Below are positions 1-64,000 of a stretch of DNA of 64,000 bases, piece after piece. The stretch spans positions 682,001 through 746,000 of the forward strand of contig NZ_CP010407.1 of the NCBI RefSeq assembly GCF_000830005.1, in the 5' to 3' direction. The position numbers were made by a program, and so were the translations under genes. The notes under the pieces were generated by a model. The model was not told the origin of the DNA, did not search any database, and saw only the letters and a list, made by a program, of their open reading frames with translations. This DNA is from Streptomyces vietnamensis (lineage in GTDB: Bacteria; Actinomycetota; Actinomycetes; Streptomycetales; Streptomycetaceae). Numbering within the stretch: position 1 is the first letter of the stretch; every line of letters starts with the position of its first letter.

Positions 1-665
1 TTCAAGGTGAACCCGGCGTACTCGCAGGCCAGGACGGTCACGTCATGGCAGGGGTTGCCCTCGGACTGGCCGATCCAGGTGTCCTTGGCGAGGTCCGCGA
101 GCGCGACCCGTTCGCCGGCCGCCAGGAGGTGGCCGGGCGGCAGGACGGCGTCGAAGGGCTCGGCGTAGAGCGGGACGCGGGTGAGCCGGTCGTCGTCCTC
201 GCCGGGGGCGCCCCGGTACTCGACCGCGACGGCCACGTCCACCTGCCGGTCCAGGACCATGAGCAGGCTCTCGTCGCCCTCCGCGTCCCGGACCCGGACC
301 CGGATGCCGGGCGCGGTGCGGGCGAGGGCCGTGATGGCGGGGGCCACCACCAGCCCGATGCCGGTGGCGAAGGCGGCGACCGTGACCGTACCGGCGTCTC
401 CCGAGCCGTAGGCGGCGAGCTCGGCCTCGGCGCGCTCCAGCTGTGCGAGCACGGCGTTGGCGTGGCTGAGCAGGATCTCGCCGGCCGGGGTGAGGCGCGC
501 GCCGCGCGCGCTGCGGTCCACGAGCCGGTGGCCGGTCTCCTGCTCCAGGGCGGCGAGCTGCTGGGAGACGGCGGAAGGGGTGAGATAGAGCGCGGCGGCC
601 GCCGCCGTGACCGTGCGGTGGTCGGCCACCGCACGGAGGATGTGCAACCGCCGCGCTTCGATCAT
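1..665 (-). CDS. LysR-family transcriptional regulator, 3' end cut by window edge
   Basis: The reading frame starts at the ATG read leftward from 665 and stays open to the window edge, giving about 221 residues without a stop, so the C-terminus lies outside. The first 65 residues form the LysR winged helix: IEARRLHILRAVADH followed by the recognition helix LTPSAVSQQLAALEQETG. From about residue 90 the effector-binding fold begins (VTVAAFATGIGLVVAPAI). LysR proteins are usually about 300 residues, so roughly 80 are missing. It precedes kbl and is transcribed in the same leftward direction, with only 38 bases between kbl's stop and its own start. Its inducer and target cannot be read from the sequence. 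Confidence 0.9.
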   Translation of the reverse strand, partial: MIEARRLHILRAVADHRTVTAAAAALYLTPSAVSQQLAALEQETGHRLVDRSARGARLTPAGEILLSHANAVLAQLERAEAELAAYGSGDAGTVTVAAFATGIGLVVAPAITALARTAPGIRVRVRDAEGDESLLMVLDRQVDVAVAVEYRGAPGEDDDRLTRVPLYAEPFDAVLPPGHLLAAGERVALADLAKDTWIGQSEGNPCHDVTVLACEYAGFTL

Positions 666-703
666 GCCCCTAGTGTCTCAGCCTGCGGACACAGGCCGGG
701 TGC

Positions 704-1903
<1,200 letters not shown>

Positions 1904-1906
1904 GGG

Positions 1907-2941
1907 TCAGGCTCCCGTGGTCCAGTCGAGGATGATCTTGCCGCTCTTGCCGGAGGCCGCGTCGTCGAAGGCGGCCTCGAAGTCGGTGTGGTCGTAACGG
2001 CCGGTGATGACCGGGCTGAGGTCCAGGCCGCCCTCCAGGAGCACCGACATCGCGTACCAGGTCTCGAACATCTCGCGGCCGTAGATGCCCTTGATCGTGA
2101 TCATGGAGGTGACGATCTTCGCCCAGTCGACGGCGAAGTCCTCGGCGGGCAGGCCGAGCATGGCGATCTTTCCGCCGTGGGTCATGTTGGCGATCATGTC
2201 GCGCATCGCGCGCGGGTTGCCGGACATCTCCAGGCCGACGTCGAAGCCCTCCTTGAGCCCGAGGGTGCGCTGGCCGTCGGCGATGGTCTGCTCGGCGACG
2301 TTGAGGGCGAGCGAGACGCCGGTCTTGCGCGCCAGGGCCAGGCGCTCCTCGCTGACGTCGGTGATGACGACGTTGCGGGCGCCGGCGTGCTTGGCGACGG
2401 CGGCGGCCATGATGCCGATCGGGCCGGCGCCGGTGACGAGGACGTCCTCGCCGACGAGCGGGAAGGACAGGGCCGTGTGCACGGCGTTGCCGAAGGGGTC
2501 GAAGATCGCGGCGACGTCGAGGTCGACGGGGACGCGGTGGACCCACACGTTGGAGGCGGGCAGCGCGACGTACTCGGCGAAGGCGCCGTCCCGGCCGACG
2601 CCGAGGCCGACGGTGGCGCGGCAGAGGTGGCGGCGGCCGGCCAGGCAGTTGCGGCACTTGCCGCAGACGAGGTGGCCCTCGCCGCTGACCAGGTCGCCGA
2701 CGTTGATGTCGGCGACGTCACGGCCGACGGAGACGACCTCGCCGACGAACTCGTGGCCGATCGTCAGCGGCGTGGCGATCGTCTTCTGCGCCCAGCCGTC
2801 CCAGGAGCGGATGTGCAGGTCGGTCCCGCAGATACCGGTCCGCTTGACCTTGATGAGGACGTCTCCGGGGCCGGTCTCCGGCTCGGGCACGTCCGTGAGC
2901 CAGAGTCCCGGCTCCGCGTTCAGCTTGACCAGCGCCTTCAA
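1907..2941 (-). CDS. tdh: L-threonine 3-dehydrogenase (zinc, NAD-dependent)
   Basis: This medium-chain zinc dehydrogenase of 344 residues oxidises threonine to 2-amino-3-oxobutyrate, which kbl consumes. Zinc ligands follow the Tdh pattern: C38 in [12 protein letters not shown]63-E64 in IGHEFVGE, and structural cysteines at about 93, 96, 99 and 107. A Rossmann segment ([14 protein letters not shown]) follows. The frame is open further upstream to 3112, but that extension is arginine-rich and unlike the family. The family N-terminus ([14 protein letters not shown]) fits a TTG start at 2941, preceded at a good distance by GGGAG. TTG is a rare start and may lower translation. Confidence 0.93.
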
Positions 2942-3009
2942 TGCAACGGCTCCCGACGTGCGTGTCCTGTGATGTGAGGGTGCGGGCACGGCTGAGTGCC
3001 CAAGATCCC

Positions 3010-3026
3010 CGGAAGAGAATCTTCCG
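3010..3026. promoter_or_regulatory. 17-bp palindrome upstream of tdh
   Basis: CGGAAGA-GAA-TCTTCCG is a perfect inverted repeat with 7-bp arms and a 3-bp centre. It lies about 70 bases upstream of the tdh start in the only non-coding gap that can hold the tdh-kbl promoter. It is a candidate repressor or activator site; the cognate regulator is unknown. Confidence 0.45.
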
Positions 3027-3121
3027 TACGCGAGGCTTGCGGTCCATCGAGGATTTCTTAAGCGCGCTCGCAGATCAGCTTCACACCGCAGGCGGGGAGA
3101 CGGCGACGTCAACGGGGCCGA

Positions 3122-3153
3122 ACGGAGAGACCACCGTGGGGCGGCCTCTCCGT
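3122..3153 (-). terminator. Hairpin downstream of the flavoprotein gene
   Basis: Arms ACGGAGAG and CTCTCCGT pair perfectly, and further CC/GG pairs extend the stem across two mismatches around a short GTG-centred loop. It starts 11 bases past the stop at 3164, so it is a likely U-less GC-rich terminator insulating tdh from the upstream gene. Confidence 0.55.
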
Positions 3154-3163
3154 CGGGCCCGCG

Positions 3164-4732
3164 TCAGCGGCCCAGCGCGGCCATCGCCGCGTTGTGGCCG
3201 GGGATGCCGCTCACTCCGCCGCCGCGGATCGCGCCCGCTCCGCACAGGAGGACGTTGGCGTGCGGGGTCTCGACGCCCCAGCGGCCCGTGCCCTCCTCCC
3301 CGTACGGGAACGAGAGGTCGCGGTGGAAGATGTGGCCGCCGGGCAGCCGCAGTTCGCGTTCGAGGTCGAGCGGGGTCTTCGCCTCGATGCAGGGCCGGCC
3401 CTCCGCGTCGAGGGCGAGGCAGTCGGCGATCGGCTCGTCGAGGTGCGCGTCGAGCTGGGCGAGGGTCGCCGCGAGGAGCTTCGCGCGCGTGCCCTCGTTG
3501 TCGGCGGCGAACAGCCGGGCGGGGGTGTGCAGGCCGAACAGGGTGAGCGTCTGGTGGCCCGTGGCGGCCAGTTCCGGGCCGAGGATCGTCGGGTCGGTGA
3601 GCGAATGGCAGTAGATCTCGGACGGCGGGGCGGAGGGCAGGCGCCCGGCGGCGGCCTCGGCGTGGGCGGTGGCCAGCTGCCCGTACCCCTCGGCGATGTG
3701 GAAGGTGCCGGCGAAGGCCTCGCGCGGGTCGACGGAGCGGTCGCGGAGTCGCGGCAGCCGGGTCAGCAGCATGTTGACCTTGAGCTGGGCGCCCTCCGGG
3801 GCGGGCGGGGGCGTCTCGCCGAGCAGGGCGGCGAGTTCCTGCGGGGAGGCGTTGACGAGGACCTGGCCGGCCTCGACGGTGCCCTCGCCGTCGGCGGTGC
3901 GGTAGGTGATCGAGGCGCGGCGCCCGTCGGTCTCGATCCGGGTGGCCTCGTGCCCGGTGAGGATGCGGGCCCCGGCGGCGCGGGCGGCGCCGGCGAGGGC
4001 GTCGGTGAGGGCGCCCATGCCGCCGACGGGCACGTCCCAGTCGCCGGTGCCGCCGCCGATGACGTGGTACAGGAAGCAGCGGTTCTGGAGGAGCGCGGGG
4101 TCGTGGGCGTCGGCGAAGGTGCCGATGAGGGCGTCGGTGAGGACCACGCCCCGGACGAGGTCGTCGGCGAAGGTCTTCTCGACGGTGACGCCGAGGGGCT
4201 CCTCGAAGAGCATCCGCCAGGTGTCGGCGTCGTCCACGCGGGCGCGTAGTTCGGCGCGGGTGGGGAGGGGTTCGGTGAGCGTGGGGAAGATGCGGCGGGC
4301 GGCCTCGCCGGTGCGTCCGTAGAAGGCCTGCCAGGCCTCGTACGCGCTGTCGGAGCCGGTCAGCGCGGCGAAGGAGGCGCGGGTGCGGTCGGGTCCGCCG
4401 CCGACGAGGAGGCCGCCGTCGCCCTTCGGGGTGTACGAGGAGATGGACCGTTTCCGCACGGCGAACCGCAGCCCGAGCTCGCGCACGATCTTCTCCGGGA
4501 GGAGCGAGACCAGGTACGAGTACCGGGAGAGCCGGGCGTCGACCCCGGCGAACGGCCGCGTCGACACGGCCGCCCCGCCGGTGGAGCCGAGCCGCTCCAG
4601 GACGAGGACGGAACGTCCGGCGCGGGCCAGATAGGCGGCGGCGACGAGCCCGTTGTGCCCGCCTCCGACGACGACGGCGTCGTACGAGCTGGTGGGGGCC
4701 GGGGCGTCGGGAAGTGGATCACGGTCAGTCAT
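3164..4732 (-). CDS. Phytoene desaturase-like FAD-dependent oxidoreductase
   Basis: This is a 522-residue flavoprotein. The N-terminal dinucleotide fold reads YDAVVVGGGHNGLVAAAYLA (about 17-36) and ends with VLVLER, the FAD-ribose acid. The C-terminus carries the second FAD motif, LLCGAGAIRGGGVSGIPGHN. This is the NAD(P)/FAD amine-oxidase superfamily branch of CrtI-like and PYROXD2-like proteins. No carotenoid genes are nearby, so a pigment role is not supported. The start at 4732 diverges from the dipeptidase gene with about 71 bases between them. The substrate is unknown. Confidence 0.8.
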   Translation of the reverse strand: MTDRDPLPDAPAPTSSYDAVVVGGGHNGLVAAAYLARAGRSVLVLERLGSTGGAAVSTRPFAGVDARLSRYSYLVSLLPEKIVRELGLRFAVRKRSISSYTPKGDGGLLVGGGPDRTRASFAALTGSDSAYEAWQAFYGRTGEAARRIFPTLTEPLPTRAELRARVDDADTWRMLFEEPLGVTVEKTFADDLVRGVVLTDALIGTFADAHDPALLQNRCFLYHVIGGGTGDWDVPVGGMGALTDALAGAARAAGARILTGHEATRIETDGRRASITYRTADGEGTVEAGQVLVNASPQELAALLGETPPPAPEGAQLKVNMLLTRLPRLRDRSVDPREAFAGTFHIAEGYGQLATAHAEAAAGRLPSAPPSEIYCHSLTDPTILGPELAATGHQTLTLFGLHTPARLFAADNEGTRAKLLAATLAQLDAHLDEPIADCLALDAEGRPCIEAKTPLDLERELRLPGGHIFHRDLSFPYGEEGTGRWGVETPHANVLLCGAGAIRGGGVSGIPGHNAAMAALGR

Positions 4733-4803
4733 GGCACATGCTCACACGCGCGCGCGTGCCGGGGGAAGACCGCCGTCCGGTCATGATCCGGCATGATCAC
4801 GGC

Positions 4804-5466
4804 ATGACTGAGATCGTTCTGATGTCGGACCCGAGGGTCGCCGCGATACCCGTGACGGAGTGCGGCGAACGCCTCGTCGACGTCCGCGGCATCGGCTCGC
4901 TGCTCGTCGACACCCGCAAACAGGACCCGGCGGACGCGTTCGCGTACCTGCGGGAGGGTGTCGTCGAGCGGCTCCTCAAGGCGCAGGAGCTGCTGCCGAG
5001 GGGCTTGCGGCTGCTGTACGTCGAGGGGTACCGGCCGCCGTCGCTCCAGCGGGCGTACTTCGAGGAGTACGCGGACCAGCTGCGCGCGCTCCACCCCGAG
5101 TGGCCCGATGAGCGGATCCGCACGGCGGCGAGCCGGTACGTGTCCCCGCCGGAGATCGCCCCGCACAGCGCCGGGGCGGCCGTCGACCTGACGCTGGCCG
5201 ACGCCGACGGGCGGGAACTGGACCTGGGGACCCGGATGAACGCGGACCCGGAGGAGAGCGGCGGCGCCTGCTACACCCGCGCCGAGGGCATCTCGGAGGA
5301 GGCGCGGGCCCACCGGGAGCTGCTGGGCTCCGTGCTCACGACGGCGGGCCTGGTGAACTACCCGACGGAGTGGTGGCACTGGTCGTTCGGCGACCGGTAC
5401 TGGGCCCTGGCCACCGGGGCGCCCTCGGCGTCGTACGGCCCGAAGGAGCTCACGCCGTCCGGCTGA
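4804..5466 (+). CDS. D-alanyl-D-alanine dipeptidase (VanX / M15D family)
   Basis: This is a 220-residue zinc peptidase. The metal and catalytic residues of VanX-type enzymes are present: GYRP with R77, H121 and D128 in APHSAGAAVDL, and E189 with H192 in TEWWHW. It hydrolyses D-Ala-D-Ala, for cell-wall recycling or, in vancomycin-resistance clusters, to remove the drug target. There is no vanH or vanA beside it, so a housekeeping or recycling role is more likely than resistance. No signal peptide is seen, so it should be cytoplasmic. The frame is open upstream to 4714, but the ATG at 4804 gives the family N-terminus. Confidence 0.88.
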   Translation: MTEIVLMSDPRVAAIPVTECGERLVDVRGIGSLLVDTRKQDPADAFAYLREGVVERLLKAQELLPRGLRLLYVEGYRPPSLQRAYFEEYADQLRALHPEWPDERIRTAASRYVSPPEIAPHSAGAAVDLTLADADGRELDLGTRMNADPEESGGACYTRAEGISEEARAHRELLGSVLTTAGLVNYPTEWWHWSFGDRYWALATGAPSASYGPKELTPSG

Positions 5467-5469
5467 GCC

Positions 5470-7698
5470 TCACGCCCCCGGCGGGGTCGCCGCCTTCAGG
5501 AGGAGGGCGGCAGCTTCGGCGTCGCGGCCGAGGCGCTCCAGGCAGTGGGCCTCGTCGTCGAGGGCGGCGAGGGTGTCGGGGTGTGCGGGGCCGAGGAGCC
5601 GGGTGCGGGCGGCGGCGATCGCCCGGTGGCACTCCAGCGCCTCCTCCCAGCGGTCGAGCCTGCCGAGGGCGACGGCCGTCTCCCACCGGCTGAGGAGCGT
5701 GTCCGGGTGGTCGGGGCCGAGGACCCGCTCGCGGTCGGCGTGCACGCCCCGGGACTCGGCGAGCGCCTCCGTCCAGCGGCCGAGCCGGCCGAGGTTGACG
5801 GCGAGGGCCTGGCGGGCGCGCAGCGTCTCGGGCCCGTCGGGGCCCTGCGCGCGGGTGCGGGCTGCGACGAGGTCGCGGCAGAGGTCGAGGGCGTCCGCGG
5901 CCTGGCCGAGCCGGCCGAGGCAGACCCCGGTGTCGTAGCGGGCGGCGAGGGTGTCCGGGTGGTCGGGGCCGAGGGCGGCGGCGCGCGCGTCGGCGACCGC
6001 GCGGTACTGGACGAGCGCCTCTTCTCCGCGTCCGAGGCGGGTGAGGGTGAACGCCACCTCGTGGCGGGTCACCAGGGTGTCGGGGTGGTCCTCGCCGAGC
6101 AGCCGGGCCCGGGCCTCCGCGACCTCGTGCGCCGTGCGGTACGACTCCTCCAGGCGGCCGAGGCGGCCGAGCGTGAACGCCAGGTTGTGGCGGCAGCGCA
6201 GGGTGTCGGGGTGGTCGGGGCCGACGGTGCGCTCACGGGCGGCGAGCACCTCGGCGTACACCTGGTACGCCTCGGGGTGCCGGCCGAGGCGGCCCAGCGC
6301 GTAGGCCCGCTCCTGGCGTGCCGCCAGGGTGTCGGGGTGGTCCTCGCCGAGCACGCGGGCGCGGGCCTCGGCGACCTTGCCGAAGACGTGCAGGGCGTCG
6401 GCGGGGCGGTCGAGCCGGGCGAGGGCGAAGCCGACCTCGTACTGGCTGGTGAGGGTGGAGGGGTGGTCCTCGCCGAGGGCCTTCGCGCGGTCCCGGGCGA
6501 CGGACCGGTGCACGGACTCGGCCTCGTCCCAGCGGCCGAGCCGGCCGAGGCCCATGCCGGCCCGGAAGCGGCCGGCGAGCACCGCGACCAGCTCCGCCGG
6601 CGGCGGCGCGGGCGCGGGCGGCGTGCCGTCGGGGGCCGCGGTGGTCCACTCGGTGGTGAGGACGGCCGCGGCGGGATCGTGGGCGGCGGGGCGCGGCCCG
6701 GTGAGGGCGGCCGGGCGGTGCCCGCCGGTCATCCCCCGGATCCACGCGGGCGCGGGGGCCACCGGTTCCTCGGGCAGGGGTACGGGCATGGGCACCGTCA
6801 ACGGCAGCGCGGGTGCCTCGGCGGGCGGCGGGAACGACGGCGCGCCGAAGCGCCCCGAGACGATCCGGCGGCGCAGGTCGCCCGCGTCGGCCGGGCGCTC
6901 CTCGGGGACCTTCGCGAGCAGGTCGACGACGATCCGGTCGAAGTAGTCGGGCAGTTCGGCGCGGAGCGCGCGCGGCGGGGTCGGCACCGTGTCCCGGTGG
7001 CCGATGAGGATGGCCCAGGAGTCGCCGAGGTCGAAGGGCGGGGCGCCGGTGGCCAGCTCGTACAGCACGCACCCCAGGGAGTAGAGGTCGCTGCGGTGGT
7101 CGATCTCGCCACCGCCGCCGATCTGCTCCGGGGACATGTAGTGCGGCGTCCCCATGGCGATGCCGGTCCCGGTGAGCTTGGAGGTGAAGCCCATGTCGGC
7201 GCCGAGGCGCGCTATCCCGAAGTCGCAGATCTTCACCGTGCCGTCGCTCAGCCGCATGATGTTCGCGGGCTTGAGGTCCCGGTGCACGATGCCCTGCCGG
7301 TGCGTGTACGCGAGGGCGTCGGCGACCTGGTCGGCGATCTCGACGACGTCCTGGACGGGCAGCGGGTGCTGGTCGTTGGAGACGAGGAGCTGGCTGAGGT
7401 TGCGCCCCTCCAGGAGCTCCATGACGAGGAAGAGCACGCCCTCGTACTCGCCGAAGTCGTGCACGACGGTGATGCCCCGGTGCTGGAGCGCCGCCGCCAC
7501 CCGGGCCTCGCGGCGGAAGCGCTCGCGCACCACGGCGAGGGCCTGCGGGTCCTGCTGCGGTCCGAGCGGTTTGAGGCACTTCACGGCGACGCCGCGCCCG
7601 AGCGCCTCGTCGGTGGCGCGCCACACCTCGCCCATGCCCCCGCGACCGATGACCTCGTGCAGGCGGTACCGGCCCTGGATCAGTCTGGAGTCCCCCAT
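5470..7698 (-). CDS. Serine/threonine protein kinase fused to TPR-like repeats
   Basis: This protein has 742 residues. Residues 10-270 are a Hanks-type kinase: GRGGMGEVW (18-26), lysine K40, HRDLKPANIM (139-148, catalytic D141) and DFG near 159. A proline- and alanine-rich linker follows. From about 370 to the end there are eight repeats of roughly 42 residues, each containing a version of LGxDHPDTL, the signature of kinesin-light-chain-type TPRs. No transmembrane helix or PASTA domain is seen, so it is probably a soluble scaffolded kinase. Its start lies inside the 3' end of the MpaB-like gene (19-base overlap), implying co-transcription. Substrate unknown. Confidence 0.88.
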   Translation of the reverse strand: MGDSRLIQGRYRLHEVIGRGGMGEVWRATDEALGRGVAVKCLKPLGPQQDPQALAVVRERFRREARVAAALQHRGITVVHDFGEYEGVLFLVMELLEGRNLSQLLVSNDQHPLPVQDVVEIADQVADALAYTHRQGIVHRDLKPANIMRLSDGTVKICDFGIARLGADMGFTSKLTGTGIAMGTPHYMSPEQIGGGGEIDHRSDLYSLGCVLYELATGAPPFDLGDSWAILIGHRDTVPTPPRALRAELPDYFDRIVVDLLAKVPEERPADAGDLRRRIVSGRFGAPSFPPPAEAPALPLTVPMPVPLPEEPVAPAPAWIRGMTGGHRPAALTGPRPAAHDPAAAVLTTEWTTAAPDGTPPAPAPPPAELVAVLAGRFRAGMGLGRLGRWDEAESVHRSVARDRAKALGEDHPSTLTSQYEVGFALARLDRPADALHVFGKVAEARARVLGEDHPDTLAARQERAYALGRLGRHPEAYQVYAEVLAARERTVGPDHPDTLRCRHNLAFTLGRLGRLEESYRTAHEVAEARARLLGEDHPDTLVTRHEVAFTLTRLGRGEEALVQYRAVADARAAALGPDHPDTLAARYDTGVCLGRLGQAADALDLCRDLVAARTRAQGPDGPETLRARQALAVNLGRLGRWTEALAESRGVHADRERVLGPDHPDTLLSRWETAVALGRLDRWEEALECHRAIAAARTRLLGPAHPDTLAALDDEAHCLERLGRDAEAAALLLKAATPPGA

Positions 7699-8600
7699 CG
7701 CGTGCTGCCGCCCCCGTCGATTCCGTACTGCCTCCTCGGCTCCTCCAGTATGGCCGCCGGGTCGGACAGTGAATACGGGGCGGGGTACGCGTGCGCGTAC
7801 GGGTCGGGCCGGGTCTCCGGGCCGAGCCGGTCCATCGCGCGCAGGATGTGCCGGGGCGGCAGCCGCCAGCGCAGGCGGGCCGGGACGTGGCGCAGGAGGT
7901 TGGCCGTGGCGACGAGCCGGCGGGTGACGGTCTCCGGCGGCGGGGCGGGGCAGCCGTAGAGGGCGTGGGCGTAGAGGGGCAGGGTGTCGTACGCGAGTGC
8001 GCTGACGCGCCGCCAGATCACCTCGCGCGCCGGGACGAGGACGGGTTTGACGGGCGGGCGACGCAGGAAGTCGGCGACGGTCCGGGCGTCCGGTCCGGCG
8101 GCGAGGCGGGGACGGACGGAGTCGAAGTAGGCGGCGAGCTGGGCGGTGGACGCGGGGACGGCGTCCGGGTCGAGGCCGACGAGCCGGGCGGAGGTGCGGT
8201 GCTCGTCGACGTACCGGTCGGCGTCGGCGTCGGTGAGGGGGATCCCGGAGCGGCGCGCGACGGAGAGGTACGAGTCGGTCTCGGCGCAGTGGACCCAGAG
8301 CAGCAGTTCGGGGTCGTCCACGCCGAGGAGCCGGTGGATCCGCCGGACGCGGGCGCCGGCCGCCTCGGCGGCCTCGGTGGTCCCGTAGCTGAGGGTTCCG
8401 ACGAAGTTAGCGGTCCGCATCAGCCGGCCCCAGGGGTCCTCCTGGAAACTGCTGTTGATCATGACGCCGCGGACGGCGACGGGGTGCAGCGCCTGGAGCC
8501 AGAGGGCCCGCACACCGGCGATCCACATCACCGGGTCGCTGTGCAGCTGCCAGGTCACGGAGCGGGGACCGAAGAGCCCGGGGTCGGCGTCCTGCCTCAT
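7680..8600 (-). CDS. Oxygenase MpaB family protein (DUF2236)
   Basis: This protein of about 306 residues has the DUF2236/MpaB-type signatures: ITWQLHSDP-like N-terminus (RSVTWQLHSDPVMWIAGVR), LQALHPVAVRGVM, a histidine in WVHCAETDSYLS, and RVSALAYDTLPLYAHALYG near the end. Relatives include latex-clearing protein and fungal MpaB, which bind heme b and cleave or oxidise alkenes. The frame is open far upstream to 10520, but that part is a low-complexity shadow; the ATG at 8600 gives the family N-terminus. It shares 19 bases with the kinase gene and is transcribed ahead of it. Substrate unknown. Confidence 0.82.
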   Translation of the reverse strand: MRQDADPGLFGPRSVTWQLHSDPVMWIAGVRALWLQALHPVAVRGVMINSSFQEDPWGRLMRTANFVGTLSYGTTEAAEAAGARVRRIHRLLGVDDPELLLWVHCAETDSYLSVARRSGIPLTDADADRYVDEHRTSARLVGLDPDAVPASTAQLAAYFDSVRPRLAAGPDARTVADFLRRPPVKPVLVPAREVIWRRVSALAYDTLPLYAHALYGCPAPPPETVTRRLVATANLLRHVPARLRWRLPPRHILRAMDRLGPETRPDPYAHAYPAPYSLSDPAAILEEPRRQYGIDGGGSTRWGTPD

Positions 8601-8707
8601 GGCGCTCAGGCTACGCCGGAACCGTTCCCGGGTGACCGGTCGGGACGCGGCCTCTTCCGCGACGGGCACTCGGCCGGTGGCCGACCGCCGCGGCAGTCTC
8701 GCCGCTC

Positions 8708-8742
8708 GGCGGACGGCGGACGGCGGACGGCGGACGGCGGAC
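8708..8742. repeat. Five tandem GGCGGAC heptamers
   Basis: Five perfect head-to-tail copies of GGCGGAC are followed to about 8800 by degenerate GATCGGC and GGCACCC units. The array lies in the non-coding gap between the MpaB-like start and the 3' end of the acetyltransferase gene, and is a likely slippage-prone spacer. Confidence 0.85.
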
Positions 8743-8815
8743 GGCGATCGGCACGATCGGCGATCGGCAGGCGGCACCCGGCGGGCGGCACCCGGCACTC
8801 GCCTCTCGGCTGCCG

Positions 8816-9316
8816 TCAGCCGACGTGGGGACTGCGGCGTTCGACGAGGACGGTGTCGCGCCAGACGCCGTGATGGCGCCCGATGCGCTCGCGGGTGCCG
8901 ATGACCCGGAAGCCGGCGCGCGCGTGGACGGCGAGGCTGGCCGCGTTCTCGGGGAAGATGCCGGACTGGATGGTCCAGATCCCCGCCGCCTCCGTGGACG
9001 CCACGAGCGCGTCGAGGAGCACGGAGGCGACGCCCCGCCCCCGGGCGTCGGGGTGCACGTAGACGGAGTGCTCGACGACTCCGGCGTACGCGGCCCGCTC
9101 GGAGACCCGGGTGACGGCGACCCAGCCCAGTACCCGCCCGGCCCCGTCGAGGGCGACGAAGCGGTGCTCGGGCAGCTTGGCCGCGTCGAACTGCTCCCAG
9201 GTCGGGGCCGCGGTCTCGAAGGTGGCGTTGCCCTCCTCGACACCGGCCCGGTAGATCGCGACGACCGCGTCGGCGTGCGCCGCGGTGAGCGGCACCACGA
9301 GGAGGGAGGCGGTCAT
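8816..9316 (-). CDS. GNAT acetyltransferase, phosphinothricin/amino-acid type
   Basis: This is a 166-residue GNAT protein. The acetyl-CoA site (motif A) is HSVYVHPDARGRGVASVLLDAL at about 87-108; only its core VHPDARGRGVAS is quoted as diagnostic. The IYRAGVEEGNATFET segment near the N-terminus and IFPENAASLAVHARAGFR near 120 are typical of Pat/Bar-like and MddA-like enzymes that acetylate phosphinothricin or related amino acids. The natural substrate may be methionine sulfone or sulfoximine, or a self-made toxin. No biosynthetic partner is adjacent. Confidence 0.82.
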   Translation of the reverse strand: MTASLLVVPLTAAHADAVVAIYRAGVEEGNATFETAAPTWEQFDAAKLPEHRFVALDGAGRVLGWVAVTRVSERAAYAGVVEHSVYVHPDARGRGVASVLLDALVASTEAAGIWTIQSGIFPENAASLAVHARAGFRVIGTRERIGRHHGVWRDTVLVERRSPHVG

Positions 9317-9545
9317 GCGGCGGCCTCGTTGTTCGACATCCGTCCATGGTGGAACACGCCGGATCGGGTGTCACGGGAAATCGTGACCGGCCGGGTGAAG
9401 CCGGACGCGGGCGCGTACCCGACGGGCGGTGCCCGACCGAGCGCCGTCCCCGTGCGGAGCGCCGCCCGGCCGCGCATGCTCGATGCATGGCCTGCAAACG
9501 TGTCGACCGGCCCGCACGGTCGGGCGCGGGACGGACGGTGCCGGG

Positions 9546-10463
9546 ATGACCTGGCTGCTCGTCCTCGTGGGAGCGGCGCTGATCCTGTTCATCCTGCGGG
9601 ACGTGTTCCACACGATCTGGCACCCCACCCGGCACGGCGGGCTGAGCAGGCTGGTGATGCGGAGCGTGTGGCGTCTCTCGGCCCATCGCGGGGCGCGGTG
9701 GCGGCCCGTCGGTCTCGCGGGGCCGGTGGGCATGATGACGGTCGTCACCATCTGGGCGTGCGTCGTCGCCGTCGGGTGCGCGCTCATCTACTGGCCCCAC
9801 ATGCCGGACGACTTCTCGTACGCCACGGATCTCACCCCCTCCGAGCACGCGGGCCCGCTCGACGCGCTGTACGTCTCGCTGGTCACCCTGGCCACCCTCG
9901 GTCTCGGCGACATCGCGCCGACCTCGGGGTGGCTGCGTCTCCTCACCCCGATCGAGGCCCTGGTGGGCTTCGCCCTGCTGTCGGCGACCGTCGCCTGGAT
10001 CCTCGGCATCTATCCGGCCCTCGCCCGCCGCAGGGCGCTCGCCCTGCGCCTGTCCCACCTGCGCCGCAGCCGCGTCACGGCCGGGGCCCTCGACTCCGCC
10101 GGGGGTGCCGCGCTCCTCGACGGACTCGCCTCGGCGCTCTCGACCGTGACCGTGGATTTCCTCCAGTACGCCGAGTCGTACTACTTCTACGACGGGGACG
10201 AGAACATCTCCCTGGCCGGACAGCTCGGCCACGCCGTCGACCTGACGGACCGGGCGGAGCGGGCCCGGCATCCGGACGTCCGGCTCTCCGCGGCGGTCCT
10301 GCGCACGGCCCTCGTCGACCTGGCCACCGTGCTCGACGAACGCTTCCTGCGCACGGACGGGCCTCCCGAGAGGGTGTTCAAGGCCTTCGCGGCGGACCAC
10401 GGGCGCCCCTGGAACGGCTCGGACGGTGCGGACGGTGCGGACGGTGCGGACGGCGAACCGTGA
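9546..10463 (+). CDS. Two-pore-type potassium channel family protein
   Basis: This is a 305-residue membrane protein with hydrophobic helices at about 3-19, 60-82 and 135-158. The selectivity-filter-like motif TLGLGDI sits at 117-123 just before the last helix, as in Ion_trans_2 channels (canonical TVGYGD); the Gly-Leu-Gly form is non-canonical and may change selectivity. The cytoplasmic C-terminus of about 145 residues has no recognised RCK domain. The last codons are a nine-base tandem repeat (about 10420-10455) encoding GADGADGADG. The ATG at 9546 was chosen because the first helix begins immediately after it. Confidence 0.8.
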   Translation: MTWLLVLVGAALILFILRDVFHTIWHPTRHGGLSRLVMRSVWRLSAHRGARWRPVGLAGPVGMMTVVTIWACVVAVGCALIYWPHMPDDFSYATDLTPSEHAGPLDALYVSLVTLATLGLGDIAPTSGWLRLLTPIEALVGFALLSATVAWILGIYPALARRRALALRLSHLRRSRVTAGALDSAGGAALLDGLASALSTVTVDFLQYAESYYFYDGDENISLAGQLGHAVDLTDRAERARHPDVRLSAAVLRTALVDLATVLDERFLRTDGPPERVFKAFAADHGRPWNGSDGADGADGADGEP

Positions 10464-10531
10464 CGGGGCCCCCGTCCCCTCGGTCCCATATCCCCTCGAC
10501 ATGATCGCTCCGGGAGCCACATCCTGACCCC

Positions 10532-11098
10532 ATGGAATTCCTCTGCTACCACCGCGACCGGTCCGCGTCCATGCCCCTGAGGCAGGCCCTCCTCGAAGCG
10601 CACTGGGCGTACATGGACGGCTTCGCGAAGGAGCTGATCGCGCGCGGGCCGACCTTCGACGCGGCGGGCGAGAACTGCACCGGGAGCGTGCACATCGTCG
10701 ACCTTCCCGACGCCGCCGCGGCCCGGGCGTTCGCCTTCGACGAGCCCAACTACCAGGCCGGGGTGTACCGGGACGTCCTGCTGCGGCGGTGGCGGAACAC
10801 TCTGGGACGGACGATGTGGGAGTTCCCCGGAGGCCGCGAGGGCGGCAACCGCTACCTGGTCCTGGGTCTCGGTGAGGGCGAGCCCGTCGACCTCACCCCT
10901 CCGTCCGCCCCGGCGGACCGCGACGACCTGATCGCCTACGGCCCCCTGCTGTCCGACGACGGCACGACCTGGGTGGGCACGGCGGCCCTGGTCCGCGCCC
11001 CGGACGCGGCGACGGCCGCGGCCGTCCTGCGGACCCCCGAGCGGTACGCCGACATCGAGGTCCACGACTGGTCCTTCGGCGGCCGCCCGACGACCTGA
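10532..11098 (+). CDS. YciI-like protein
   Basis: This is a 188-residue cytoplasmic protein. The N-terminal half resembles the YciI dimeric alpha-beta barrel: EFLCYHRDR, then LLEAHWAYMDGFAKELIARGP and DLPDAAAARAFAFDEPNYQAGVY. The C-terminal half repeats the theme (VLGLGEG, LIAYGPLLSDDGTTWVGTAAL), so it looks like an internal duplication of two YciI units. No strong ribosome binding site is seen directly before the ATG. The function of YciI proteins is mostly unknown; no inference is made here. Confidence 0.65.
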   Translation: MEFLCYHRDRSASMPLRQALLEAHWAYMDGFAKELIARGPTFDAAGENCTGSVHIVDLPDAAAARAFAFDEPNYQAGVYRDVLLRRWRNTLGRTMWEFPGGREGGNRYLVLGLGEGEPVDLTPPSAPADRDDLIAYGPLLSDDGTTWVGTAALVRAPDAATAAAVLRTPERYADIEVHDWSFGGRPTT

Positions 11099-11220
11099 CC
11101 GGTCCAGCACGTGAGACCGCCGGAAGGGGCTGCGCCCGCGCCGTTAAGGTGCCCGTACCCGTGGCCGGTACGCGATGACCGGGCCACCCCTTTTCCGCCC
11201 GCATTCCCCCGAGGACGCCC

Positions 11221-11502
11221 ATGTTTACGGTCAACGAGTACTTCGACGGCACGGTCAAGTCGATCGCGTTCACGCAGGAGGAGGGCCCGGCGACCATCGG
11301 CGTCATGGCTCCCGGGGAGTACGAGTTCGGCACCGCCGCTCCGGAGGTCATGCACGTGGTCAGCGGCGCCCTGACGGTCCTGCTGCCGGGTGCCGCCGAG
11401 TGGGAGACCTTCGCCGCCGGGGACCGCTTCAAGGTCCCCGGCGACAGCAGGTTCCAGCTGAAGGTGGCGGTGGACACCGCCTACCTGTGCGAGTACCGCT
11501 GA
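11221..11502 (+). CDS. ppnP: Pyrimidine/purine nucleoside phosphorylase
   Basis: This 93-residue single-domain cupin belongs to the YaiE/PpnP (DUF1255) family, whose E. coli member phosphorolyses several nucleosides to base and ribose-1-phosphate. Diagnostic segments are [43 protein letters not shown] and [12 protein letters not shown], in family order and at family length. It is an isolated gene between a YciI-like gene and the monooxygenase gene. Confidence 0.93.
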
Positions 11503-11570
11503 CCGTCCGGAACCACGAGGAAACGGCCCGCAACCGCTGTACCCATCGACCGGCGGAGGAGAGAACTGCC

Positions 11571-13097
11571 ATGCGCACCACCACGCACACCGAGATAGTC
11601 GTCGTCGGAGGCGGCCCGGTCGGCATGCTGATCGCCGCCGAGCTGGGGGCGTACGGGATCGATGTCGTGGTGCTGGAGGAGAAGAGCGCGACATCCGGTC
11701 GGCCCAAGGCCGGGACCGTCCACGCCAGGGCCGTGCAGGCGCTGGCCCGGCGGGGCTACCTCGGGCTGCCGCGGTTCTCGGACGCTCCGGTGACCGAGCA
11801 GTTCCACTTCGCCGGAATGCCCGGGCTGACGATCACGGTTCCCGCGGCCGAGCCGGAGCCCGTCCTCAAGCGCGCACAGGCCGATCTGGAGCGGGAGTTC
11901 GAGGAGCGGGCCCGGGATCGCGGGGTGACCGTGCTGCGCGACCACCGGGTGACCGCGCTGCGCCAGGGGCCCGACGGGGTCGAAGTGGTGGCCGAAGGGC
12001 CCGGGGGCGAGCACACGTACAGCGCCGGGTTCCTGGTCGGGGCCGACGGCGCGCGCAGCACCGTACGCCGGGAGGCCGGCTTCGCCGAGGACACCCACCC
12101 CGCGACGGTCTCGGCGATGATGGGCCTGGTCCGGCTGATCGAGCCCGGCAGGGCGCCGCGGGGCTGGTGCCGTACCGAGCGGGGCTGGATCGTCGCGAAG
12201 CCCGTTCCCGACGGGCACACCCTCATACGCACGCTCGACTGCGACGGGCCCCATCCCCACCGGCGCACACGGGCGACCGTGCGGGAACTGCAGGACGAGG
12301 CGTCCCGGATCGCCGGGTACGACATCCCGATGGAGGATGCGCTCTCCGTGACGCGGTTCAGCGACTTCACCCGACTGGTGCGCCACTACCGCAAGGACCG
12401 CGTGTTCCTGGCGGGGGACGCCGCGCACGTGCACTTCCCGATCGGGGGGCAGGGGTTGAGCACCGGACTGGTCGACGCGCTCAACCTGGGCTGGAAGCTG
12501 GCCCACGCCGTGCGCGGAACGGCGGGCAAGGGGCTGCTCGACACGTACGACGACGAACGCAGGCCGGCCGCGCAGCGGGTCATCGACAACACTCGCGTCC
12601 AGCTGACGCTGATGCGTCCCGCCCCCGAACTCGACCCGCTCCGCGCGATGGTCGCCGAACTGCTGACGCTGGAGCAGACCCGCCGGCACGTGGGCGACTT
12701 GATCAGCGCGCAGGAAACGGTGTACCCGGCCCGCTCGGGCTTCGCCTCCCGGTGGGAGGGGCGGTTCCTGGAGAACGTCGTGGTGAGGGACGGCGCGGAG
12801 CCGCAGGACGTCACGGGGCTGCTGCCCGACGGCCGGCCTCTGCTCCTCCTGTCCGGCGAGCGGGCCGCGGCGTACGGCGAGTCGGCCCGGGGCTGGGCCC
12901 ATGTGCTGAACACCGTCGCCGCCTCACCGGACGCCGCCCTCCCGTGCGACGCGGTGCTGGTGCGTCCTGACGGCCACATCGCCTGGGCACCGGACGCGGG
13001 CGACCTCACCGACGCGCTGCGCCTGTGGTTCGGCGAGCCCCGGTGGACGCCGCCTACGCGCCCGTGGCCTGGACCTCTTCGTGGAGCAATAACTTGA
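11571..13097 (+). CDS. FAD-dependent aromatic monooxygenase (PHBH fold)
   Basis: This is a 508-residue flavoprotein hydroxylase. It shows EIVVVGGGPVGMLIAAELG (about 8-26), the DG motif in VGADGARSTVRREAG, and the second FAD motif GDAAHVHFPIGGQGLSTG followed by DALNLGWKLA. The C-terminal thioredoxin-like domain (LLPDGRPLLLLSGERA) is that of polyketide and rifampicin-type hydroxylases (PgaE, RdmE, Rox). The start follows GGAGGAGAG at ideal spacing. It directly precedes the AfsA-like gene in the same direction. Similar oxygenases occur in gamma-butyrolactone and aromatic polyketide clusters, but no polyketide synthase is in view. Antibiotic inactivation is an alternative. Confidence 0.85.
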   Translation: MRTTTHTEIVVVGGGPVGMLIAAELGAYGIDVVVLEEKSATSGRPKAGTVHARAVQALARRGYLGLPRFSDAPVTEQFHFAGMPGLTITVPAAEPEPVLKRAQADLEREFEERARDRGVTVLRDHRVTALRQGPDGVEVVAEGPGGEHTYSAGFLVGADGARSTVRREAGFAEDTHPATVSAMMGLVRLIEPGRAPRGWCRTERGWIVAKPVPDGHTLIRTLDCDGPHPHRRTRATVRELQDEASRIAGYDIPMEDALSVTRFSDFTRLVRHYRKDRVFLAGDAAHVHFPIGGQGLSTGLVDALNLGWKLAHAVRGTAGKGLLDTYDDERRPAAQRVIDNTRVQLTLMRPAPELDPLRAMVAELLTLEQTRRHVGDLISAQETVYPARSGFASRWEGRFLENVVVRDGAEPQDVTGLLPDGRPLLLLSGERAAAYGESARGWAHVLNTVAASPDAALPCDAVLVRPDGHIAWAPDAGDLTDALRLWFGEPRWTPPTRPWPGPLRGAIT

Positions 13098-13099
13098 TC

Positions 13100-13117
13100 G
13101 ACGGAGGATCATCCGTC
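13100..13117. promoter_or_regulatory. 18-bp inverted repeat between monooxygenase and AfsA-like gene
   Basis: GACGGAGGATCATCCGTC is an inverted repeat with perfect 6-bp arms; only one symmetric pair in the centre is mismatched. It begins three bases after the monooxygenase stop and 62 bases before the AfsA-like ATG. It could be an operator for the AfsA-like gene or a weak terminator. It does not obviously match published gamma-butyrolactone receptor sites. Confidence 0.45.
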
Positions 13118-13179
13118 TGATTGGATCTTGTTTCGGGCGCGGCTCGCCTGTCGCCGCCCCGGAGACCACGGGGGATCTC

Positions 13180-14109
13180 ATGAACACGACGACGATCGAC
13201 GAGGGAAGCCTCCGGTCGCCCAGCGGGCCGTTTCCCGCGTCACTGGCCCAGCTGCATCGCGCCAGGGAGGCCGACGCCTTCCCGGTCAGCTGGACGCGGA
13301 CGCGGGACCACCACTACTCGGTCATCGCCCACTGGCCCGGTGAACACCCTTACTTCACACCGGTACACGGGCACCGCTACGATCCCCTGCTCGTCACCGA
13401 GACCATGCGCCAGGCCACCCTGCTCGTGTTACATGCCGGGTACGGCGTTCCGGTGGGACACCACTTCCTCCTGGCGGAGCTGCAGTTCGCCTGCCGCATG
13501 AACCGGCTCGCCATCGACGACGGGCCCGGGGAGGTGGAGGTGCAGGTGGTCTGCTCCGATGTGAAGCGGACCCGTGGGCACGTCTCCCGGCTCAGGGTCG
13601 ACATGGTCGTGCGCCGCGCGGGATCGGTCGTGTCCACGGGTGCCGTCCTGGGGCGGATCGTCGGCCCGGAGGCCTACCGGCGGATACGGGGCGACCGTGC
13701 CGTCCCGGGATTCGAGGTCCCGCGGACACCTCCGGTGACGGCCCGGCTCGTCGGCCGGTCGCGCGCGGAGGACGTCCTGCTCTCGCCCACGCCGCAGGAC
13801 CGGACGTGGCAGCTGCGGGTCGACACCGGGCACCCGGTCCTGTTCCAGGGCGAGAAGGACCACGTGCCCGGGATGCTGCTCCTCGAAGCAGCCAGGCAGG
13901 CGGCCGAACTGGAGACGCCGTCCCAGCCGTTCGTCCCCTCCTCGGGGCGCATAAGTTTCCAGCGCTACGCGGAGTTCGGTACCCCCTGCTGGATACGGGC
14001 CGCCCTGCCCACATCGAGCGCCGGAACGACCGGCGTCACCATCACGGGGAGCCAGGACGACGGCGCGGTGTTCCTCGCCGAGCTCTCCTCCTCCCTTCCC
14101 CCCTGCTGA
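13180..14109 (+). CDS. AfsA/ScbA-family gamma-butyrolactone synthase homologue, with TTA codon
   Basis: This is a 309-residue protein with two AfsA hotdog repeats. The first has HPYFTPVHGHRYDPLLVTETMRQ (57-79; key H, D and E in the ETMRQA helix); the second has HPVLFQGEKDHVPGMLLLEAARQA from about 217. AfsA-type enzymes condense a beta-ketoacyl-ACP with dihydroxyacetone phosphate, the committed step to A-factor-like signals. Codon 84 (13429-13431) is TTA, the rare leucine codon read by the bldA tRNA, so expression should be development-dependent. The next gene is an NmrA-like reductase 17 bases on. No ArpA/ScbR-type receptor gene is adjacent, so an orphan synthase is possible. Confidence 0.88.
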   Translation: MNTTTIDEGSLRSPSGPFPASLAQLHRAREADAFPVSWTRTRDHHYSVIAHWPGEHPYFTPVHGHRYDPLLVTETMRQATLLVLHAGYGVPVGHHFLLAELQFACRMNRLAIDDGPGEVEVQVVCSDVKRTRGHVSRLRVDMVVRRAGSVVSTGAVLGRIVGPEAYRRIRGDRAVPGFEVPRTPPVTARLVGRSRAEDVLLSPTPQDRTWQLRVDTGHPVLFQGEKDHVPGMLLLEAARQAAELETPSQPFVPSSGRISFQRYAEFGTPCWIRAALPTSSAGTTGVTITGSQDDGAVFLAELSSSLPPC

Positions 14110-14126
14110 CGGACGGTAACGCAGAC

Positions 14127-14969
14127 ATGATCCTTGTCACCGGAGCAACCGGCACGGTGGGGCGGGAGGTCGCCCGCCTGCTCGCCCCCGGCCGGCCGCT
14201 GCGCATCCTCACGAGGCGGCCCGAACTCGCCACCTTCCAAGGGCCCGACGTCACCGTGGTCCGCGGCGGCTTCACGGACCCCGAAAGCCTCCACCGGGCG
14301 CTCACGGGAGTACGCGCCGCCTTCCTGGTCACCAACCAGGTGGGAGAGGAGGACGACGCGCGGTTCATCGACGCGGCCCGGGCCTGCGGCGTACGGCACC
14401 TGGTCAAGCTCTCCGCGGCCGCCGTGGAGGATCCGGAGGCGGACGACCTCATCACCCGCTGGCAGCGCGAGAACGAGCGGACCGTGCGGGAATCGGGACT
14501 GGCGTGGACCTTGCTGCGCCCCCGGTCCTTCATGTCCAACACGCTGTCGTGGGCACCGGCCATCCGTTCCGAGGGCGTCGTGCGCGCGCTCCACGGGGAG
14601 TCCGCCAACGCCTGCGTGGACCCGCGCGACATCGCCGAGGTGGCGGTGCACGCCCTGACACAGGACGGTCAGGAGGGCCGCGTGCACGCGCTTTCCGGTC
14701 CGGAGCCGGTCACCGCGCTCGAACAGACCGCCGTGCTCTCGAAGGTCCTGGGGCGACCGCTGCGCTTCGAGGAACTCGGGCCGGAGCGGGCCCGCTCCGC
14801 CCTGCTGGACCGCTATCCCGAGGTGATCGCCGAAGCGCTGCTGCACAGCGCCGGGCGCCAGCGGGCCGGCGCGAAGGCGCGGGTGAACTCCGCGGTGCCC
14901 GCGCTGCTGGGACGACCCGCACGGACCTTCGACACCTGGGCGGCGGACCACGCGCAGGCGTTCGCCTGA
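14127..14969 (+). CDS. NmrA-like NAD(P)-binding reductase, downstream of the AfsA homologue
   Basis: This is a 280-residue atypical short-chain dehydrogenase: MILVTGATGTVGREVARLL at the N-terminus, a second strand ending ILTRRPE, and LVKLSAAAV and WTLLRPRSFMSN later. The catalytic YxxxK is absent, as in NmrA-type proteins. It starts 17 bases after the AfsA-like gene and is probably co-translated. In S. griseus the gene after afsA (bprA) reduces the butenolide phosphate intermediate. The shared position suggests, but does not show, the same role here. The alternative is an azoreductase-like or redox-sensing protein. Confidence 0.78.
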   Translation: MILVTGATGTVGREVARLLAPGRPLRILTRRPELATFQGPDVTVVRGGFTDPESLHRALTGVRAAFLVTNQVGEEDDARFIDAARACGVRHLVKLSAAAVEDPEADDLITRWQRENERTVRESGLAWTLLRPRSFMSNTLSWAPAIRSEGVVRALHGESANACVDPRDIAEVAVHALTQDGQEGRVHALSGPEPVTALEQTAVLSKVLGRPLRFEELGPERARSALLDRYPEVIAEALLHSAGRQRAGAKARVNSAVPALLGRPARTFDTWAADHAQAFA

Positions 14970-14981
14970 CCGGTCCGCCGG

Positions 14982-15007
14982 CCCGCGGCCGGGACCCCGG
15001 CCGCGGG
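14982..15007. terminator. Bidirectional terminator hairpin
   Basis: CCCGCGGCCGGG and CCCGGCCGCGGG are perfect 12-bp inverted repeats separated by AC. The hairpin sits between the rightward reductase (ending 14969) and the leftward acyl-CoA dehydrogenase (ending 15071), so it can serve both converging transcripts. Confidence 0.75.
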
Positions 15008-15070
15008 TGGCACCCATCGGCTTCGCCGACACCCTCGTCCGGCCCGGCACGAGACCGCCAGGACACCCCC

Positions 15071-16249
15071 CTACCGGCGGACGCGGGGCATGCCCAGGCC
15101 GATCCAGGAGATGATCTCGCGCTGGATCTCGTTGTTGCCGCCGCCGAAGGTGAAGATGACGGCCGAGCGGTAGCCGCGTTCCAGTTCGCCGTGGAGGACG
15201 GCGCCCGCCGAGCCCTCCTTGAGGGCGCCCGCCGAGCCGACGACCTCCATGAGGGCGGCGTAGGCGTCGCGGCGGGCCTCGGAGCCGTACACCTTGACGG
15301 CGGAGGCGTCCTGGGGGGTGAGGGTGCCGTGCTGGACGGCGTTCACCATCTGCCAGTTGAGGAGCTTCATCGCGTCGAGGCGGGCGTGGGTGCGTGCCAG
15401 GGTGCGGCGGACCCACGGGAGGTCGACGACGCGGCGGCCGTCGGAGAGCGGGGTGCCGGCGGCCCAGCGCTGGACGTCGTGGAGGGCGCGGATCGCCATG
15501 GTGCCGTGGGCGGCGAGGGTGACGCGCTCGTGGTTGAGCTGGTTGGTGATGAGCCGCCAGCCCTTGTTCTCCTCGCCGACCCGTCGGGAGACCGGGACGC
15601 GGACGTCGTCGTAGTAGCTCGCGGTGGTGTCGTGCGAGGCGAGGGTGTTGATGATCGTGCAGGAGTAGCCGGGGTCGCTCGTCGGCACGAGGAGCATGGT
15701 GATGCCCTTGTGCGGCGGGGCGTCGGGGTCGGTGCGGACGGCGAGCCAGACCCAGTCGGCGGTGTCGCCGTTCGTCGTCCAGATCTTCTGGCCGTTGACG
15801 ACATACGTGTCCCCCTCCCGCACCGCGCGGGTCTTCAGGGCGGCCAGGTCGGTGCCGGCGTCGGGCTCGCTGTAGCCGATGGCGAAGTCGATCTCGCCGG
15901 AGAGGATCCGGGGCAGGAAGTACGCCTTCTGCTCGTCCGTGCCGTACTGCATGATCGTCGGCCCGACGGTGTTCAGGGCCATGAGGGGCAGCGGCACGCC
16001 GGCCTGCGCGGCCTCGTCGAAGAAGATGAACTGTTCCATGGGCGTGAGTCCGCGCCCGCCGTACTCGGTGGGCCAGCCCACCCCCAGCCAGCCGTCCGTG
16101 CCGAGGCGCCGCACGGTCTCGCGGTAGAAGCGCTTCTGGGCGGCCGGGTCCGCGTAACGGGTGTGGACGTCGTCCGGGACCAGCTCGGCGAAGTAGGCCC
16201 GCAGCTCGGCGCGCAGGCTGTTCTGTGCGGGCGTGTACTCGAGGTGCAT
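15071..16249 (-). CDS. Acyl-CoA dehydrogenase
   Basis: This is a 392-residue flavoprotein. The ACAD signatures GYSEPDAGTDLAALKTRA and VVNGQKIWTTNG are present, and the C-terminus FTFGGGNNEIQREIISWIGLGMPR is of the type common in the heteromeric FadE enzymes of sterol and bile-acid side-chain degradation. The frame is open to 16339, but the ATG at 16249 gives the normal HLEYTPAQNSLRAELRAYF N-terminus. A KstR-like site lies 74-87 bases upstream. A second FadE subunit gene is not adjacent. Substrate chain is unknown. Confidence 0.88.
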   Translation of the reverse strand: MHLEYTPAQNSLRAELRAYFAELVPDDVHTRYADPAAQKRFYRETVRRLGTDGWLGVGWPTEYGGRGLTPMEQFIFFDEAAQAGVPLPLMALNTVGPTIMQYGTDEQKAYFLPRILSGEIDFAIGYSEPDAGTDLAALKTRAVREGDTYVVNGQKIWTTNGDTADWVWLAVRTDPDAPPHKGITMLLVPTSDPGYSCTIINTLASHDTTASYYDDVRVPVSRRVGEENKGWRLITNQLNHERVTLAAHGTMAIRALHDVQRWAAGTPLSDGRRVVDLPWVRRTLARTHARLDAMKLLNWQMVNAVQHGTLTPQDASAVKVYGSEARRDAYAALMEVVGSAGALKEGSAGAVLHGELERGYRSAVIFTFGGGNNEIQREIISWIGLGMPRVRR

Positions 16250-16322
16250 GGCGGCGTCCTCCCGTGGCGGCGTCCTGCGGCGTCCGCGACGTCTCGTTCG
16301 CGGCACGCGACGGCGGACACGG

Positions 16323-16336
16323 TAGAACGTGTTCCA
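16323..16336. promoter_or_regulatory. KstR-like operator (TnnAACnnGTTnnA)
   Basis: TAGAACGTGTTCCA matches every fixed position of the TnnAACnnGTTnnA operator described for the TetR-family cholesterol regulator KstR in mycobacteria. It is 74 bases upstream of the acyl-CoA dehydrogenase ATG, in its promoter region. No kstR-like gene is in this window. Confidence 0.55.
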
Positions 16337-16424
16337 CAAATGCGGAAGCCTCGTGGCCCGTCCGGGCAGCCCGCGACCCCGGTTCGGCGCGACCGATCCG
16401 GGGCCTGCGGGGGTGGTGTGCCTC

Positions 16425-16625
16425 CTACGGCAGAAGCTCGTCCATGCAGGCGCGGCCCTTCTCGGCCATGCGGCGTTCCGCCCAGGCGAGATTCTTCGGA
16501 TTCACGTCACGGCCGGAGGCGAGGACCACATCCTCCGCCGTGAATTCGCCCTCCGACCCGGCATGCAGCAGCTTGTCGGGCGTCGGGCGTTCCCCCAGGG
16601 ACGTCTTGTCGGGCTCAGCGTTCAT
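16425..16625 (-). CDS. Small conserved-looking hypothetical protein (66 aa)
   Basis: The ATG at 16625 follows AGGAGG at ideal spacing and opens a 66-codon frame. The product is charged and hydrophilic, with no membrane helix: NAEPDKTSLGERPTPDKLL at the start and DVNPKNLAWAERRMAEKG near the end. The composition and ribosome binding site indicate a real gene. It lies upstream of the acyl-CoA dehydrogenase on the same strand but is separated by the KstR-like site, so it is probably its own unit. No function can be assigned. Confidence 0.7.
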   Translation of the reverse strand: MNAEPDKTSLGERPTPDKLLHAGSEGEFTAEDVVLASGRDVNPKNLAWAERRMAEKGRACMDELLP

Positions 16626-16785
16626 GCCGCCTCCTACGTGTTCGTCCGGCACTCGCCATTCTCGTGTCCGGTCCCCGTGAGCGCATCCGGGGCCGCGGTC
16701 CTCCCGTGTCGACGGGCTGTCGGTGGCGTGTCGACGGGCACGGGGAGGGTGGGGGCCCGGCCCCGCCGTCCCCGAGGAGTACGCG

Positions 16786-17643
16786 ATGTCCCAGCCCCAG
16801 TCCCAGTCCCTGCCCCTGCGCCGCCTGCGCGTGACCGCCGTCCGCCCGGTGACCCCGCGCATGCTCCGGGTCACCCTCGGCGGCCCGGGCCTCGACGGCT
16901 TCGTCCTCGCGGGCCCCGACCAGCAGGTGAAGCTGTTCTTCCCCCGGCCGGGCCAGGCGGAGCCGGTGCTGCCGGTGCCCGAGCCCGACGGCGACGTGAT
17001 GCGCTGGTACGGGGCGTACGCGGCGCTCCCCGAGACAGAACGCCCGTGGATGCGGAGCTACACCCTCCGGGCGCACGATCCGGCGGCCGGGACCGTCGAC
17101 ATCGACTTCTTCCTCCACGGGGACGGCGAGGACGCGGGCCCCGCGACCCGCTGGGCGCGGTCGGCGCGGTCCGGGGACGTGCTGGGCATGTTCGGCCCGT
17201 CGGCGGCGTTCGCGGTCCCCGTCGACCCGGGCGCGGGCGACTGGACGCTCCTGTACGCCGACGCCTGCGCGCTCCCCGCGCTCGCCACGGTCGTCGCCGC
17301 GCTCCCGCCGGGGCAGCGGGCCCTGGCGTACGTCCAGGTCCCCGACGCGGCCGAGGAACAGCCGCTGCCGACGGCCGGCGACCTGACCGTGCGCTACCTG
17401 CGGGACGGCGACTCGCCCGCCGAGGCCGTGCGGGCGGACACCCTGCCGGGCGGCCGGCCGTACGTCTGGCTGGCGGGCGAGGCCTCGGCGGTGCGCGGGC
17501 TGCGGCGGCACCTGGTGGAGGAGCGGGGCGTCGACCGGCGCTCGGTGCACTTCACCGGCTACTGGCGCCGCCGCCTCACCCAGGACGACGCGCCGACCCC
17601 GGAGGACCTGGCCGAGGCCCGCGAGCGCCTGTCGCTCGGCTAG
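16786..17643 (+). CDS. Siderophore-interacting protein (ferric-siderophore reductase)
   Basis: This is a 285-residue flavin reductase of the ViuB/YqjH family: an FAD-binding ferredoxin-reductase barrel (LRVTAVRPVTPRMLRVTLGG, RSYTLRAHD near 88, where RxYT binds FAD) and a C-terminal SIP domain (YVWLAGEASAVRGLRRHLVEE, then HFTGYWRRR). These cytoplasmic enzymes release iron from imported ferric siderophores. No siderophore transporter is beside it and no DmdR/IdeR-type iron box was recognised in the short upstream gap. It converges with the SARP gene with only 14 bases between the stops. Confidence 0.9.
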   Translation: MSQPQSQSLPLRRLRVTAVRPVTPRMLRVTLGGPGLDGFVLAGPDQQVKLFFPRPGQAEPVLPVPEPDGDVMRWYGAYAALPETERPWMRSYTLRAHDPAAGTVDIDFFLHGDGEDAGPATRWARSARSGDVLGMFGPSAAFAVPVDPGAGDWTLLYADACALPALATVVAALPPGQRALAYVQVPDAAEEQPLPTAGDLTVRYLRDGDSPAEAVRADTLPGGRPYVWLAGEASAVRGLRRHLVEERGVDRRSVHFTGYWRRRLTQDDAPTPEDLAEARERLSLG

Positions 17644-17657
17644 TTCCGGACGAGGCC

Positions 17658-20600
17658 CTACTCCCGGACGAGGGCGGCGGCCGTCCTGAGCGAGAGACCC
17701 GCGCCCTCCTCGTACCGGCGGGTGTACGCCTCCGGGGGCAGGGCCGCGCGGAGCACGGCCTCGGCGCGGGCCCGGATCGCGGCCTCGGTCTGCGGGGTGA
17801 AGGGCCGGAAGCCGCCGCCCGAGTCGGAGCCGGCGTGGGCGTCGTACGCGCCGAGCAGCCGGGCCCCCGTCTCGGCGTCGCCCGGTGCGCCGCGTCCGCC
17901 GCGGGCCCAGGCGGCGGTGCCGAACTGGGCGACGACGAGGTGCGGGGCGACGAGGTGGGCGAGGGTCTCCACGTCCACGACGGCCCGGGCGAGGCGTTCC
18001 AGGGCCCGGTCGTAGGCGCCGTCGAGGCAGTCGAGCCACGCCCACGTGCCGCCGACGAGGCCCCAGAAGAGGGCCGGGGTGACCTCCCCGAACTCCCCCT
18101 CCAGGAGGGTGAGCTGCGCGCGGGCGAGGCCGGTGCGCCCGGTGTGGCCGTAGTGCTGGGCGAGCAGCAGCCGGCCCGTGCCGGCCGACTCCGCGCCCCA
18201 CTGCCCTGCCTCGTCGGCGGCCTCGGCCAGGAGCCGTTCGGCCTCCTCGTCCCCCTCCGGGCTGAGCCGGAGCCGTACGGCCGCGAGACGGACCGTGAAG
18301 ACGGGCACCTGGGAACGCGCGCCGACGCGGGCGGCGGCGTCGGTGGCCCGCTCGAAGTCGGCGGCGGCCTCGGCGAGCCGGCCCTCGCGCTCGTACGCCT
18401 CGCCGCGGGCCGCGAGGGACTCCGCGATCCCCCAGGAGTCCCCGGCGGCCTCGAAGAGGGCGAGCGCCTCGGCGGCGTCGGCTCCGAGGCCGGCGAGCTT
18501 GGCCCGCATGAGGAGCGCGAAGCCCAGGTCCCAGCCCGTGCCGTGGGCGCGGCAGGCGTCGACGATCAGGGTCAGCGTCTCGTCGAGGCCGGCGAGCTCC
18601 CCGGTCATGAGCCGGGCGAAGTACCACATCGTGCCCGGCTGGCGGCAGGTCTGCGGGAGGCCGGGGCGGTACGCGGCGACCAGGGCGGCGAGCCGGGCGC
18701 GGGTCTCGGACCGTTCGAGGTCCGTGCCCTCGACGCCCTCGGTCGCCAGGGCGTACAGCCGGCCGCCGCGCCGGGCCTCCCACAGCCGCTCCCCGGTCCA
18801 CGGCGGCGGCACGTCCACGCACCGTCCGTCCAGCGGCTCGGCGGGGCGGACGGGCTCCCGGAACGGGTCGGGGCCGAGACGGCCGGCCTCGACGGCCCAG
18901 GTGCGGGCGTCGACCTGGTGGTTGCGGAGCTGCCAGAACCAGCTGAGCGTGTGGACGAGACAGAGCACCTCCTGCTCGTCGCCGAGCGCCACGGCCGTCC
19001 GGAGTGCGCCGCGCAGGTTGTCGTGCTCCCGCTCGAAGCGGGCGATGGCGGTGACCTGGCCCGGGCCGCGCAGCTCCGGGTCGGTACGGCGGGCGAGCTC
19101 CCGGTAGTACGTGAGGTGCCGCCGCTCGACCGCCGCCCGCTCCCCGGCCTCGTCCAGCCGCTCCCCCGCGTACTCGGCCACGGTCTCCAGGAGCCGGAAG
19201 CGCATCCCGCGGTCGTCCGGGGCGGCCACGACGAGCGACTTGTCGTCGAGGGCGCCGAGGACGTCGAGGACGTCGAGGACGTCGGTGGGCGGGGAGTCGG
19301 TGGGCGAGGGGTCGGTAGGCGGGAGGGCGGTGGGCGGGAGGTCGGACACGCTCGCGCACACCGCCTCCGCCGCCGTCAGGTCGCACCCGCCCGTGAACAC
19401 CGCGAGCCGCCGCAGCACCGCCCGTTCGGCCTCGTCGAGGAGCTCCCACGACCAGTCCACCACCGCCCGCAGGGTCTGCTGGCGCGGCAGCACGGTCCGC
19501 GCGCCCGAGGTCAGCAGCCGGAAGCGGTCGTCGAGCCGGTCCGCGATCTGCCGTACCGACAGCATCCGCAGCCGCGCCGCCGCCAGCTCGATCGCCAGCG
19601 GCAGCCCGTCGAGCCGGCGGCAGATCTCCTCCGCCGCCTCCGGGTCCTCCGCCACGTCGAAGCCCGGGCGCGCGGCCGCGCCCCGCTCCCCGAGGAGCCG
19701 CAGCGCCATGTCCATGGGCAGCGGGCCCAGCGGCCGCACCTCCTCCCCCGGCACCCCCAGCGGCTCCCGGCTCGTCGCGAGGACGGTCACGCCCGGGCAG
19801 CGGGTGAGCAGCGCCTGCGCGAGCTCCGCCGCCTCGGCGACGACGTGCTCGCAGTTGTCGAGGACGAGGAGCATCCGGCGCCCGGCGCAGTGCTCGACGA
19901 GGGCCGCGAACCGGTCCTTCGGGTCGGCAGGGGTGACGGCAGGCGTGTGCCAGAGCTGGGTCTCGCGGGCCCCGAGCGCGGTGAGGACGGCGGCGGCGAC
20001 CGTGGACTCCTCGCGTACGGAGGCGAGTTCGGCGAGGTGGACGGGGCCTTCGTACGTCCCGGCCGCCTCCAGGGCGAGCCGTGTCTTGCCCACGCCGCCG
20101 GGTCCGGTGAGGGTGACGAGCCGCCGCCCGTCCCAGGCGGCGGCGAGGGCGCCCAGTTCGTCGGCCCGGCCGATGAACGAGGTCAGACGGGCGGGCAGGG
20201 GGCTCGGTGGCGCGGCTGGTAGGGGCTTGTCCTCCGCGAGGAGTTCGGCGTGCAGGGAGCGCAGTTCCGGCCCCGGGTCGGTGCCGAGCCGGTCCGCGAG
20301 GGCTTCGCGCACCTCCTCGTACGCCGCGAGGGCCTCGGCCGGCCGCCCGGCGGCGCGCAGGGCGCGGATCCGCAGGGCCTGGAGGGGTTCGTCGAGGGGC
20401 TGTCCGGCGGCGAGCGCGGCGAGCGGCGCGAGGACGTCGGCGGCCCGCCCGAGGGCCAGGTCGGCGGCGAGCCGGTCGCGCCGTGCCTGGGCGTGCCGCT
20501 GTTCGACCCGTACGACCAGGGGGTCGGTGTCCCGGCCGGGCAGGTCCGCGAGGGCGGGCCCGCGCCAGAGGCCCAGGGCCTCGTCGAGGAGCGCGGCCGC

Positions 20601-20972
20601 CCGCTCGGCGTGGCCGGCGGCGAGGGCGGCGGCGCCTTCGGCGGCGAGCCGTTCGAAGCGGTGCAGGTCGACGGCGTCCGGGTCGGCGGCGAGCCGGTAG
20701 CCGCCGGGCTCCGAGACGACGGCTTCTCGGCCCAGGGCCCGGCGCAGGCGGCCGACGAGGGCCTGGAGCGCCGCCGTACGGTCCTGGTCGTCGGCCGGGT
20801 CGCCGTCGGCCCAGACCTGGTCGATCAGCGCGCCGGGGCCCACGGGGCGGCCGCCGGCGGCGGCGAGCGCGGTGAGGAGGGCCCGGAGCCTGGCACCGCT
20901 CAGGGCGGCCTCCGCCCCGTCGTCGGTACGGAAGGCCTGGCACGGACCGAGAACACGGTAGGACGGCTGCAC
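17658..20972 (-). CDS. AfsR/SARP-type regulator: winged helix, BTAD, NB-ARC and TPR
   Basis: This protein of about 1104 residues starts at a GTG (20972) that gives the family start QPSYRVLGPCQAF. Residues 5-95 are the OmpR-like DNA-binding domain, 100-245 the BTAD, then an NTPase with P-loop GPGGVGKT (290-297), LLVLDNCEHV (Walker B) and RLDGLPLAIELAAARLR (GxP motif), followed by TPR-like helices to the end. This layout matches AfsR-like pleiotropic activators of secondary metabolism. The linker after the NTPase is encoded by tandem 9-bp and 15-bp repeats (19257-19343). No biosynthetic target cluster is adjacent. Confidence 0.9.
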   Translation of the reverse strand: MQPSYRVLGPCQAFRTDDGAEAALSGARLRALLTALAAAGGRPVGPGALIDQVWADGDPADDQDRTAALQALVGRLRRALGREAVVSEPGGYRLAADPDAVDLHRFERLAAEGAAALAAGHAERAAALLDEALGLWRGPALADLPGRDTDPLVVRVEQRHAQARRDRLAADLALGRAADVLAPLAALAAGQPLDEPLQALRIRALRAAGRPAEALAAYEEVREALADRLGTDPGPELRSLHAELLAEDKPLPAAPPSPLPARLTSFIGRADELGALAAAWDGRRLVTLTGPGGVGKTRLALEAAGTYEGPVHLAELASVREESTVAAAVLTALGARETQLWHTPAVTPADPKDRFAALVEHCAGRRMLLVLDNCEHVVAEAAELAQALLTRCPGVTVLATSREPLGVPGEEVRPLGPLPMDMALRLLGERGAAARPGFDVAEDPEAAEEICRRLDGLPLAIELAAARLRMLSVRQIADRLDDRFRLLTSGARTVLPRQQTLRAVVDWSWELLDEAERAVLRRLAVFTGGCDLTAAEAVCASVSDLPPTALPPTDPSPTDSPPTDVLDVLDVLGALDDKSLVVAAPDDRGMRFRLLETVAEYAGERLDEAGERAAVERRHLTYYRELARRTDPELRGPGQVTAIARFEREHDNLRGALRTAVALGDEQEVLCLVHTLSWFWQLRNHQVDARTWAVEAGRLGPDPFREPVRPAEPLDGRCVDVPPPWTGERLWEARRGGRLYALATEGVEGTDLERSETRARLAALVAAYRPGLPQTCRQPGTMWYFARLMTGELAGLDETLTLIVDACRAHGTGWDLGFALLMRAKLAGLGADAAEALALFEAAGDSWGIAESLAARGEAYEREGRLAEAAADFERATDAAARVGARSQVPVFTVRLAAVRLRLSPEGDEEAERLLAEAADEAGQWGAESAGTGRLLLAQHYGHTGRTGLARAQLTLLEGEFGEVTPALFWGLVGGTWAWLDCLDGAYDRALERLARAVVDVETLAHLVAPHLVVAQFGTAAWARGGRGAPGDAETGARLLGAYDAHAGSDSGGGFRPFTPQTEAAIRARAEAVLRAALPPEAYTRRYEEGAGLSLRTAAALVRE

Positions 20973-21205
20973 CGGCCCATTCTGCCCGGCGCGGCCGGGG
21001 CGTCCGTCCTCCGCCCACGCGTCGGGCTGTGCCCTGCCCACAGGCCGGACCAGTCGACCGGCCCGGCCCGGCGCGGCGCGGCCCGGCGCGGCGCGGCGCG
21101 GCAGGGGCCGGATCGGTGCGGCGCAGCCCGCTCGTCCTCCTCGTCGCGGCGAACTCGCGCCACGCCGTGGCACCGCCATGGCGTCCGCGGGGTGTGGGTT
21201 CGACA

Positions 21206-23299
21206 ATGGGGAGGATGACCGATGACGACCGGCGTACGCGCAGTGGCGAGATCGGGCCCGCCGAGTGGCTCGCCATGAACCGGACCGGCAGCTTCGAGTG
21301 GGATCTCGACACGGGCACCATCGATGTCGACGAGTCCGGGCTGCTGCTCTTCGGCGTGGCTCCGGACGCCTACGACGGGCGTCCGGCGTCGCTCGTGACG
21401 CGTCTGGACCCGGAGGAGCGGGCCAAGCTGGAGGGCGTCGTACGGAAGGCCATCACCGGTGGCGCGGTCTCGTACACGGCGCACTTCCCGATCCCGCAGG
21501 CCGACGGAGCACCCCACTGGACGCATGTGCAGGCGCGGATCCTGCGCTCGCCGGACGGCTGGGCCCGGCGGATCGTCGGCGTCGTGCGGGACACGACCGC
21601 GGAGGTCGCGCACTTCGCCTTCGTCCGGGAGCTGGAGAAGCGGCGCGAGGTCCAGACGAGCATCGTCGAGCGGACGACGAACGCGTTGTCGCGGGCGGTG
21701 ACCGTGGACGACGTGACGGCCGCCCTGACCGGCCCGGGCGGCCTCGCCCGGCTCGGCGCGGACGGTCTCGCGCTCGGTCTCGTCGAGAACGGCTCGCTCA
21801 ACATCATCGCGCTCAGCGGCGAATCCCTCGACGTCCTCAACGACTTCCGCAGCCGCCGCCTCGACCGGAAACTGCCGCTGGCCGAGACGGTGCTGAGCGG
21901 GCGGCCCCGGTTCGTGTCCTCGTTCCCGTCGCTCGGGCGGGACTTCCCGGAGCTCGCCCCGTACCTGGCGCGGCTTGAGTTCCAGGCCGCCTGCTACCTC
22001 CCGCTGGTGGCCCAGGCGCGTTCGCTCGGCGGCATGGCCCTCTTCTACCGGCGCCGCACCTCGTTCAACGCGGACGAGCGCAACCTCACGCTCGGTCTCG
22101 CGGCGATCGTCGCCCAGTCGCTCCAGCGGGCGATCCTCTTCGACGAGGAGCGGGAGCTGGCGACCGGTCTCCAGGCGACGATGCTGCCGCGCCGGATCCC
22201 GCAGTTCGCCGGTGGCGAGATCGCCGTCCGCTACCACGCGGCGTGGAGCGGACGGCAGGTGGGCGGCGACTGGTACGACGTGATCCCGCTGCCCCGCGGC
22301 CGGGTCGGGATCGTCGTCGGCGACGTCCAGGGCCACGACACGCACGCCGCCGCCATCATGGGGCAGCTGCGGATCGCCCTGCGCGCGTACGCCGGCGAGG
22401 GGCACGCCCCGTCGACGGTCCTCGCGCGGGCCTCCCGGTTCCTCGCCGAGCTGGACACCAACCGCTTCGCCACCTGCACGTACGCGCAGGTGGACCTGGT
22501 GAGCGGCACCCTGCGCGCCGTACGGGCCGGGCATCTCGGTCCGCTGATCCGGCACACGGACGGCCGGGTCGGGCAGCCCAAGCTGCGGGGCGGGCTCCCG
22601 CTGGGCCTGGCGACCGTGTTCGGGGACGAGGAGTTCCCGGAGACCCGGCTCGACCTCGTGCCCGGCGAGACGCTGGTGCTGTGCACGGACGGGCTCGTCG
22701 AGCAGCCCGGCGCGGACATCGAGTCCGGTCTCGCCGCGCTGTCGGGCGCGATCAGCAGCGGCCCGCCGCAGGCGGAGGCGCTCGCCGACCACCTCTCCGA
22801 GCGCCTCTGGGAGCGGTGGGGCTCGGGCGACGACGTGGCGCTCCTGGTGCTGCGCCGCAGCCCCGACCCGGGCACGCCGCGGGCGCCGCGCATCCACCAG
22901 TACATCCACCAGGCCGATCCGCAGGGCCTCTCGGACGCCCGCGCGGCCGTCGGGCAGGCGCTGCGCGACTGGGGCATGCCGGAACTCGTCGACGACGCCG
23001 AGCTGTTGACGGGCGAACTCCTCGTGAACGTGCTCCTTCACACCGAGGGCGGCGCGGTGCTGACCCTGGAGGTGCTGCCGGAGCCGGTCCGGCGGGTGCG
23101 GCTCTCGGTGCAGGACCGGTCGAGCGCCTGGCCCCGGCGGCGTACCCCCGGCGAGGCCGCCACCTCGGGCCGGGGGCTGCTCCTGATCGACGCGCTGGCC
23201 TCCCGGTGGGGCGTGGAGCCGCGCGGCGAGGGCAAGGCCGTGTGGTGCGAGATCGGGCCGGCGCCGGTGGCGGCCGAATCCGCCCCGGGCGGTGGCTGA
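21206..23299 (+). CDS. PAS-GAF-SpoIIE phosphatase with C-terminal ATPase domain
   Basis: This is a multidomain regulator of about 697 residues. A PAS fold is at 15-130 (GSFEWDLDTGTIDVDESG), GAF at about 160-310, and a PP2C/SpoIIE phosphatase from about 320 (GGDWYDVIPL, VVGDVQGHD, LCTDGLVE). The C-terminus is a GHKL anti-sigma kinase-like ATPase (LLVNVLLHT, SGRGLLLIDALASRWG). Such proteins control anti-anti-sigma phosphorylation, and this one carries both phosphatase and kinase modules. The start is ambiguous between ATG 21206 and ATG 21215; GGGGAGG is too close to the second, so the first is used. The PHP gene follows at once. Confidence 0.88.
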   Translation: MGRMTDDDRRTRSGEIGPAEWLAMNRTGSFEWDLDTGTIDVDESGLLLFGVAPDAYDGRPASLVTRLDPEERAKLEGVVRKAITGGAVSYTAHFPIPQADGAPHWTHVQARILRSPDGWARRIVGVVRDTTAEVAHFAFVRELEKRREVQTSIVERTTNALSRAVTVDDVTAALTGPGGLARLGADGLALGLVENGSLNIIALSGESLDVLNDFRSRRLDRKLPLAETVLSGRPRFVSSFPSLGRDFPELAPYLARLEFQAACYLPLVAQARSLGGMALFYRRRTSFNADERNLTLGLAAIVAQSLQRAILFDEERELATGLQATMLPRRIPQFAGGEIAVRYHAAWSGRQVGGDWYDVIPLPRGRVGIVVGDVQGHDTHAAAIMGQLRIALRAYAGEGHAPSTVLARASRFLAELDTNRFATCTYAQVDLVSGTLRAVRAGHLGPLIRHTDGRVGQPKLRGGLPLGLATVFGDEEFPETRLDLVPGETLVLCTDGLVEQPGADIESGLAALSGAISSGPPQAEALADHLSERLWERWGSGDDVALLVLRRSPDPGTPRAPRIHQYIHQADPQGLSDARAAVGQALRDWGMPELVDDAELLTGELLVNVLLHTEGGAVLTLEVLPEPVRRVRLSVQDRSSAWPRRRTPGEAATSGRGLLLIDALASRWGVEPRGEGKAVWCEIGPAPVAAESAPGGG

Positions 23300-23309
23300 G
23301 GAGGTCGCG

Positions 23310-24338
23310 GTGGACCCCGTCGCCGCCCTGAACCGCATCGCGTTCCTCCTTGAGCGCGCCCAGGCGCCCGGCTACCGGGCGCGTGCCTTCCGTACCGCCT
23401 CCGCGGTCGTCGCCGCCCTGCCGGAGGGCGAGGCGGCCCGGCGCGCGGCCGAGGGCACCCTGGAGTCCCTGAAGGGCGTCGGCCCGAAGACGGCGGCGGT
23501 GGTGCGGGAGGCCCTGGAGGGCCGGGTTCCGGAGTACCTGGCGCACCTGGAGGAGGAGCTGGAGGCCTCGCTGGGCGCGGCGGAGGCCGACGGCCGGGGC
23601 GGCGAGGCGCTGCGGGCGGCCCTGCGCGGCGACTGCCATCTGCATTCGGACTGGTCCGACGGCGGGGCGACCATCGAGGACATGGGGCGTGCGGCGGCGG
23701 CGCTCGGGCACGAGTGGGCGGTGCTCACCGACCACTCGCCGCGGCTCACGGTGGCGCGGGGCCTGTCCCCCGAGCGCCTGCGGCAGCAGCTGGACGTGGT
23801 GGCGCGGCTCAACGAGCAGTGGGCGCCCTTCCGGCTCCTGACCGGGATCGAGTGCGACATCCTGGATGACGGCTCGCTCGACCAGGAACCGGAGCTGCTC
23901 GCCCGCCTGGACCTGGTGGTCGGCTCGGTCCACTCGAAGCTCCGGATGGACGCCCGGGCGATGACCCGCCGCCTCGAACGGGCCGTGCGCGACCCGCTGA
24001 TGGACGTGCTCGGGCACTGCACGGGACGCCTGGTGGCGGGCGGGCGGCTGCGGCCGGAGTCCGACTTCGACGCGGAGCGCGTCTTCGCCGCCTGCGCCGA
24101 GTCGGGCACGGCGGTGGAGATCAACAGCCGCCCCGAGCGCCTCGATCCGCCGCGCCGGCTGCTGCGGACGGCGGTCGCGGCGGGCACGTACTTCGCCGTC
24201 GACACGGACGCGCACGCGCCGGGTCAGCTGGACTGGCAGATCCTGGGCTGCGCGCGGGCCGAGGAGTGCGGGGTGCCGCCGGACCGGGTGGTCAACACCT
24301 GGTCGGCGGAACGGCTGTTGGAGTGGACGGCGGCCTGA
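23310..24338 (+). CDS. PHP-domain phosphoesterase with N-terminal HhH, PolX-like but without polymerase
   Basis: This is a 342-residue protein. Residues 1-85 resemble the 8-kDa/HhH region of family X DNA polymerases (ALNRIAFLLERA, then LKGVGPKTAAVVREALEG). The PHP phosphoesterase begins with GDCHLHSDWSDGGATIEDM (about 106-124), then LTDHS, GIECDIL, VGSVHS and TDAHAP, the metal-binding series. The polymerase palm is missing. It may act on DNA 3' ends or small phosphoesters. The GTG at 23310 is preferred over GTG 23292 because GAGGAGG lies just before it. It starts 10 bases after the SpoIIE-type gene. Confidence 0.85.
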   Translation: MDPVAALNRIAFLLERAQAPGYRARAFRTASAVVAALPEGEAARRAAEGTLESLKGVGPKTAAVVREALEGRVPEYLAHLEEELEASLGAAEADGRGGEALRAALRGDCHLHSDWSDGGATIEDMGRAAAALGHEWAVLTDHSPRLTVARGLSPERLRQQLDVVARLNEQWAPFRLLTGIECDILDDGSLDQEPELLARLDLVVGSVHSKLRMDARAMTRRLERAVRDPLMDVLGHCTGRLVAGGRLRPESDFDAERVFAACAESGTAVEINSRPERLDPPRRLLRTAVAAGTYFAVDTDAHAPGQLDWQILGCARAEECGVPPDRVVNTWSAERLLEWTAA

Positions 24339-24379
24339 GCGGGGAGCGGGTCGGGCGCGCCGCCGCGTCGGCGGACAAA

Positions 24380-24444
24380 CCACCCGGCCGTCGGGCGCGC
24401 CGCCGGGCCGACGGGCGGGCCACCCGGCCGTCAGGCGCGCTGCC
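24380..24444. repeat. Two copies of a 25-bp GC-rich repeat, 40 bp apart
   Basis: The segment around 24380-24404 (CACCCGGCCGTC core) recurs at 24420-24444 with two changes. The second copy spans the 3' end of the aldehyde dehydrogenase gene. It lies between two converging genes and may act in transcription termination. Confidence 0.6.
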
Positions 24445-25828
24445 AGACCGTGGTCGCGTTGCAGAACTCGCGGATGCCGTGGCCGGAGAGCTCGCGGCCG
24501 TACCCCGAGCGCTTGACCCCGCCGAAGGGGAGCGCCGGGTGCGAGGCGGTCATGCCGTTGACGAAGACGCCGCCCGCCTCCAGGTCGCGGACGAAGAACG
24601 CGATGTCCTCCGGGGAGCGCGTCCACACGTTGGAACTGAGGCCGAACGGGGAGTCGTTGGCGACGGCCACGGCCTCCTCGACGTCGCGGACCGGGTAGAC
24701 CGTGGCGACCGGACCGAAGGCCTCCTCGCGGTGGATCCGCATGTCCGGGGTGATGCCGGTGAGGACCGTGGGCCGGTAGTACCAGCCCGTCCGGAGCTCC
24801 GGCTCCTCCGGGCGGTGTCCGCCGCAGAGTACGGTGGCGCCCCGCGCGACGGCGTCGTCGACGAGCGCCTCCAGGTCGGTCCTGCCCTGCTCGGTGGCGA
24901 GGGGGCCGACGTCGGTGGACTCGTCGAGGGGGTCACCGACGGTGAGGGCGTTCATGGCGGCGGTGAAGCGCTCCGAGAAGTCGTCGTACACGTCGTGGTG
25001 GACGATGAACCGCTTGGCGGCGATGCAGGACTGCCCGTTGTTCTGCACGCGCGCGGTGACGGCGGTCTTCACCGCGCCGACGATGTCGGCGGAGGGCATG
25101 ACGATGTACGGGTCGCTGCCGCCGAGCTCCAGGACGGTCTTCTTCACCTCGTCGCCCGCGATCGCGGCGACGGACCGGCCCGCCGGCTCGCTGCCCGTGA
25201 GGGTGGCGGCCGCCACCCGGGGGTCGCGGAGGACGCCCTCGACGTCGCGGGAGCCGATGAGGAGGGTCTGGAAGCAGCCGTCGGGATATCCGGCTCGGCG
25301 GAAGAGGTCGCCCAGGTAGAGGGCGGTCCTCGGCACGTTGGAGGCGTGTTTGAGGAGGCCGGTGTTGCCCGCCATCAGCGCGGGCGCGGCGAAGCGGATC
25401 ACCTGCCAGAGCGGGAAGTTCCACGGCATGACGGCGAGGATCGGGCCGAGGGGCCGGTAGTGCACCCGGGCCACGTCCGCACCGGAGTCCTGGACGTCGC
25501 TCTCGGCCGGGTGCTCGTCGGCGAGCAGCTCCTCGGCGTGCTTGGCGTACCAGCGCATGGCCTTGGCGCACTTGGCGGCCTCCGCGCGGGCGGCGGCGAT
25601 CGGCTTGCCCATCTCGGTGGTCATGGTGCGGGCGATGTCCTCGGTGTCCTCGTCGAGGAGGGTCGCGGCGGCGCGCATGAGCCGGGAGCGTTCGGCGAAG
25701 GAGGTCGTGCGGTACTGGCGGTACGCCTCGTGCGCGGCGGCGATGCGCCGCTCGACCTCCTCGGGCCCGTGGGCCTCGTAGGTGCGCAGCGTCTCGCCGG
25801 TCGCGGGGTTCACGGTGGCGATGCCCAT
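24431..25828 (-). CDS. NAD(P)-dependent succinate-semialdehyde dehydrogenase-type enzyme
   Basis: This is a 465-residue aldehyde dehydrogenase. It begins with the GabD/SSADH-like IATVNPATGETLRTYE and has MPWNFPLWQVIRFAAPALMAGN, the catalytic Glu in VLELGGSDPYIV and the nucleophile Cys in NNGQSCIAAKRF. The C-terminus LPFGGVKRSGYGRELSGHGIREF is typical of the short actinobacterial SSADH group. It oxidises succinate semialdehyde or a similar short aldehyde to the acid. A GABA transaminase gene is not adjacent. The ATG at 25828 follows GGAGGAGAG. Confidence 0.88.
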   Translation of the reverse strand: MGIATVNPATGETLRTYEAHGPEEVERRIAAAHEAYRQYRTTSFAERSRLMRAAATLLDEDTEDIARTMTTEMGKPIAAARAEAAKCAKAMRWYAKHAEELLADEHPAESDVQDSGADVARVHYRPLGPILAVMPWNFPLWQVIRFAAPALMAGNTGLLKHASNVPRTALYLGDLFRRAGYPDGCFQTLLIGSRDVEGVLRDPRVAAATLTGSEPAGRSVAAIAGDEVKKTVLELGGSDPYIVMPSADIVGAVKTAVTARVQNNGQSCIAAKRFIVHHDVYDDFSERFTAAMNALTVGDPLDESTDVGPLATEQGRTDLEALVDDAVARGATVLCGGHRPEEPELRTGWYYRPTVLTGITPDMRIHREEAFGPVATVYPVRDVEEAVAVANDSPFGLSSNVWTRSPEDIAFFVRDLEAGGVFVNGMTASHPALPFGGVKRSGYGRELSGHGIREFCNATTVWQRA

Positions 25829-25940
25829 GACGTCTCTCCTCCTGACATCGGCCCCCGTCTGCAACCTTCCGCTCCCTGGGCGTCGGCGCAACAGGGGCGG
25901 GGCGGTGGGGTGACCCGCGGGCCGGTGGGGCGGGCCGGGC

Positions 25941-25987
25941 CAGGGCCTGTCCGACCTGATCCGGCCTGTTCGGCAAGACGCCCCTAG
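25941..25987. repeat. Degenerate copy of the 36-bp dispersed palindrome
   Basis: It begins AGGGCCTGTCCGACCTGATCC, matching the left arm of the intact copies at 29657 and 36098 (quoted core AGGGCCTGTCCGA), but the right arm is diverged so no clean hairpin forms. It abuts the stop codon of the ThuA gene at 25984. Confidence 0.6.
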
Positions 25988-26643
25988 GCCGTCAGCCAGG
26001 CCAGGGCGCCGGAGAGGTGGGCGCGGAACGCCGGGTCGCGGTACGTCTCCGAGGCGTGCCCGAGCGCGGTGAAGAAGAAGCGGCCCCGGTCGGCCTCCCG
26101 GCACCAGACGAGCGGGTGGTCGTCGCCGTGGGTGCCGCCCCGGTAGGAGGTCTCGTCGGCCCGCGCCAGGATCCGTACGCCGGCGTCCCCCGGGTGGGAC
26201 GTGAAGTTGTACCACTCGTCGGTGCGGGCCCAGCGGGCCGGGAGCGGGGCGGTCGCCGGGTGGTCGCGGTCGTCCACGAGGACGAGGCCCGGCTGGATCT
26301 CGGGGTGGCCGTCGAACCGGGTGCCGAGGAGCTCGCCGTAGAAGGGCCAGTCCGGCTCGGCGTTGGCGGCGGCGTGCACGGCGAGGAGCGAGCCGCCGCC
26401 CCGGAGGTACGCCTCGAAGGCGGTGCGGCCCTCGGGCGTCAGGACGTTCCCGGTCGTGGACAGCAGGACGACGACGGCGCACCGGCCGAGTCGCTCGGGG
26501 GTGAAGACGCCGGGATCCTCGGTGACCTCGGCCGCCCTTCCGAGCTCGCGCGCCAGCTCGGCGAGGGCGGTGGCGCCGGCGGGGATCGAGTCGTGGCGGT
26601 ATCCCGCCGTACGGGTGTAGATCAGGACGTCGGCGGTGGGCAC
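25984..26643 (-). CDS. ThuA domain-containing protein
   Basis: This is a 219-residue single-domain protein of the ThuA-like glutamine-amidotransferase fold: VLIYTRTAGYRHDSIPAG, VVLLSTTGNVLTPEGRTAFEAYL, GGSLLAVHAAANAEPDWPFY, DEWYNFTSHP, HPLVWCREADRGRFFFTALGH. ThuA is linked to trehalose or other sugar utilisation, and such domains are often fused to sugar dehydrogenases. The GTG at 26643 with GGAG upstream gives the family start. A LacI-type palindrome 77 bases upstream suggests sugar-responsive control. The activity is not established. Confidence 0.85.
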   Translation of the reverse strand: MPTADVLIYTRTAGYRHDSIPAGATALAELARELGRAAEVTEDPGVFTPERLGRCAVVVLLSTTGNVLTPEGRTAFEAYLRGGGSLLAVHAAANAEPDWPFYGELLGTRFDGHPEIQPGLVLVDDRDHPATAPLPARWARTDEWYNFTSHPGDAGVRILARADETSYRGGTHGDDHPLVWCREADRGRFFFTALGHASETYRDPAFRAHLSGALAWLTA

Positions 26644-26703
26644 GCGGTGGACTCCAGGGGCGGTACGGAACGGGGCGGATGGCGGAGAGAGCCGGGGAAA
26701 AGC

Positions 26704-26737
26704 CTGGGGAAAGCCCGAAGGAAAGCGCTTTCCCCAG
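26704..26737. promoter_or_regulatory. LacI-type palindrome nested in an alternative inverted repeat
   Basis: GGAAAGCGCTTTCC (26720-26733) is a perfect 14-bp palindrome with the central CG and shape of LacI/GalR-family operators. Its right half is also the right arm of a larger perfect 11-bp inverted repeat, CTGGGGAAAGC (26704-26714) with GCTTTCCCCAG (26727-26737). It lies between the divergent ThuA and DUF3626 genes. Confidence 0.65.
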
Positions 26738-26802
26738 CCGCCCAGACCGTAGCCACCGAAAACCGCGGGCCGCAACCCCTTCCGCTCCTGCACACTGCCC
26801 CG

Positions 26803-27624
26803 ATGACGCCCCTTCATGATCATGCCCGGCAGGCCCTCGCCCACGTCGCCGACCGCTCCACCGGCGATCCGCTCGACCCGGCCCTGCGGATCACCCTCAA
26901 CTTCCACCCGCACTTCCTGCACCGGCTCGCGGACGAGGGGGTCTACCGCTCCCAGTTCGTCACCGGCACCAGCAACGGCGGCCTCACCGCCCGCCCCGGC
27001 GGGGACCGCTGGCACTGGGAGAGCCGCATCTTCGGCGGGGCGTACGACGCGGCCCCGGCGGAGACGCGCCCCGTGTACGGCGCCCTCGACTTCCGCCGCC
27101 GCCCCTTCGGCGCCGCTCCCCGCTTCGGCTCCGCCCATCTGCGGCTCACGACGGCCGCCCTGCACCGGGCGACCTTCTGCTATCCGGACAGCTTCCTGGA
27201 GCCCGACGACTTCGGCGTCGCGTCCCGGATGCGCCTGATCGCCCTCGCCGAGGCCGACGAGAAGGATCCGCTCGACGACTACATCGAGGCGCAGGTCCAC
27301 GGCCCGGTGATGATCGGGCGGGACGTGGAGGCGCTGGTCCTGGACCCGAGCCACCGGGGCACGGAGGTGGAGGAGGCGGCGCGGCGGCTGCCGTGCCCGG
27401 TGGAGTGGCACGGGGGTTTCCGCGTCTCCGTCGACGAGCTGCGGCGGTATCCCGACTTCCGGGGACCCGAGTACGTGGAGCTCGCGGCCCGGATCGCCGT
27501 CGACGGCCGCCTCGACCCCCGGATCGTGCAGGAGGCGGCCGCCTCGGGACGGTACGACCAGCAGGACGTGAAGAAGGTCTGGCACTACCTGGCCCGCTTC
27601 GGCGCCCCCGCCGCCCGCCCTTAG
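26803..27624 (+). CDS. DUF3626 domain-containing protein
   Basis: This is a 273-residue protein matching the DUF3626 family: ITLNFHPHFLHRLADEGVYRS..., with segments GVYRSQFVTGTSNGGLTA, ESRIFGGAYD, YGALDFRRRPFGAAPRFGSA and FCYPDSFLEPDDFG, and EVEEAARRLPCPVEWHGGF near the end. The histidines, the SNG motif and ADP-ribosyltransferase-like spacing have led to suggestions that related families are toxins, but this is not demonstrated. It is divergent from ThuA and its stop overlaps by four bases the stop of the HTH gene. Confidence 0.8.
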   Translation: MTPLHDHARQALAHVADRSTGDPLDPALRITLNFHPHFLHRLADEGVYRSQFVTGTSNGGLTARPGGDRWHWESRIFGGAYDAAPAETRPVYGALDFRRRPFGAAPRFGSAHLRLTTAALHRATFCYPDSFLEPDDFGVASRMRLIALAEADEKDPLDDYIEAQVHGPVMIGRDVEALVLDPSHRGTEVEEAARRLPCPVEWHGGFRVSVDELRRYPDFRGPEYVELAARIAVDGRLDPRIVQEAAASGRYDQQDVKKVWHYLARFGAPAARP

Positions 27625-27959
27625 GGCTCCCGGCCAGGACCGCCTTGTTCGATCTGCTGGATGAGCCGCTTGAGCTGGGTGACTTCGTCCTTGAGGGCGC
27701 GGTCGCCGGCGGGCGTGAGGGAGAGCCAGGTGCGGGGTCGTCTTCCCTCGTACCCCTTCTCGATCTCGACGAGGCCGGCCTTCTCCAGGACGGTCAGGTG
27801 CTGGCTGAGGTTTCCGGCGGTGAGGCCGAGGGCCGTGCGCAGGAAGCCGAACTCGACGCGGCGGGCCTGGTGGGCGACGGTGAGGATGCCGAGGCGCACG
27901 CGCTGGTGGACCACGTCGTCCAGGCCGGTGACAGGGTGCGGGGCGGGCTGGTCGGTCAT
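27621..27959 (-). CDS. Winged-helix (ArsR/MarR-like, HTH_34) regulator
   Basis: This is a 112-residue winged-helix DNA-binding protein: RVRLGILTVAHQARRVEFGFLR, the recognition helix LTAGNLSQHLTVLEKAGLVEI and the wing KGYEGRRPRTWLSLTPAGDRAL. It has no obvious effector domain or metal cysteines. It overlaps the upstream membrane-protein gene by ATGA (27956-27959), so the two are co-translated. Such pairs commonly autoregulate; the best candidate operator is the palindrome at 28777-28792. Confidence 0.85.
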   Translation of the reverse strand: MTDQPAPHPVTGLDDVVHQRVRLGILTVAHQARRVEFGFLRTALGLTAGNLSQHLTVLEKAGLVEIEKGYEGRRPRTWLSLTPAGDRALKDEVTQLKRLIQQIEQGGPGREP

Positions 27960-28702
27960 GAGGCGGCGCGCCGGTGGGTGGACTCGGCCAGGGCGGAGCC
28001 GAGGGCGCCGAGCAGAAGGAGCACGCCGGGGACGGCGAAGTGGGGCACGGTGGACCAGGGAGAGGTGGCCGGGATCCCCCACCCGCCGGGCCTGAGCGGC
28101 ACCAGTTCGATGGCCAGGTACACAGCGGCGAGCAGCAGCAGGACGCGGCTGCGTTCCACCCAGGCCAGCACCAGCAGGGGCAGCCCGACGACTGTGGCGT
28201 TCCCGGTGAGCTGTTCGAGGAACAGCGTCACCCCGGAGTCCGCGTCGAGGCGCAGGCCCCAGAAGTCGAGCGGTTCGCCGGGGTTCGGCATCCCGTGACG
28301 AAGGCTCCACATCTGGGTGGCGGCCACCAGACCGACCAGGACGATCCCGGTGAGGATGTACGGCCGGACGGGGGTGCCGACACCTCGGTCGCGGGAGCGG
28401 CGTACGTAGAACACGGCGGTCGCGGCGTAGGCGACGGCGAGGCCGACCGTCCAGTAGAGGGGCGAGCCCTGGCTGATCAGGGTGCAGCCGGTGCCACCGG
28501 CGGGGTCGCCCGCCGGGCAGGGAACGGTCTTGACCTCGAAGGTGAGGCGGCCGGCCAGGATTCCGCCCAGCGTGAGCACGCCGAGGAGCAGGAGGGGGAA
28601 CCAGGCCCCGCGCTGAGCGGCCCGGACCCGGCGGGTGAGTTCGCCGAGGCCTGCGAGGACTTCTTGGGGTGTGCCCGGTGAGGGCACCGATGCGTCTGCC
28701 AT
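27956..28702 (-). CDS. Integral membrane protein, coupled to the HTH regulator
   Basis: This is a 248-residue protein with about six hydrophobic helices (GAWFPLLLLGVLTLGGILAG, YWTVGLAVAYAATAVFYV, ILTGIVLVGLVAATQMW, VGLPLLVLAW, VLLLLAAVYLAIELV, AVPGVLLLLGALGSALA). Two cysteines lie in the first extracellular loop (VPCPAGDPAGGTGCTL). No family is recognised with confidence. Start candidates are ATG 28702 and ATG 28708; neither has a strong ribosome binding site. Its four-base overlap with the downstream regulator suggests that the regulator controls this protein or responds to it. Confidence 0.75.
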   Translation of the reverse strand: MADASVPSPGTPQEVLAGLGELTRRVRAAQRGAWFPLLLLGVLTLGGILAGRLTFEVKTVPCPAGDPAGGTGCTLISQGSPLYWTVGLAVAYAATAVFYVRRSRDRGVGTPVRPYILTGIVLVGLVAATQMWSLRHGMPNPGEPLDFWGLRLDADSGVTLFLEQLTGNATVVGLPLLVLAWVERSRVLLLLAAVYLAIELVPLRPGGWGIPATSPWSTVPHFAVPGVLLLLGALGSALAESTHRRAAS

Positions 28703-28765
28703 GCACATCAGCTTTGCATCACAAACCAGTTGGAACAAGAGACTCCGCGAAGCACTTCGGATCCG

Positions 28766-28794
28766 TTGTCGTATCGGATACATCTCTGTATCTT
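28766..28794 (+). promoter_or_regulatory. Promoter with overlapping GATACA-TGTATC operator for the aldolase gene
   Basis: TTGTCG (28766-28771) and TATCTT (28789-28794) are separated by 17 bases, the spacing of a vegetative promoter. The perfect inverted repeat GATACATCTCTGTATC (28777-28792) covers the spacer and most of the -10 box, as expected for a repressor site. This is the most AT-rich stretch nearby. The bound regulator is probably the adjacent winged-helix protein or the TetR protein at 29655. Confidence 0.6.
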
Positions 28795-28836
28795 TTGGCG
28801 CGCCGCGCCCCACCGCCCCCTCACCGAGGAGCCCTC

Positions 28837-29643
28837 ATGAGCACCGTGCCGTCCGCTCTCGCCGCCGCCGTCGGGCCGCTGCCCGCCGGGGCGATCGTGC
28901 CGCTGCCGCCGGCCTTCGAGTCCGTCGAGGAGGAGCGCCGCTATCGCAAGGAGCAGCTCGCGGCCGGGTTCCGGATCTTCGGGAGGTTCGGCTTCTCCGA
29001 GGGGGTCGCCGGGCACATCACGGTCCGCGACCCCGGCGACCCGAACGCCTTCTGGGTCAACCCCTTCGGCATGAGCTTCACCCAGATCAAGGCCTCGGAC
29101 CTGATCCTGGTGGACCACGAGGGGAACGTCCTCGAAGGGCGGCGGCCCGTGAACCGGGCCGCGTTCGTCATCCACTCGCGGGTCCACGCGGCCCGCCCCG
29201 ACGCGGTCGCCGCCGCGCACTCGCACTCCCTGCACGGCAAGGCCTTCTCCAGCCTCGGCATCCCGCTCGATCCGATCACCCAGGACGCCTGCGCGTTCTT
29301 CGAGGACCACGGGATCTACGACGACTACCGGGGCGTGGTGAACGAGACCGAGGAGGGCGAGCGGGTCGCCAAGGCCCTCGGCGACTTCAAGGCGGTCATC
29401 CTCAAGAACCACGGGCTGCTCACGGTCGGCCACTCCGTCGCCGAGGCCGTGTGGTGGTTCGTCACCATGGAGCGCTCCTGCCAGGCGCAGCTCCTGGCGA
29501 TGGCGGCGGGCACCCCGCAGCTCATCGACCGCGAGACGGCCCTGCTCACCCGGGGGCAGATCGGCGGGCACCTGGCCGGCTGGTTCCAGGCGCGCCCGCT
29601 GTGGGACCAGATCACCGCGTCCGATCCCGACCTCTTCGACTGA
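28837..29643 (+). CDS. Class II aldolase/adducin-family protein
   Basis: This is a 268-residue protein. The zinc-binding histidines of the class II aldolase head appear as AAHSHSLHGKAF (H-x-H-x3-H), with a further histidine in KNHGLLTVG. SEGVAGHITVRDPGDP is the phosphate-binding entry of the fold. This branch has 260-275 residues and differs from fuculose or ribulose phosphate aldolases, and its substrate is unknown. The ATG at 28837 follows GAGGAG. It is transcribed from the promoter at 28766 and converges on the TetR gene. Confidence 0.85.
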   Translation: MSTVPSALAAAVGPLPAGAIVPLPPAFESVEEERRYRKEQLAAGFRIFGRFGFSEGVAGHITVRDPGDPNAFWVNPFGMSFTQIKASDLILVDHEGNVLEGRRPVNRAAFVIHSRVHAARPDAVAAAHSHSLHGKAFSSLGIPLDPITQDACAFFEDHGIYDDYRGVVNETEEGERVAKALGDFKAVILKNHGLLTVGHSVAEAVWWFVTMERSCQAQLLAMAAGTPQLIDRETALLTRGQIGGHLAGWFQARPLWDQITASDPDLFD

Positions 29644-29654
29644 TCCGCGGGCCC

Positions 29655-30305
29655 CTAGGGCCTGTCCGGCCCTGATCCGCCGGACAGGCCCTGGTCGGGG
29701 ATCTCGCGCGTCGTCGCCTCCAGGAGCGGGGCGAGGAACTGCCGTTCCAGGGTGCCGGGCGGCAGCTCGGCCGGCTCCACGTAGCTCTGCGCGAGACCGC
29801 CCTCGCGCAGAGCGATGAGGAGGCGGGCGAACCGGTCGGCCTCCACGGTCAGTTCGCGTCTGGCCCGGCGCAGGACGAGGGTGAGGCCGCGGGCGATCTC
29901 GGCCCGCAGCCGCTCGTCGTGGCGCGCGAGCACCCAGGCGGCCTGCGGGTCGCGGATCGCGTGCAGGGTGAACTCGGTGGTGACGAGGTACCAGTCCCGC
30001 TCGTCGGGCTCGACGCGGGCGGCGAGCTCCGCGAGCCGGGTCAGGGTGTACTCCTCGGGGGTCAGCGCGTCGATGGCCTCGGCGAGGCGCCGCACGGTCC
30101 GCTCGCTGTGCTCGTCGAAGAGGGCGAGGAAGAGCTCCTCCTTGCTCGCGAAGTTCGAGTAGTACGCGCCCCGCGTGTAGCCGGCGCGCTCGCAGACCTG
30201 CTCGATGGTCGTCGCGTGGAAGCCGTGCTCGGCGAAGGTCTCCAGGGCCGCCTTCAGGAGCGCCGCGCGGGTGCGGGGCCGCCGCCTGGTGACACCTTTC
30301 GGCAC
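29655..30305 (-). CDS. TetR-family regulator whose C-terminus is encoded by a dispersed palindrome
   Basis: This is a 216-residue TetR protein: RTRAALLKAALETFAEHGFHATTIEQVCERAGYTRGAYY..., the usual HTH with YTRGAYYSNFASKEELF. The start at GTG 30305 follows GAGGAGG. The last residues (DQGLSGGSGPDRP) and the TAG stop come from the dispersed 36-bp palindrome at 29657-29692, so the C-terminal tail is probably a late addition. It is divergent from the FHA-ABC gene and convergent with the aldolase gene; either could be its target. Confidence 0.88.
   Translation of the reverse strand: MPKGVTRRRPRTRAALLKAALETFAEHGFHATTIEQVCERAGYTRGAYYSNFASKEELFLALFDEHSERTVRRLAEAIDALTPEEYTLTRLAELAARVEPDERDWYLVTTEFTLHAIRDPQAAWVLARHDERLRAEIARGLTLVLRRARRELTVEADRFARLLIALREGGLAQSYVEPAELPPGTLERQFLAPLLEATTREIPDQGLSGGSGPDRP
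29657..29692. repeat. Intact dispersed palindrome (copy 1)
   Basis: Arms AGGGCCTGTCCGG (29657-29669) and CCGGACAGGCCCT (29680-29692) are perfectly complementary over 13 bp with a 10-base centre CCCTGATCCG. It lies between converging genes (aldolase ends 29643) and within the TetR coding end, so it can act as a bidirectional terminator. Confidence 0.85.
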
Positions 30306-30393
30306 GGGTGCGTCCTCCTCGTTCGGGCCGCTCGCGCGGCGGACGCCCACCTTACCGGCGTCCTCTTCCCGGGCGGCGATCAGCACCGGCGGA

Positions 30394-30399
30394 TAAAAT
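30394..30399 (+). promoter_or_regulatory. TAAAAT -10 box, likely leaderless start of the FHA-ABC gene
   Basis: TAAAAT is a near-consensus -10 hexamer ending 7 bases before the ATG at 30407. Transcription would then begin at or next to the start codon, and no ribosome binding site is present, both consistent with a leaderless mRNA. Confidence 0.5.
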
Positions 30400-30406
30400 T
30401 CGACGC

Positions 30407-33115
30407 ATGGCAGAGCGGCCCGTCGTGCCCGCGGCGCCCGATCTGGTCCTCGAGATCGACGGGGACGCGACGCTCATGAACCCGAGCCGCGTCTATCGCA
30501 TCGGGCGCGACCCCACCAGCGACATCGTGCTCCAGGACGCCCGGGCGTCCTGGCACCACGCGGTGCTCAGCGCCGCCGGCGGCCACTGGACGCTGGTGGA
30601 CGAGGGCAGTACGAACGGCACGTTCGCGGACGGGCTGCGGGTCGTCCGGCCGCGGGAGGTCGGTCCCGGGACGGTCGTACGGTTCGGGCATCCGGCCGAC
30701 GGGCCGCGCGCGGTCCTCCTGACCGGTACCCCGGCCGAGCCGGCGGGGCCCCGTGTCGTACCGGCCGAACCCCGCGTCGTACCGGAGCCGCCCGAGTTCC
30801 GGCCGGAGCCCGCACCGGAACCGCCGCTCGATTCCCGGCCGAAGTCCGCACCGGAGCCGCCGCCCCATTCCCGGCCGGAGCCCGCACCGGAGCCCTGGCC
30901 CGCACCGGAGCCGGAGGACCCCCCGCTGCTGCCGCCCCCGCCACCTCCGGAGGCCGTACGCGACCTCCCGCCCGAGGCCGCCGTCGCGCCCGTACGGGAG
31001 CCGCCGCCCGAGGCCCCGCCGCTCCCCCTGCCGGAACCGTCGGCGGTCGGTCACGGCCGGCCCGTGACGCCGCGGCCCCCCTCCGTCCGGCATCCGGCCG
31101 CGACCGGTACCTTCCGGCAGCCGACGTCCGTGCGGCCGCTGCCCACCCACAGCATCCGGATCGGGCGCGCCCCCGACAACGACGTGGTCGTCGCCGACCT
31201 CGTCGTCTCCCGGCGGCACGCCGAACTCCGCGCCCATCCCGACGGCACCTACTGGATCCACGACCTCGGCAGCCACAACGGCACCTTCCTCAACGGCGCT
31301 CCCGTCGTCGACGCCCGGGTGACGTCGGAGGACATCGTCGGCATCGGCCGGGCCGCGTTCTGTCTGATCGGCGGGCAGCTCGTCGAGTTCACCGACACCG
31401 GCGAGGTGTCCCTCGACGTCCGCTCGCTCGCGGTGACCGTCGACCACGGGCGCAAGACCCTCCTCGACGAGGTGTCGTTCCCGGTGGGCCAGAAGTGCCT
31501 GCTCGCGGTCGTCGGCCCGTCCGGTGCCGGGAAGTCGACGCTCCTGGGCGCGCTCACCGGCCAGCGTCCGGCCGACCGGGGCACGGTGCTCTACGACGGC
31601 CGTGACCTCTACCGGGACTACGCCGAGCTGCGCCAGCGCATCGGGCTCGTCCCGCAGGACGACATCCTGCACCTCCAGCTGACCGTCCGCCGGGCCCTCG
31701 GGTACGCCGCCGAACTCCGCTTCCCCGAGGACACCGTGGCGTCCGAACGGCGGGCCCGGGTCGACGAGGTGATCCGGGAGCTCGGACTCGTGGAGCGCGC
31801 CGAGCAGCCGATCCACAGCCTCTCCGGCGGCCAGCGCAAGCGGGTCAGCGTCGCCCTCGAACTGCTCACGAAGCCCTCCCTGCTCTTCCTCGACGAGCCG
31901 ACCTCGGGTCTCGACCCGGGCATGGACCGCTCCGTGATGCACATGCTGCGCGGGCTCGCGGACGACGGCCGCACGGTCGTCGTGGTCACCCACAGCGTGC
32001 TCAGCCTCGACGTGTGCGACCGGCTGCTCGTGCTCGCGCCGGGCGGCCGGGTCGCGTACTACGGGCCGCCCGCCGACACCCTCGGCTTCTTCGGCTTCGA
32101 GCAGTGGCCGGAGGCCTTCGAGGCCTTCGAGAACGACCGGGACCGCGACTGGGCCGAGCAGTACCGGGCCTCCCGCTTCCACCGCCGGTACGTCGCGGAC
32201 CCGATGGCCCACCCCGACACCCCCGCGCCCGCCGTGCCCGCCGGCGCCCCCGGGCCCGCCGACGGCCGGGCGGCCGCGGAGCCCGGGCCGCCGCCGAAGG
32301 CGCAGAGCTGGGGCTCCCAGCTGCGGACGCTCGTGCGCCGGTACGCGGCGGCGCTCTCCGCCGACCGGACCTTCCTCGCCATCATGATCGCCCTGCCGTT
32401 CGTGATGGGCGCGATGGCCCGGGCCCTGTCCGAGGGCAGCCTCAACCCCGAGTCGACGCTGAACGTGCTGCTCATCCTCTGCGTGGGCGGGGTCCTCACG
32501 GGCGCGGCGAACGCGGTGCGCGAACTGGTCAAGGAGCGCACGATCTACCGGCGCGAGAGAGCCGTCGGCCTGTCCCGCTCCGCCTACCTCGCCTCCAAGG
32601 TGGTGGTCCTCGGACTGATCACGGTCGTGCAGGCGGTGGTCCTGACCCTGGTCGCCCTGATCGGCGTGCCGCTGAACGTGCCCGGCGGCAAGGGCGTCCT
32701 GATGCCGCCGCTCGTGGAGATCACCCTCGCCGTCGCGCTCCTCGCCTTCACGGCGATGATGCTCGGTCTGCTGGTCTCGGCGCTCGTCCGCAAGGAGGAG
32801 GTGACGATGCCGCTGCTCGTCCTCCTCGCGATCGTGCAGGTGGTGTTCTGCGGGGCGCTCCTGAAGGTGCGCGGCACGCCCGTCCTGGAGCAGCTGGCCT
32901 GGCTGGTGCCCTCGCGGTGGGCGTTCGCGGCGATGGGCGCGACGATCGACATCGGGAGGATCGCGCCGAGCGAGAAGACCGCCGATCCGCTGATGCGGCA
33001 CACGGCCGAGGCCTGGCTGTTCGACATGGGCATGATGGTGGTGCTCTGTCTCGTCCTCGCTCTGGCCGTGGCCCGGCTGCTGCGGCGCCACGAGCCGGTC
33101 GTGATGCGGAGGTAG
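30407..33115 (+). CDS. ABC transporter with two FHA domains (Rv1747-like exporter)
   Basis: This 902-residue membrane protein contains FHA1 at 10-100 (GRDPTSDIVL with G33-R34, N70-G71), a proline-rich linker at 110-245 with repeated PEPAPEPP units, and FHA2 at 248-330 (GRAPDNDVVV, SRRH 268-271, N291-G292). The ABC ATPase follows: Walker A GPSGAGKST (370-378), LSGGQRKR (472-479) and Walker B LLFLDEPTSGLD. Six helices of an ABC-2 permease lie from about 640 to 895. This order is that of mycobacterial Rv1747, which its neighbour kinase PknF phosphorylates. Here too a kinase gene lies downstream in the same operon, so FHA-phosphothreonine control of export is likely. The cargo is unknown. Confidence 0.9.
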   Translation: MAERPVVPAAPDLVLEIDGDATLMNPSRVYRIGRDPTSDIVLQDARASWHHAVLSAAGGHWTLVDEGSTNGTFADGLRVVRPREVGPGTVVRFGHPADGPRAVLLTGTPAEPAGPRVVPAEPRVVPEPPEFRPEPAPEPPLDSRPKSAPEPPPHSRPEPAPEPWPAPEPEDPPLLPPPPPPEAVRDLPPEAAVAPVREPPPEAPPLPLPEPSAVGHGRPVTPRPPSVRHPAATGTFRQPTSVRPLPTHSIRIGRAPDNDVVVADLVVSRRHAELRAHPDGTYWIHDLGSHNGTFLNGAPVVDARVTSEDIVGIGRAAFCLIGGQLVEFTDTGEVSLDVRSLAVTVDHGRKTLLDEVSFPVGQKCLLAVVGPSGAGKSTLLGALTGQRPADRGTVLYDGRDLYRDYAELRQRIGLVPQDDILHLQLTVRRALGYAAELRFPEDTVASERRARVDEVIRELGLVERAEQPIHSLSGGQRKRVSVALELLTKPSLLFLDEPTSGLDPGMDRSVMHMLRGLADDGRTVVVVTHSVLSLDVCDRLLVLAPGGRVAYYGPPADTLGFFGFEQWPEAFEAFENDRDRDWAEQYRASRFHRRYVADPMAHPDTPAPAVPAGAPGPADGRAAAEPGPPPKAQSWGSQLRTLVRRYAAALSADRTFLAIMIALPFVMGAMARALSEGSLNPESTLNVLLILCVGGVLTGAANAVRELVKERTIYRRERAVGLSRSAYLASKVVVLGLITVVQAVVLTLVALIGVPLNVPGGKGVLMPPLVEITLAVALLAFTAMMLGLLVSALVRKEEVTMPLLVLLAIVQVVFCGALLKVRGTPVLEQLAWLVPSRWAFAAMGATIDIGRIAPSEKTADPLMRHTAEAWLFDMGMMVVLCLVLALAVARLLRRHEPVVMRR

Positions 33116-33119
33116 GTCT

Positions 33120-33212
33120 GTGTGCATCCGCGTGACGGAGGTGGTGGGACCGTGAGCGTCCCCGTGACGGAGGTGGTGGGGCCGTGAGCGTCCCTGTGAG
33201 GGAGGTGAGGCC
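33120..33212 (+). repeat. Three tandem GTGA-coupled mini-ORFs copied from the next gene's start
   Basis: Three adjacent units of about 29-32 bases each contain GGAGGTG and a GTG start. From 33120, 33152 and 33184 they encode VCIRVTEVVGP, VSVPVTEVVGP and VSVPVREVRP. Each stop TGA overlaps the next GTG as GTGA, the last one being the real start at 33213, whose product also begins VSVPV. The array thus duplicates the ribosome binding site and first five codons of the SH3-like gene. It may tune its translation or chain it to the ABC gene. Confidence 0.8.
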
Positions 33213-33857
33213 GTGAGCGTCCCCGTGTCCGAGTACGACGTGCCGGACTTCCGACCCACCCATGTGGTGCCCCGCTCCGGGCTCTCCGCCTGGGAGGCGC
33301 CCGATCCCGAGCTGCCCACGACGCCCCTCGACGCCTTCCTGCCCGTACGGCTCGTGGAGCGGACCGGCGACTGGGGGCGGGTGCTGTGCTCGAACGGCTG
33401 GACCGCGTGGGTCGACGCCCGCCTGCTCGTGAGCGTGCCGGACGACCCTCCGGCGGCGGGCCGGCCGCTGACCAGGACCGCCGATCCCCGGCCGCTCATC
33501 GCCCGCGCCGAGGACGCGCTCGGCCGCTACCGGCGGGCGGCGGAGGAGCTGGGCGCGGGCCGGCTCGACGGCGAGGGCTTCCGGCTGCGGACCCGCGGCC
33601 TGCGGGTCGGCATGGTCGTCGACGGCGAGTCGGTCTGGCTGTACGACGCGGAGCACGAGCGCTGGGTGTACTGCGACGGTGTCGGGCTCAGTACGTACGC
33701 GGCGTCGGCGGCGCCCTCGGCCGAACCCGTCCAGGAGCCCGAGGAGCCGGGACACGAACCGACGCAGGTGGTGCCCCAGGTGGATCCGGCGGTGGCGGCC
33801 GGGCCGCCGCCGACGCAGGTCGTGGGACCGACCGGACCGGCGGGTGAGGGCCGATGA
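33213..33857 (+). CDS. SH3-like protein with C-terminal TQVV motifs
   Basis: This is a 214-residue soluble protein. Residues 13-76 look like a small SH3 barrel (VPRSGLSAWEAPD, FLPVRLVERTGDWGRVLCSNGWTAWVDARLL). Residues 88-165 are a second compact region ending WLYDAEHERWVYCDGVGL. The acidic, proline-rich tail holds two TQVV motifs (184-187, 201-204), and THVV is at 16-19. Threonine with an aliphatic residue at +3 is a classic FHA-binding pattern once phosphorylated. Its stop overlaps the kinase ATG (ATGA). It is probably an adaptor or substrate of the kinase; not a recognised named family. Confidence 0.75.
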   Translation: MSVPVSEYDVPDFRPTHVVPRSGLSAWEAPDPELPTTPLDAFLPVRLVERTGDWGRVLCSNGWTAWVDARLLVSVPDDPPAAGRPLTRTADPRPLIARAEDALGRYRRAAEELGAGRLDGEGFRLRTRGLRVGMVVDGESVWLYDAEHERWVYCDGVGLSTYAASAAPSAEPVQEPEEPGHEPTQVVPQVDPAVAAGPPPTQVVGPTGPAGEGR

Positions 33858-34846
33858 CGGCCGTCGGGGCGCACGGGGACGCGGAGATCCCGGCGGGCCG
33901 GCCCTCTGGACTGCTCGGCAAGGAGATCGCGGGCTACCGCGTGGAGAGCGAGATCGGGCGCGGTGGCATGGCGGTCGTGTACCGGGCCAGGGACCTGCGT
34001 CTCGACCGTACGGTGGCGCTGAAGCTCCTTGCGCCCGAGCTGGCCCGCAACGACACCTTCCGCAAGCGCTTCGCACACGAGTCGCGGGTCGCCGCCTCGA
34101 TCGACCACCCGCACATCGTGCCGGTCTTCGAGGCGGGCGAGACGGAGGGCGTCCTCTACATCGCGATGCGGTACGTGGCGGGGCGGGACCTGGCGGCCCT
34201 CCTCGACCGCGAGGGGCCGCTGCCGCCGGTGAAGGCGGGCCGGATCGCGGCGCAGGTGGCCTCGGCCCTGGACGCGGCGCACGCGCACGACCTGGTGCAC
34301 CGCGACGTGAAGCCCGGCAACGTCCTGGTCGCCGAGGGCACCGACGGCGACCACCCGGAGCACGTGTACCTGACCGACTTCGGCCTGACGAAGAAATCTC
34401 TCTCGCTGACGGGCTTCACGACGGTGGGCGAGTTCGTCGGAACCCTCGACTACGTGGCGCCGGAGCAGATCTCGGGCAAGCCGGTGGACGGCCGGTGCGA
34501 TGTGTACAGCCTGGCGTGCGTGGTCTTCGAGACCCTGGTGGGGGCGCCGCCGTTCCGCCGCGACAACGACTGGGCGGTGCTGTGGGCGCAGCAGTACGAT
34601 CCGCCGCCGCCGCTCTCGGAGGTGCGGCCGGGGCTGCCGTCGGCGGCGGACGCGGTGTTCGCGCGGGCGCTGGCGAAGACGCCCGAGGAGCGGTACGGGA
34701 CGTGCCTGGAGTTCGTCGCCGAACTGCGCGCCGTCCTGGCGGACGCGCCCGGCGGCGGTCCGGCGGCGCCCAGGGGCCCGCGACGGCTCGGCGCGCCGCC
34801 CGCCCCGCCCGCGTGGGCGCGACCGGTCTTCCGGGAGCTGGACTAG
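33854..34846 (+). CDS. Soluble PknB-type serine/threonine kinase
   Basis: This is a 330-residue protein. The kinase core spans 27-290: GRGGMAVVYRA (35-45), K57, HRDVKPGNVL (149-158, D151), DFG (175-177), activation-loop threonines at 189-190, and GTLDYVAPEQ from 196. The tail is a short proline-rich segment without a transmembrane helix or PASTA repeats, unlike PknB and PknF. Overlap with the SH3-like gene by ATGA gives translational coupling. By analogy with PknF and Rv1747 the likely targets are the double-FHA ABC exporter and the SH3-like protein. That relationship is inferred from position and motifs. Confidence 0.9.
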   Translation: MTAVGAHGDAEIPAGRPSGLLGKEIAGYRVESEIGRGGMAVVYRARDLRLDRTVALKLLAPELARNDTFRKRFAHESRVAASIDHPHIVPVFEAGETEGVLYIAMRYVAGRDLAALLDREGPLPPVKAGRIAAQVASALDAAHAHDLVHRDVKPGNVLVAEGTDGDHPEHVYLTDFGLTKKSLSLTGFTTVGEFVGTLDYVAPEQISGKPVDGRCDVYSLACVVFETLVGAPPFRRDNDWAVLWAQQYDPPPPLSEVRPGLPSAADAVFARALAKTPEERYGTCLEFVAELRAVLADAPGGGPAAPRGPRRLGAPPAPPAWARPVFRELD

Positions 34847-34862
34847 GGAGGGGGTGCCTTTC

Positions 34863-34901
34863 GGATCAGGCCGGATCAGCCGGACCGGGGAGACAGGCCC
34901 T
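34863..34901. repeat. Degenerate copy of the dispersed palindrome
   Basis: GGATCAGGCCGGATCAGCC followed by ACAGGCCCT preserves pieces of the intact copies at 29657 and 36098, with rearranged arms. It lies 17 bases after the kinase stop. Confidence 0.5.
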
Positions 34902-34982
34902 CGGCCGTCACCGCTCCGACCTCGCCTTATCGTTGGCCTGAGCCATTGCGGAGAGTGATCGACTCGGGGATGATTCCCCGCC

Positions 34983-36095
34983 GTGACCATCCTCCTCACC
35001 GTCGTACTCGGTGTGTTCCTGATCGTGCTCCACCGTCTCTTCGTCTCCCCCGGCCGTGCCGCCGGATGGGTCGGGGAGCATTTCGTGGCGTCCCACTACG
35101 GCCTGCCGCCGCGTGAGGTGCTCGACCCGCAGCGCCCCGGCCCGCCGCCGCCGGCCCACCGGGCGGAGGAGCGGCAGTCCGTGGCCCACGCCGCGTGGGA
35201 AGGGGACTGGCGGGCCGCCGAACGGTACGTCACGGCCGCGGGCGACGACTGGGACGAGCGCTGGGCCCGGCTCGAACTCCTGCAGCAGATCGCCCAGGAG
35301 GACGACGCCTGGCTCGACTCGTGGCGCGCGGCCGAGCCGGGGAACTGCGACGCGGCCACCCTCCACGCGGGCCTCATGGTCCACCGCGCCTGGGAGATCC
35401 GGGGCGGCGGCTACGCCCACGAGGTCCTGACCTCGGACATGGACCGCTTCCGCGCCATGCTCCCGGCCGCGATCGAGGAGGCGCGGCGGGCCGCGCTGCT
35501 CGACCCCGCGAACCCGGGCCCCTGGGTGGTCATGATCACGGCAGCGCGCGGAGCCCAGTACGGGCGGGCGGAGTTCAAGCCGCTCTGGGAAGGCCTCGTC
35601 GCCCGGGCACCCCACCACTACGAGGGGCACTGGCAGGCCCTGCAGTACTGGTGCGCCAAGTGGTTCGGCAGCGACCGGCGGATGATGCGGTTCGCCGGCC
35701 GGGCGGTCCGCAAGGCCCCGGCCGGCAGCCCGCTCGCCGGGATCTATCTGCACGCCCTGAACGAACTGACCGACCGGCCCGGCGCCGTGGCGCTGCCCGC
35801 CACGCCCATGACGAGGAGTCGGCTGAAGCGGATCGCCGCCTCCTTCGACACGGTCGCGCCCGATGACGAGCGCCTGCCGGTCCTGCGCCACCTGCTGGCG
35901 CACTACATGCTCCGGTCGATGATGTACGGGCCCGCCCTGGAGCAGTTCCGGCTGATCGGACCGTGGTGCGGCGCCCAGCCGTGGCGCAGGAACGGCAATC
36001 CGGTCGTGGCCTTCGAAACGGCCCGCGGCACGGCCGCGAGGCTCTCCCGGACCCGCCCCGCCGCGACGTCGCAGGCCTACGGGATGGGTCGCTAG
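34983..36095 (+). CDS. Membrane-anchored helical-repeat hypothetical protein
   Basis: This is a 370-residue protein. One hydrophobic helix at the extreme N-terminus (TILLTVVLGVFLIVLHRLFV, residues 2-21) anchors it to the membrane. The rest is alpha-helical and tryptophan-rich, with TPR-like pairing: AHAAWEGDWRAAERYV, ERWARLELLQQIAQEDD, LDPANPGPWVVMITAARG, HHYEGHWQALQYWCAKWFG. The start is a GTG; a near-palindrome (GGGGATGATTCCCC) sits just upstream. No family is recognised with confidence. It converges on the streptophobe gene across the intact palindrome at 36098. Confidence 0.72.
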   Translation: MTILLTVVLGVFLIVLHRLFVSPGRAAGWVGEHFVASHYGLPPREVLDPQRPGPPPPAHRAEERQSVAHAAWEGDWRAAERYVTAAGDDWDERWARLELLQQIAQEDDAWLDSWRAAEPGNCDAATLHAGLMVHRAWEIRGGGYAHEVLTSDMDRFRAMLPAAIEEARRAALLDPANPGPWVVMITAARGAQYGRAEFKPLWEGLVARAPHHYEGHWQALQYWCAKWFGSDRRMMRFAGRAVRKAPAGSPLAGIYLHALNELTDRPGAVALPATPMTRSRLKRIAASFDTVAPDDERLPVLRHLLAHYMLRSMMYGPALEQFRLIGPWCGAQPWRRNGNPVVAFETARGTAARLSRTRPAATSQAYGMGR

Positions 36096-36097
36096 CC

Positions 36098-36133
36098 AGG
36101 GCCTGTCCGACCCTGATCCGCCGGACAGGCCCT
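36098..36133. repeat. Intact dispersed palindrome (copy 2)
   Basis: Arms AGGGCCTGTCCG (36098-36109) and CGGACAGGCCCT (36122-36133) are perfectly complementary over 12 bp around ACCCTGATCCGC. It fills the gap between two converging stops and its right edge supplies part of the TAG stop of the leftward gene. Likely a bidirectional terminator. Confidence 0.85.
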
Positions 36134-37451
36134 AGTCGACCTCGCCCTTGCGGTGGACCCGGGTGGCGAGGAGGCCGCCGAGGAAGCCCGCGACGAGGCC
36201 CCAGAGGAGTGCGAAGCCGACCGTCTTCCAGACGTCCGGGCGGAGCAGGACCTCGCCGCCGAGGGAGGCGAGGTCGCCGATGCCGAGGACCGAGAGGCCG
36301 AAGCGGGCCTCGACCAGGGTGAGCGGTGCGGCGACCAGCATGGCGAGGGCGAAGGCGATGCCCAGGTGCAGGGCGTGCTGCCAGAGCGAGATCCGGGCCG
36401 GGGAGCGGACGGCCGCCACGAACGCGGCGGCGAGCACCAGGACGGCCGCGATGGGCAGCAGCCACCACGCGCGCGCGTCCTGGGCGGCGAGCGAGGACAG
36501 GTCGACGGTGGAGAGGTCCGGGCTGTCGCCCTTGCCGCGCAGGACGGCGTCGAGGATCTGTGGCATGGGCAGGCCGAAGGGTCCTTCCGCCCTGCCCTGC
36601 CAGGAGCCGCCGATGCCCACGCCGAGCGCGATCCAGGTGATGTTGGGGAGGCCGAGGAGGAGCACGGCGAGGGTCTCGGCGGCGTGGCCCTTGGTCGCCG
36701 CGACGACGATCCCGATGACCAGGCCGATGACGACGTACGCGAGGAGCAGCAGGAGCATCGCGAAGGCGGCGGGCCGGACGGGTTCGTGGTAGCGGACGAG
36801 CCGGGGCGGCAGCGGGGTCCTGCGGGAGACGAGGAGGGCGATGGCGAGCACGCCGAGGATCCACAGGAGCCCGTAGAAGAGCGTGGGCCCGAGGTCGGTG
36901 CGGAAGCCGACGGTCGGGTTCGTGGCGTCGAGGAGTTCACCGAAGAGGTCCATGAGGGACCCCGTGGAGTCGCCCCCGCCGAGGGTGAGGGGGAAGTCGT
37001 GCCGGGCGAGGGCCGAGAGGCCCGCGAGGGCGGCCAGCCAGAGCACGACGACGCTCGCCGCGCGGAGCAGGAGTTCACGGGCGCCGGTCACCGCGTGGTG
37101 GCGCAGCGGGCGCAGGAAGCAGTAGCCGGTGACCAGTGCGCCCACCAGGGTGACGGTGAGCGGCATGGCGGTCAGTTCGGCCTGGGTGCCGGCGAGGGCG
37201 CCCGCGTCGCCGGAGAGTTCGACCTTGCCGCCCGAGGCCATGACGACGACCGCGGCGAGGATCGCGGCGAAGCCGCCGGGCAGGTCGGCGGCGCCCGCGG
37301 CCCAGAGGCCGAGCCCGGCGACGACGCCCATCGCGACGAACCCGGCGACCACGGCGGCCAGGGCCTGGAGGGCGACGCGGACGTAGGGCCCGGTCGGGGT
37401 CGCGGCTGACCGCGCGGAGGTGGGGAGCCGACTGCTCGTCACCCGGTCCAC
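36132..37451 (-). CDS. Streptophobe-family polytopic membrane protein
   Basis: This protein of about 439 residues has some ten hydrophobic segments and large Gly/Ala-rich loops. It begins with a short basic cytoplasmic region, then YVRVALQALAAVVAGFVAMGVVAGLGLWAAG. Conserved-looking pieces are LPGGFAAILAAVVVMASGGKVELSG and LLLGLPNITWIALGVGIGGSW. It matches what I know of the Streptomyces-restricted streptophobe family, whose role is unknown. Start is uncertain between GTG 37451 and GTG 37442. It is divergent from the DUF6777 gene. Confidence 0.75.
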   Translation of the reverse strand: MDRVTSSRLPTSARSAATPTGPYVRVALQALAAVVAGFVAMGVVAGLGLWAAGAADLPGGFAAILAAVVVMASGGKVELSGDAGALAGTQAELTAMPLTVTLVGALVTGYCFLRPLRHHAVTGARELLLRAASVVVLWLAALAGLSALARHDFPLTLGGGDSTGSLMDLFGELLDATNPTVGFRTDLGPTLFYGLLWILGVLAIALLVSRRTPLPPRLVRYHEPVRPAAFAMLLLLLAYVVIGLVIGIVVAATKGHAAETLAVLLLGLPNITWIALGVGIGGSWQGRAEGPFGLPMPQILDAVLRGKGDSPDLSTVDLSSLAAQDARAWWLLPIAAVLVLAAAFVAAVRSPARISLWQHALHLGIAFALAMLVAAPLTLVEARFGLSVLGIGDLASLGGEVLLRPDVWKTVGFALLWGLVAGFLGGLLATRVHRKGEVD

Positions 37452-37535
37452 GCTAGTACCGGGGCCGGTGCTCCGCTTGCGGACGGACGCCGTTCGGCGC
37501 ACACAATGGGCGCGGAACGGAAGAAAGGGAAAAAC

Positions 37536-39116
37536 ATGACTTCCCATCCGCCGTCCGGCCCTCCGTCGGTTCCCCCCACAGGTCCCCCCTCGGGCCCCCT
37601 CTCGGGTCCGGGCACAACACGCCCGGGAAGCGGCGGCCCCCCGCCACCGCCCGGACCGCCCCGCGGCGGTTCGGGGGGTGGCGGTTCGTCCGGCGGCGGT
37701 GCCTCCGGAAGCGGCGGTGCCTCCGGAGGCGGCGGCGGTTCCGGGCCGACCGGCGGCGGAGGCGGGGCGACCGGCGGCGGAGGCGGGGCGACCGGCGGCG
37801 GAGGCGGGGCGACCGGTGGCGGAGGCGGCTCGCCCGGCGGCGGAGGCAAGGGCGGTGGCCGTCCCTGGTGGCGTTCCGTACCGAAGGTCGCCTCGGTCAC
37901 CGCCGTGCTCGTGGCGGCCGCGGCGCTGGCCGTCGTCCTCACCAACCGCCCCGACGGCAAGAACGACACGGCGGGATCCGGCGGCGAGGTCTTCCTGCAG
38001 AACGCCGCCGCGTCCGGCCCGGACCCGTTCACGCGGTCGACGGCACGCGCCGGCGACGGCTCCGCCCCGCCGCCCTCGCTGCCGCCCCGTACCGCCTCGG
38101 CCGTGCCCGAGATGTCGGGGTCGACGCCCGGCCTCTACGGCGGGACCCGGTCGGTCTCCAGCTGCGACGTCGAGCAGCAGGTCCGGTACCTCTCCGGCGA
38201 GCCCGCGAAGAACGCGGCCTTCGCCTCGGTCGTCGGCATCTCGCCGAACGACGTGCCGGACTACCTCCGCTCCCTGACCCCGCTTCAGCTCCGGGTCGAC
38301 ACCCGGGTGACGAACCACGGCTTCCGCAACGGCGCGGCCACCACCTACCAGGCGGTGCTCCAGGCCGGCACGGCGGTCATGGTCGACGGTCACGGAGTAC
38401 CCCGGGTGCGCTGCGCCTGCGGAAATCCGCTGACCGGCCCGGTGGCGCAGAAGGCGCCGCGCACGACGGGCGCGCCATGGCAGGGGTACAGCTCCCAGCA
38501 GGTCGTCGTGGTGGCGCCGTCGGTGACGGTCGTGAACGTCTTCGTCGTGTACGACCCCCAGGACGACGGCTGGTTCGCGCGGAAGCACGGCGACACCGGC
38601 GAGCACGACAGGCCGACCCCGCCGCCTCCCCCGCCGCCGACGATCCCTCCGTCCACGCTGCTGTCGCCCTCGCCGTCCACGCCCAGCCCTTCCCCGTCGT
38701 CGCCGGTGCCGTGCGTGACGGTGACGGGCACGGAGACCCCGACGCCGATCGACGGGGTCACCCCGTCGCCGTGCCCCTCGACGCTCTCCCCCTCGGCGTC
38801 GACGTCGTCACCGGAGTCGCCGTCCGACTCCTCCGGCCCCACGGACTCGTCGCCGTCGACGGAGTCGTCGAGCCCGGAGTCGGCACCCGCGTCGGACGGT
38901 TCGGCGGATCTCACGAGCCGGTCGCCGAACCAGCAGGCAGAACAGCAGGCGGACCAGCCTGCGGCGGCCGTCTCCCCGGCCGCGTCGCTCTCCTCGCTGT
39001 CGGCTCGGGTCCCGTCGGGTTCGGTGTCGAGTTCCGTGTCGGGTTCGGCGTCACGTTCGGTCTCGGGTTCGGCGTCCGCTCCGGCGCCCGGTCCGGGGTC
39101 CGTACCCGTCCTCTGA
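37536..39116 (+). CDS. DUF6777-type membrane-anchored protein with Gly-rich and Ser/Pro-rich tails
   Basis: This is a 526-residue protein. Residues 1-110 are low complexity (Pro, Gly); 37749-37832 is a perfect-to-near-perfect 21-bp tandem repeat of four copies encoding TGGGGGA units. A single helix follows (VASVTAVLVAAAALAVVLTN, about 120-139). The folded core runs from about 150 to 355 (EVFLQNAAASGPDPFT, CDVEQQVRYLSGEPAKNAAFASVVG, CACGNPLTGP) and fits the DUF6777 family. The last 170 residues are Ser/Pro/Thr repeats. It is probably anchored with the core outside the cell. Function unknown. Confidence 0.75.
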   Translation: MTSHPPSGPPSVPPTGPPSGPLSGPGTTRPGSGGPPPPPGPPRGGSGGGGSSGGGASGSGGASGGGGGSGPTGGGGGATGGGGGATGGGGGATGGGGGSPGGGGKGGGRPWWRSVPKVASVTAVLVAAAALAVVLTNRPDGKNDTAGSGGEVFLQNAAASGPDPFTRSTARAGDGSAPPPSLPPRTASAVPEMSGSTPGLYGGTRSVSSCDVEQQVRYLSGEPAKNAAFASVVGISPNDVPDYLRSLTPLQLRVDTRVTNHGFRNGAATTYQAVLQAGTAVMVDGHGVPRVRCACGNPLTGPVAQKAPRTTGAPWQGYSSQQVVVVAPSVTVVNVFVVYDPQDDGWFARKHGDTGEHDRPTPPPPPPPTIPPSTLLSPSPSTPSPSPSSPVPCVTVTGTETPTPIDGVTPSPCPSTLSPSASTSSPESPSDSSGPTDSSPSTESSSPESAPASDGSADLTSRSPNQQAEQQADQPAAAVSPAASLSSLSARVPSGSVSSSVSGSASRSVSGSASAPAPGPGSVPVL

Positions 39117-39249
39117 CCGTCCGACGCCGCTTCGAAGCCGCCCCGGCAAGGGCCCGGAGCCAGGCTCCGATCGCCAGGGGGCGGGCCGTCCGCTCCTCCG
39201 CGCACAGTTGCCACATCCGCTCGTCGCGGTCGGTGAAGTGTCCGGACAT
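38911..39249 (-). CDS. Small hypothetical protein antisense to the end of the DUF6777 gene
   Basis: The ATG at 39249 follows AGAGGGGA at good spacing. The first 40 residues (SGHFTDRDERMWQLCAEER, ARPLAIGAWLRALAG) have a natural mix of acidic, aromatic and basic residues, unlike a shadow frame. The remainder, opposite the Ser-rich tail of the DUF6777 gene, is Pro/Asn/Thr/Arg low complexity. It overlaps that gene by about 206 bases tail to tail. It may be a true small protein with a relaxed C-terminus; moderate doubt remains. Confidence 0.45.
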   Translation of the reverse strand: MSGHFTDRDERMWQLCAEERTARPLAIGAWLRALAGAASKRRRTVRGRVRTPDRAPERTPNPRPNVTPNPTRNSTPNPTGPEPTARRATRPGRRPPQAGPPAVLPAGSATGS

Positions 39250-39311
39250 CGCTCGTCCCCTCTCCCTGATGAACACGGCCACCAGGCCACTGGAAAGGAG
39301 TCTGTAACCTT

Positions 39312-39349
39312 ATTGGCCCGGACAGCAGAGCCAATGAGGAGTGATTGGC
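39312..39349. promoter_or_regulatory. Three ATTGGC half-sites before the MocR gene
   Basis: ATTGGC (39312-39317) and GCCAAT (39330-39335) form an inverted repeat, and a third direct ATTGGC lies at 39344-39349, 32 bases (three helical turns) from the first and touching the ATG. MocR proteins often bind mixtures of direct and inverted repeats, so this is a probable autoregulatory site. Confidence 0.55.
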
Positions 39350-40819
39350 ATGGCAGTGGCACGTGTGGTCCACACCGCGGACCGGACCCTGACGGGTCGC
39401 CAGCTCGCATCGCTCCTCACCCCGCCCCCGGAGGGCCGGTTCGGGTATCGGGAGCTCGCGCGGGCCGTACGGGAGGCGCTGCTCGACGGCCGGGTGGCGC
39501 TGCGCCTGCGGCTGCCGGCCGAGCGGGAGCTCGCCGCGGTGCTCACGGTGAGCCGGACCACCGTGACCGGGGCCTACGACCTGCTCCGGGAGAGCGGTTA
39601 CGCGCACAGCCGGCGCGGCGCCGGTACGTGGACCGCGCTGCCGGACGGGCAGGCCCCCACCGCTCTCGGCGCCTTCCAGGACGACGCGGGCGCGACCATC
39701 GACCTGGCCCTCGCCGCGCCGCACGCTCCGGAGGAGGAGCTGTCCGCCGCGCTTGCGGTGGCCGCCGCCGAACTGCCCCGTTACGCGGGCGCGCAGGGCT
39801 ACCACCCGTACGGTCTGCCCGCGCTGCGCGCCGCGATCGCCGAGCGCTACACGGCCCGGGGCCTGCCGACCCTCCCGGACCAGATCCTCGTCACCACGGG
39901 TGCGCAGCAGGCCGTCTCGCTGGTGCTCACGCTGCTCGGCCGGTCCGGCGACCGGGTGCTCGCCGAGAACCCCTCGTACCCCAACGCCCTCGACGCGATG
40001 CGCGGGCGCATGCTCCGCGTCACGCCGGTGCCGGTGACCGAGGCCGGCTGGGACTCCGGGCTCGTCGACGCGGCGCTCCGGCAGACCGCGCCGCGCCTGG
40101 CCTATCTGATCCCGGACTTCCACAACCCGACCGGGCGGCTGATGCCGGCGGAGCAGCGCCGGGAGCTCGCGCGGTCCGCGCGCGCCACCGGGACCTGGCT
40201 GGTGGTCGACGAGACGCTGACGGACATGGCCCTGGACGTGCCCGCGCCGCCGCCGTTCGCGGCGGCGGCCGGCGGGGGCGACGGCGGGCAGATCGTCTCC
40301 GTCGGCTCGCTGAGCAAGAGCTGCTGGGGCGGGCTGCGGGTCGGCTGGGTGCGGGCCGCGTCCCGTGTCGTGACCGAGCTGGCCCGGGTCCGGATCACCG
40401 CCGACCTGTCCGGTTCCGTGCTCGACCAGCTGGTGGCCGTCACCCTGATGGACCGCCTCGATGTGATCCTGCCCCGGCGCCTCGACGAGCTGCGGCAGCG
40501 CAGGACCGCGCTGACCGAAGCCCTCGCCCGTCATGTGCCCGAGTGGCGGTGGGCGGTGCCGCCGGGCGGGATGTGCCTCTGGATCGACCTGGGCCGGCCG
40601 GTCGCCTCCTCCCTCGCGGCCCGGGCCCTGCGGCAGGGGGTACGGGTGGAGGGCGGCGCCCGGTTCGGGGTGGACCCGGGCACGCACGAGCACCGGCTGC
40701 GGATCCCGTTCACCCTGCCCGTGGACGCGTACGAACCGGCGGCGGAGCGGCTCGCGGCGGCCCTGGACGGCGCCCCGGGGCACTTCGCCGATCCCGCCCT
40801 GCCGGACTGGGTGGCCTGA
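39350..40819 (+). CDS. MocR-type GntR regulator with aminotransferase domain
   Basis: This is a 489-residue protein. The N-terminal GntR winged helix is at about 30-95 (YRELARAVREALLDGRVAL, LPAERELAAVLTVSRTTVTGAYDLL). From about 115 a fold-type I aminotransferase follows, with the PLP lysine in SVGSLSKSCWGG and the aspartate in LVVDETLTDMA. Such proteins sense PLP or PLP-bound amino compounds. The sequence resembles the YczR branch, usually divergent from a YczE membrane protein, but none is present here. ATG 39350 is chosen because GAGGAG lies at the right distance. Its target gene is not evident. Confidence 0.9.
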   Translation: MAVARVVHTADRTLTGRQLASLLTPPPEGRFGYRELARAVREALLDGRVALRLRLPAERELAAVLTVSRTTVTGAYDLLRESGYAHSRRGAGTWTALPDGQAPTALGAFQDDAGATIDLALAAPHAPEEELSAALAVAAAELPRYAGAQGYHPYGLPALRAAIAERYTARGLPTLPDQILVTTGAQQAVSLVLTLLGRSGDRVLAENPSYPNALDAMRGRMLRVTPVPVTEAGWDSGLVDAALRQTAPRLAYLIPDFHNPTGRLMPAEQRRELARSARATGTWLVVDETLTDMALDVPAPPPFAAAAGGGDGGQIVSVGSLSKSCWGGLRVGWVRAASRVVTELARVRITADLSGSVLDQLVAVTLMDRLDVILPRRLDELRQRRTALTEALARHVPEWRWAVPPGGMCLWIDLGRPVASSLAARALRQGVRVEGGARFGVDPGTHEHRLRIPFTLPVDAYEPAAERLAAALDGAPGHFADPALPDWVA

Positions 40820-40891
40820 GGGGGCCCTCATACCTGAGGGGGCCCGCATATTGGGATGCCCGCCCCGGAAGGTCCGTGTACGGTCCACCGA

Positions 40892-41395
40892 GTGGAACCA
40901 CTGACCGACAAACAGATCCGCTCGTCCTTCGTGAACTGCACCAAGGGCGAGGCGGCGCGACTCAAGCTGCCCCTCGACTTCGCCGAACTGCCCTGGGACG
41001 ACCTGGACTTCCTCGGCTGGGTCGACCCGGGCGCGCCCCTGCGGGCGCACCTGGTCCTGCCGCGCGAGGACGGGCCGCTCGGCGTGACCCTGCGGGTCCC
41101 GGCGACCGGCCGGACCAGCGCCGTGAAGTCGAGCATGTGCCAGGTCTGCCTGACCGCGCACGCGTCCTCGGGCGTCACGCTCCTGGTCGCGCCGCTGGCC
41201 GGCAGCCGCGGCCGCGAGGGGAACACGGTCGGGATCTACCTCTGCGCCGACCTCGCCTGCTCCCTCTACGTCCGGGGCCGGCGGCAGCCGAAGCTGCGGC
41301 ACCGGCGCCACGAGGAGTCCCTCACCCTCGACGAGCAGGTCGCCCGGCTGACGGGCAACCTGGACGCGTTCGTCGACCGGGTGACGTCGGGCTGA
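40892..41395 (+). CDS. FBP (FusB-like) zinc-binding domain protein
   Basis: This is a 167-residue cytoplasmic protein with the treble-clef zinc motif C-x2-C (SSMCQVCLTAHA) and a second pair in YLCADLACSLYVR, as in the C-terminal EF-G-binding domain of fibronectin-binding/FusB-type proteins. The N-terminal part is EPLTDKQIRSSFVNCTKGEA. FusB rescues ribosomes from fusidic acid by binding EF-G; actinobacterial relatives are uncharacterised, so resistance is only possible. GTG 40892 is used because the upstream part is unlike the family. Confidence 0.82.
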   Translation: MEPLTDKQIRSSFVNCTKGEAARLKLPLDFAELPWDDLDFLGWVDPGAPLRAHLVLPREDGPLGVTLRVPATGRTSAVKSSMCQVCLTAHASSGVTLLVAPLAGSRGREGNTVGIYLCADLACSLYVRGRRQPKLRHRRHEESLTLDEQVARLTGNLDAFVDRVTSG

Positions 41396-41444
41396 GGAGC
41401 CCGGACCGCCTCCCGGTCCCGGGGGACCGGGACGGCTCGCCGGT

Positions 41445-42626
41445 TCAGCGGAAGGCCTGCTCGCCGGTGAGCGCCTTGCCGATGACCAGGGAGTGGACCT
41501 CGCTCGTGCCCTCGTAGGTGAGCACCGACTCCAGGTTGTTGGCGTGGCGCAGCACCGGGTACTCCAGGGTGATGCCGTTGGCGCCCAGGATCGTGCGGCA
41601 CTCGCGGGCGATCGCGATCGCCTCGCGGACGTTGTTCAGCTTGCCCACGCTGACCTGCTCGGGGGTGAGGGCGCCCGCGTCCTTGAGCCGGCCGAGGTGG
41701 AGGGCGAGGAGCATGCCCTTGCCGAGCTCGACGGACATGTCGGCGAGCTTCTGCTGGGTCAGCTGGTACGAGGCGAGGGAACGGGCGAAGACGACCCGGT
41801 CCCTGGCGTAGGAGATCGCCGTCTCCAGGCAGTCGCGGGCGGCGCCGAGCGCGCCGAAGACGATGCCGAAGCGGGCCTCGTTGAGGCAGCCGAGCGGGCC
41901 GGAGAGGCCGCGGGCCTCGGGCAGCATCGCGTCGGCCGGGAGGCGGACGTCCTCGAAGACCAGTTCGCTGGTGACGCTCGCCCGCAGCGAGAGCTTCATC
42001 TTGATCTCGGGGGCGCTGAAACCGGGGGTGCCGGCCGGGACGAGGAAGCCCCGGACGCCGTCCTCGGTGCGCGCCCAGACGACGGCGACGTCGGCGACCG
42101 AACCGTTGGTGATCCACATCTTGGTGCCGTTCAGCACCCAGTCGGAGCCGTCCCGCTTGGCGTTGGTCCGCATGGCGCCCGGGTCCGATCCGGCGTCCGG
42201 CTCGGTGAGGCCGAAGCAGCCGATGTACTCGCCGGCCGCCATCTTCGGCAGCCACTGCTGCTTCTGCTCCTCGGAGCCGTACTTCCAGATCGCGTACATG
42301 GCGAGGGAGCCCTGTACGGAGACGAGGGAGCGCAGTCCGGAGTCGACGGCCTCCAGCTCCAGACAGGCGAGGCCGTACGCGACGGAGTTGGTGCCCGCGC
42401 AGCCGTAGCCCTCCAGGTGCATGCCGAGCACGCCGACGCCGCCGAGGGTGCGGGCGAGTTCGCGGGCGGGGATCTCGCCCTTCTCGAACCAGCCGGCGAC
42501 GTGCGGCCGCAGTTCGCGGTCGGCGACGGCGCGCACCGTGTTGCGGATCTCCCGCTCCTCGTCGGTCAGGAGTCCGTCGAGGGCGAGCAGGTCGAAGGGG
42601 TGGACGGGGGTGGACGGCGACTTCAC
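41445..42626 (-). CDS. gcdH: Glutaryl-CoA dehydrogenase
   Basis: This is a 393-residue acyl-CoA dehydrogenase with GCDH-specific features: HLEGYGCAGTNSVAYGLACLELEAVDSGLRS... (quoted core GYGCAGTNSVAYG), LTEPDAGSDPGAMRT, WITNGSVADVAVVWAR, RFGIVFGALGAARDCLE and the catalytic glutamate in LTYEGTSEVHSLVIGKALTG. It oxidatively decarboxylates glutaryl-CoA to crotonyl-CoA in lysine, tryptophan and glutarate catabolism. The divergent gene is a CoA-transferase that could form glutaryl-CoA, supporting the call. It is transcribed leftward from the repeat-bearing region at 42660-42820. Confidence 0.92.
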   Translation of the reverse strand: MKSPSTPVHPFDLLALDGLLTDEEREIRNTVRAVADRELRPHVAGWFEKGEIPARELARTLGGVGVLGMHLEGYGCAGTNSVAYGLACLELEAVDSGLRSLVSVQGSLAMYAIWKYGSEEQKQQWLPKMAAGEYIGCFGLTEPDAGSDPGAMRTNAKRDGSDWVLNGTKMWITNGSVADVAVVWARTEDGVRGFLVPAGTPGFSAPEIKMKLSLRASVTSELVFEDVRLPADAMLPEARGLSGPLGCLNEARFGIVFGALGAARDCLETAISYARDRVVFARSLASYQLTQQKLADMSVELGKGMLLALHLGRLKDAGALTPEQVSVGKLNNVREAIAIARECRTILGANGITLEYPVLRHANNLESVLTYEGTSEVHSLVIGKALTGEQAFR

Positions 42627-42730
42627 GGACGGCCTCCTGGCGACTGTGGCAACTCGGCGAGCCGAAGCGTAGCCCTAGATCGGATATTGGATCCAGTATT
42701 GAAAATCCGAGATCCGAACCGTACGGTCCG

Positions 42731-42817
42731 ATTGGATCCAATCTCCAGCCTCCTGGATCCGATCTCCAGTCGCCTGGATCCAACCTCCGGTTTTCTGGAT
42801 CCAACCTCCAGCGGGAG
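42731..42817. promoter_or_regulatory. Four 21-bp repeats with GGATCC cores in the gcdH divergent promoter
   Basis: GGATCC occurs at 42734, 42755, 42776 and 42797, exactly 21 bases apart, each followed by a version of AATCTCCAG. The first core is the centre of the perfect palindrome ATTGGATCCAAT (42731-42742). A fifth GGATCC lies at 42689 in TATTGGATCCAGTA. The 21-bp period puts every copy on the same DNA face. This is the intergenic region of gcdH and the CoA-transferase gene; the FCD-type GntR protein downstream is the obvious candidate ligand. Confidence 0.8.
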
Positions 42818-42830
42818 CGAGGGAAGCCGC

Positions 42831-44039
42831 ATGCACGCAGATCAGCCCGGCACACCAGGGACGCCCCCCACGGCCGGCGCCCTGTCCGGGATCGTCGTCG
42901 CCGACTTCGGCCGGGTGCTCGCCGGGCCGTACATGACGATGCTCCTCGCCGACCTGGGCGCGGACGTGATCAAGATCGAGCGGCCGGGCTCCGGGGACGA
43001 CACGCGTGCGTGGGGCCCGCCGTTCGCCGCCGGGGAGGCCACGTACTTCCTCGGCGTGAACCGGAACAAGCGCTCCGTGTCGCTCGACCTCACGGCTGCT
43101 GAAGACCTGGCCACGGCCCGCGCGATCGTGGACCGCGCGGACGTCCTCGTCGAGAACTTCCGCCCCGGCACGATGGAGAAGCTCGGCCTCGGCTACGAGG
43201 ACGTGCGGGCGTCCAACCCGGGGCTCGTCTACTGCTCGGTGACCGGCTTCGGCACCGCCGAGGGCGCCGGACTGCCGGGCTACGACCTGCTCGTCCAGGC
43301 CATGGGCGGCCTCATGAGCGTGACCGGCGAACCGGACGGGCCGGGCACGAAGGCCGGGGTCGCCCTGGTCGACGTCATCACCGGCCTCCACGCGGGCATG
43401 GGCGTCCTCGCCGCCCTGCGGCACCGCGAACGCACCGGCGAGGGCCAGCGGGTCGAGGTCTCCCTGCTCGGCTCCCTCCTCTCGGCGCTCACCAACCAGG
43501 CCGCCGCCCACCTCGGCGCCGGGGTCGTGCCGCGCGCGATGGGCAACAGGCACCCCAGCATCGCCCCGTACGAGGTGTTCGAGGCGCAGGACCGGCCGCT
43601 GGTCCTCGCCGTGGGCAACGACCGGCAGTTCGGGATCCTGTGCGAGCGGCTCGGCCGGCCGGAGCTGGCCGGGGACCCCCGCTTCGTGACGAACACGGCC
43701 CGGGTCGCCCACCGGGAGGAGCTGGTCGAGGCCCTCGCGGGCCCGCTCGCCACCCGTACCGCCGACGGCTGGTTCGAGGAGCTCACGGCGGCCGGCGTGC
43801 CCTGCGGGCCGATCAACGACCTGGCCGCCGCCTTCGACCTCGCCGACCGGCTGGGGCTCGCCCCGCGCGTCCCGGAGTCCGCGGCCGGTCCCGGTCAGGT
43901 CGCCCACCCGATCCGGCTCGGCGCCACCCCGCCCTCCTACCGCACCGCTCCCCCGCGCCTCGGCGAGCACACCCACGACGTCCGGTCGGAGCTGGGCGGA
44001 CTTGTCCACAGGGGGTCGGCGGCGAACGGCCACACGTAG
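42831..44039 (+). CDS. CaiB/BaiF family CoA-transferase (glutarate/succinate-type)
   Basis: This is a 402-residue family III CoA-transferase. It shows VVADFGRVLAGPYMTMLLADLGADVIKIE (quoted core VLAGPYMTMLLADLGADV), NRNKRSVSLDL, the segment bearing the catalytic aspartate near VALVDVITGLHAG, and GVPCGPINDLAAAF. It moves CoA between dicarboxylic acids; a glutarate-activating role with succinyl-CoA as donor fits its position divergent from gcdH. The ATG at 42831 follows GGGAGCGAGGGAAG, immediately after the 21-bp repeat array. The GntR gene follows after 66 bases. Confidence 0.88.
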   Translation: MHADQPGTPGTPPTAGALSGIVVADFGRVLAGPYMTMLLADLGADVIKIERPGSGDDTRAWGPPFAAGEATYFLGVNRNKRSVSLDLTAAEDLATARAIVDRADVLVENFRPGTMEKLGLGYEDVRASNPGLVYCSVTGFGTAEGAGLPGYDLLVQAMGGLMSVTGEPDGPGTKAGVALVDVITGLHAGMGVLAALRHRERTGEGQRVEVSLLGSLLSALTNQAAAHLGAGVVPRAMGNRHPSIAPYEVFEAQDRPLVLAVGNDRQFGILCERLGRPELAGDPRFVTNTARVAHREELVEALAGPLATRTADGWFEELTAAGVPCGPINDLAAAFDLADRLGLAPRVPESAAGPGQVAHPIRLGATPPSYRTAPPRLGEHTHDVRSELGGLVHRGSAANGHT

Positions 44040-44105
44040 CAAGATGGTCGCCACCGGCGGAGGGATCCGCCGGTGGCGACACGAGGGAACGGAAGGTCAC
44101 AGGCG

Positions 44106-44786
44106 ATGAGCAGCGCGACGGAGAGGCGGCGGCCGCAGACCGCCCAGCAGTTCGTCCTGGAGGAACTGCGGCGCGCCATCACCAGCGGGGAGCTCCGGCC
44201 CGGCGGGCCGATCCGCCAGGAGGCCCTGGCGGCGCGGTTCGAGGTGAGCCGGGTGCCGCTCCGGGAGGCCCTGAAGGCCCTGGAGGCCGAGGGCCTGGTG
44301 GTCCATCACGTCCACCGGGGCTACTTCGTCGCCGAACTGTCCCTGGACGACCTGGAGGAGATCTACCGGATCCGGGAGCTCCTGGAGACCGAGGCGGTCC
44401 GCATGGCCGTGCGGTGGATGCCGGACGGCACGGTCGCCGCGCTCGAACGGATCCAGCGGGACGTGGAACGGGCCGCCGAGGAAGGGGACGTGGCCGCGAT
44501 GGCGGCGGCGAACCGGCTCTTCCACTTCACCCTGATCGAGGCGTCCGGGATGCCGCGCCTGGTCCGCCTCATCACGACCCTGTGGGACGCCACCGACGCG
44601 TACCGCTCGCTCTACTACACCGACGCCCCGCACCGGAAGCTGGCCGTGCGGGAGCACCGCGCCGTGATCTCCGCCCTTCGCCACGGCGACGAGGAGGCCA
44701 CCCTCCACTGGCTCGACGAGCACCGGGCCCACGCGGTGGCGGCGCTGCGCGAGGTGCTGGGTCAGGAACGCCCGGACCAGGACTGA
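44106..44786 (+). CDS. GntR-family regulator with FCD domain
   Basis: This is a 226-residue protein: winged helix at about 15-75 (QFVLEELRRAITSGELRPGGP, RQEALAARFEVSRVPLREALKALEAEGLV; quoted in part) and a FadR C-terminal domain with the metal/ligand histidines in AANRLFHFTLIEASGM and REHRAVISALRHGD. FCD regulators bind small carboxylates or acyl-CoAs. It is downstream of the CoA-transferase and is the likely local regulator of gcdH and the CoA-transferase, acting at the 21-bp repeats. ATG 44106 has GGAAGG upstream. Confidence 0.88.
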   Translation: MSSATERRRPQTAQQFVLEELRRAITSGELRPGGPIRQEALAARFEVSRVPLREALKALEAEGLVVHHVHRGYFVAELSLDDLEEIYRIRELLETEAVRMAVRWMPDGTVAALERIQRDVERAAEEGDVAAMAAANRLFHFTLIEASGMPRLVRLITTLWDATDAYRSLYYTDAPHRKLAVREHRAVISALRHGDEEATLHWLDEHRAHAVAALREVLGQERPDQD

Positions 44787-44788
44787 CC

Positions 44789-45049
44789 TCAGCCGGGCGT
44801 GGCCGACCCCGCGCCCGCGCGCCGGACCGCGCCCGTCACCACCAGGAGCACGGACACGACGGCCGGGGCCCGGTGGACGCTGTCGGCCGCGTGGAGCGGG
44901 TCCGCGAGCACGCTCGCGGCCACGAGCCGGCCGAGGCCCGCCCGGACGCCGTGTGCGGGCCGAAGCGGATCCCGAAACCCGAGACGTCTGCGTCCGTATC
45001 GCGGACGCGACTTGTGGGCCGGCACTCGCCGCGGGAAGGATGCCCGCAT
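44789..45049 (-). pseudogene. Possible remnant of a small membrane-protein gene
   Basis: The gap of about 540 bases between the GntR gene and ssuD contains no full gene apart from the leader at 45048. The leftward frame ending at 44789 encodes LVAASVLADPLHAADSVHRAP and VVSVLLVVTGAVRRAG, which read like the end of a DUF4267-type small membrane protein, but the upstream half is arginine-rich without helices. It could be a decayed gene or chance. Confidence 0.2.
44990..45008. promoter_or_regulatory. Hairpin upstream of the cysteine leader
   Basis: GCGTCCG-TATCG-CGGACGC is a perfect 7-bp inverted repeat with a 5-base loop, 39 bases before the leader ATG. It may be an operator for a sulfur regulator or the terminator of an upstream transcript. 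Confidence 0.4.
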
Positions 45050-45146
45050 GACTCCCGCCCTCGTCTCCCGCCGCCACGTGGATCTTCTGCGTGTCGCGGG
45101 GATGCTGTGTCGGTTCGAGTCGTGTCGCCACGCGGCCTGTTGCTGA
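45048..45146 (+). CDS. Cysteine-ending leader peptide of the sulfonate operon (32 aa)
   Basis: This short frame starts ATG after GGAAGGA and encodes 32 residues. It opens TPALVSRRHVDLLRVAGML, contains four cysteines and ends CRHAACC, with two adjacent Cys codons just before the stop. The RRHVDLLRV core is that of the actinobacterial putative leader peptides found before sulfur-assimilation operons. Mycobacterial polycysteine leaders are known to attenuate downstream genes in response to cysteine. It lies 183 bases before ssuD, so ribosome stalling at the Cys codons when cysteine is low would be expected to open the operon. Confidence 0.8.
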   Translation: MTPALVSRRHVDLLRVAGMLCRFESCRHAACC

Positions 45147-45329
45147 GCCCTCTCCCGGCGCTCCGCACCTCCTCACACCGTCGACCGTCGTTCTCCGACG
45201 CCGACCGTCTCCGTCGCTGCCGACACCTTCCACGGCCCTGGACCCATGGGCCTCCCTTCACGCTCCGCGCGCCTGACGGGGTGCCGCGCGCACCCGTTCC
45301 GGCTCCGCTCTTCCCCGAGGTACGTCCGC

Positions 45330-46454
45330 ATGTCCTCTTCCCCCGCTCCCGTCCTGCACTGGTTCCTGCCCACCGGCGGCGACGGCCGCGACCCCGGCGG
45401 GGTCACCGCAGTCCAGGGCCGTTCCGCCGCCGCGACCCGCCGCGGCGCCGACCTCGGCTATCTGGCGCAGGTGGCCCGCGCGGCCGAACAGGCCGGTTTC
45501 GCACGGCTGCTGACGCCCGTGGGGCTCGGCTGCGTGGATCCCTGGGTTCTGACCTCGGCCGTCGCCGCGGTGACGGAGCGGATCGGCTTCCTCGTCGCGT
45601 TCCGCGCCGGTCTCGCGCAGCCCACGCTGGTCGCGCAGCAGGCGGACACCTTCCGACGCCTCTTCGGCGACCGCATCGCCCTGAACGTGGTCACCGGCGG
45701 CGACCCGGTCGAGCAGAAGGCGTACGGCGACCACCTCCCGAAGGACGAGCGATACGTCAGGACGGGCGAACTCATGGGCGTCGTCCGTGAGTTGCTCGAC
45801 GGTTCGGCCGTCACGCTGAGCGGACATCACGTCCGGGTGGAGGGGGCCCGTCTGACGGCGCCCTCCGTCGGGACCCCCGTCCCCCTCTACTTCGGCGGCG
45901 CGTCCCCCGAGGCGGAGGACGTCGCGGCGCGCCACGCCGAGGTGCAGCTGCTGTGGGGCGAGCCTCCGGCCGCCGTCGCGGAACGTGTCGCCCGGGTACG
46001 GGCCAAGGCCGCGCGGGAGGGCCGCACCCTGCGCTTCGGCATCCGCCTCCACGTCATCACCCGGGACACCTCGGCCGAGGCCTGGCAGGAGGCCGGCCGC
46101 ATCCTCGCCGGCTTCGATCCCGAGGCGGTCCGCGCCTCGCAGGAACGGTTCGCCCGTATGGACTCGACCGGGCAGGCCAGGATGACCGCGCTGCACGGCG
46201 GTTCCGCCGAGAGCCTGACCGTCGCGCCCAATCTGTGGGCGGGCATCGGACTCGTCCGCGAGGGCGCCGGGACGGCGCTCGTCGGTTCGCACGACGAGGT
46301 CGCGCTGCGGCTCTTCGAGTACGGGCGGGCCGGCATCGACGAGTTCGTCCTCTCCGGCTACCCGCACCTCGAAGAGGCCTACCGCGTCGGCGAGGAGGTG
46401 GCGCCCCGGCTGCGGGCGCTCACCGAGGCGGCGGCCGGGAAGGCGGCGGCGTGA
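45330..46454 (+). CDS. ssuD: FMNH2-dependent alkanesulfonate monooxygenase-type LLM protein
   Basis: This is a 374-residue luciferase-like flavin monooxygenase. Family segments are HWFLPTGGDGRDPGG, GYLAQVARAAEQAGFARLLTP (quoted in part), FLVAFRAGLAQPTLVAQQADTF, NVVTGGDPVEQKAYGDHL and YFGGASPEAEDVAARH. SsuD cleaves alkanesulfonates to aldehyde and sulfite using reduced FMN from a partner reductase, which is not encoded here. The ATG at 45330 gives the standard start. It is the first structural gene of the operon; its stop overlaps the permease GTG (GTGA). Confidence 0.88.
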   Translation: MSSSPAPVLHWFLPTGGDGRDPGGVTAVQGRSAAATRRGADLGYLAQVARAAEQAGFARLLTPVGLGCVDPWVLTSAVAAVTERIGFLVAFRAGLAQPTLVAQQADTFRRLFGDRIALNVVTGGDPVEQKAYGDHLPKDERYVRTGELMGVVRELLDGSAVTLSGHHVRVEGARLTAPSVGTPVPLYFGGASPEAEDVAARHAEVQLLWGEPPAAVAERVARVRAKAAREGRTLRFGIRLHVITRDTSAEAWQEAGRILAGFDPEAVRASQERFARMDSTGQARMTALHGGSAESLTVAPNLWAGIGLVREGAGTALVGSHDEVALRLFEYGRAGIDEFVLSGYPHLEEAYRVGEEVAPRLRALTEAAAGKAAA

Positions 46455-47323
46455 CCGTCCTCGACACGACGGGCGGCACGACGACCGCCCGAACCGCTTC
46501 CGCCTCCGCGCACCCGGCCCGCCGCGCCTGGGCCGGGGTGGCCGCCCTGCGCTGGGCCGCGCTGCGGCTCCTCGCGCTCGTGGTGCTCCTCGCCGCCTGG
46601 CAGGCCGTGGTCTCCGTCGGCGTCTGGCCCCGGGTCCTCGTCCCCTCCCCGGGCGACGTGTGGCAGGCCTTCGTACGGGCGTCGACCGTCCACGACGGGG
46701 TGCGCGGCATCGGCGACCACCTGCTGGTCGAGCATCTGGCGGTCTCCCTGCGCCGGATCGCCATCGGCACGGGCTACGCGACGCTCGTCGGCATCCCGCT
46801 GGGGCTGCTGATCGGCGTGGTGAAGCCGCTGGCCGTGGTCCTGGAGCCGGCCGTCACGTTCCTGCGCACGCTGCCCCCGTTGGCGTACCTCTCCCTGCTC
46901 GTCATCTGGTTCGGCATCGACGAGTCCCCGAAGATCTGGCTGCTGCTCATCGCGGCGCTTCCGCCCATCGCCGCCGCCACCGCGGCCGCCGTACGGGGCG
47001 TCCCGGCCGACCTGGTCGAGGCGGGGCGGGCCCTGGGCGCGGGCCCGTCGGCGCTGCTGTTCTCGATCCGGCTGCCGGCCGCGCTGCCGGAGATCCTCAC
47101 CGGCGTACGGATCGCCGTCGGCATCGCGTACACCTCGGTCGTCGCCGCCGAGACCATCAACGGCGTCCCCGGCATCGGCGGCATGATCCGTGACGCCCAG
47201 CGCTACAACCGGACCGACGTCGTCATCGCGGGGATCATCGCGATCGGCCTCTCCGGCATCGTCCTCGACGCGCTGTTCCGGGGCCTGGAGCGGGCCGCCG
47301 TCCCGTGGCGCGGCCGCGCCTGA
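46451..47323 (+). CDS. ssuC: Sulfonate ABC transporter permease
   Basis: This is a 290-residue inner-membrane protein with about six helices. Helix one is LRLLALVVLLAAWQAVVSVGV; the BPD-type EAA loop is EAGRALGAGPSALLFSIRLPAALPEIL (quoted core EAGRALGAGPSALLF), and INGVPGIGGMIRDAQRYNRTD is the SsuC/TauC C-terminal signature. It starts with GTG overlapping the ssuD stop, so it is translationally coupled. It forms the channel for sulfonate or taurine uptake with the products of the next two genes. Confidence 0.9.
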   Translation: MTVLDTTGGTTTARTASASAHPARRAWAGVAALRWAALRLLALVVLLAAWQAVVSVGVWPRVLVPSPGDVWQAFVRASTVHDGVRGIGDHLLVEHLAVSLRRIAIGTGYATLVGIPLGLLIGVVKPLAVVLEPAVTFLRTLPPLAYLSLLVIWFGIDESPKIWLLLIAALPPIAAATAAAVRGVPADLVEAGRALGAGPSALLFSIRLPAALPEILTGVRIAVGIAYTSVVAAETINGVPGIGGMIRDAQRYNRTDVVIAGIIAIGLSGIVLDALFRGLERAAVPWRGRA

Positions 47324-47363
47324 GAACCCCACGACCACACCCGATCTCTCCTAAGGAACCGTC

Positions 47364-48407
47364 ATGCCCTCGTCCCGTCGCCGCGCCGTCCTCGCCGCCT
47401 CCGCCACCGCCCTGCTGCTCGCCCTGTCCACCACCGCCTGCGGCACGGGTGCCGACGACGCCGAGGGGAAGGGCGGGAAGGTCCGGGTGCGCATCGCGTA
47501 CCAGGCGATCCCCAACGCCGATCTGGTGGTGAAGAACCAGAAGCTCCTGGAGAAGGCCCTGCCGGACGCCGAGGTGTCCTGGGTGAAGTTCGACTCGGGC
47601 GGCGACGTCAACACCGCCGTGATCGCCGGGTCCGTGGACCTCGGGCTGCTCGGTTCGAGCCCGGTGACCAAGGGTCTGTCGGCGCCGCTGGACATCCCGT
47701 ACAAGGTGCTGTGGATCCACGATCTGATCGGCGACAACGAGGCGCTCGTCGCCAAGAAGGACATCGCGTCCGTCGCCGCCCTCAAGGGCCGGAAGATCGC
47801 CACCCCCTTCGGGTCGACCTCCCACTACTCCCTGCTGGTGGCGCTGGAGTCGGCCGGCCTGAAGGCCTCCGACGTGACGCTCGTCGACCTCCAGCCTCAG
47901 GACGCGCTCGCGGCCTGGCAGCGCGGCGACATCGACGCCGCCTATGTGTGGACGCCGAGCCTGACCGAGCTGAAGAAGGACGGGAAGGTCCTCGTCACCA
48001 GCCGTGCGATCGCGGGGCAGGGCAAGCCGACGGCCGATCTGGGGGTGGTCACCGACGCGTTCGCGGCGAAGCACCCGGAGATCGTCGACGCCTGGCTGAA
48101 GGCGGAGGACCAGGCCGTGAAGCTGGCCAAGAGCGACCCGGCGAAGGCGGCCGGCGCCATCGGCGCCGAGCTCGACCTCGCCCCCGACGAGGCCCGGAAG
48201 CAGCTCGCCGAGCTGGTCCTGCTCACCGCGAAGGAGCAGCAGGGCGCCCCGTACCTCGGCAGGCCGGGGGCGCCGGGCGCGCTCGCCGCCAACCTGCACG
48301 ACGCCGCCGTCTTCCTCAAGGGCCAGAAGGCCATCGACGCCGTGCCGGAGCAGGCCGAGTTCGCGAAGGCCCTCGCGGTGGAGGAGCTCGCCCGTGTCGC
48401 CCGCTGA
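47364..48407 (+). CDS. ssuA: Sulfonate/taurine-binding lipoprotein
   Basis: This is a 347-residue secreted binding protein. A lipoprotein signal ends in the lipobox LSTTAC (Cys at about 26). The mature part begins VRVRIAYQAIPNADLVVKNQ, and DVNTAVIAGSVDLGLLGSSP and GDIDAAYVWTPSLTELKKDG are typical of TauA/SsuA proteins. It looks closer to TauA than to SsuA, so taurine may be the main ligand. It lies between the permease and ATPase genes and overlaps the ATPase gene by 14 bases. Confidence 0.9.
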   Translation: MPSSRRRAVLAASATALLLALSTTACGTGADDAEGKGGKVRVRIAYQAIPNADLVVKNQKLLEKALPDAEVSWVKFDSGGDVNTAVIAGSVDLGLLGSSPVTKGLSAPLDIPYKVLWIHDLIGDNEALVAKKDIASVAALKGRKIATPFGSTSHYSLLVALESAGLKASDVTLVDLQPQDALAAWQRGDIDAAYVWTPSLTELKKDGKVLVTSRAIAGQGKPTADLGVVTDAFAAKHPEIVDAWLKAEDQAVKLAKSDPAKAAGAIGAELDLAPDEARKQLAELVLLTAKEQQGAPYLGRPGAPGALAANLHDAAVFLKGQKAIDAVPEQAEFAKALAVEELARVAR

Positions 48408-49167
48408 CACCGCCGCGCGCCTCGCCGACATCGAGCTCTCGGACGTCGGTGTCCGGTACGGGACGGCCAAGGCGCCCGTCGTCGCGGTCGCCGGTGTCTC
48501 GCTGGCCGTGGACCCCGGTGAGTTCGTGGTCCTGGTCGGCCCCTCGGGCTGCGGCAAGACGACGCTGCTCCGCCTGGTGGCGGGTTTCGAGCGGCCCGCG
48601 ACCGGAGCCGTGGAGGTACGCAGGAAGGTCGGCGTCGTCTTCCAGCAGCCGCGCCTCTTCCCGTGGCGCACGGTGGGCGGGAACCTCGCCTTCGCCCTGG
48701 CCCGGCACGGGGTGGCCCGCCCCGGCCGGGCGGCCCGGATCGAGGAGCTGCTGTCCCTGGTGGGCCTGTCCGGCATGGCGGGCCGGCGGACCTGGGAGCT
48801 GTCGGGCGGGCAGCAGCAGCGGGTCGCGATCGCGCGGGCGCTGGCGGCGGAGCCCCAGATCCTGCTGATGGACGAGCCGTTCGCCGCACTCGACGCGCTG
48901 ACCCGCGAGCGTCTCCAGGAGGAGGTGCGCACGCTGGCGGCCACGACCGGCACGACGGTCCTCTTCGTCACGCACTCCGCCGAGGAGGCCGTCCTCCTCG
49001 GCTCCCGGGTCCTGGTGATGGCGGCCGGCCCCGGGCGTGTGGTCGCCGAGGTGCCGGTGCCCCTCCCCCGCGACCCGAGCACGGACGTGGCCTCCCTGCG
49101 GGGCGACCCCGCGTTCGCCGCCCTGCGGGCGGACCTGGCGACGGCGACGCGGAGCTCGGCGGCCTGA
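48394..49167 (+). CDS. ssuB: Sulfonate ABC transporter ATP-binding protein
   Basis: This is a 257-residue ABC ATPase: Walker A VGPSGCGKTTLLRLV (about 49-63), Q-loop FQQPRLFPWRTV, signature LSGGQQQRVAIARAL, Walker B ILLMDEPFAALDALT and the H-loop FVTHSAEEAV. The FPWRTV after the Q-loop glutamine is typical of nitrate/sulfonate/taurine importers. Its GTG start lies inside the end of the binding-protein gene, so translation is coupled. Confidence 0.92.
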   Translation: MSPADTAARLADIELSDVGVRYGTAKAPVVAVAGVSLAVDPGEFVVLVGPSGCGKTTLLRLVAGFERPATGAVEVRRKVGVVFQQPRLFPWRTVGGNLAFALARHGVARPGRAARIEELLSLVGLSGMAGRRTWELSGGQQQRVAIARALAAEPQILLMDEPFAALDALTRERLQEEVRTLAATTGTTVLFVTHSAEEAVLLGSRVLVMAAGPGRVVAEVPVPLPRDPSTDVASLRGDPAFAALRADLATATRSSAA

Positions 49168-49194
49168 CGGGATCGCGTCCGGCGCCGTGCGCGG

Positions 49195-49210
49195 AGGGTG
49201 CGGTTACCCT
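49195..49210. promoter_or_regulatory. Short inverted repeat before the TetR gene
   Basis: AGGGT-GCGGTT-ACCCT lies 25-40 bases before the TetR start codon and is a plausible autoregulatory operator. The arms are only five bases, so this is tentative. Confidence 0.3.
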
Positions 49211-49234
49211 GTGCGCCGGACGCGAGGAGGAACC

Positions 49235-49828
49235 ATGGCGCGGATGCCGTCGGCCGAACGACGCAGGCAGCTGGTCGAGGCGGCGATCAGGGCGATGGCC
49301 AGGGACGGCGTCGCCCGGACCACCACCCGGTCGATCTGTGCCGAGGCGGGGGTCTCGCTGAGCGTCTTCCACTACTGCTTCGACTCCAAGCAGGCGCTCC
49401 TGGAGGCCGCCATCGAGTCGATCACCGACACCTACGTCGTCCACGTCATGTCCGCGGTCGAGCCCAGGGCGACCCTGCACGAGACGGTACGGGGCGCCCT
49501 CGGCACGTACTGGAACCACGTCACGGCCCATCCGGCCGAGCACATGCTGACGTACGAGCTCACCCAGTACGCCCTGCGCGAGGAGGGGTTCGAGCATCTG
49601 GCGCGGGCCCAGTACGAGCAGTACGTCGCCTCGGGGACCGTCCTGATCGAGCAGGTCTGCGCGGTGTGCGAGGTCGAGCCGAAGGTGCCCGTGAACCTGC
49701 TCGCGCATCTGCTCGCGGCGATGATCGACGGGCTGACCCTGCAGTACCTGGTCCTCGGCGACGAGCGGACCGCCGCGGCACTGCTCGACGCGACGGCCGA
49801 ACAACTGGTCACGCTGATCGGCGGCTGA
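49235..49828 (+). CDS. TetR-family regulator
   Basis: This is a 197-residue protein. The N-terminal HTH is RRRQLVEAAIRAMARDGVARTTTRSICAEAGVSLSVFHYCF (quoted core TTTRSICAEAGVSLSVFHYCF in part: SICAEAGVSLSVFHY). The C-terminal helical domain has HMLTYELTQYALREEGFEHLAR and two cysteines (VCAVCEVE) that could be redox- or metal-sensitive. ATG 49235 follows GAGGAGG. It could regulate the sulfonate operon upstream or the secreted hydrolase downstream; no evidence decides. Confidence 0.88.
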   Translation: MARMPSAERRRQLVEAAIRAMARDGVARTTTRSICAEAGVSLSVFHYCFDSKQALLEAAIESITDTYVVHVMSAVEPRATLHETVRGALGTYWNHVTAHPAEHMLTYELTQYALREEGFEHLARAQYEQYVASGTVLIEQVCAVCEVEPKVPVNLLAHLLAAMIDGLTLQYLVLGDERTAAALLDATAEQLVTLIGG

Positions 49829-49969
49829 CACTTCATCAACAGGTCGTTTGACCCGGACCCTTGACTCACTCGGCGATCCTCGCGATCCTCGGGCCGGGCC
49901 GCTGTTACCGCAAGAAACACTTGGCGGCCCGCGCCCGGTACTCCCCCATGACCGAAGGCATCGCTGACC

Positions 49970-52039
49970 ATGAATCGACCAACAACGCGCAGAGGGGGCG
50001 GGCGGTTCGCCCTCGTCTCGCTCTTCATCGCCCTGGCCACCGTCGTCTTCGGTGCGGGGCCGGTCCCCGCGGCCGACGCCGGTTCGTGGTGGGAACCCAC
50101 CGCGCGGCCCGCCCCCGACTCCCAGATCAACGTCACGGGCGCCCCCTTCAAGGGCACCGATGCCCAGGGCAAGGTGCGCGGGTTCGTCGACGCGCACAAC
50201 CACCTGATGTCCAACGAGGGCTTCGGCGGCCGCATGATCTGCGGCGCGACCTTCTCCAATGCCGGCGCCGCCGACGCGCTCAAGGACTGCCCGGAGCACT
50301 ACCCGGACGGCTCCGGCGCGCTCTTCGAGCACCTCACCGGCGGTGACAACGGCAAGCACGACCCCGTCGGCTGGCCCACCTTCAAGGACTGGCCCGCCCC
50401 CGACTCGATGAGCCACCAGCAGAACTACTACGCGTGGGTCGAGCGGGCCTGGCGCGGCGGGCAGCGGGTCCTGGTCAACGACCTGGTGACCAACGGCCTG
50501 ATCTGCTCGCTCCTGCCGCGCGACCGCGGCTGCGACGAGATGGACGCCATCCGGCTCGAAGCCCGCAAGAGCTACGAGCTGCAGGACTACATCGACAAGA
50601 TGTACGGAGGCCCGGGCAAGGGCTGGTTCCGCATCGTGACCGACTCCGCGCAGGCCCGCTCGGTGATCAAGGAGGGCAAGCTCGCCGTCGTCCTGGGCGT
50701 GGAGACCTCGGAGCCCTTCGGCTGCAAGCAGATCCTCGACATCGCCCAGTGCAGCCAGGCGGACATCGACAAGGGTCTCGACGAGCTGTACGGGCTCGGC
50801 GTGCGCAGCATGTTCCTGTGCCACAAGTTCGACAACGCGCTGTGCGGCGTCCGCTTCGACAGCGGCACGACCGGTGTCGCCGTGAACATCGGCCAGTTCC
50901 TGTCGACCGGCACCTTCTGGGCCACCGAGAAGTGCGCGGGCCCGCAGCACGACAACCCGATCGGCCTCGCCGCCGCGCCGCCCGCGATGGCCGAGAAGCT
51001 GCCGGCCGGGGTGAGCGTCCCCTCGTACGCCTCGGACGCGAAGTGCAACACCCGCGGCCTCACCCGGCTCGGCGAGTACGCCCTGAAGGGCATGATCCAG
51101 CGCGGCATGATGCTGGAGCTGGACCACATGAGCGTCAAGGCCGCCGGGCGGGCGCTCGACATCCTGGAGGCCGAGGAGTACCCGGGCGTCATCTCCAGCC
51201 ACAGCTGGATGGACCTGGACTGGACGGACCGGGTCTACGGGCTCGGCGGTTTCGTCGCCCAGTACATGGGCAGCGCCCAGGGCTTCGTCGGCGAGGCCGG
51301 GCAGAAGGCCGAACTGCGCAGGAAGTACGGGGTCGGGCTCGGCTACGGCACCGACATGAACGGCGTCGGCGCCCATCCGGGTCCGGTCGGGGCCGACGCG
51401 CCGAACGCGGTGAAGTACCCGTTCCGCAGCTTCGACGGAGGCTCGGTCCTCGACCGCCAGGTCACCGGTGAGCGCACCTGGGACCTCAACACCGACGGCG
51501 CCGCGCACAACGGTCTCGTGCCGGACTGGGTCGAGCAGATCCGGCTCTCCCCCGGCGGTCAGAGCGTCGTGGACGACCTGTCGCGGGGAGCGGAGTCGTA
51601 CCTGACGACCTGGAAGCGGACCGAGGACCACGAGCCGGGTGTGAACCTGGCGGCCGGGCAGCCGGTGTCGGCCTCCACCACGCAGTGGTGGAACCCGTTC
51701 GTGGACTTCTCGCCCGGCCTCACGGTCGACGGCAACACGGGGACCCGCTGGGCCAGCGAGTGGTCGGACGACCAGTGGCTGAAGGTGGACCTGGGCTCGG
51801 TGCGCCGGGTCGGCCGGGTCACGCTGGACTGGGAGCGGGCCTACGCGCGCGCGTACCGGATCGAGCTGTCGGAGGACGGCACGACCTGGCGGGACGTGTG
51901 GTCCACGGACGCGGGCGACGGCGGCTACGACACGGCGACGTTCGACTCGCAGTCGGCCCGCTACGTGCGCATCCACGGGGTGAAGCGGGCCACGGACTGG
52001 GGCTACTCGCTCTACGAGGTGGCCGTCAACAGGTCCTGA
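49970..52039 (+). CDS. Secreted metal-dependent hydrolase with C-terminal discoidin (F5/8) domain
   Basis: This is a 689-residue exported protein. Residues 1-36 form a Sec signal peptide (basic RPTTRRGGGR, hydrophobic FALVSLFIALATVVFG, cleavage near PAADA). A TIM-barrel hydrolase follows with metal-binding signatures FVDAHNHLMS (about 74-83), VLGVETSEPFG, MLELDHMSVKA, SSHSWMDLDW and GYGTDMNG, reminiscent of M19 dipeptidases or amidohydrolases. Six or more cysteines suggest disulfides. Residues about 555-685 form an F5/8 carbohydrate-binding domain (LTVDGNTGTRWASEW, WLKVDLGSVRRVGRVTLDW). Substrate unknown. A strong terminator follows. Confidence 0.85.
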   Translation: MNRPTTRRGGGRFALVSLFIALATVVFGAGPVPAADAGSWWEPTARPAPDSQINVTGAPFKGTDAQGKVRGFVDAHNHLMSNEGFGGRMICGATFSNAGAADALKDCPEHYPDGSGALFEHLTGGDNGKHDPVGWPTFKDWPAPDSMSHQQNYYAWVERAWRGGQRVLVNDLVTNGLICSLLPRDRGCDEMDAIRLEARKSYELQDYIDKMYGGPGKGWFRIVTDSAQARSVIKEGKLAVVLGVETSEPFGCKQILDIAQCSQADIDKGLDELYGLGVRSMFLCHKFDNALCGVRFDSGTTGVAVNIGQFLSTGTFWATEKCAGPQHDNPIGLAAAPPAMAEKLPAGVSVPSYASDAKCNTRGLTRLGEYALKGMIQRGMMLELDHMSVKAAGRALDILEAEEYPGVISSHSWMDLDWTDRVYGLGGFVAQYMGSAQGFVGEAGQKAELRRKYGVGLGYGTDMNGVGAHPGPVGADAPNAVKYPFRSFDGGSVLDRQVTGERTWDLNTDGAAHNGLVPDWVEQIRLSPGGQSVVDDLSRGAESYLTTWKRTEDHEPGVNLAAGQPVSASTTQWWNPFVDFSPGLTVDGNTGTRWASEWSDDQWLKVDLGSVRRVGRVTLDWERAYARAYRIELSEDGTTWRDVWSTDAGDGGYDTATFDSQSARYVRIHGVKRATDWGYSLYEVAVNRS

Positions 52040-52050
52040 GCGCAAGGGAA

Positions 52051-52090
52051 GAGGGGCTGCCGGATCCGGGTGCGGATCCGACAGCCCCTC
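52051..52090. terminator. Strong bidirectional terminator
   Basis: Seventeen-base arms (52051-52067, GAGGGGCTGCCGGATCC; 52074-52090) pair with a single mismatch around the loop GGGTGC. It lies between the converging hydrolase and beta-propeller genes, 12 bases after the first stop and 16 before the second. Confidence 0.85.
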
Positions 52091-52105
52091 TCCGTGTGCG
52101 GGGTG

Positions 52106-53356
52106 TCAGCCGGCCGTGGGGCCGGTCCAGTCGGCGGGGACGCGGGCGAGCCGTACCCGCTGGGGGTGGTCGCCGACGTCGACGGAGGCCACGCGCTGTC
52201 CGGTGGCGAAGTCGACGGCCGTGACCCGGTCGGCGCCGCTCTCGGAGATGACGCAGGACTTGCCGTCGCCGCTCACGGTCGCCCAGTAGGGCTTGGAGGC
52301 CGGGACGAGCGGGCCCTGCCGGAGCGTGGCGCGGTCGACGACGGTGGCGTAGTCGTCCATGGTTCCGGCGACGCAGAGCTTGTCGCCGTCGGGGCTGATC
52401 GAGAGGCCGTGGTGGCGCGAGTCGTTGACCCAGGTGGTGCGGTCGGGGTCGGTCGCCGGGTTGCCCGGGAGGTTCTTGAGGCGGGTGATGCGGTCGGATT
52501 CGACGTCGTACTCCAGGAAGCCGTTGAAGAAGGAGACCTGGAAGTAGATCTTCTTCTCGTCCGGGGTGAAGACGAGCGGGCGGACGGCGTCGGAGAGGTC
52601 GCCGCGCCCGAAGGCGTCGAGGCGGTCGCGCATGTCGATGACGCGGACGGTCTCGAAGGTGCGGGCGTCGACGACGGTGATCTTCCGGTCGCCCTTGGTC
52701 CAGTCGAGCCAGGGGGCGTCGAGCGCGGTGGTGACCTCGCCGATGGACATGTTCCAGAGCAGGCCGTCGGAGGTGAAGACGTTCTCGTGGGGCTTGTCGC
52801 CGGTCTTGAAGGAACCGACCTGGCGTCCCGTGGCGATGTCCAGGACGTGCACGGTGTTCGCGGTGGAGGCGGAGACCGCGACGCGGGTGCCGTCGGGCGA
52901 GACGGCCATGTGGTCGGCGCGGTAACCGGCCACGGGGAAGCGCCAGTTGATCCGTCCGGTGCGCAGGTCGAGGGAGACGACGTCGGCGAAGCTGGGGCGG
53001 GAGACGACCATGGCGGAGCCGTCGGGGGTCGCGTACATGTCGTCGACGAACTGGTCGTGGCCCTCGCCCGGTCCGGTGCGGACGCCGAGGAAGAAGGCGA
53101 GCTTCACGGGGTTCAGATAGATCTCGCGGAGGCGCTCCTCCTTGTCGGGGATCACGTTCACGCGCGCGATGCGGCCGAAGTCGCCGCGGGAGGCGATGAC
53201 GTCGGCGGTGCCGTCCCAGTTGTTGCCGACGAACATCACCTCACGGAGCCCGGTGGGTGCGGCGGCTCCGGTGCCGCCCGTCGTGGCGACGAGCGCGAGG
53301 GCGGTGGCGAGGGCTCCGAGGAAGCGGCGGGTCCCGGACGGGCGGGGAGAGGGCAT
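52106..53356 (-). CDS. Secreted YncE-like beta-propeller protein
   Basis: This is a 416-residue exported protein. The signal peptide is basic SPRPSGTRRF then LGALATALALVATTGG. The mature part is a series of propeller blades: MYATPDGSAMVVSRPSFADVVSLDLRTG, MAVSPDGTRVAVSASTANTVHVLDIATGR, LSISPDGDKLCVAGTMDDYATVVDRAT (only part quoted: SPDGTRVAVSASTANTVHVL) and a final DRVTAVDFATGQRVASVDVG. YncE-type propellers often bind DNA or partner with enzymes at the surface; no function is known here. The ATG at 53356 is 31 bases from a 15-bp palindrome. Confidence 0.85.
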   Translation of the reverse strand: MPSPRPSGTRRFLGALATALALVATTGGTGAAAPTGLREVMFVGNNWDGTADVIASRGDFGRIARVNVIPDKEERLREIYLNPVKLAFFLGVRTGPGEGHDQFVDDMYATPDGSAMVVSRPSFADVVSLDLRTGRINWRFPVAGYRADHMAVSPDGTRVAVSASTANTVHVLDIATGRQVGSFKTGDKPHENVFTSDGLLWNMSIGEVTTALDAPWLDWTKGDRKITVVDARTFETVRVIDMRDRLDAFGRGDLSDAVRPLVFTPDEKKIYFQVSFFNGFLEYDVESDRITRLKNLPGNPATDPDRTTWVNDSRHHGLSISPDGDKLCVAGTMDDYATVVDRATLRQGPLVPASKPYWATVSGDGKSCVISESGADRVTAVDFATGQRVASVDVGDHPQRVRLARVPADWTGPTAG

Positions 53357-53386
53357 GGGGGTCCTTCTTCCGTGTCGCGACAACGA

Positions 53387-53401
53387 GTTACCGGAGGTAA
53401 C
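53387..53401. promoter_or_regulatory. Perfect 15-bp palindrome upstream of the beta-propeller gene
   Basis: GTTACC-GGA-GGTAAC is a perfect inverted repeat with 6-bp arms, 31 bases before the leftward ATG at 53356, in the position of a promoter. Candidate operator; regulator unknown. Confidence 0.5.
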
Positions 53402-53436
53402 CATGGTCGTGTCGAGCCCACAAGCCCCTGGGACCC

Positions 53437-53455
53437 GATCCGCCGGACAGGCCCC
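53437..53455. repeat. Half copy of the dispersed palindrome
   Basis: GATCCGCCGGACAGGCCCC equals the centre and right arm of the intact copies at 29657 and 36098; the left arm is missing. It lies in the divergent gap before the CBS-domain gene. Confidence 0.65.
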
Positions 53456-53529
53456 GGCACCCCGTCGCGCTTCGCTTCTCCCCGGTGCGGGATCATGAAG
53501 GAAGGACCACAGAAGGGACGGAACGGACG

Positions 53530-54150
53530 ATGAGGCACCGCAGTGTCGCGGACCTGATGACGCCCACCGCGGTCGCGGTGCAGCGCGGGACGTCGTTCAA
53601 GGAGATCGCGCGGCTCCTCGACGAGTACGGCATCACCGCGGTCCCGGTGGTCGACGAGGAGAACCGGCCGGTGGGCGTCGTCTCCGAGGCGGACCTGCTG
53701 CGGCGGCACACGGCGAAGGACGGGCCGAGCTCGGCGGAGGCCATGATGTCGAGCCCGGCCGTGACCGCCCGGCCCTCCTGGACGGCCGTCGAGGCGGCCC
53801 GCCTGATGGAACGGCACCGGGTGAAGCGGCTCCCCGTCGTGGACGCGGACGGCCGGCTGATCGGGGTGCTCAGCCGCAGCGACCTGCTCCAGCTGTTCCT
53901 GCGGCGGGACCGCTCGATCCAGGAGGAGATCCGCGAGGACGTGATCGTCCGGATCCTGCGCCTCTCCCCCTCGGCCGTGCACATCGACGTCGACGAGGGC
54001 CGGGTGACGCTGAGCGGCACCCTGGAACGCCCGGGCCTCGGCCCGATCCTGGTCCGCCTCTGCGAGACGGTGGACGGGGTGGTGGAGGTCGTGGACCGGA
54101 TGGCGTACGGGGAGGGCGACACGGTGGACGGGGAGGGCGACACCCCCTAA
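53530..54150 (+). CDS. CBS-pair protein with BON domain
   Basis: This is a 206-residue cytoplasmic protein. CBS 1 covers about 1-60 (VADLMTPTAVAVQRGTSFKE, ITAVPVVDEENRPVGVVSEADLL; partly quoted), CBS 2 about 70-125 (RVKRLPVVDADGRLIGVLSRSDLL in part) and BON about 130-195 (ILRLSPSAVHIDVDEGRVTLSGTL). CBS pairs sense adenosyl ligands. The CBS-BON layout is common in actinobacterial stress and dormancy regulons. The last residues repeat GEGDTVDGEGDT, and the stop codon sits in the loop of a terminator hairpin. Confidence 0.9.
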   Translation: MRHRSVADLMTPTAVAVQRGTSFKEIARLLDEYGITAVPVVDEENRPVGVVSEADLLRRHTAKDGPSSAEAMMSSPAVTARPSWTAVEAARLMERHRVKRLPVVDADGRLIGVLSRSDLLQLFLRRDRSIQEEIREDVIVRILRLSPSAVHIDVDEGRVTLSGTLERPGLGPILVRLCETVDGVVEVVDRMAYGEGDTVDGEGDTP

Positions 54151-54159
54151 GGGGTGTCG
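54138..54159 (+). terminator. Terminator hairpin containing the stop codon
   Basis: CGACACCCC-CTAA-GGGGTGTCG has perfect 9-bp arms and the TAA stop of the CBS gene in its four-base loop. Confidence 0.8.
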
Positions 54160-54238
54160 GGGCGCACGACCGGGGAGCCCGGCGGGGCGTCACCGGCCCG
54201 TCGGGCTCCCGGCGCGGAAGGCGGTTCCGTCAGGTCCG

Positions 54239-54538
54239 TCAGGAGACCGCCTCCGGCCAGCCGTAGCCGGGGCCGGTGTGCTGGGGTACGGTCCCGGCGC
54301 CCGCCGCCTCCATCTCCCGGTTGGCCTCCCGCATGAGCTTGTCGGCCAGGTTCTTCATCGCCCGGCTCGCGGCGAGTTCGTCGCCGATCGCCGGCACGTC
54401 CACGTCCGCCGGGTTGCACCGCGCGGAGCCGTGGCCCGTGATGGTCGAGGTGCCGGTGTCCAGCCGGGCCTCGGCCTTCGTCCTGCCGCTGTCCTCGGTC
54501 AGCTCCACGCCGACCGTCCATTCCAGCGTGCGGCTCAT
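54239..54538 (-). CDS. DUF1876 domain-containing protein
   Basis: This is a 99-residue protein matching the actinobacterial DUF1876 family (dsRBD-like fold): RTLEWTVGVELTEDSGRTKAEARL, DTGTSTITGHGSARCNPADV (partly quoted) and DVPAIGDELAASRAMKNLADKL. Members are often encoded near CBS, universal-stress and ribosome-associated genes, consistent with the neighbour here. The ATG at 54538 has AAGGAGG upstream. Molecular role unknown. Confidence 0.88.
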   Translation of the reverse strand: MSRTLEWTVGVELTEDSGRTKAEARLDTGTSTITGHGSARCNPADVDVPAIGDELAASRAMKNLADKLMREANREMEAAGAGTVPQHTGPGYGWPEAVS

Positions 54539-54631
54539 GGTCCGCCTCCTTGCATCGCCGGGTCGCGCGCAACCGAGGCACGGCCCCTTCCGATACCTCC
54601 AGGATCCATCGGCGGGGCCGGGAACGCACGG

Positions 54632-55447
54632 TCAGGGCGCGCGGAAGAGGCGGGGGAAGCGGGGGGCGAGCCAGGGCTTGCGACCCCAGCCGAGCGCCTT
54701 GCCCCGCGCGATCACCGGCCAGGGGTCGAGCCGCCCGAGACCGAGGAGGAGGAAGGCGACCGGCTCCGTGAGGATCGTACAGTCGGGCCGGGCCGGTGGT
54801 TCGTGGTCGGTCCTGACCGTGCCGTCCGTGACGGTGACGCCGAAACTCGGGCCGTTGCGGAGCCGTACGGCGAAGCTCGCGGTGAGGCCGGCGACCGCGG
54901 CGGGGTCGGCGACCCGGGGCATCGCCTCGATCATGAACGGCAGGGTGAGTTCGACCCGGCGGGCGTCGAGCATGTGCGGCCGGTTCAGGGCGAGGGCGAG
55001 GTCGTAGCCGTGGCCGAGCATGTGGGTCAGCAGGTACGAACCGAGGACGGCCGGGCTCAGGCGGCCGAGGGGTGTGGAGATCGGCTCGGCCGGGTCGCGC
55101 TCCTCGATGCTCCCCAGGAACGCGGCGGCCTGAGCCGTGATCATCTCGGCGAGCGGGCCGGGCGCCCGCTCGCCGAATCCGGCGAGGGCGCGCTCGTTGG
55201 CCTCGGCCAGGCTGCCGGGGGTGCCGTCGCCGTAGGGGCGCTCGTGTCCTGCGGCCAGGTCGGCCATGAGGGCGTTCGCCTGCGCCAGGTGGGCGGCGGC
55301 CTCCCCGACCGTCCAGGTGGAGCGGGGCACGGGCAGCCGGCCGGCGTCCCGCGCCGGGGTGCGCAGGACCGCCGCGATGTCGTCGGCGGTCCCGCGTATC
55401 GCCTCGGCAAGCCCTTCGGGAAGCACCCCGCCCGTTCGCCGCGTCAT
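54632..55447 (-). CDS. Maleylpyruvate isomerase/DinB-fold protein with SCP2-like tail
   Basis: This is a 271-residue protein. The N-terminal four-helix domain has WTVGEAAAHLAQANALMADLA and a later helix with SYLLTHMLGHGYDLALAL. Histidines in AAHLAQ and THMLGHGYD match the metal site of mycothiol-dependent maleylpyruvate isomerase-like proteins. The C-terminal 90 residues (SFAVRLRNGPSFGVTVTDG, DCTILTEPVAFLLLGLG) resemble an SCP2/alkyl-sulfatase tail. It may be a mycothiol-dependent enzyme of unknown substrate. ATG 55447 is used; the longer frame is arginine-rich. Confidence 0.78.
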   Translation of the reverse strand: MTRRTGGVLPEGLAEAIRGTADDIAAVLRTPARDAGRLPVPRSTWTVGEAAAHLAQANALMADLAAGHERPYGDGTPGSLAEANERALAGFGERAPGPLAEMITAQAAAFLGSIEERDPAEPISTPLGRLSPAVLGSYLLTHMLGHGYDLALALNRPHMLDARRVELTLPFMIEAMPRVADPAAVAGLTASFAVRLRNGPSFGVTVTDGTVRTDHEPPARPDCTILTEPVAFLLLGLGRLDPWPVIARGKALGWGRKPWLAPRFPRLFRAP

Positions 55448-55497
55448 GGTTCCGCCCCTCCCCGGTCCGGCGGCTCCCGTGTGGAGCCGCCGGTAGG

Positions 55498-56025
55498 TCA
55501 GGGACCGTACCAGCGAGTAGGTCCGTTTGCACCGGTCCCGGCGGGGAGGTCTTCGCCACCGGCCGTGGCGGCGACGGCCTCCCGGAAGCGGGGGCAGTCG
55601 GCGAGATCGTCGTGGGCGCAGCCCAGCGCGCATTCGACGAGGTCGAGACAGGCCTGCGCCTCCGCCATCCGGCGCCGGAGCTCCTCGCGGTGGGCGGCGA
55701 GCCGCCGCCGACGGGCGCCCGGGTCGCCGGCCCGGAGCAGCTCCCGGATGTCGTCGAGGGAGAGACCCGCACGCTTGGCCCGGAGGACGACGGCGACGCG
55801 GGTGACGTGGGTGTCGTCGTAGCGGCGGCGGCCGTGGGGGTCGCGGGCGGGGTCGAGGAGCCCGGTGGACTCCCAGTGCCGCAGCACGTGGGTCGCGAGA
55901 CCGAACCGGCCCGCGAGTTCGCCGATGCTCATCGTGGGAGACGCGGGAGGCGTGGGAGACGCGGGAGGCGTCGGGGGCGTACCGCTTGACTTCATGTCGG
56001 CATTAACCACGAGCGTGGCCGCCAT
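55498..56025 (-). CDS. MerR-family regulator
   Basis: This is a 175-residue protein. The MerR DNA-binding domain reads MSIGELAGRFGLATHVLRHWESTGLLDP (quoted core FGLATHVLRHWESTGLL), then GRRRYDDTHVTRVAVVL. A coiled coil follows (RRRRLAAHREELRRRMAEAQ), then C-x5-C-type cysteines (CLDLVECALGCAHDDLADC) that could bind a metal or be redox-active. An N-terminal extension of about 30 residues includes a duplicated PPASPT segment from an 18-bp tandem repeat. ATG 56025 is preferred because CAGGAG lies nine bases upstream. It sits downstream of the quinone-reductase-like gene. Confidence 0.82.
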   Translation of the reverse strand: MAATLVVNADMKSSGTPPTPPASPTPPASPTMSIGELAGRFGLATHVLRHWESTGLLDPARDPHGRRRYDDTHVTRVAVVLRAKRAGLSLDDIRELLRAGDPGARRRRLAAHREELRRRMAEAQACLDLVECALGCAHDDLADCPRFREAVAATAGGEDLPAGTGANGPTRWYGP

Positions 56026-56197
56026 GTCCATTACTCCTGGGGCCCGTTCGGGCCACGACCACCGCCTTGCTCCCGACCGCCGCCCCTCCTCCCTGCTCGC
56101 CGTCCTCGACGCCGTCGACCGCGCCCCGGCAGCGGCCGCGCTGCGCGCCCGTTCGCAGTCTTCACGGCGTCCGGGACACGGGCCCCGTGAGTCGGGC

Positions 56198-57154
56198 TCA
56201 GGCACCGTCCACCGTGAGGACGAGCTTGCCGGTGGTGCGGTCGGTCTCGCCGAGGGTGTGGGCCTTGGTGGCTTCCGCGAGGGGGAAGACGGCCTCGACG
56301 TGGGGGCGCAGGGCGCCGGAGGCCGCGAGGGCGGCGATGGCGTTCATGCCGGCGTGGTCGGCCTCGACGAGGAGGGTCTCCACGCGGACGCCCCGCGCGG
56401 CCGCCTTCGCCGGTTCGTCCGGGTCGGTGGGCGGGAGCAGGGAGACGAGCGTGCCGCCGGAGCGGAGGACGTCGAGGGAGCGGGTGCGGGTGTCCCCGGA
56501 CAGCAGGTCGAGGACCATGTCGACGTCCTGGACGGCCTCGGTGAAGTCGGTGGTGCGGTAGTCGATGACCTCGTCGGCGCCGAGGGAGCGGACGAACGCG
56601 TGCTTCGGGGCGCTCGCGGTGCCGATGACGTACGCGCCGCGGGTCTTGGCGATCTGGACGGCGAGGTGGCCGACGCCGCCGGCGGCCGCGTGGATCAGGA
56701 CCCGCTGCCCGGGGCCGACCCGGGCGGTGTCGACGATCGCCTGGTACGCGGTGAGGGCGGCGAGCGGCAGGGCGCCGGCCCGGACGTGGTCGAGCTCGGC
56801 CGGCTTGTGGGCGAAGGCGCGGGCCGGGGCGGTCACGTACTCGGCGTGGGAGCCGGCGCCGTGCGGGTACGGCAGCATCCCGAAGACCTCGTCGCCGGGC
56901 TTGAACAGGGTCACGCCGAAGCCGACGGCCTCGACGACGCCGGAGACGTCCCAGCCGAGGACGAGCGGCAGGCGGTTGAGGAAGAGGGGGCCGGAGCGGT
57001 GCTTCCAGTCGGTCGGGTTGACGCCGGCCGCGCGGACGGCGACGAGGATCTGGCCGGGGCCGGGCACGGGCCGCGGGACCACGACCTCCCGGAGGACCTC
57101 GGGGGTGCCGTGGGCGTCCTGGCTGATGGCTCGCATGGTGGGGTGATTCGTCAT
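56198..57154 (-). CDS. NADP-dependent quinone oxidoreductase-like MDR protein
   Basis: This is a 318-residue medium-chain dehydrogenase without zinc-site cysteines: RAISQDAHGTPEVLREVVVP, GVNPTDWKHRSG, LVLGWDVSGVVEAVG and the cofactor loop VLIHAAAGGVGHLAVQIAK. It belongs to the QOR/enoyl-reductase-like branch that reduces quinones or enones with NADPH. It is divergent from a GlxA-type AraC regulator with a perfect operator-like palindrome between them. That regulator is the likely controller. Confidence 0.88.
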   Translation of the reverse strand: MTNHPTMRAISQDAHGTPEVLREVVVPRPVPGPGQILVAVRAAGVNPTDWKHRSGPLFLNRLPLVLGWDVSGVVEAVGFGVTLFKPGDEVFGMLPYPHGAGSHAEYVTAPARAFAHKPAELDHVRAGALPLAALTAYQAIVDTARVGPGQRVLIHAAAGGVGHLAVQIAKTRGAYVIGTASAPKHAFVRSLGADEVIDYRTTDFTEAVQDVDMVLDLLSGDTRTRSLDVLRSGGTLVSLLPPTDPDEPAKAAARGVRVETLLVEADHAGMNAIAALAASGALRPHVEAVFPLAEATKAHTLGETDRTTGKLVLTVDGA

Positions 57155-57189
57155 GCCGTCCAGACTCGCCGCCCGCACCGCCGCGTACC

Positions 57190-57205
57190 ATGGCACGATT
57201 GCCAT
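57190..57205. promoter_or_regulatory. AraC/AdpA-like operator between oxidoreductase and regulator
   Basis: ATGGCA-CGAT-TGCCAT is an inverted repeat with perfect 6-bp arms. TGGCACGATT agrees with nine of ten positions of the AdpA consensus TGGCSNGWWY. It is 20 bases before the regulator's ATG and 36 before the divergent oxidoreductase. Confidence 0.65.
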
Positions 57206-57224
57206 CTTTCGAAGGGATCCTGCC

Positions 57225-58205
57225 ATGAGTCCTGCCACGGGTGACCGTCTTCCGAGGCATCGTGTCGTCGTCCTCGCCCTGGACGGGGTCTACCCCTTCG
57301 AACTGGGCATCCCGAGCCGGGTGTTCGGCTCGGTGGCCGAGCACTACGAGGTCCTGACCTGCTCGGTGGACGGCCGGCCCGTCCGTACCAACTCCGACTT
57401 CTCCGTCACCGCCGAGCACGGGCCCGAGGCGCTCCGCACGGCCGACACCGTCATCCTTCCGCCCTTCGACATGTCCCTCCTCTCCCGCGAGCTCCCCTCC
57501 GGGGTCGCCGAGGCGCTGGCCTCCGTGCCCGCCGGGGCGCGGATCGTGTCCATCTGCACGGGCGCGTTCGTCCTCGCCGCCGCCGGGCTCCTGGACGGTC
57601 GTCCCGCCACCACGCACTGGGCGCTGGCCCCCGTCTTCCGCGACTGGTTCCCGCAGGTGGCGCTCGACCCGGACGTGCTGTTCGTCGACGACGGCGACGT
57701 GCTGACCTCGGCGGGCGCCGCGTCCGGCGTGGACGCCTGCCTGCACCTCGTACGGAAGGACCACGGCACCGCCGTCGCGAACTTCGTGGCCCGGGTGTGC
57801 GTCGTGCCGCCCTGGCGGGACGGCGGGCAGGCCCAGTACATCGAGCAGCCCGTGCCCGAGACCACCGCCAACGACACCTCGGCGACCCGGCAGTGGGCCC
57901 TCGAGCACCTGCACGAGCCGCTGGCGCTCAGCACGCTCGCCGACCACGCCCGGATGAGCCTGCGGACCTTCGCCCGCCGGTTCGACGAGGAGGTCGGCAT
58001 GAGCCCGGGCCGCTGGCTGATCCAGCAGCGGGTGGCCCGCGCCCGGCATCTCCTGGAGTCCACGGACCTCGCCGTGGACGACATCGCGGGCCAGGTCGGC
58101 TTCGCCACCGGCACCTCGCTGCGCCAGCACCTCCACGCGGCGATCGGCGTCTCCCCGCTCGCCTACCGGCGCACCTTCCGGGGCGGGGCCGCCGCCCTCC
58201 CATAG
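57225..58205 (+). CDS. GlxA-family AraC regulator (DJ-1/PfpI domain plus AraC HTH)
   Basis: This is a 326-residue protein. Residues 10-185 form a DJ-1/PfpI-like domain (VVVLALDGVYPFELGIPSRVFG, with the nucleophile-position Cys in IVSICTGAFVLAAAGLLDG; partly quoted), and 220-315 the two AraC helix-turn-helices (LALSTLADHARMSLRTFARRF and VDDIAGQVGFATGTSLRQH). AdpA, the central regulator of Streptomyces differentiation, has this architecture but is longer, so this is a paralogue. It is divergent from the oxidoreductase with a shared palindrome and no TTA codon was noticed. Confidence 0.88.
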   Translation: MSPATGDRLPRHRVVVLALDGVYPFELGIPSRVFGSVAEHYEVLTCSVDGRPVRTNSDFSVTAEHGPEALRTADTVILPPFDMSLLSRELPSGVAEALASVPAGARIVSICTGAFVLAAAGLLDGRPATTHWALAPVFRDWFPQVALDPDVLFVDDGDVLTSAGAASGVDACLHLVRKDHGTAVANFVARVCVVPPWRDGGQAQYIEQPVPETTANDTSATRQWALEHLHEPLALSTLADHARMSLRTFARRFDEEVGMSPGRWLIQQRVARARHLLESTDLAVDDIAGQVGFATGTSLRQHLHAAIGVSPLAYRRTFRGGAAALP

Positions 58206-58227
58206 GCCCTGGGTAGGCTTGGCGCCC

Positions 58228-59169
58228 ATGAGGCATAAGGATTCCGATGGCGGTGCGGGCGGTGCGGCGCAGCCGCCGGCCGACCTGAACCTGCTGCGGA
58301 CCTTCCTGGCGGTCTACCGCTCCGGTTCGTTCACCGCCGCCGCCGGGCTGCTCGGTCTGTCGCAGCCGACGGTGACCACCCAGATCCGCGCCCTGGAGCG
58401 GCAGACGGGCCGCGAGCTGTTCGAGCGGCTGCCGCGCGGTGTCGCCCCCACCGCTGTCGCCCACGACCTCGCGGCCCGGGTCGCCGGGCCGCTCGACGCG
58501 CTGGCCGCCGCGGCCGGGCACGAGGCCGCGCCCCACGAGCGGACCGCGCCCGTCCACCTGGCGGGCCCCGCCGAGCTGCTCTGTACGCGCGTCCTGCCCG
58601 CGCTCGTCCCGCTGACGGCCGAAGGGGTACGGCTGAGGGTCAGCCCGGGCCTGACCGAGCCGCTCCTCGACGAGCTGCGCGCGGGCCGGCACGACCTGGT
58701 GATCGCCACCTTCCGGCCGCGCGGGCGGGCGCTGACCTCCGTACCGCTCACCGACGAGGAGTTCGTCCTGGTCGCGGCCCCCGTGTGGGCCGACCGCGTC
58801 AAGGAGCGCCTCGCCCTGGAGGGACCGGCGGCGCTGCATCCCGTCCCCCTGGTCACGTACGCCGAGGACCTGCCCATCGCCCGCCGTTACTGGCGGCACG
58901 TGTTCGGGGCGCGGCTCTCCCGCTCCGCGGCCGTGACCGTTCCCGATCTGCGCGGGGTCCTCGCCGCGGTCGTCGCCGGAGCGGGGTTCAGCGTCCTGCC
59001 GCGCTACCTCTGCCAGACCGCGCTGGCCTCCGGCGCCCTCGTGTCCCTGCACGAACCGGAGGACCCGCCCCTCAACACCGGCTATCTCGTGCAGCGCCCG
59101 GGCCGCCCGGACAACCCCGACGTCACGCGCGTGCGGGACCTGCTGATCGAGGCCGGACGCACCTGGTGA
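58228..59169 (+). CDS. LysR-family regulator
   Basis: This is a 313-residue LysR protein: LNLLRTFLAVYRSGSFTAAAG then LLGLSQPTVTTQIRALERQTGRELFERL (recognition helix QPTVTTQIRALERQTG). The effector domain runs from about 105 (VHLAGPAELLCTRVLPALV) to GVLAAVVAGAGFSVLPRYL. It starts 22 bases after the GlxA-type gene in the same direction, so the two regulators may share a transcript. Target unknown. Confidence 0.9.
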   Translation: MRHKDSDGGAGGAAQPPADLNLLRTFLAVYRSGSFTAAAGLLGLSQPTVTTQIRALERQTGRELFERLPRGVAPTAVAHDLAARVAGPLDALAAAAGHEAAPHERTAPVHLAGPAELLCTRVLPALVPLTAEGVRLRVSPGLTEPLLDELRAGRHDLVIATFRPRGRALTSVPLTDEEFVLVAAPVWADRVKERLALEGPAALHPVPLVTYAEDLPIARRYWRHVFGARLSRSAAVTVPDLRGVLAAVVAGAGFSVLPRYLCQTALASGALVSLHEPEDPPLNTGYLVQRPGRPDNPDVTRVRDLLIEAGRTW

Positions 59170-59209
59170 CCCGGGGGGGAGCGCCAGTGGCTCCTGCTAT
59201 AACCGGAAC

Positions 59210-59572
59210 ATGATCTACCACGTCGTCACGCCCGCCGAATGGTCCGCCCGGCCGGAGGAACCGTACGCCCCCGCCTCCCTCGCGGAGGAAGGTTTCGTCC
59301 ACTGCTCCCCCGACGAGCCGACCACGCTCGCCGTCGTCAACGCCTTCTACCGCAGCGCCTCCCGGCCGCTCCTGGTGCTCCTCCTCGACGAGAGCCGGAT
59401 CGCGGCCAGGACCGAGTGGGAGGCCGCCGCGCCTACCCCGCCGCCCGGCGTCTCGGAGGAGACGCTCTTCCCGCACGTGTTCGGGCCGATCGACCGCGCC
59501 GCCGTCGACGGGATCCTGGAGGTCGTCTGGGACGCGGACGGCCGGGCCACGGGGCTGACCGCAACCGGCTGA
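59210..59572 (+). CDS. DUF952 domain-containing protein
   Basis: This is a 120-residue cytoplasmic protein of the DUF952 family: IYHVVTPAEWSARPEEPYAP, EGFVHCSPDEPTTLAVVNAFY, LVLLLDESRIAARTEWE and FPHVFGPIDRAAVDGILEV. The fold is ADP-ribosyltransferase-like, but no activity is established. The FVHCS motif is the family hallmark. It has no obvious partner; it converges on the response-regulator gene with seven bases between the stops. Confidence 0.88.
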   Translation: MIYHVVTPAEWSARPEEPYAPASLAEEGFVHCSPDEPTTLAVVNAFYRSASRPLLVLLLDESRIAARTEWEAAAPTPPPGVSEETLFPHVFGPIDRAAVDGILEVVWDADGRATGLTATG

Positions 59573-59579
59573 CCGGCCG

Positions 59580-60227
59580 TCAGTCCTTGTTCAGGTAGGC
59601 CAGGACGGCGAGGACACGACGGTTGTTGGTGCCGTCGTCGACGATGCCGAGCTTGCCGAACAGGGAGGTCGTGTACTTCCCGATGGCGCTCTCGCTGAGG
59701 AAGAGGCGTTGGGCGATGACCTGGTTGGACAGTCCTTCGGCCATGAGGCCGAGCACGGAGTGCTCGCGTTCGGTGAGCTTCTCCAGGCGCCGGTTCGAGG
59801 GCCCGCCGGCAAGGAGTCGGGCGATGACGGCCGGGTCCATCGCGGTCCCGCCGGCCGCGACGCGTTCCAGCGCGTCGATGAACTGGTCGGCGTCGAACAC
59901 GCTGTCCTTGAGGAAGTAGCCGATGCCGCCGGAGCCGTCGGCGAGCAACTCCCGGGCGTAGAGCTGCTCGACGTACTGGGAGAGGATCAGGACCGGCAGT
60001 CCGGGCAGTTCGGCGCGGGCGGCGATGGCGGCCCGCAGGCCCTCGTCCGTGTGGCTCGGCGGCATGCGGACGTCGACGACGGCGACATCGGGCTTCCACT
60101 CGAGGAGGGTCCGCAGCGTCTCGGGGCCGGTGGCCGCCGTCGCCACCACCTCGTGGCCGTAGGCCTCGATGAGCCGGACCATCCCGTCGCGCAGCAGGTA
60201 CAGGTCTTCGGCTACGACGATGCGCAC
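59580..60227 (-). CDS. NarL/LuxR-type response regulator
   Basis: This is a 215-residue protein. The receiver domain has acidic VVAEDLYLLRDG, phospho-acceptor D52 in VAVVDVRMPP, and YFLKDSVFDAD (K of the switch). The LuxR HTH is LTEREHSVLGLMAEGLSNQVIAQRLFLSESAIGKY (quoted core LTEREHSVLGLMAEGLSN). The loop VRMPPSHTDEGLRAA is that of the DesR/LiaR-like group. GTG 60227 overlaps the histidine-kinase gene by 16 bases, so they form a coupled two-component pair. Confidence 0.92.
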   Translation of the reverse strand: MRIVVAEDLYLLRDGMVRLIEAYGHEVVATAATGPETLRTLLEWKPDVAVVDVRMPPSHTDEGLRAAIAARAELPGLPVLILSQYVEQLYARELLADGSGGIGYFLKDSVFDADQFIDALERVAAGGTAMDPAVIARLLAGGPSNRRLEKLTEREHSVLGLMAEGLSNQVIAQRLFLSESAIGKYTTSLFGKLGIVDDGTNNRRVLAVLAYLNKD

Positions 60228-61480
60228 GGCACCTCCAGGGTCGCGCGGGTCGGGCCGCCCGCCGGGCTGATGATCTCCAGGGTGCCGTCGAAGGCGGCGA
60301 GCCGACGGCGCAGCCCGGCGAGGCCGCCGCCGCCGTCCCGGGCGTGGGCTCCGCCGCGGCCGTCGTCCAGGACCTCGATGACGATGTTCGTGTCGCCCCG
60401 CGCGAGGGTGATGCGGACCCGGGTCGCCCCGGCGTGTTTGACCGCGTTGCTCAGCAGTTCGGCGACGGCGAAGTACAGGGCCGATTCGACCGGGGGGTCC
60501 GGGCGGTGCCGGAGGTCCGCGTCGACCGTGACGTCGAGCGGGCTGTCCAGGGCGAGGGCGCGGAGGGCGTCGACGAGCCCCCGGTCGCTCAGGACGGGCG
60601 GGTTGATGCCCCGGACCAGTTCCCGGAGTTCGGTCAGGGAGGCGGTGGCGCCCGCCCGCGCCTCCCGCATCAGCGCCCTGGCCCGCTCGGGGTCGGTCTC
60701 CATGAGCTTCTCCGCCGTCGCCAGGGACAGTCCGAGGCCGACCAGGCGGGCCTGCGCCCCGTCGTGCAGGTCCCGCTCGATGCGGCGGATCTCGGCGGCC
60801 TGGGCGATCGTCGCGTCGGCGCGCTGGGCGGTCAGTTCCTCCACCCGTTCCGCCAGCGCCATCGCGGACGACGGGCGCAGGAAGCGCACGGCGACCGGTG
60901 GGAGCGCCCGCCAGGCGTACGGGGCGACGGCGACGGCCACCAGCAGGCCGAGCGCGCCGGCGAGGCGGCCGGGGGCCCCGTACCGGCCGGTCCCGAGTCC
61001 GAGGACGGCCGCGGCCAGCCCGGCCGGCGGGAGGCAGGCGACGAGGCCCGCGGTGAGCGGCACGACGGCCGTGAACCGCAGGTCGCGCCGGTCGGCGGGG
61101 TCGTTCCACCGGATGCGCCACTTCTGGTCCATGAGGGCGTCGCGGCGGGTGCGTTCGTAGCCGAAGCCGTTCCACCAGTAGCCGGTGGACATCCGCGTGA
61201 CCGGCGGGGCCTCCCGGTAGCCGGCGGGGATCACGGTGCCCGTCCACCGGGCGACGAGGTGGCGGACGGCCCGGCAGACCGGCCGGGACAGGGCGAGCGT
61301 GCCCACCCCCACCAGGACGACCGGTGCGAGCCACGACCAGGGGTTGCCCGGTCCCCACCGGATGCCGAGCGCCACGGCGGCGGCCCACACGGCGGGGATC
61401 AGCATGCTGACGGCCACCACGGCGCACGCCCGTAAGAACCCCACGCCGACGCGTGCCGACCACGTACCCAGCTGTCTCAT
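60212..61480 (-). CDS. HisKA_3-type sensor histidine kinase
   Basis: This is a 422-residue membrane kinase. Four hydrophobic helices occur before residue 210 (VGFLRACAVVAVSMLIPAVWAAAVALG, WLAPVVLVGVGTLALS, TAVVPLTAGLVACLPPAG, ALGLLVAVAVAPYAW). The dimerisation box is IRRIERDLHDGAQARLVGLG, with the phospho-histidine in DLHDG. The ATPase has ELLSNAVKHAG (N box) and LDDGRGG (G box). No large sensor domain is present, so the signal is probably at or in the membrane. It is divergent from a small membrane protein, its likely target. Confidence 0.92.
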   Translation of the reverse strand: MRQLGTWSARVGVGFLRACAVVAVSMLIPAVWAAAVALGIRWGPGNPWSWLAPVVLVGVGTLALSRPVCRAVRHLVARWTGTVIPAGYREAPPVTRMSTGYWWNGFGYERTRRDALMDQKWRIRWNDPADRRDLRFTAVVPLTAGLVACLPPAGLAAAVLGLGTGRYGAPGRLAGALGLLVAVAVAPYAWRALPPVAVRFLRPSSAMALAERVEELTAQRADATIAQAAEIRRIERDLHDGAQARLVGLGLSLATAEKLMETDPERARALMREARAGATASLTELRELVRGINPPVLSDRGLVDALRALALDSPLDVTVDADLRHRPDPPVESALYFAVAELLSNAVKHAGATRVRITLARGDTNIVIEVLDDGRGGAHARDGGGGLAGLRRRLAAFDGTLEIISPAGGPTRATLEVPCASS

Positions 61481-61506
61481 GCCTCCGCCTTCGTCTTCCG
61501 TTCGGT

Positions 61507-61573
61507 GCGTCCACTGTGCACCGGACGCGGCCGCTCTCTCCCCCGGTCGGCCGAGGAGTGGGGCTGGCCCCAC
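61507..61573. promoter_or_regulatory. Two inverted repeats between the kinase and the small membrane-protein gene
   Basis: GCGTCC (61507-61512) pairs with GGACGC (61523-61528), and GTGGGGC-TG-GCCCCAC (61558-61573) is a perfect palindrome. Both lie in the 150-bp divergent gap. They are candidate binding sites for the adjacent response regulator. Confidence 0.4.
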
Positions 61574-61630
61574 CCCCTCGTACGCCCAGACGGATACCGG
61601 CCCCGCCGAGCGCCCGGCAGGCTCGGTGAC

Positions 61631-62065
61631 ATGGAAACCGACCTGAACTCCCCGTCCACGGCCGCCCCGCTCGACCGCGCCGACACCCGACGAGCCTTCG
61701 CCACGGCGACGGCGAGCGTCAAGATCTACGGCGCACTCGGCGCCCTCTCCCTCCTCACGGTCGCCGGGCTGGCGGCCGGCGGTCATCCGGTGAACACGTT
61801 CATGTGGGTACGGGCCGTCCTGCTGCCCCTGGTCGCCGTCCTCGTCCACCGGCTGACCGTGTCCGCCTCCCGGGGATCCCAGCGGGCCTTCGAGCGCGTG
61901 CGGGGCCTCGCCGTCGTCCTGCCGGTCGCGATCATCGGCGTCGACCTGATCCCGGGCGTCTGCCCGCCGTGGTACGCCGCGATGCAGGCCGTCTGCATGC
62001 TGCCCGTGATCCGCCTCGCGTTCCTCACCCGCGGCACCGCCCTGCGGACCGCCTTCTCCCGGTGA
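61631..62065 (+). CDS. Small integral membrane protein divergent from the two-component system
   Basis: This is a 144-residue protein with about four hydrophobic helices: VKIYGALGALSLLTVAGLAAGG, FMWVRAVLLPLVAVLVHRL, LAVVLPVAIIGVDLIPGV and WYAAMQAVCMLPVIRLAFL. The N-terminal 40 residues are cytoplasmic (TRRAFATATASVK). No family is recognised with confidence. Its divergence from a four-helix histidine kinase suggests that it is the regulated output or an accessory sensor of that system. Confidence 0.72.
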   Translation: METDLNSPSTAAPLDRADTRRAFATATASVKIYGALGALSLLTVAGLAAGGHPVNTFMWVRAVLLPLVAVLVHRLTVSASRGSQRAFERVRGLAVVLPVAIIGVDLIPGVCPPWYAAMQAVCMLPVIRLAFLTRGTALRTAFSR

Positions 62066-62292
62066 ACCCTCCCCGCACGGAGTATCCGGCCCGGCGCCGG
62101 CCCGAACGGCCCGCACGCCAGGCGGCACGCCGGACGGACCGGCCCCCGACGAGGTGTCGCGTGCCTCGGATGCGCCGCCGCCGTGTGCGGTTCCTCCCGC
62201 TCTCGGTTAGACCTGGATCACAGCGTGTCGGCCTGCCCGCCGGAAGCCACTCGTCCGGCATCACGTGCCGCCCACCTCCCGGGAGGAAGTCG

Positions 62293-63762
62293 TTGATCAA
62301 CCGTCGCACCGTGCTCGGCGGGGCCCTCGCCGCCGCAGGCCTGCCGCTCCTCGCCCCCGGGATCCCCGCCGGAGGCGAGGCACACGCGGCGGAGGCCCTG
62401 CCCCCGGCCGGCCCCCACCGTGCGCAAGACCCCGTGCCGCCCGCGTTCACCACGGCCATGCCGGTTCCGCCCGTGCTGCGCCCCCTGTCCTCGACGGGCG
62501 ACGTGGACGTCTACAAGCTGACCATCCGCAGGTCCACCGCCGAGATCCTCCCGGGCACCGCCACCGATGTCCTGACCTACGACGGGCACTTCCCCGGCCC
62601 CGTCATCCAAGCCCGCTCCGGGCGCCGGGTCCTCGTCCGTCACCACAACGACCTCGACATGCCCGTCACCGTCCATCTGCACGGCGCGAGCGTCCCGCCC
62701 CCTTACGACGGCAACCCGATGGACGTGTTCGCCCCCGGCACCTCGCGGACGTACGTGTACACCAACCGGCAGCCCCATGCCTCGCTCTGGTTCCACGACC
62801 ACGCCCACCACATGGAGGCCGAGCACGTCTACCGCGGGCTGACCGGCACGTACCTGCTCACCGACGAGCTCGAACAGAGCCTCCCCCTGCCCAAGGGCCA
62901 GTACGACGTCCCCGTCACGATCCGCGACGCCCGCTTCGACGAGCAGGGGCAGCTGGCGTACACGATGTCCGACCGCAACCGGACCACCATCCTCGCCAAC
63001 GGCAAACCCACCCCCTACTTCCAGGTCGCGGCCCGCAAATACCGTTTCCGGCTGCTCAACGCCTCCAACCTGCGCCTCTTCGCCCTGGGCCTGTCCGACG
63101 GCACTCCGCTCACCCAGATCGGCTCGGACGGCGGCCTGCTCGAACGCCCCGTCGCCGTGCCCGCCCTCGTCCTCTCGCCCGGCGAACGCGCCGACGTGGT
63201 GATCGACTTCTCCCGCCACCCCGTCGGGACCCGCCTCGTGCTCACGAACAGCGGCCCCGGGCGGCCCGATCAGGTCGGCAAGGTGCTCCGCTTCGACGTC
63301 GTCCGCAAGGCCGACGACCCCAGCAGCATCCCCAAGGTGCTGCGCACCCTGCCGCCGGCCACCGCCCTGCCCAAGGCCGCCGTCACCCGCCACATCGCAC
63401 TCAGCATGGACGAGGACGGGCGCCCCGACCCCCGGGGGTTCATCAACGGCCGGTTGTACGACCCCGATCGCATCGACACCACCGTGGCCTTCGGATCGTC
63501 CGAGATCTGGAACGTCACCAACACCAACAGGCGCATCGCGCACAACTTCCACCTGCACCTGGTCCAGTTCCGGGTCCTCGAACGCGGCGGACTGCCCGCG
63601 GGCCCGACCGAGGCGGGCCTGAAGGACACCGTCCGGGTGGCGCCGGGCGAGACGGTGAAACTGCACGTGACGTTCGACGCCTTCCGGGGCGACTACGTGT
63701 ACCACTGCCACATGCTCGACCATTCGGCCATGGGCATGATGGCCACCTTCCGGGTCCGGTGA
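62293..63762 (+). CDS. Secreted multicopper oxidase (CotA/bilirubin-oxidase-like), TTG start
   Basis: This is a 489-residue exported oxidase. A Tat-like signal (NRRTVLGGALAAAGLPLLAPG) leads to three cupredoxin domains. Copper ligands are visible: HLHG (about 120), WFHDHAHH, HNFHLHLVQF and the terminal YHCHMLDHSAMGM, holding the type-1 Cys-His-Met ligands. It oxidises phenols, bilirubin or metal ions and reduces oxygen to water. The start is TTG 62293, with GGGAGGAAG just before it; no ATG gives the signal peptide. The 227-base upstream gap contains CACGTG and is otherwise featureless. Confidence 0.9.
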   Translation: MINRRTVLGGALAAAGLPLLAPGIPAGGEAHAAEALPPAGPHRAQDPVPPAFTTAMPVPPVLRPLSSTGDVDVYKLTIRRSTAEILPGTATDVLTYDGHFPGPVIQARSGRRVLVRHHNDLDMPVTVHLHGASVPPPYDGNPMDVFAPGTSRTYVYTNRQPHASLWFHDHAHHMEAEHVYRGLTGTYLLTDELEQSLPLPKGQYDVPVTIRDARFDEQGQLAYTMSDRNRTTILANGKPTPYFQVAARKYRFRLLNASNLRLFALGLSDGTPLTQIGSDGGLLERPVAVPALVLSPGERADVVIDFSRHPVGTRLVLTNSGPGRPDQVGKVLRFDVVRKADDPSSIPKVLRTLPPATALPKAAVTRHIALSMDEDGRPDPRGFINGRLYDPDRIDTTVAFGSSEIWNVTNTNRRIAHNFHLHLVQFRVLERGGLPAGPTEAGLKDTVRVAPGETVKLHVTFDAFRGDYVYHCHMLDHSAMGMMATFRVR

Positions 63763-63859
63763 GGCGGCCACCGCCTCCGCTGGTCGCGGAGCCCGCCCGG
63801 CGGGGGCAGACTGAAGGGGTAGCGCGGCCGGCCAGCAGGGGTGCCCTGGAGGAGTGGTC

Positions 63860-64000
63860 ATGGGCGGCACGGCGGTGGAGAGCCTGCGCGCGTTGCTGCG
63901 CGGCGAGGTGATCGGCCCGGAGGACACGGGATACGACGAGGCCCGGAAGATCTACAACGCGATGATCGACCGGCGGCCGGCCGTCATCGCACGGTGCGCG
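63860..64000 (+). CDS. FAD-linked oxidase (berberine-bridge type), 5' end only
   Basis: An ATG after GGAGGAG opens a frame that runs off the window after 47 codons. The visible sequence, ESLRALLRGEVIGPEDTGYD then EARKIYNAMIDRRPAVIARC, is the N-terminus of FAD_binding_4/BBE oxidoreductases, just before the FAD loop. The rest, including covalent-flavin residues, is outside. Confidence 0.8.
   Translation, partial: MGGTAVESLRALLRGEVIGPEDTGYDEARKIYNAMIDRRPAVIARCA

What the first reader, a model, noticed from the sequence alone, without database searches (positions are those of the whole stretch)
33120..33215. Translation start duplicated into three GTGA-chained mini-ORFs
Between the FHA-ABC gene and the SH3-like gene, three consecutive units each carry a GGAGGTG site and a GTG start encoding V-S-V-P-V-like peptides of 10-11 residues. 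Each ends in TGA overlapping the next GTG, and the fourth start is the real gene. This looks like tandem amplification of a ribosome binding site plus first codons, kept in frame to chain ribosomes. It could act as a translational rheostat or a phase-variable element whose copy number changes by slippage.
Basis: seen in the sequence. Interest (0 to 1): 0.8.

Follow-up and report, generated by a model that had tools for sequence, protein, structure and literature searches.

The report
Chained mini-genes bridging two bacterial genes
In this Streptomyces genome the start of a gene has been copied into three tiny reading frames whose stop codons each overlap the next start, probably handing ribosomes from one gene to the next, and relatives suggest that insertions into such tight gene junctions usually keep that hand-over unbroken.

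Summary
In detail: three mini-ORFs (33120-33155, 33152-33187, 33184-33216), each preceded by GGAGG and ending in a TGA that overlaps the next GTG; the fourth GTG (33213) starts the SH3-like gene. Spacings are 32, 32 and 29 nt, all 2 mod 3, so the frame shifts at each step.

Relatives show its origin. Compact junctions have the upstream stop 3-12 nt before the start. In a 29-row clade 12 junctions carry inserts resembling copies of the junction; 11 keep an unbroken chain of mini-ORFs ending TGA on the gene's GTGA, at varied lengths and with unconserved peptides. Two other junctions repeat the pattern: 4 of 4 inserts (one by reading) and 3 of 3 usable inserts, one with two tandem mini-ORFs.

Best reading: relay mini-cistrons. 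Start-spanning duplications are retained when they preserve stop-start coupling; translation matters, not the peptide. It works like engineered bicistronic designs and mycobacterial MIRUs, but arises by local duplication. Phase variation is unsupported; a rheostat effect is untested. Relays are not obligatory: 23 of 104 rows, all outside the clade, have spacers of 18 nt or more without one.

The parts
30308..33115 (+). upstream gene: FHA-ABC transporter ORF, stop TAG 33113-33115
   Evidence: FHA, ABC_tran, ABC2_membrane
33108..33112 (+). GGAGG inside the last ABC codons; in compact relatives the SD of the SH3-like gene, here of mini-ORF 1
33120..33155 (+). mini-ORF 1, VCIRVTEVVGP*, TGA overlaps GTG33152
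33152..33187 (+). mini-ORF 2, VSVPVTEVVGP*, SD 33137-33141, TGA overlaps GTG33184
33184..33216 (+). mini-ORF 3, VSVPVREVRP*, SD 33169-33173, TGA overlaps GTG33213
33201..33205 (+). GGAGG for the SH3-like gene, inside mini-ORF 3
33213..33857 (+). downstream gene, SH3-like protein, 214 aa
   Evidence: SH3_4 below cut-off in 13 of 20 homologues
33854..34846 (+). Ser/Thr kinase gene; ATG overlaps the SH3-like stop by 4 nt (third junction studied)

Best explanation
Relay mini-cistrons made by tandem duplication of a coupled gene start. Ancestrally the ABC stop lay a few nt before the SH3-like start, with the SD inside the last ABC codons. A duplication spanning SD and start left the old start serving a mini-ORF and the new copy serving the gene. 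Because the start reads GTGA, a copy whose length is 2 mod 3 makes the mini-ORF end in TGA on the next start. A ribosome leaving the ABC gene, or recruited at its SD, translates mini-ORFs 1 to 3 and re-initiates at each GTGA, or each mini-ORF opens the folded start region for the next, so coupling into the SH3-like gene is kept. Shown: anatomy, resemblance to the compact junction, frame preservation across species, recurrence at two more junctions. Inferred: that the mini-ORFs are translated, and that selection on coupling keeps them. The peptides themselves probably do nothing.
For: Anatomy. In the 29-row clade 17 junctions are compact (3-12 nt) and 12 carry inserts; 10 have one mini-ORF ending +4 on the start, the window has a chain of three, L043 fails. 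Duplicating every segment spanning SD and start of a compact junction gives +4 in only 55 of 373 cases, -3 in 126. Second junction (sigma-like gene to 83-aa gene): 33 distinct junctions, 29 directly overlapping (28 by script, L296 by reading), 4 with inserts of 47, 167, 32 and 56 nt, all relays. Third junction (SH3-like to kinase): 95 distinct, 4 with inserts of 30 nt or more, 1 dropped as misassembled, 3 of 3 relays, L019 with two tandem mini-ORFs. My reading of events: 15 of 16 fit, binomial tail 7.7e-7 at 1/3 each; without the window and L218, 13 of 14, about 6e-6 by hand. A uORF with AUGA overlap is experimentally required for PPE2 expression in a mycobacterial reporter (PMC11260477, passages).
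Against: No expression or ribosome data. 24 of 35 rows with spacers of 18 nt or more have no relay: L043 and 23 rows outside the clade. L043 keeps units but its ORF stops 13 nt before the start. Predicted start accessibility does not differ between inserted and compact rows (0.37 against 0.33). In L003 and L036 an alternative GTG gives an ORF ending 4 nt before the start. Event counts and the clade were chosen by me after seeing the data; L338 rests on weak homology (A 59%, B 43%).
Confidence: 0.68

Rival explanations
1. Neutral tandem-duplication debris. The junction is prone to duplication, the last SD-start copy serves the gene, and the mini-ORFs are tolerated by-products, helped by the scarcity of stop codons in GC-rich DNA.
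For: Spacers without relays are common outside the clade (23 rows). Peptides are not conserved. Open frames are easily had: shuffled insert open in 54% for the 56-codon L295 and 96% for L218.
Against: Frame: 11 of 12, 4 of 4 and 3 of 3 inserts end exactly on the next start, against about one third expected; ending at the inherited TAG (-3) is the commonest simulated outcome (126 of 373), yet none of the 12 first mini-ORFs ends there.
Confidence: 0.22
2. Phase-variable or tunable switch: unit number changes by slippage and sets expression level.
For: Unit number differs between species, from none to three.
Against: Copies have diverged (28 of 32 between copies 1 and 2, copy 3 shorter); gaining or losing a unit leaves the gene's own frame intact, so no on/off change; no within-species data.
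Confidence: 0.05
3. Regulatory leader peptide or attenuator: the mini-ORF peptides sense an amino acid, drug or translation stress.
For: Some bacterial uORFs do so (search listings and abstracts only).
Against: Sequence and length vary between relatives (VSFPAVEVRP, MAPVPEVSA, MSAVLGGPVAEVSA and others); the recurring E-V pair follows from the SD GGAGGTG read in that frame.
Confidence: 0.05

Closest known systems
Bicistronic design (BCD) fore-cistrons (PMC10367133, passages)
   Same: Short leader ORF holding the SD of the next gene; stop overlaps the next start; translation said to open the start region.
   Different: Engineered, one fore-cistron, TAATG overlap; here natural, GTGA overlap, up to three in series and made of copies of the gene's own start.
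Mycobacterial interspersed repetitive units, MIRUs (review PMC12548453, passages)
   Same: A short ORF inserted at a start codon and coupled to the gene with -4 nt spacing.
   Different: MIRUs are repeats found in many mycobacteria and appear mobile; here the unit is a local copy of the junction and was found nowhere else in the genome.
Termination-reinitiation uORF with NUGA overlap, M. tuberculosis uPPE2-PPE2 (PMC11260477, passages)
   Same: Out-of-frame uORF whose stop overlaps the start; downstream expression depends on it.
   Different: PPE2 lacks an SD and sits behind a riboswitch; here each start has an SD and the array lies between two genes.
Leader genes proposed to raise expression by reinitiation (Korolev 2016, PMC4833913; abstract and first part of Findings)
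   Same: Short ORF ending close to the structural gene, abundant in Actinobacteria.
   Different: Those predictions exclude overlap and peak at 10-11 bp; here the overlap is 4 nt.

Membership tests
Bicistronic design / leader-cistron coupling | Short ORF containing the SD of the next start | tested here: met
   GGAGG 33137, 33169, 33201 inside mini-ORFs 1, 2, 3
Bicistronic design / leader-cistron coupling | Stop overlaps the next start | tested here: met
   GTGA at 33152, 33184, 33213
Bicistronic design / leader-cistron coupling | Translation of the leader is needed for full expression | not testable with these tools
   needs reporters
Termination-reinitiation uORF | Ribosomes terminate and re-initiate at the overlap | not testable with these tools
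   needs tagged reporters or ribosome profiling
MIRU | ORF coupled to the gene at -4 nt | tested here: met
MIRU | Repeat dispersed in the genome | tested here: not met
   own-genome search with the junction found only itself and a 48-base match to the ABC coding part
Phase-variable repeat | Near-identical copies | tested here: not met
   28 of 32 between copies 1 and 2; copy 3 shorter
Phase-variable repeat | Unit number varies within a species | not tested
   one genome per species was held
Attenuating leader peptide | Conserved peptide or regulatory codons | tested here: not met
   peptides differ between relatives in sequence and length

The most novel reading that the evidence does not exclude
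A general relay rule in Streptomyces: compact stop-start junctions grow by tandem duplication of the start, and selection keeps almost only insertions that form an unbroken chain of stop/start-overlapping mini-cistrons. Ribosomes would be handed across relays of about 7 to 56 codons, and new small ORFs would be born this way throughout the genus.
Probability: 0.4. Interest if true: 0.75.

Novelty: new variant of a known kind. Interest (0 to 1): 0.58.

Why it matters
If the relay rule holds, insertions at gene junctions read out selection for translational coupling without an experiment, show one way bacterial mini-ORFs arise, and supply natural multi-step bicistronic cassettes. How far a re-initiating ribosome can be passed along becomes testable with reporters of zero to three units.

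Tried and rejected
The first junction listing left minus-strand loci unreversed; it was redone with orientation. A second genus search drew essentially the same genomes and its loci were not added to the junction set. Folding did not separate inserted from compact junctions. An ungapped start-duplication score ranked other starts as high as the window; those I printed showed no relay, apart from L176. The own-genome case L176 (minus strand, near 5834) looks relay-like by my reading, but the one relative read, L309, gave no usable comparison; not counted. L095 was dropped from junction 3 (inverted kinase piece and an N). In one search the script gave no start for L296 and named the first of two adjacent GTGs in L307; both were settled by reading frames and the start of relative L326. 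MIRU membership rejected because the unit is not dispersed. Paper searches: 15, 16, 24, 39, 40, 41, 42, 68; of these 39, 41 and 68 were aimed at tandem start-derived mini-ORFs and their listings showed none by title or abstract start (the library lacks most subscription journals). BCD, MIRU and NUGA coupling were recalled first and then checked.

Full report
What is there. The ABC gene ends at TAG 33113-33115. Three ORFs follow, GTG33120-TGA33155, GTG33152-TGA33187 and GTG33184-TGA33216, of 11, 11 and 10 residues, and the SH3-like gene starts at GTG33213. GGAGG lies 7, 10, 10 and 7 nt before the four starts. The units are 32, 32 and 29 nt long; each is 2 mod 3, so each step changes frame and TGA falls on the next GTGA. 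The SH3-like and kinase genes overlap ATGA at 33854. The host is a Streptomyces, inferred from the titles of close relatives.

Gene identities. The upstream protein has FHA, ABC_tran and ABC2_membrane domains and the third gene is a protein kinase. The middle protein has no Pfam or NCBIfam match at E 0.001; bacterial SH3_4 appears below its cut-off in 13 of 20 homologues, best E 0.0042. The name SH3-like is provisional.

Relatives at the first junction. The middle protein has homologues in 104 of 199 genus genomes searched. Loci came from there (30), from named genomes (best 80 of 134), from the own genome (2) and from a DNA search of 392 genomes (30): 142 loci, of which L032 lacks the gene, giving 108 distinct junctions. 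A start was assigned by script in 104 (none for L071, L073, L075, L111). A tree of 53 rows (77% identity or more in the SH3-like protein) has a 29-row clade (support 96/94): 17 rows with the ABC stop 3-12 nt before the start and 12 with inserts. The inserts resemble the compact junction (ABC tail with SD, then start codons), so I read them as copies. In 10 of the 12 one mini-ORF runs from 3-4 nt after the ABC stop to TGA on the gene's GTGA, at start-to-start distances of 20 to 80 nt; the window does it through three; L043 fails, with a degenerate array whose ORF stops 13 nt before the start. L114 holds two units fused into one 20-residue ORF. All eight rows of the window's own subclade (100/99) have relays. 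Over the 104 rows, 69 have spacers under 18 nt and 35 longer; of the 35, 11 have relays and 24 do not (L043 and 23 rows outside the clade).

Is the frame more than luck? Duplicating every segment of 15-45 nt spanning SD and start of a compact junction gives the +4 ending in 55 of 373 cases, -3 (the inherited TAG) in 126, running on in 119, -14 in 67. None of the 12 first mini-ORFs ends at -3, though in L003 and L036 an alternative GTG gives an ORF ending at -4. By my reading of the tree there are ten length-setting events here and nine fit.

A second junction. Tandem-repeat scanning of 1.66 Mb of the genome found another array over a gene start, between a sigma-70 region 4 protein and an 83-residue gene (L218). 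In 36 relatives queried by handle the genes mostly overlap by 4 nt. The 37 loci examined (1 without match, 3 repeats) gave 33 distinct junctions: 28 direct by script, L296 direct by reading its frames, 4 with inserts: own (47 nt, VSRRTAAVRSRPEAAA*), L295 (167 nt, 56 residues), L307 (32 nt, MTDRDEGAAAW*), L338 (56 nt, VSGERRGRKPEGGKGRGGT*). All four start on the upstream stop and end on the gene's start. For L307 the start overlapped is the second of two adjacent GTGs, the one relative L326 uses. L338 rests on weak homology.

A third junction. SH3-like to kinase: 95 distinct junctions; 49 overlap by 1 nt (TGATG), 23 by 4, 3 by 11, 15 lie 6 nt apart, 1 lies 3 apart, and 4 have inserts of 30 nt or more. 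L095 was dropped as a likely misassembly. L017 and L025 have one 11-residue mini-ORF and L019 two in tandem, each joined by TGATG. The same thing thus happens with another overlap type.

Strength. 15 of 16 events fit; at 1/3 each the tail is 7.7e-7. Leaving out the window and L218, through which the pattern was found, 13 of 14 fit (about 6e-6, by hand). Event counts are my reading: L054 and L058 were taken as one gain, and L017, L019 and L025 as one gain plus one duplication. The rule was framed on the first junction; the other two were looked at afterwards.

How common. In 1.66 Mb, 8 of 416 NTGA starts (1194 starts examined, crude gene calling) had an upstream mini-ORF with an SD, several only 3-5 codons long. 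A scan of 2.46 Mb for duplicated starts with an SD at both gave 12 pairs, of which the window (4 pairs) and L176 (2 pairs, by my reading) are relay-like; L218 is not among them, probably because its upstream copy lacks a canonical SD.

Mechanism. Start regions are strongly folded (mean -24.7 kcal/mol in 14 compact rows, -26.7 in 12 inserted rows, -32.1 in the window), which fits re-initiation or unfolding by the ribosome on the preceding ORF; these data cannot tell them apart. Both models are set out in the review PMC12548453 (passages).

Novelty. Short leader cistrons that deliver ribosomes, MIRUs and engineered fore-cistrons are known. A serial relay made from copies of the gene's own start, recurring at several junctions and kept in phase across species, was not seen in the paper listings. 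I call it a new variant of a known kind.

Noticed in passing
L218 3496-3560 (-), L295, L307, L338: Second relay locus: inserts of 47, 167, 32 and 56 nt between a sigma-like gene and an 83-aa gene, all forming stop/start-overlapping mini-ORFs.
   Followed up: yes
L019, L017, L025 (SH3-like to kinase junction): Mini-ORFs joined by TGATG; L019 has two in tandem.
   Followed up: yes
L176 near 5834 (-): Duplicated GCGTGACCGTGA at the start of a gene; a 10-residue ORF appears to end TGA on its GTGA.
   Followed up: partly
L179 15937-16019: 22-nt tandem array (3.9 copies) overlapping a crudely called gene start; no relay read.
   Followed up: no
L060, L047, L062, L064, L066 (5' end of the SH3-like gene): Repeated GGATCC-containing segments around the N-terminal codons in the TGA-stop lineage.
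   Followed up: no
L071 and L078 (first junction): Short duplications of the ABC tail or SD region without a copied start.
   Followed up: no
window 30787-30894 and 37681-37860: Two other strong tandem arrays, inside long ORFs (36-nt units in the FHA-ABC ORF; repeats in the gene at 37506).
   Followed up: no
L061: Record titled Microtetraspora glauca has the same junction as L010, a genome listed as same genus as the window; the title may be wrong.
   Followed up: no
L095: Locus with an N and an inverted piece of the kinase gene; probable misassembly.
   Followed up: partly
L296: Upstream sigma-like ORF appears frameshifted relative to relatives ahead of the second junction.
   Followed up: no
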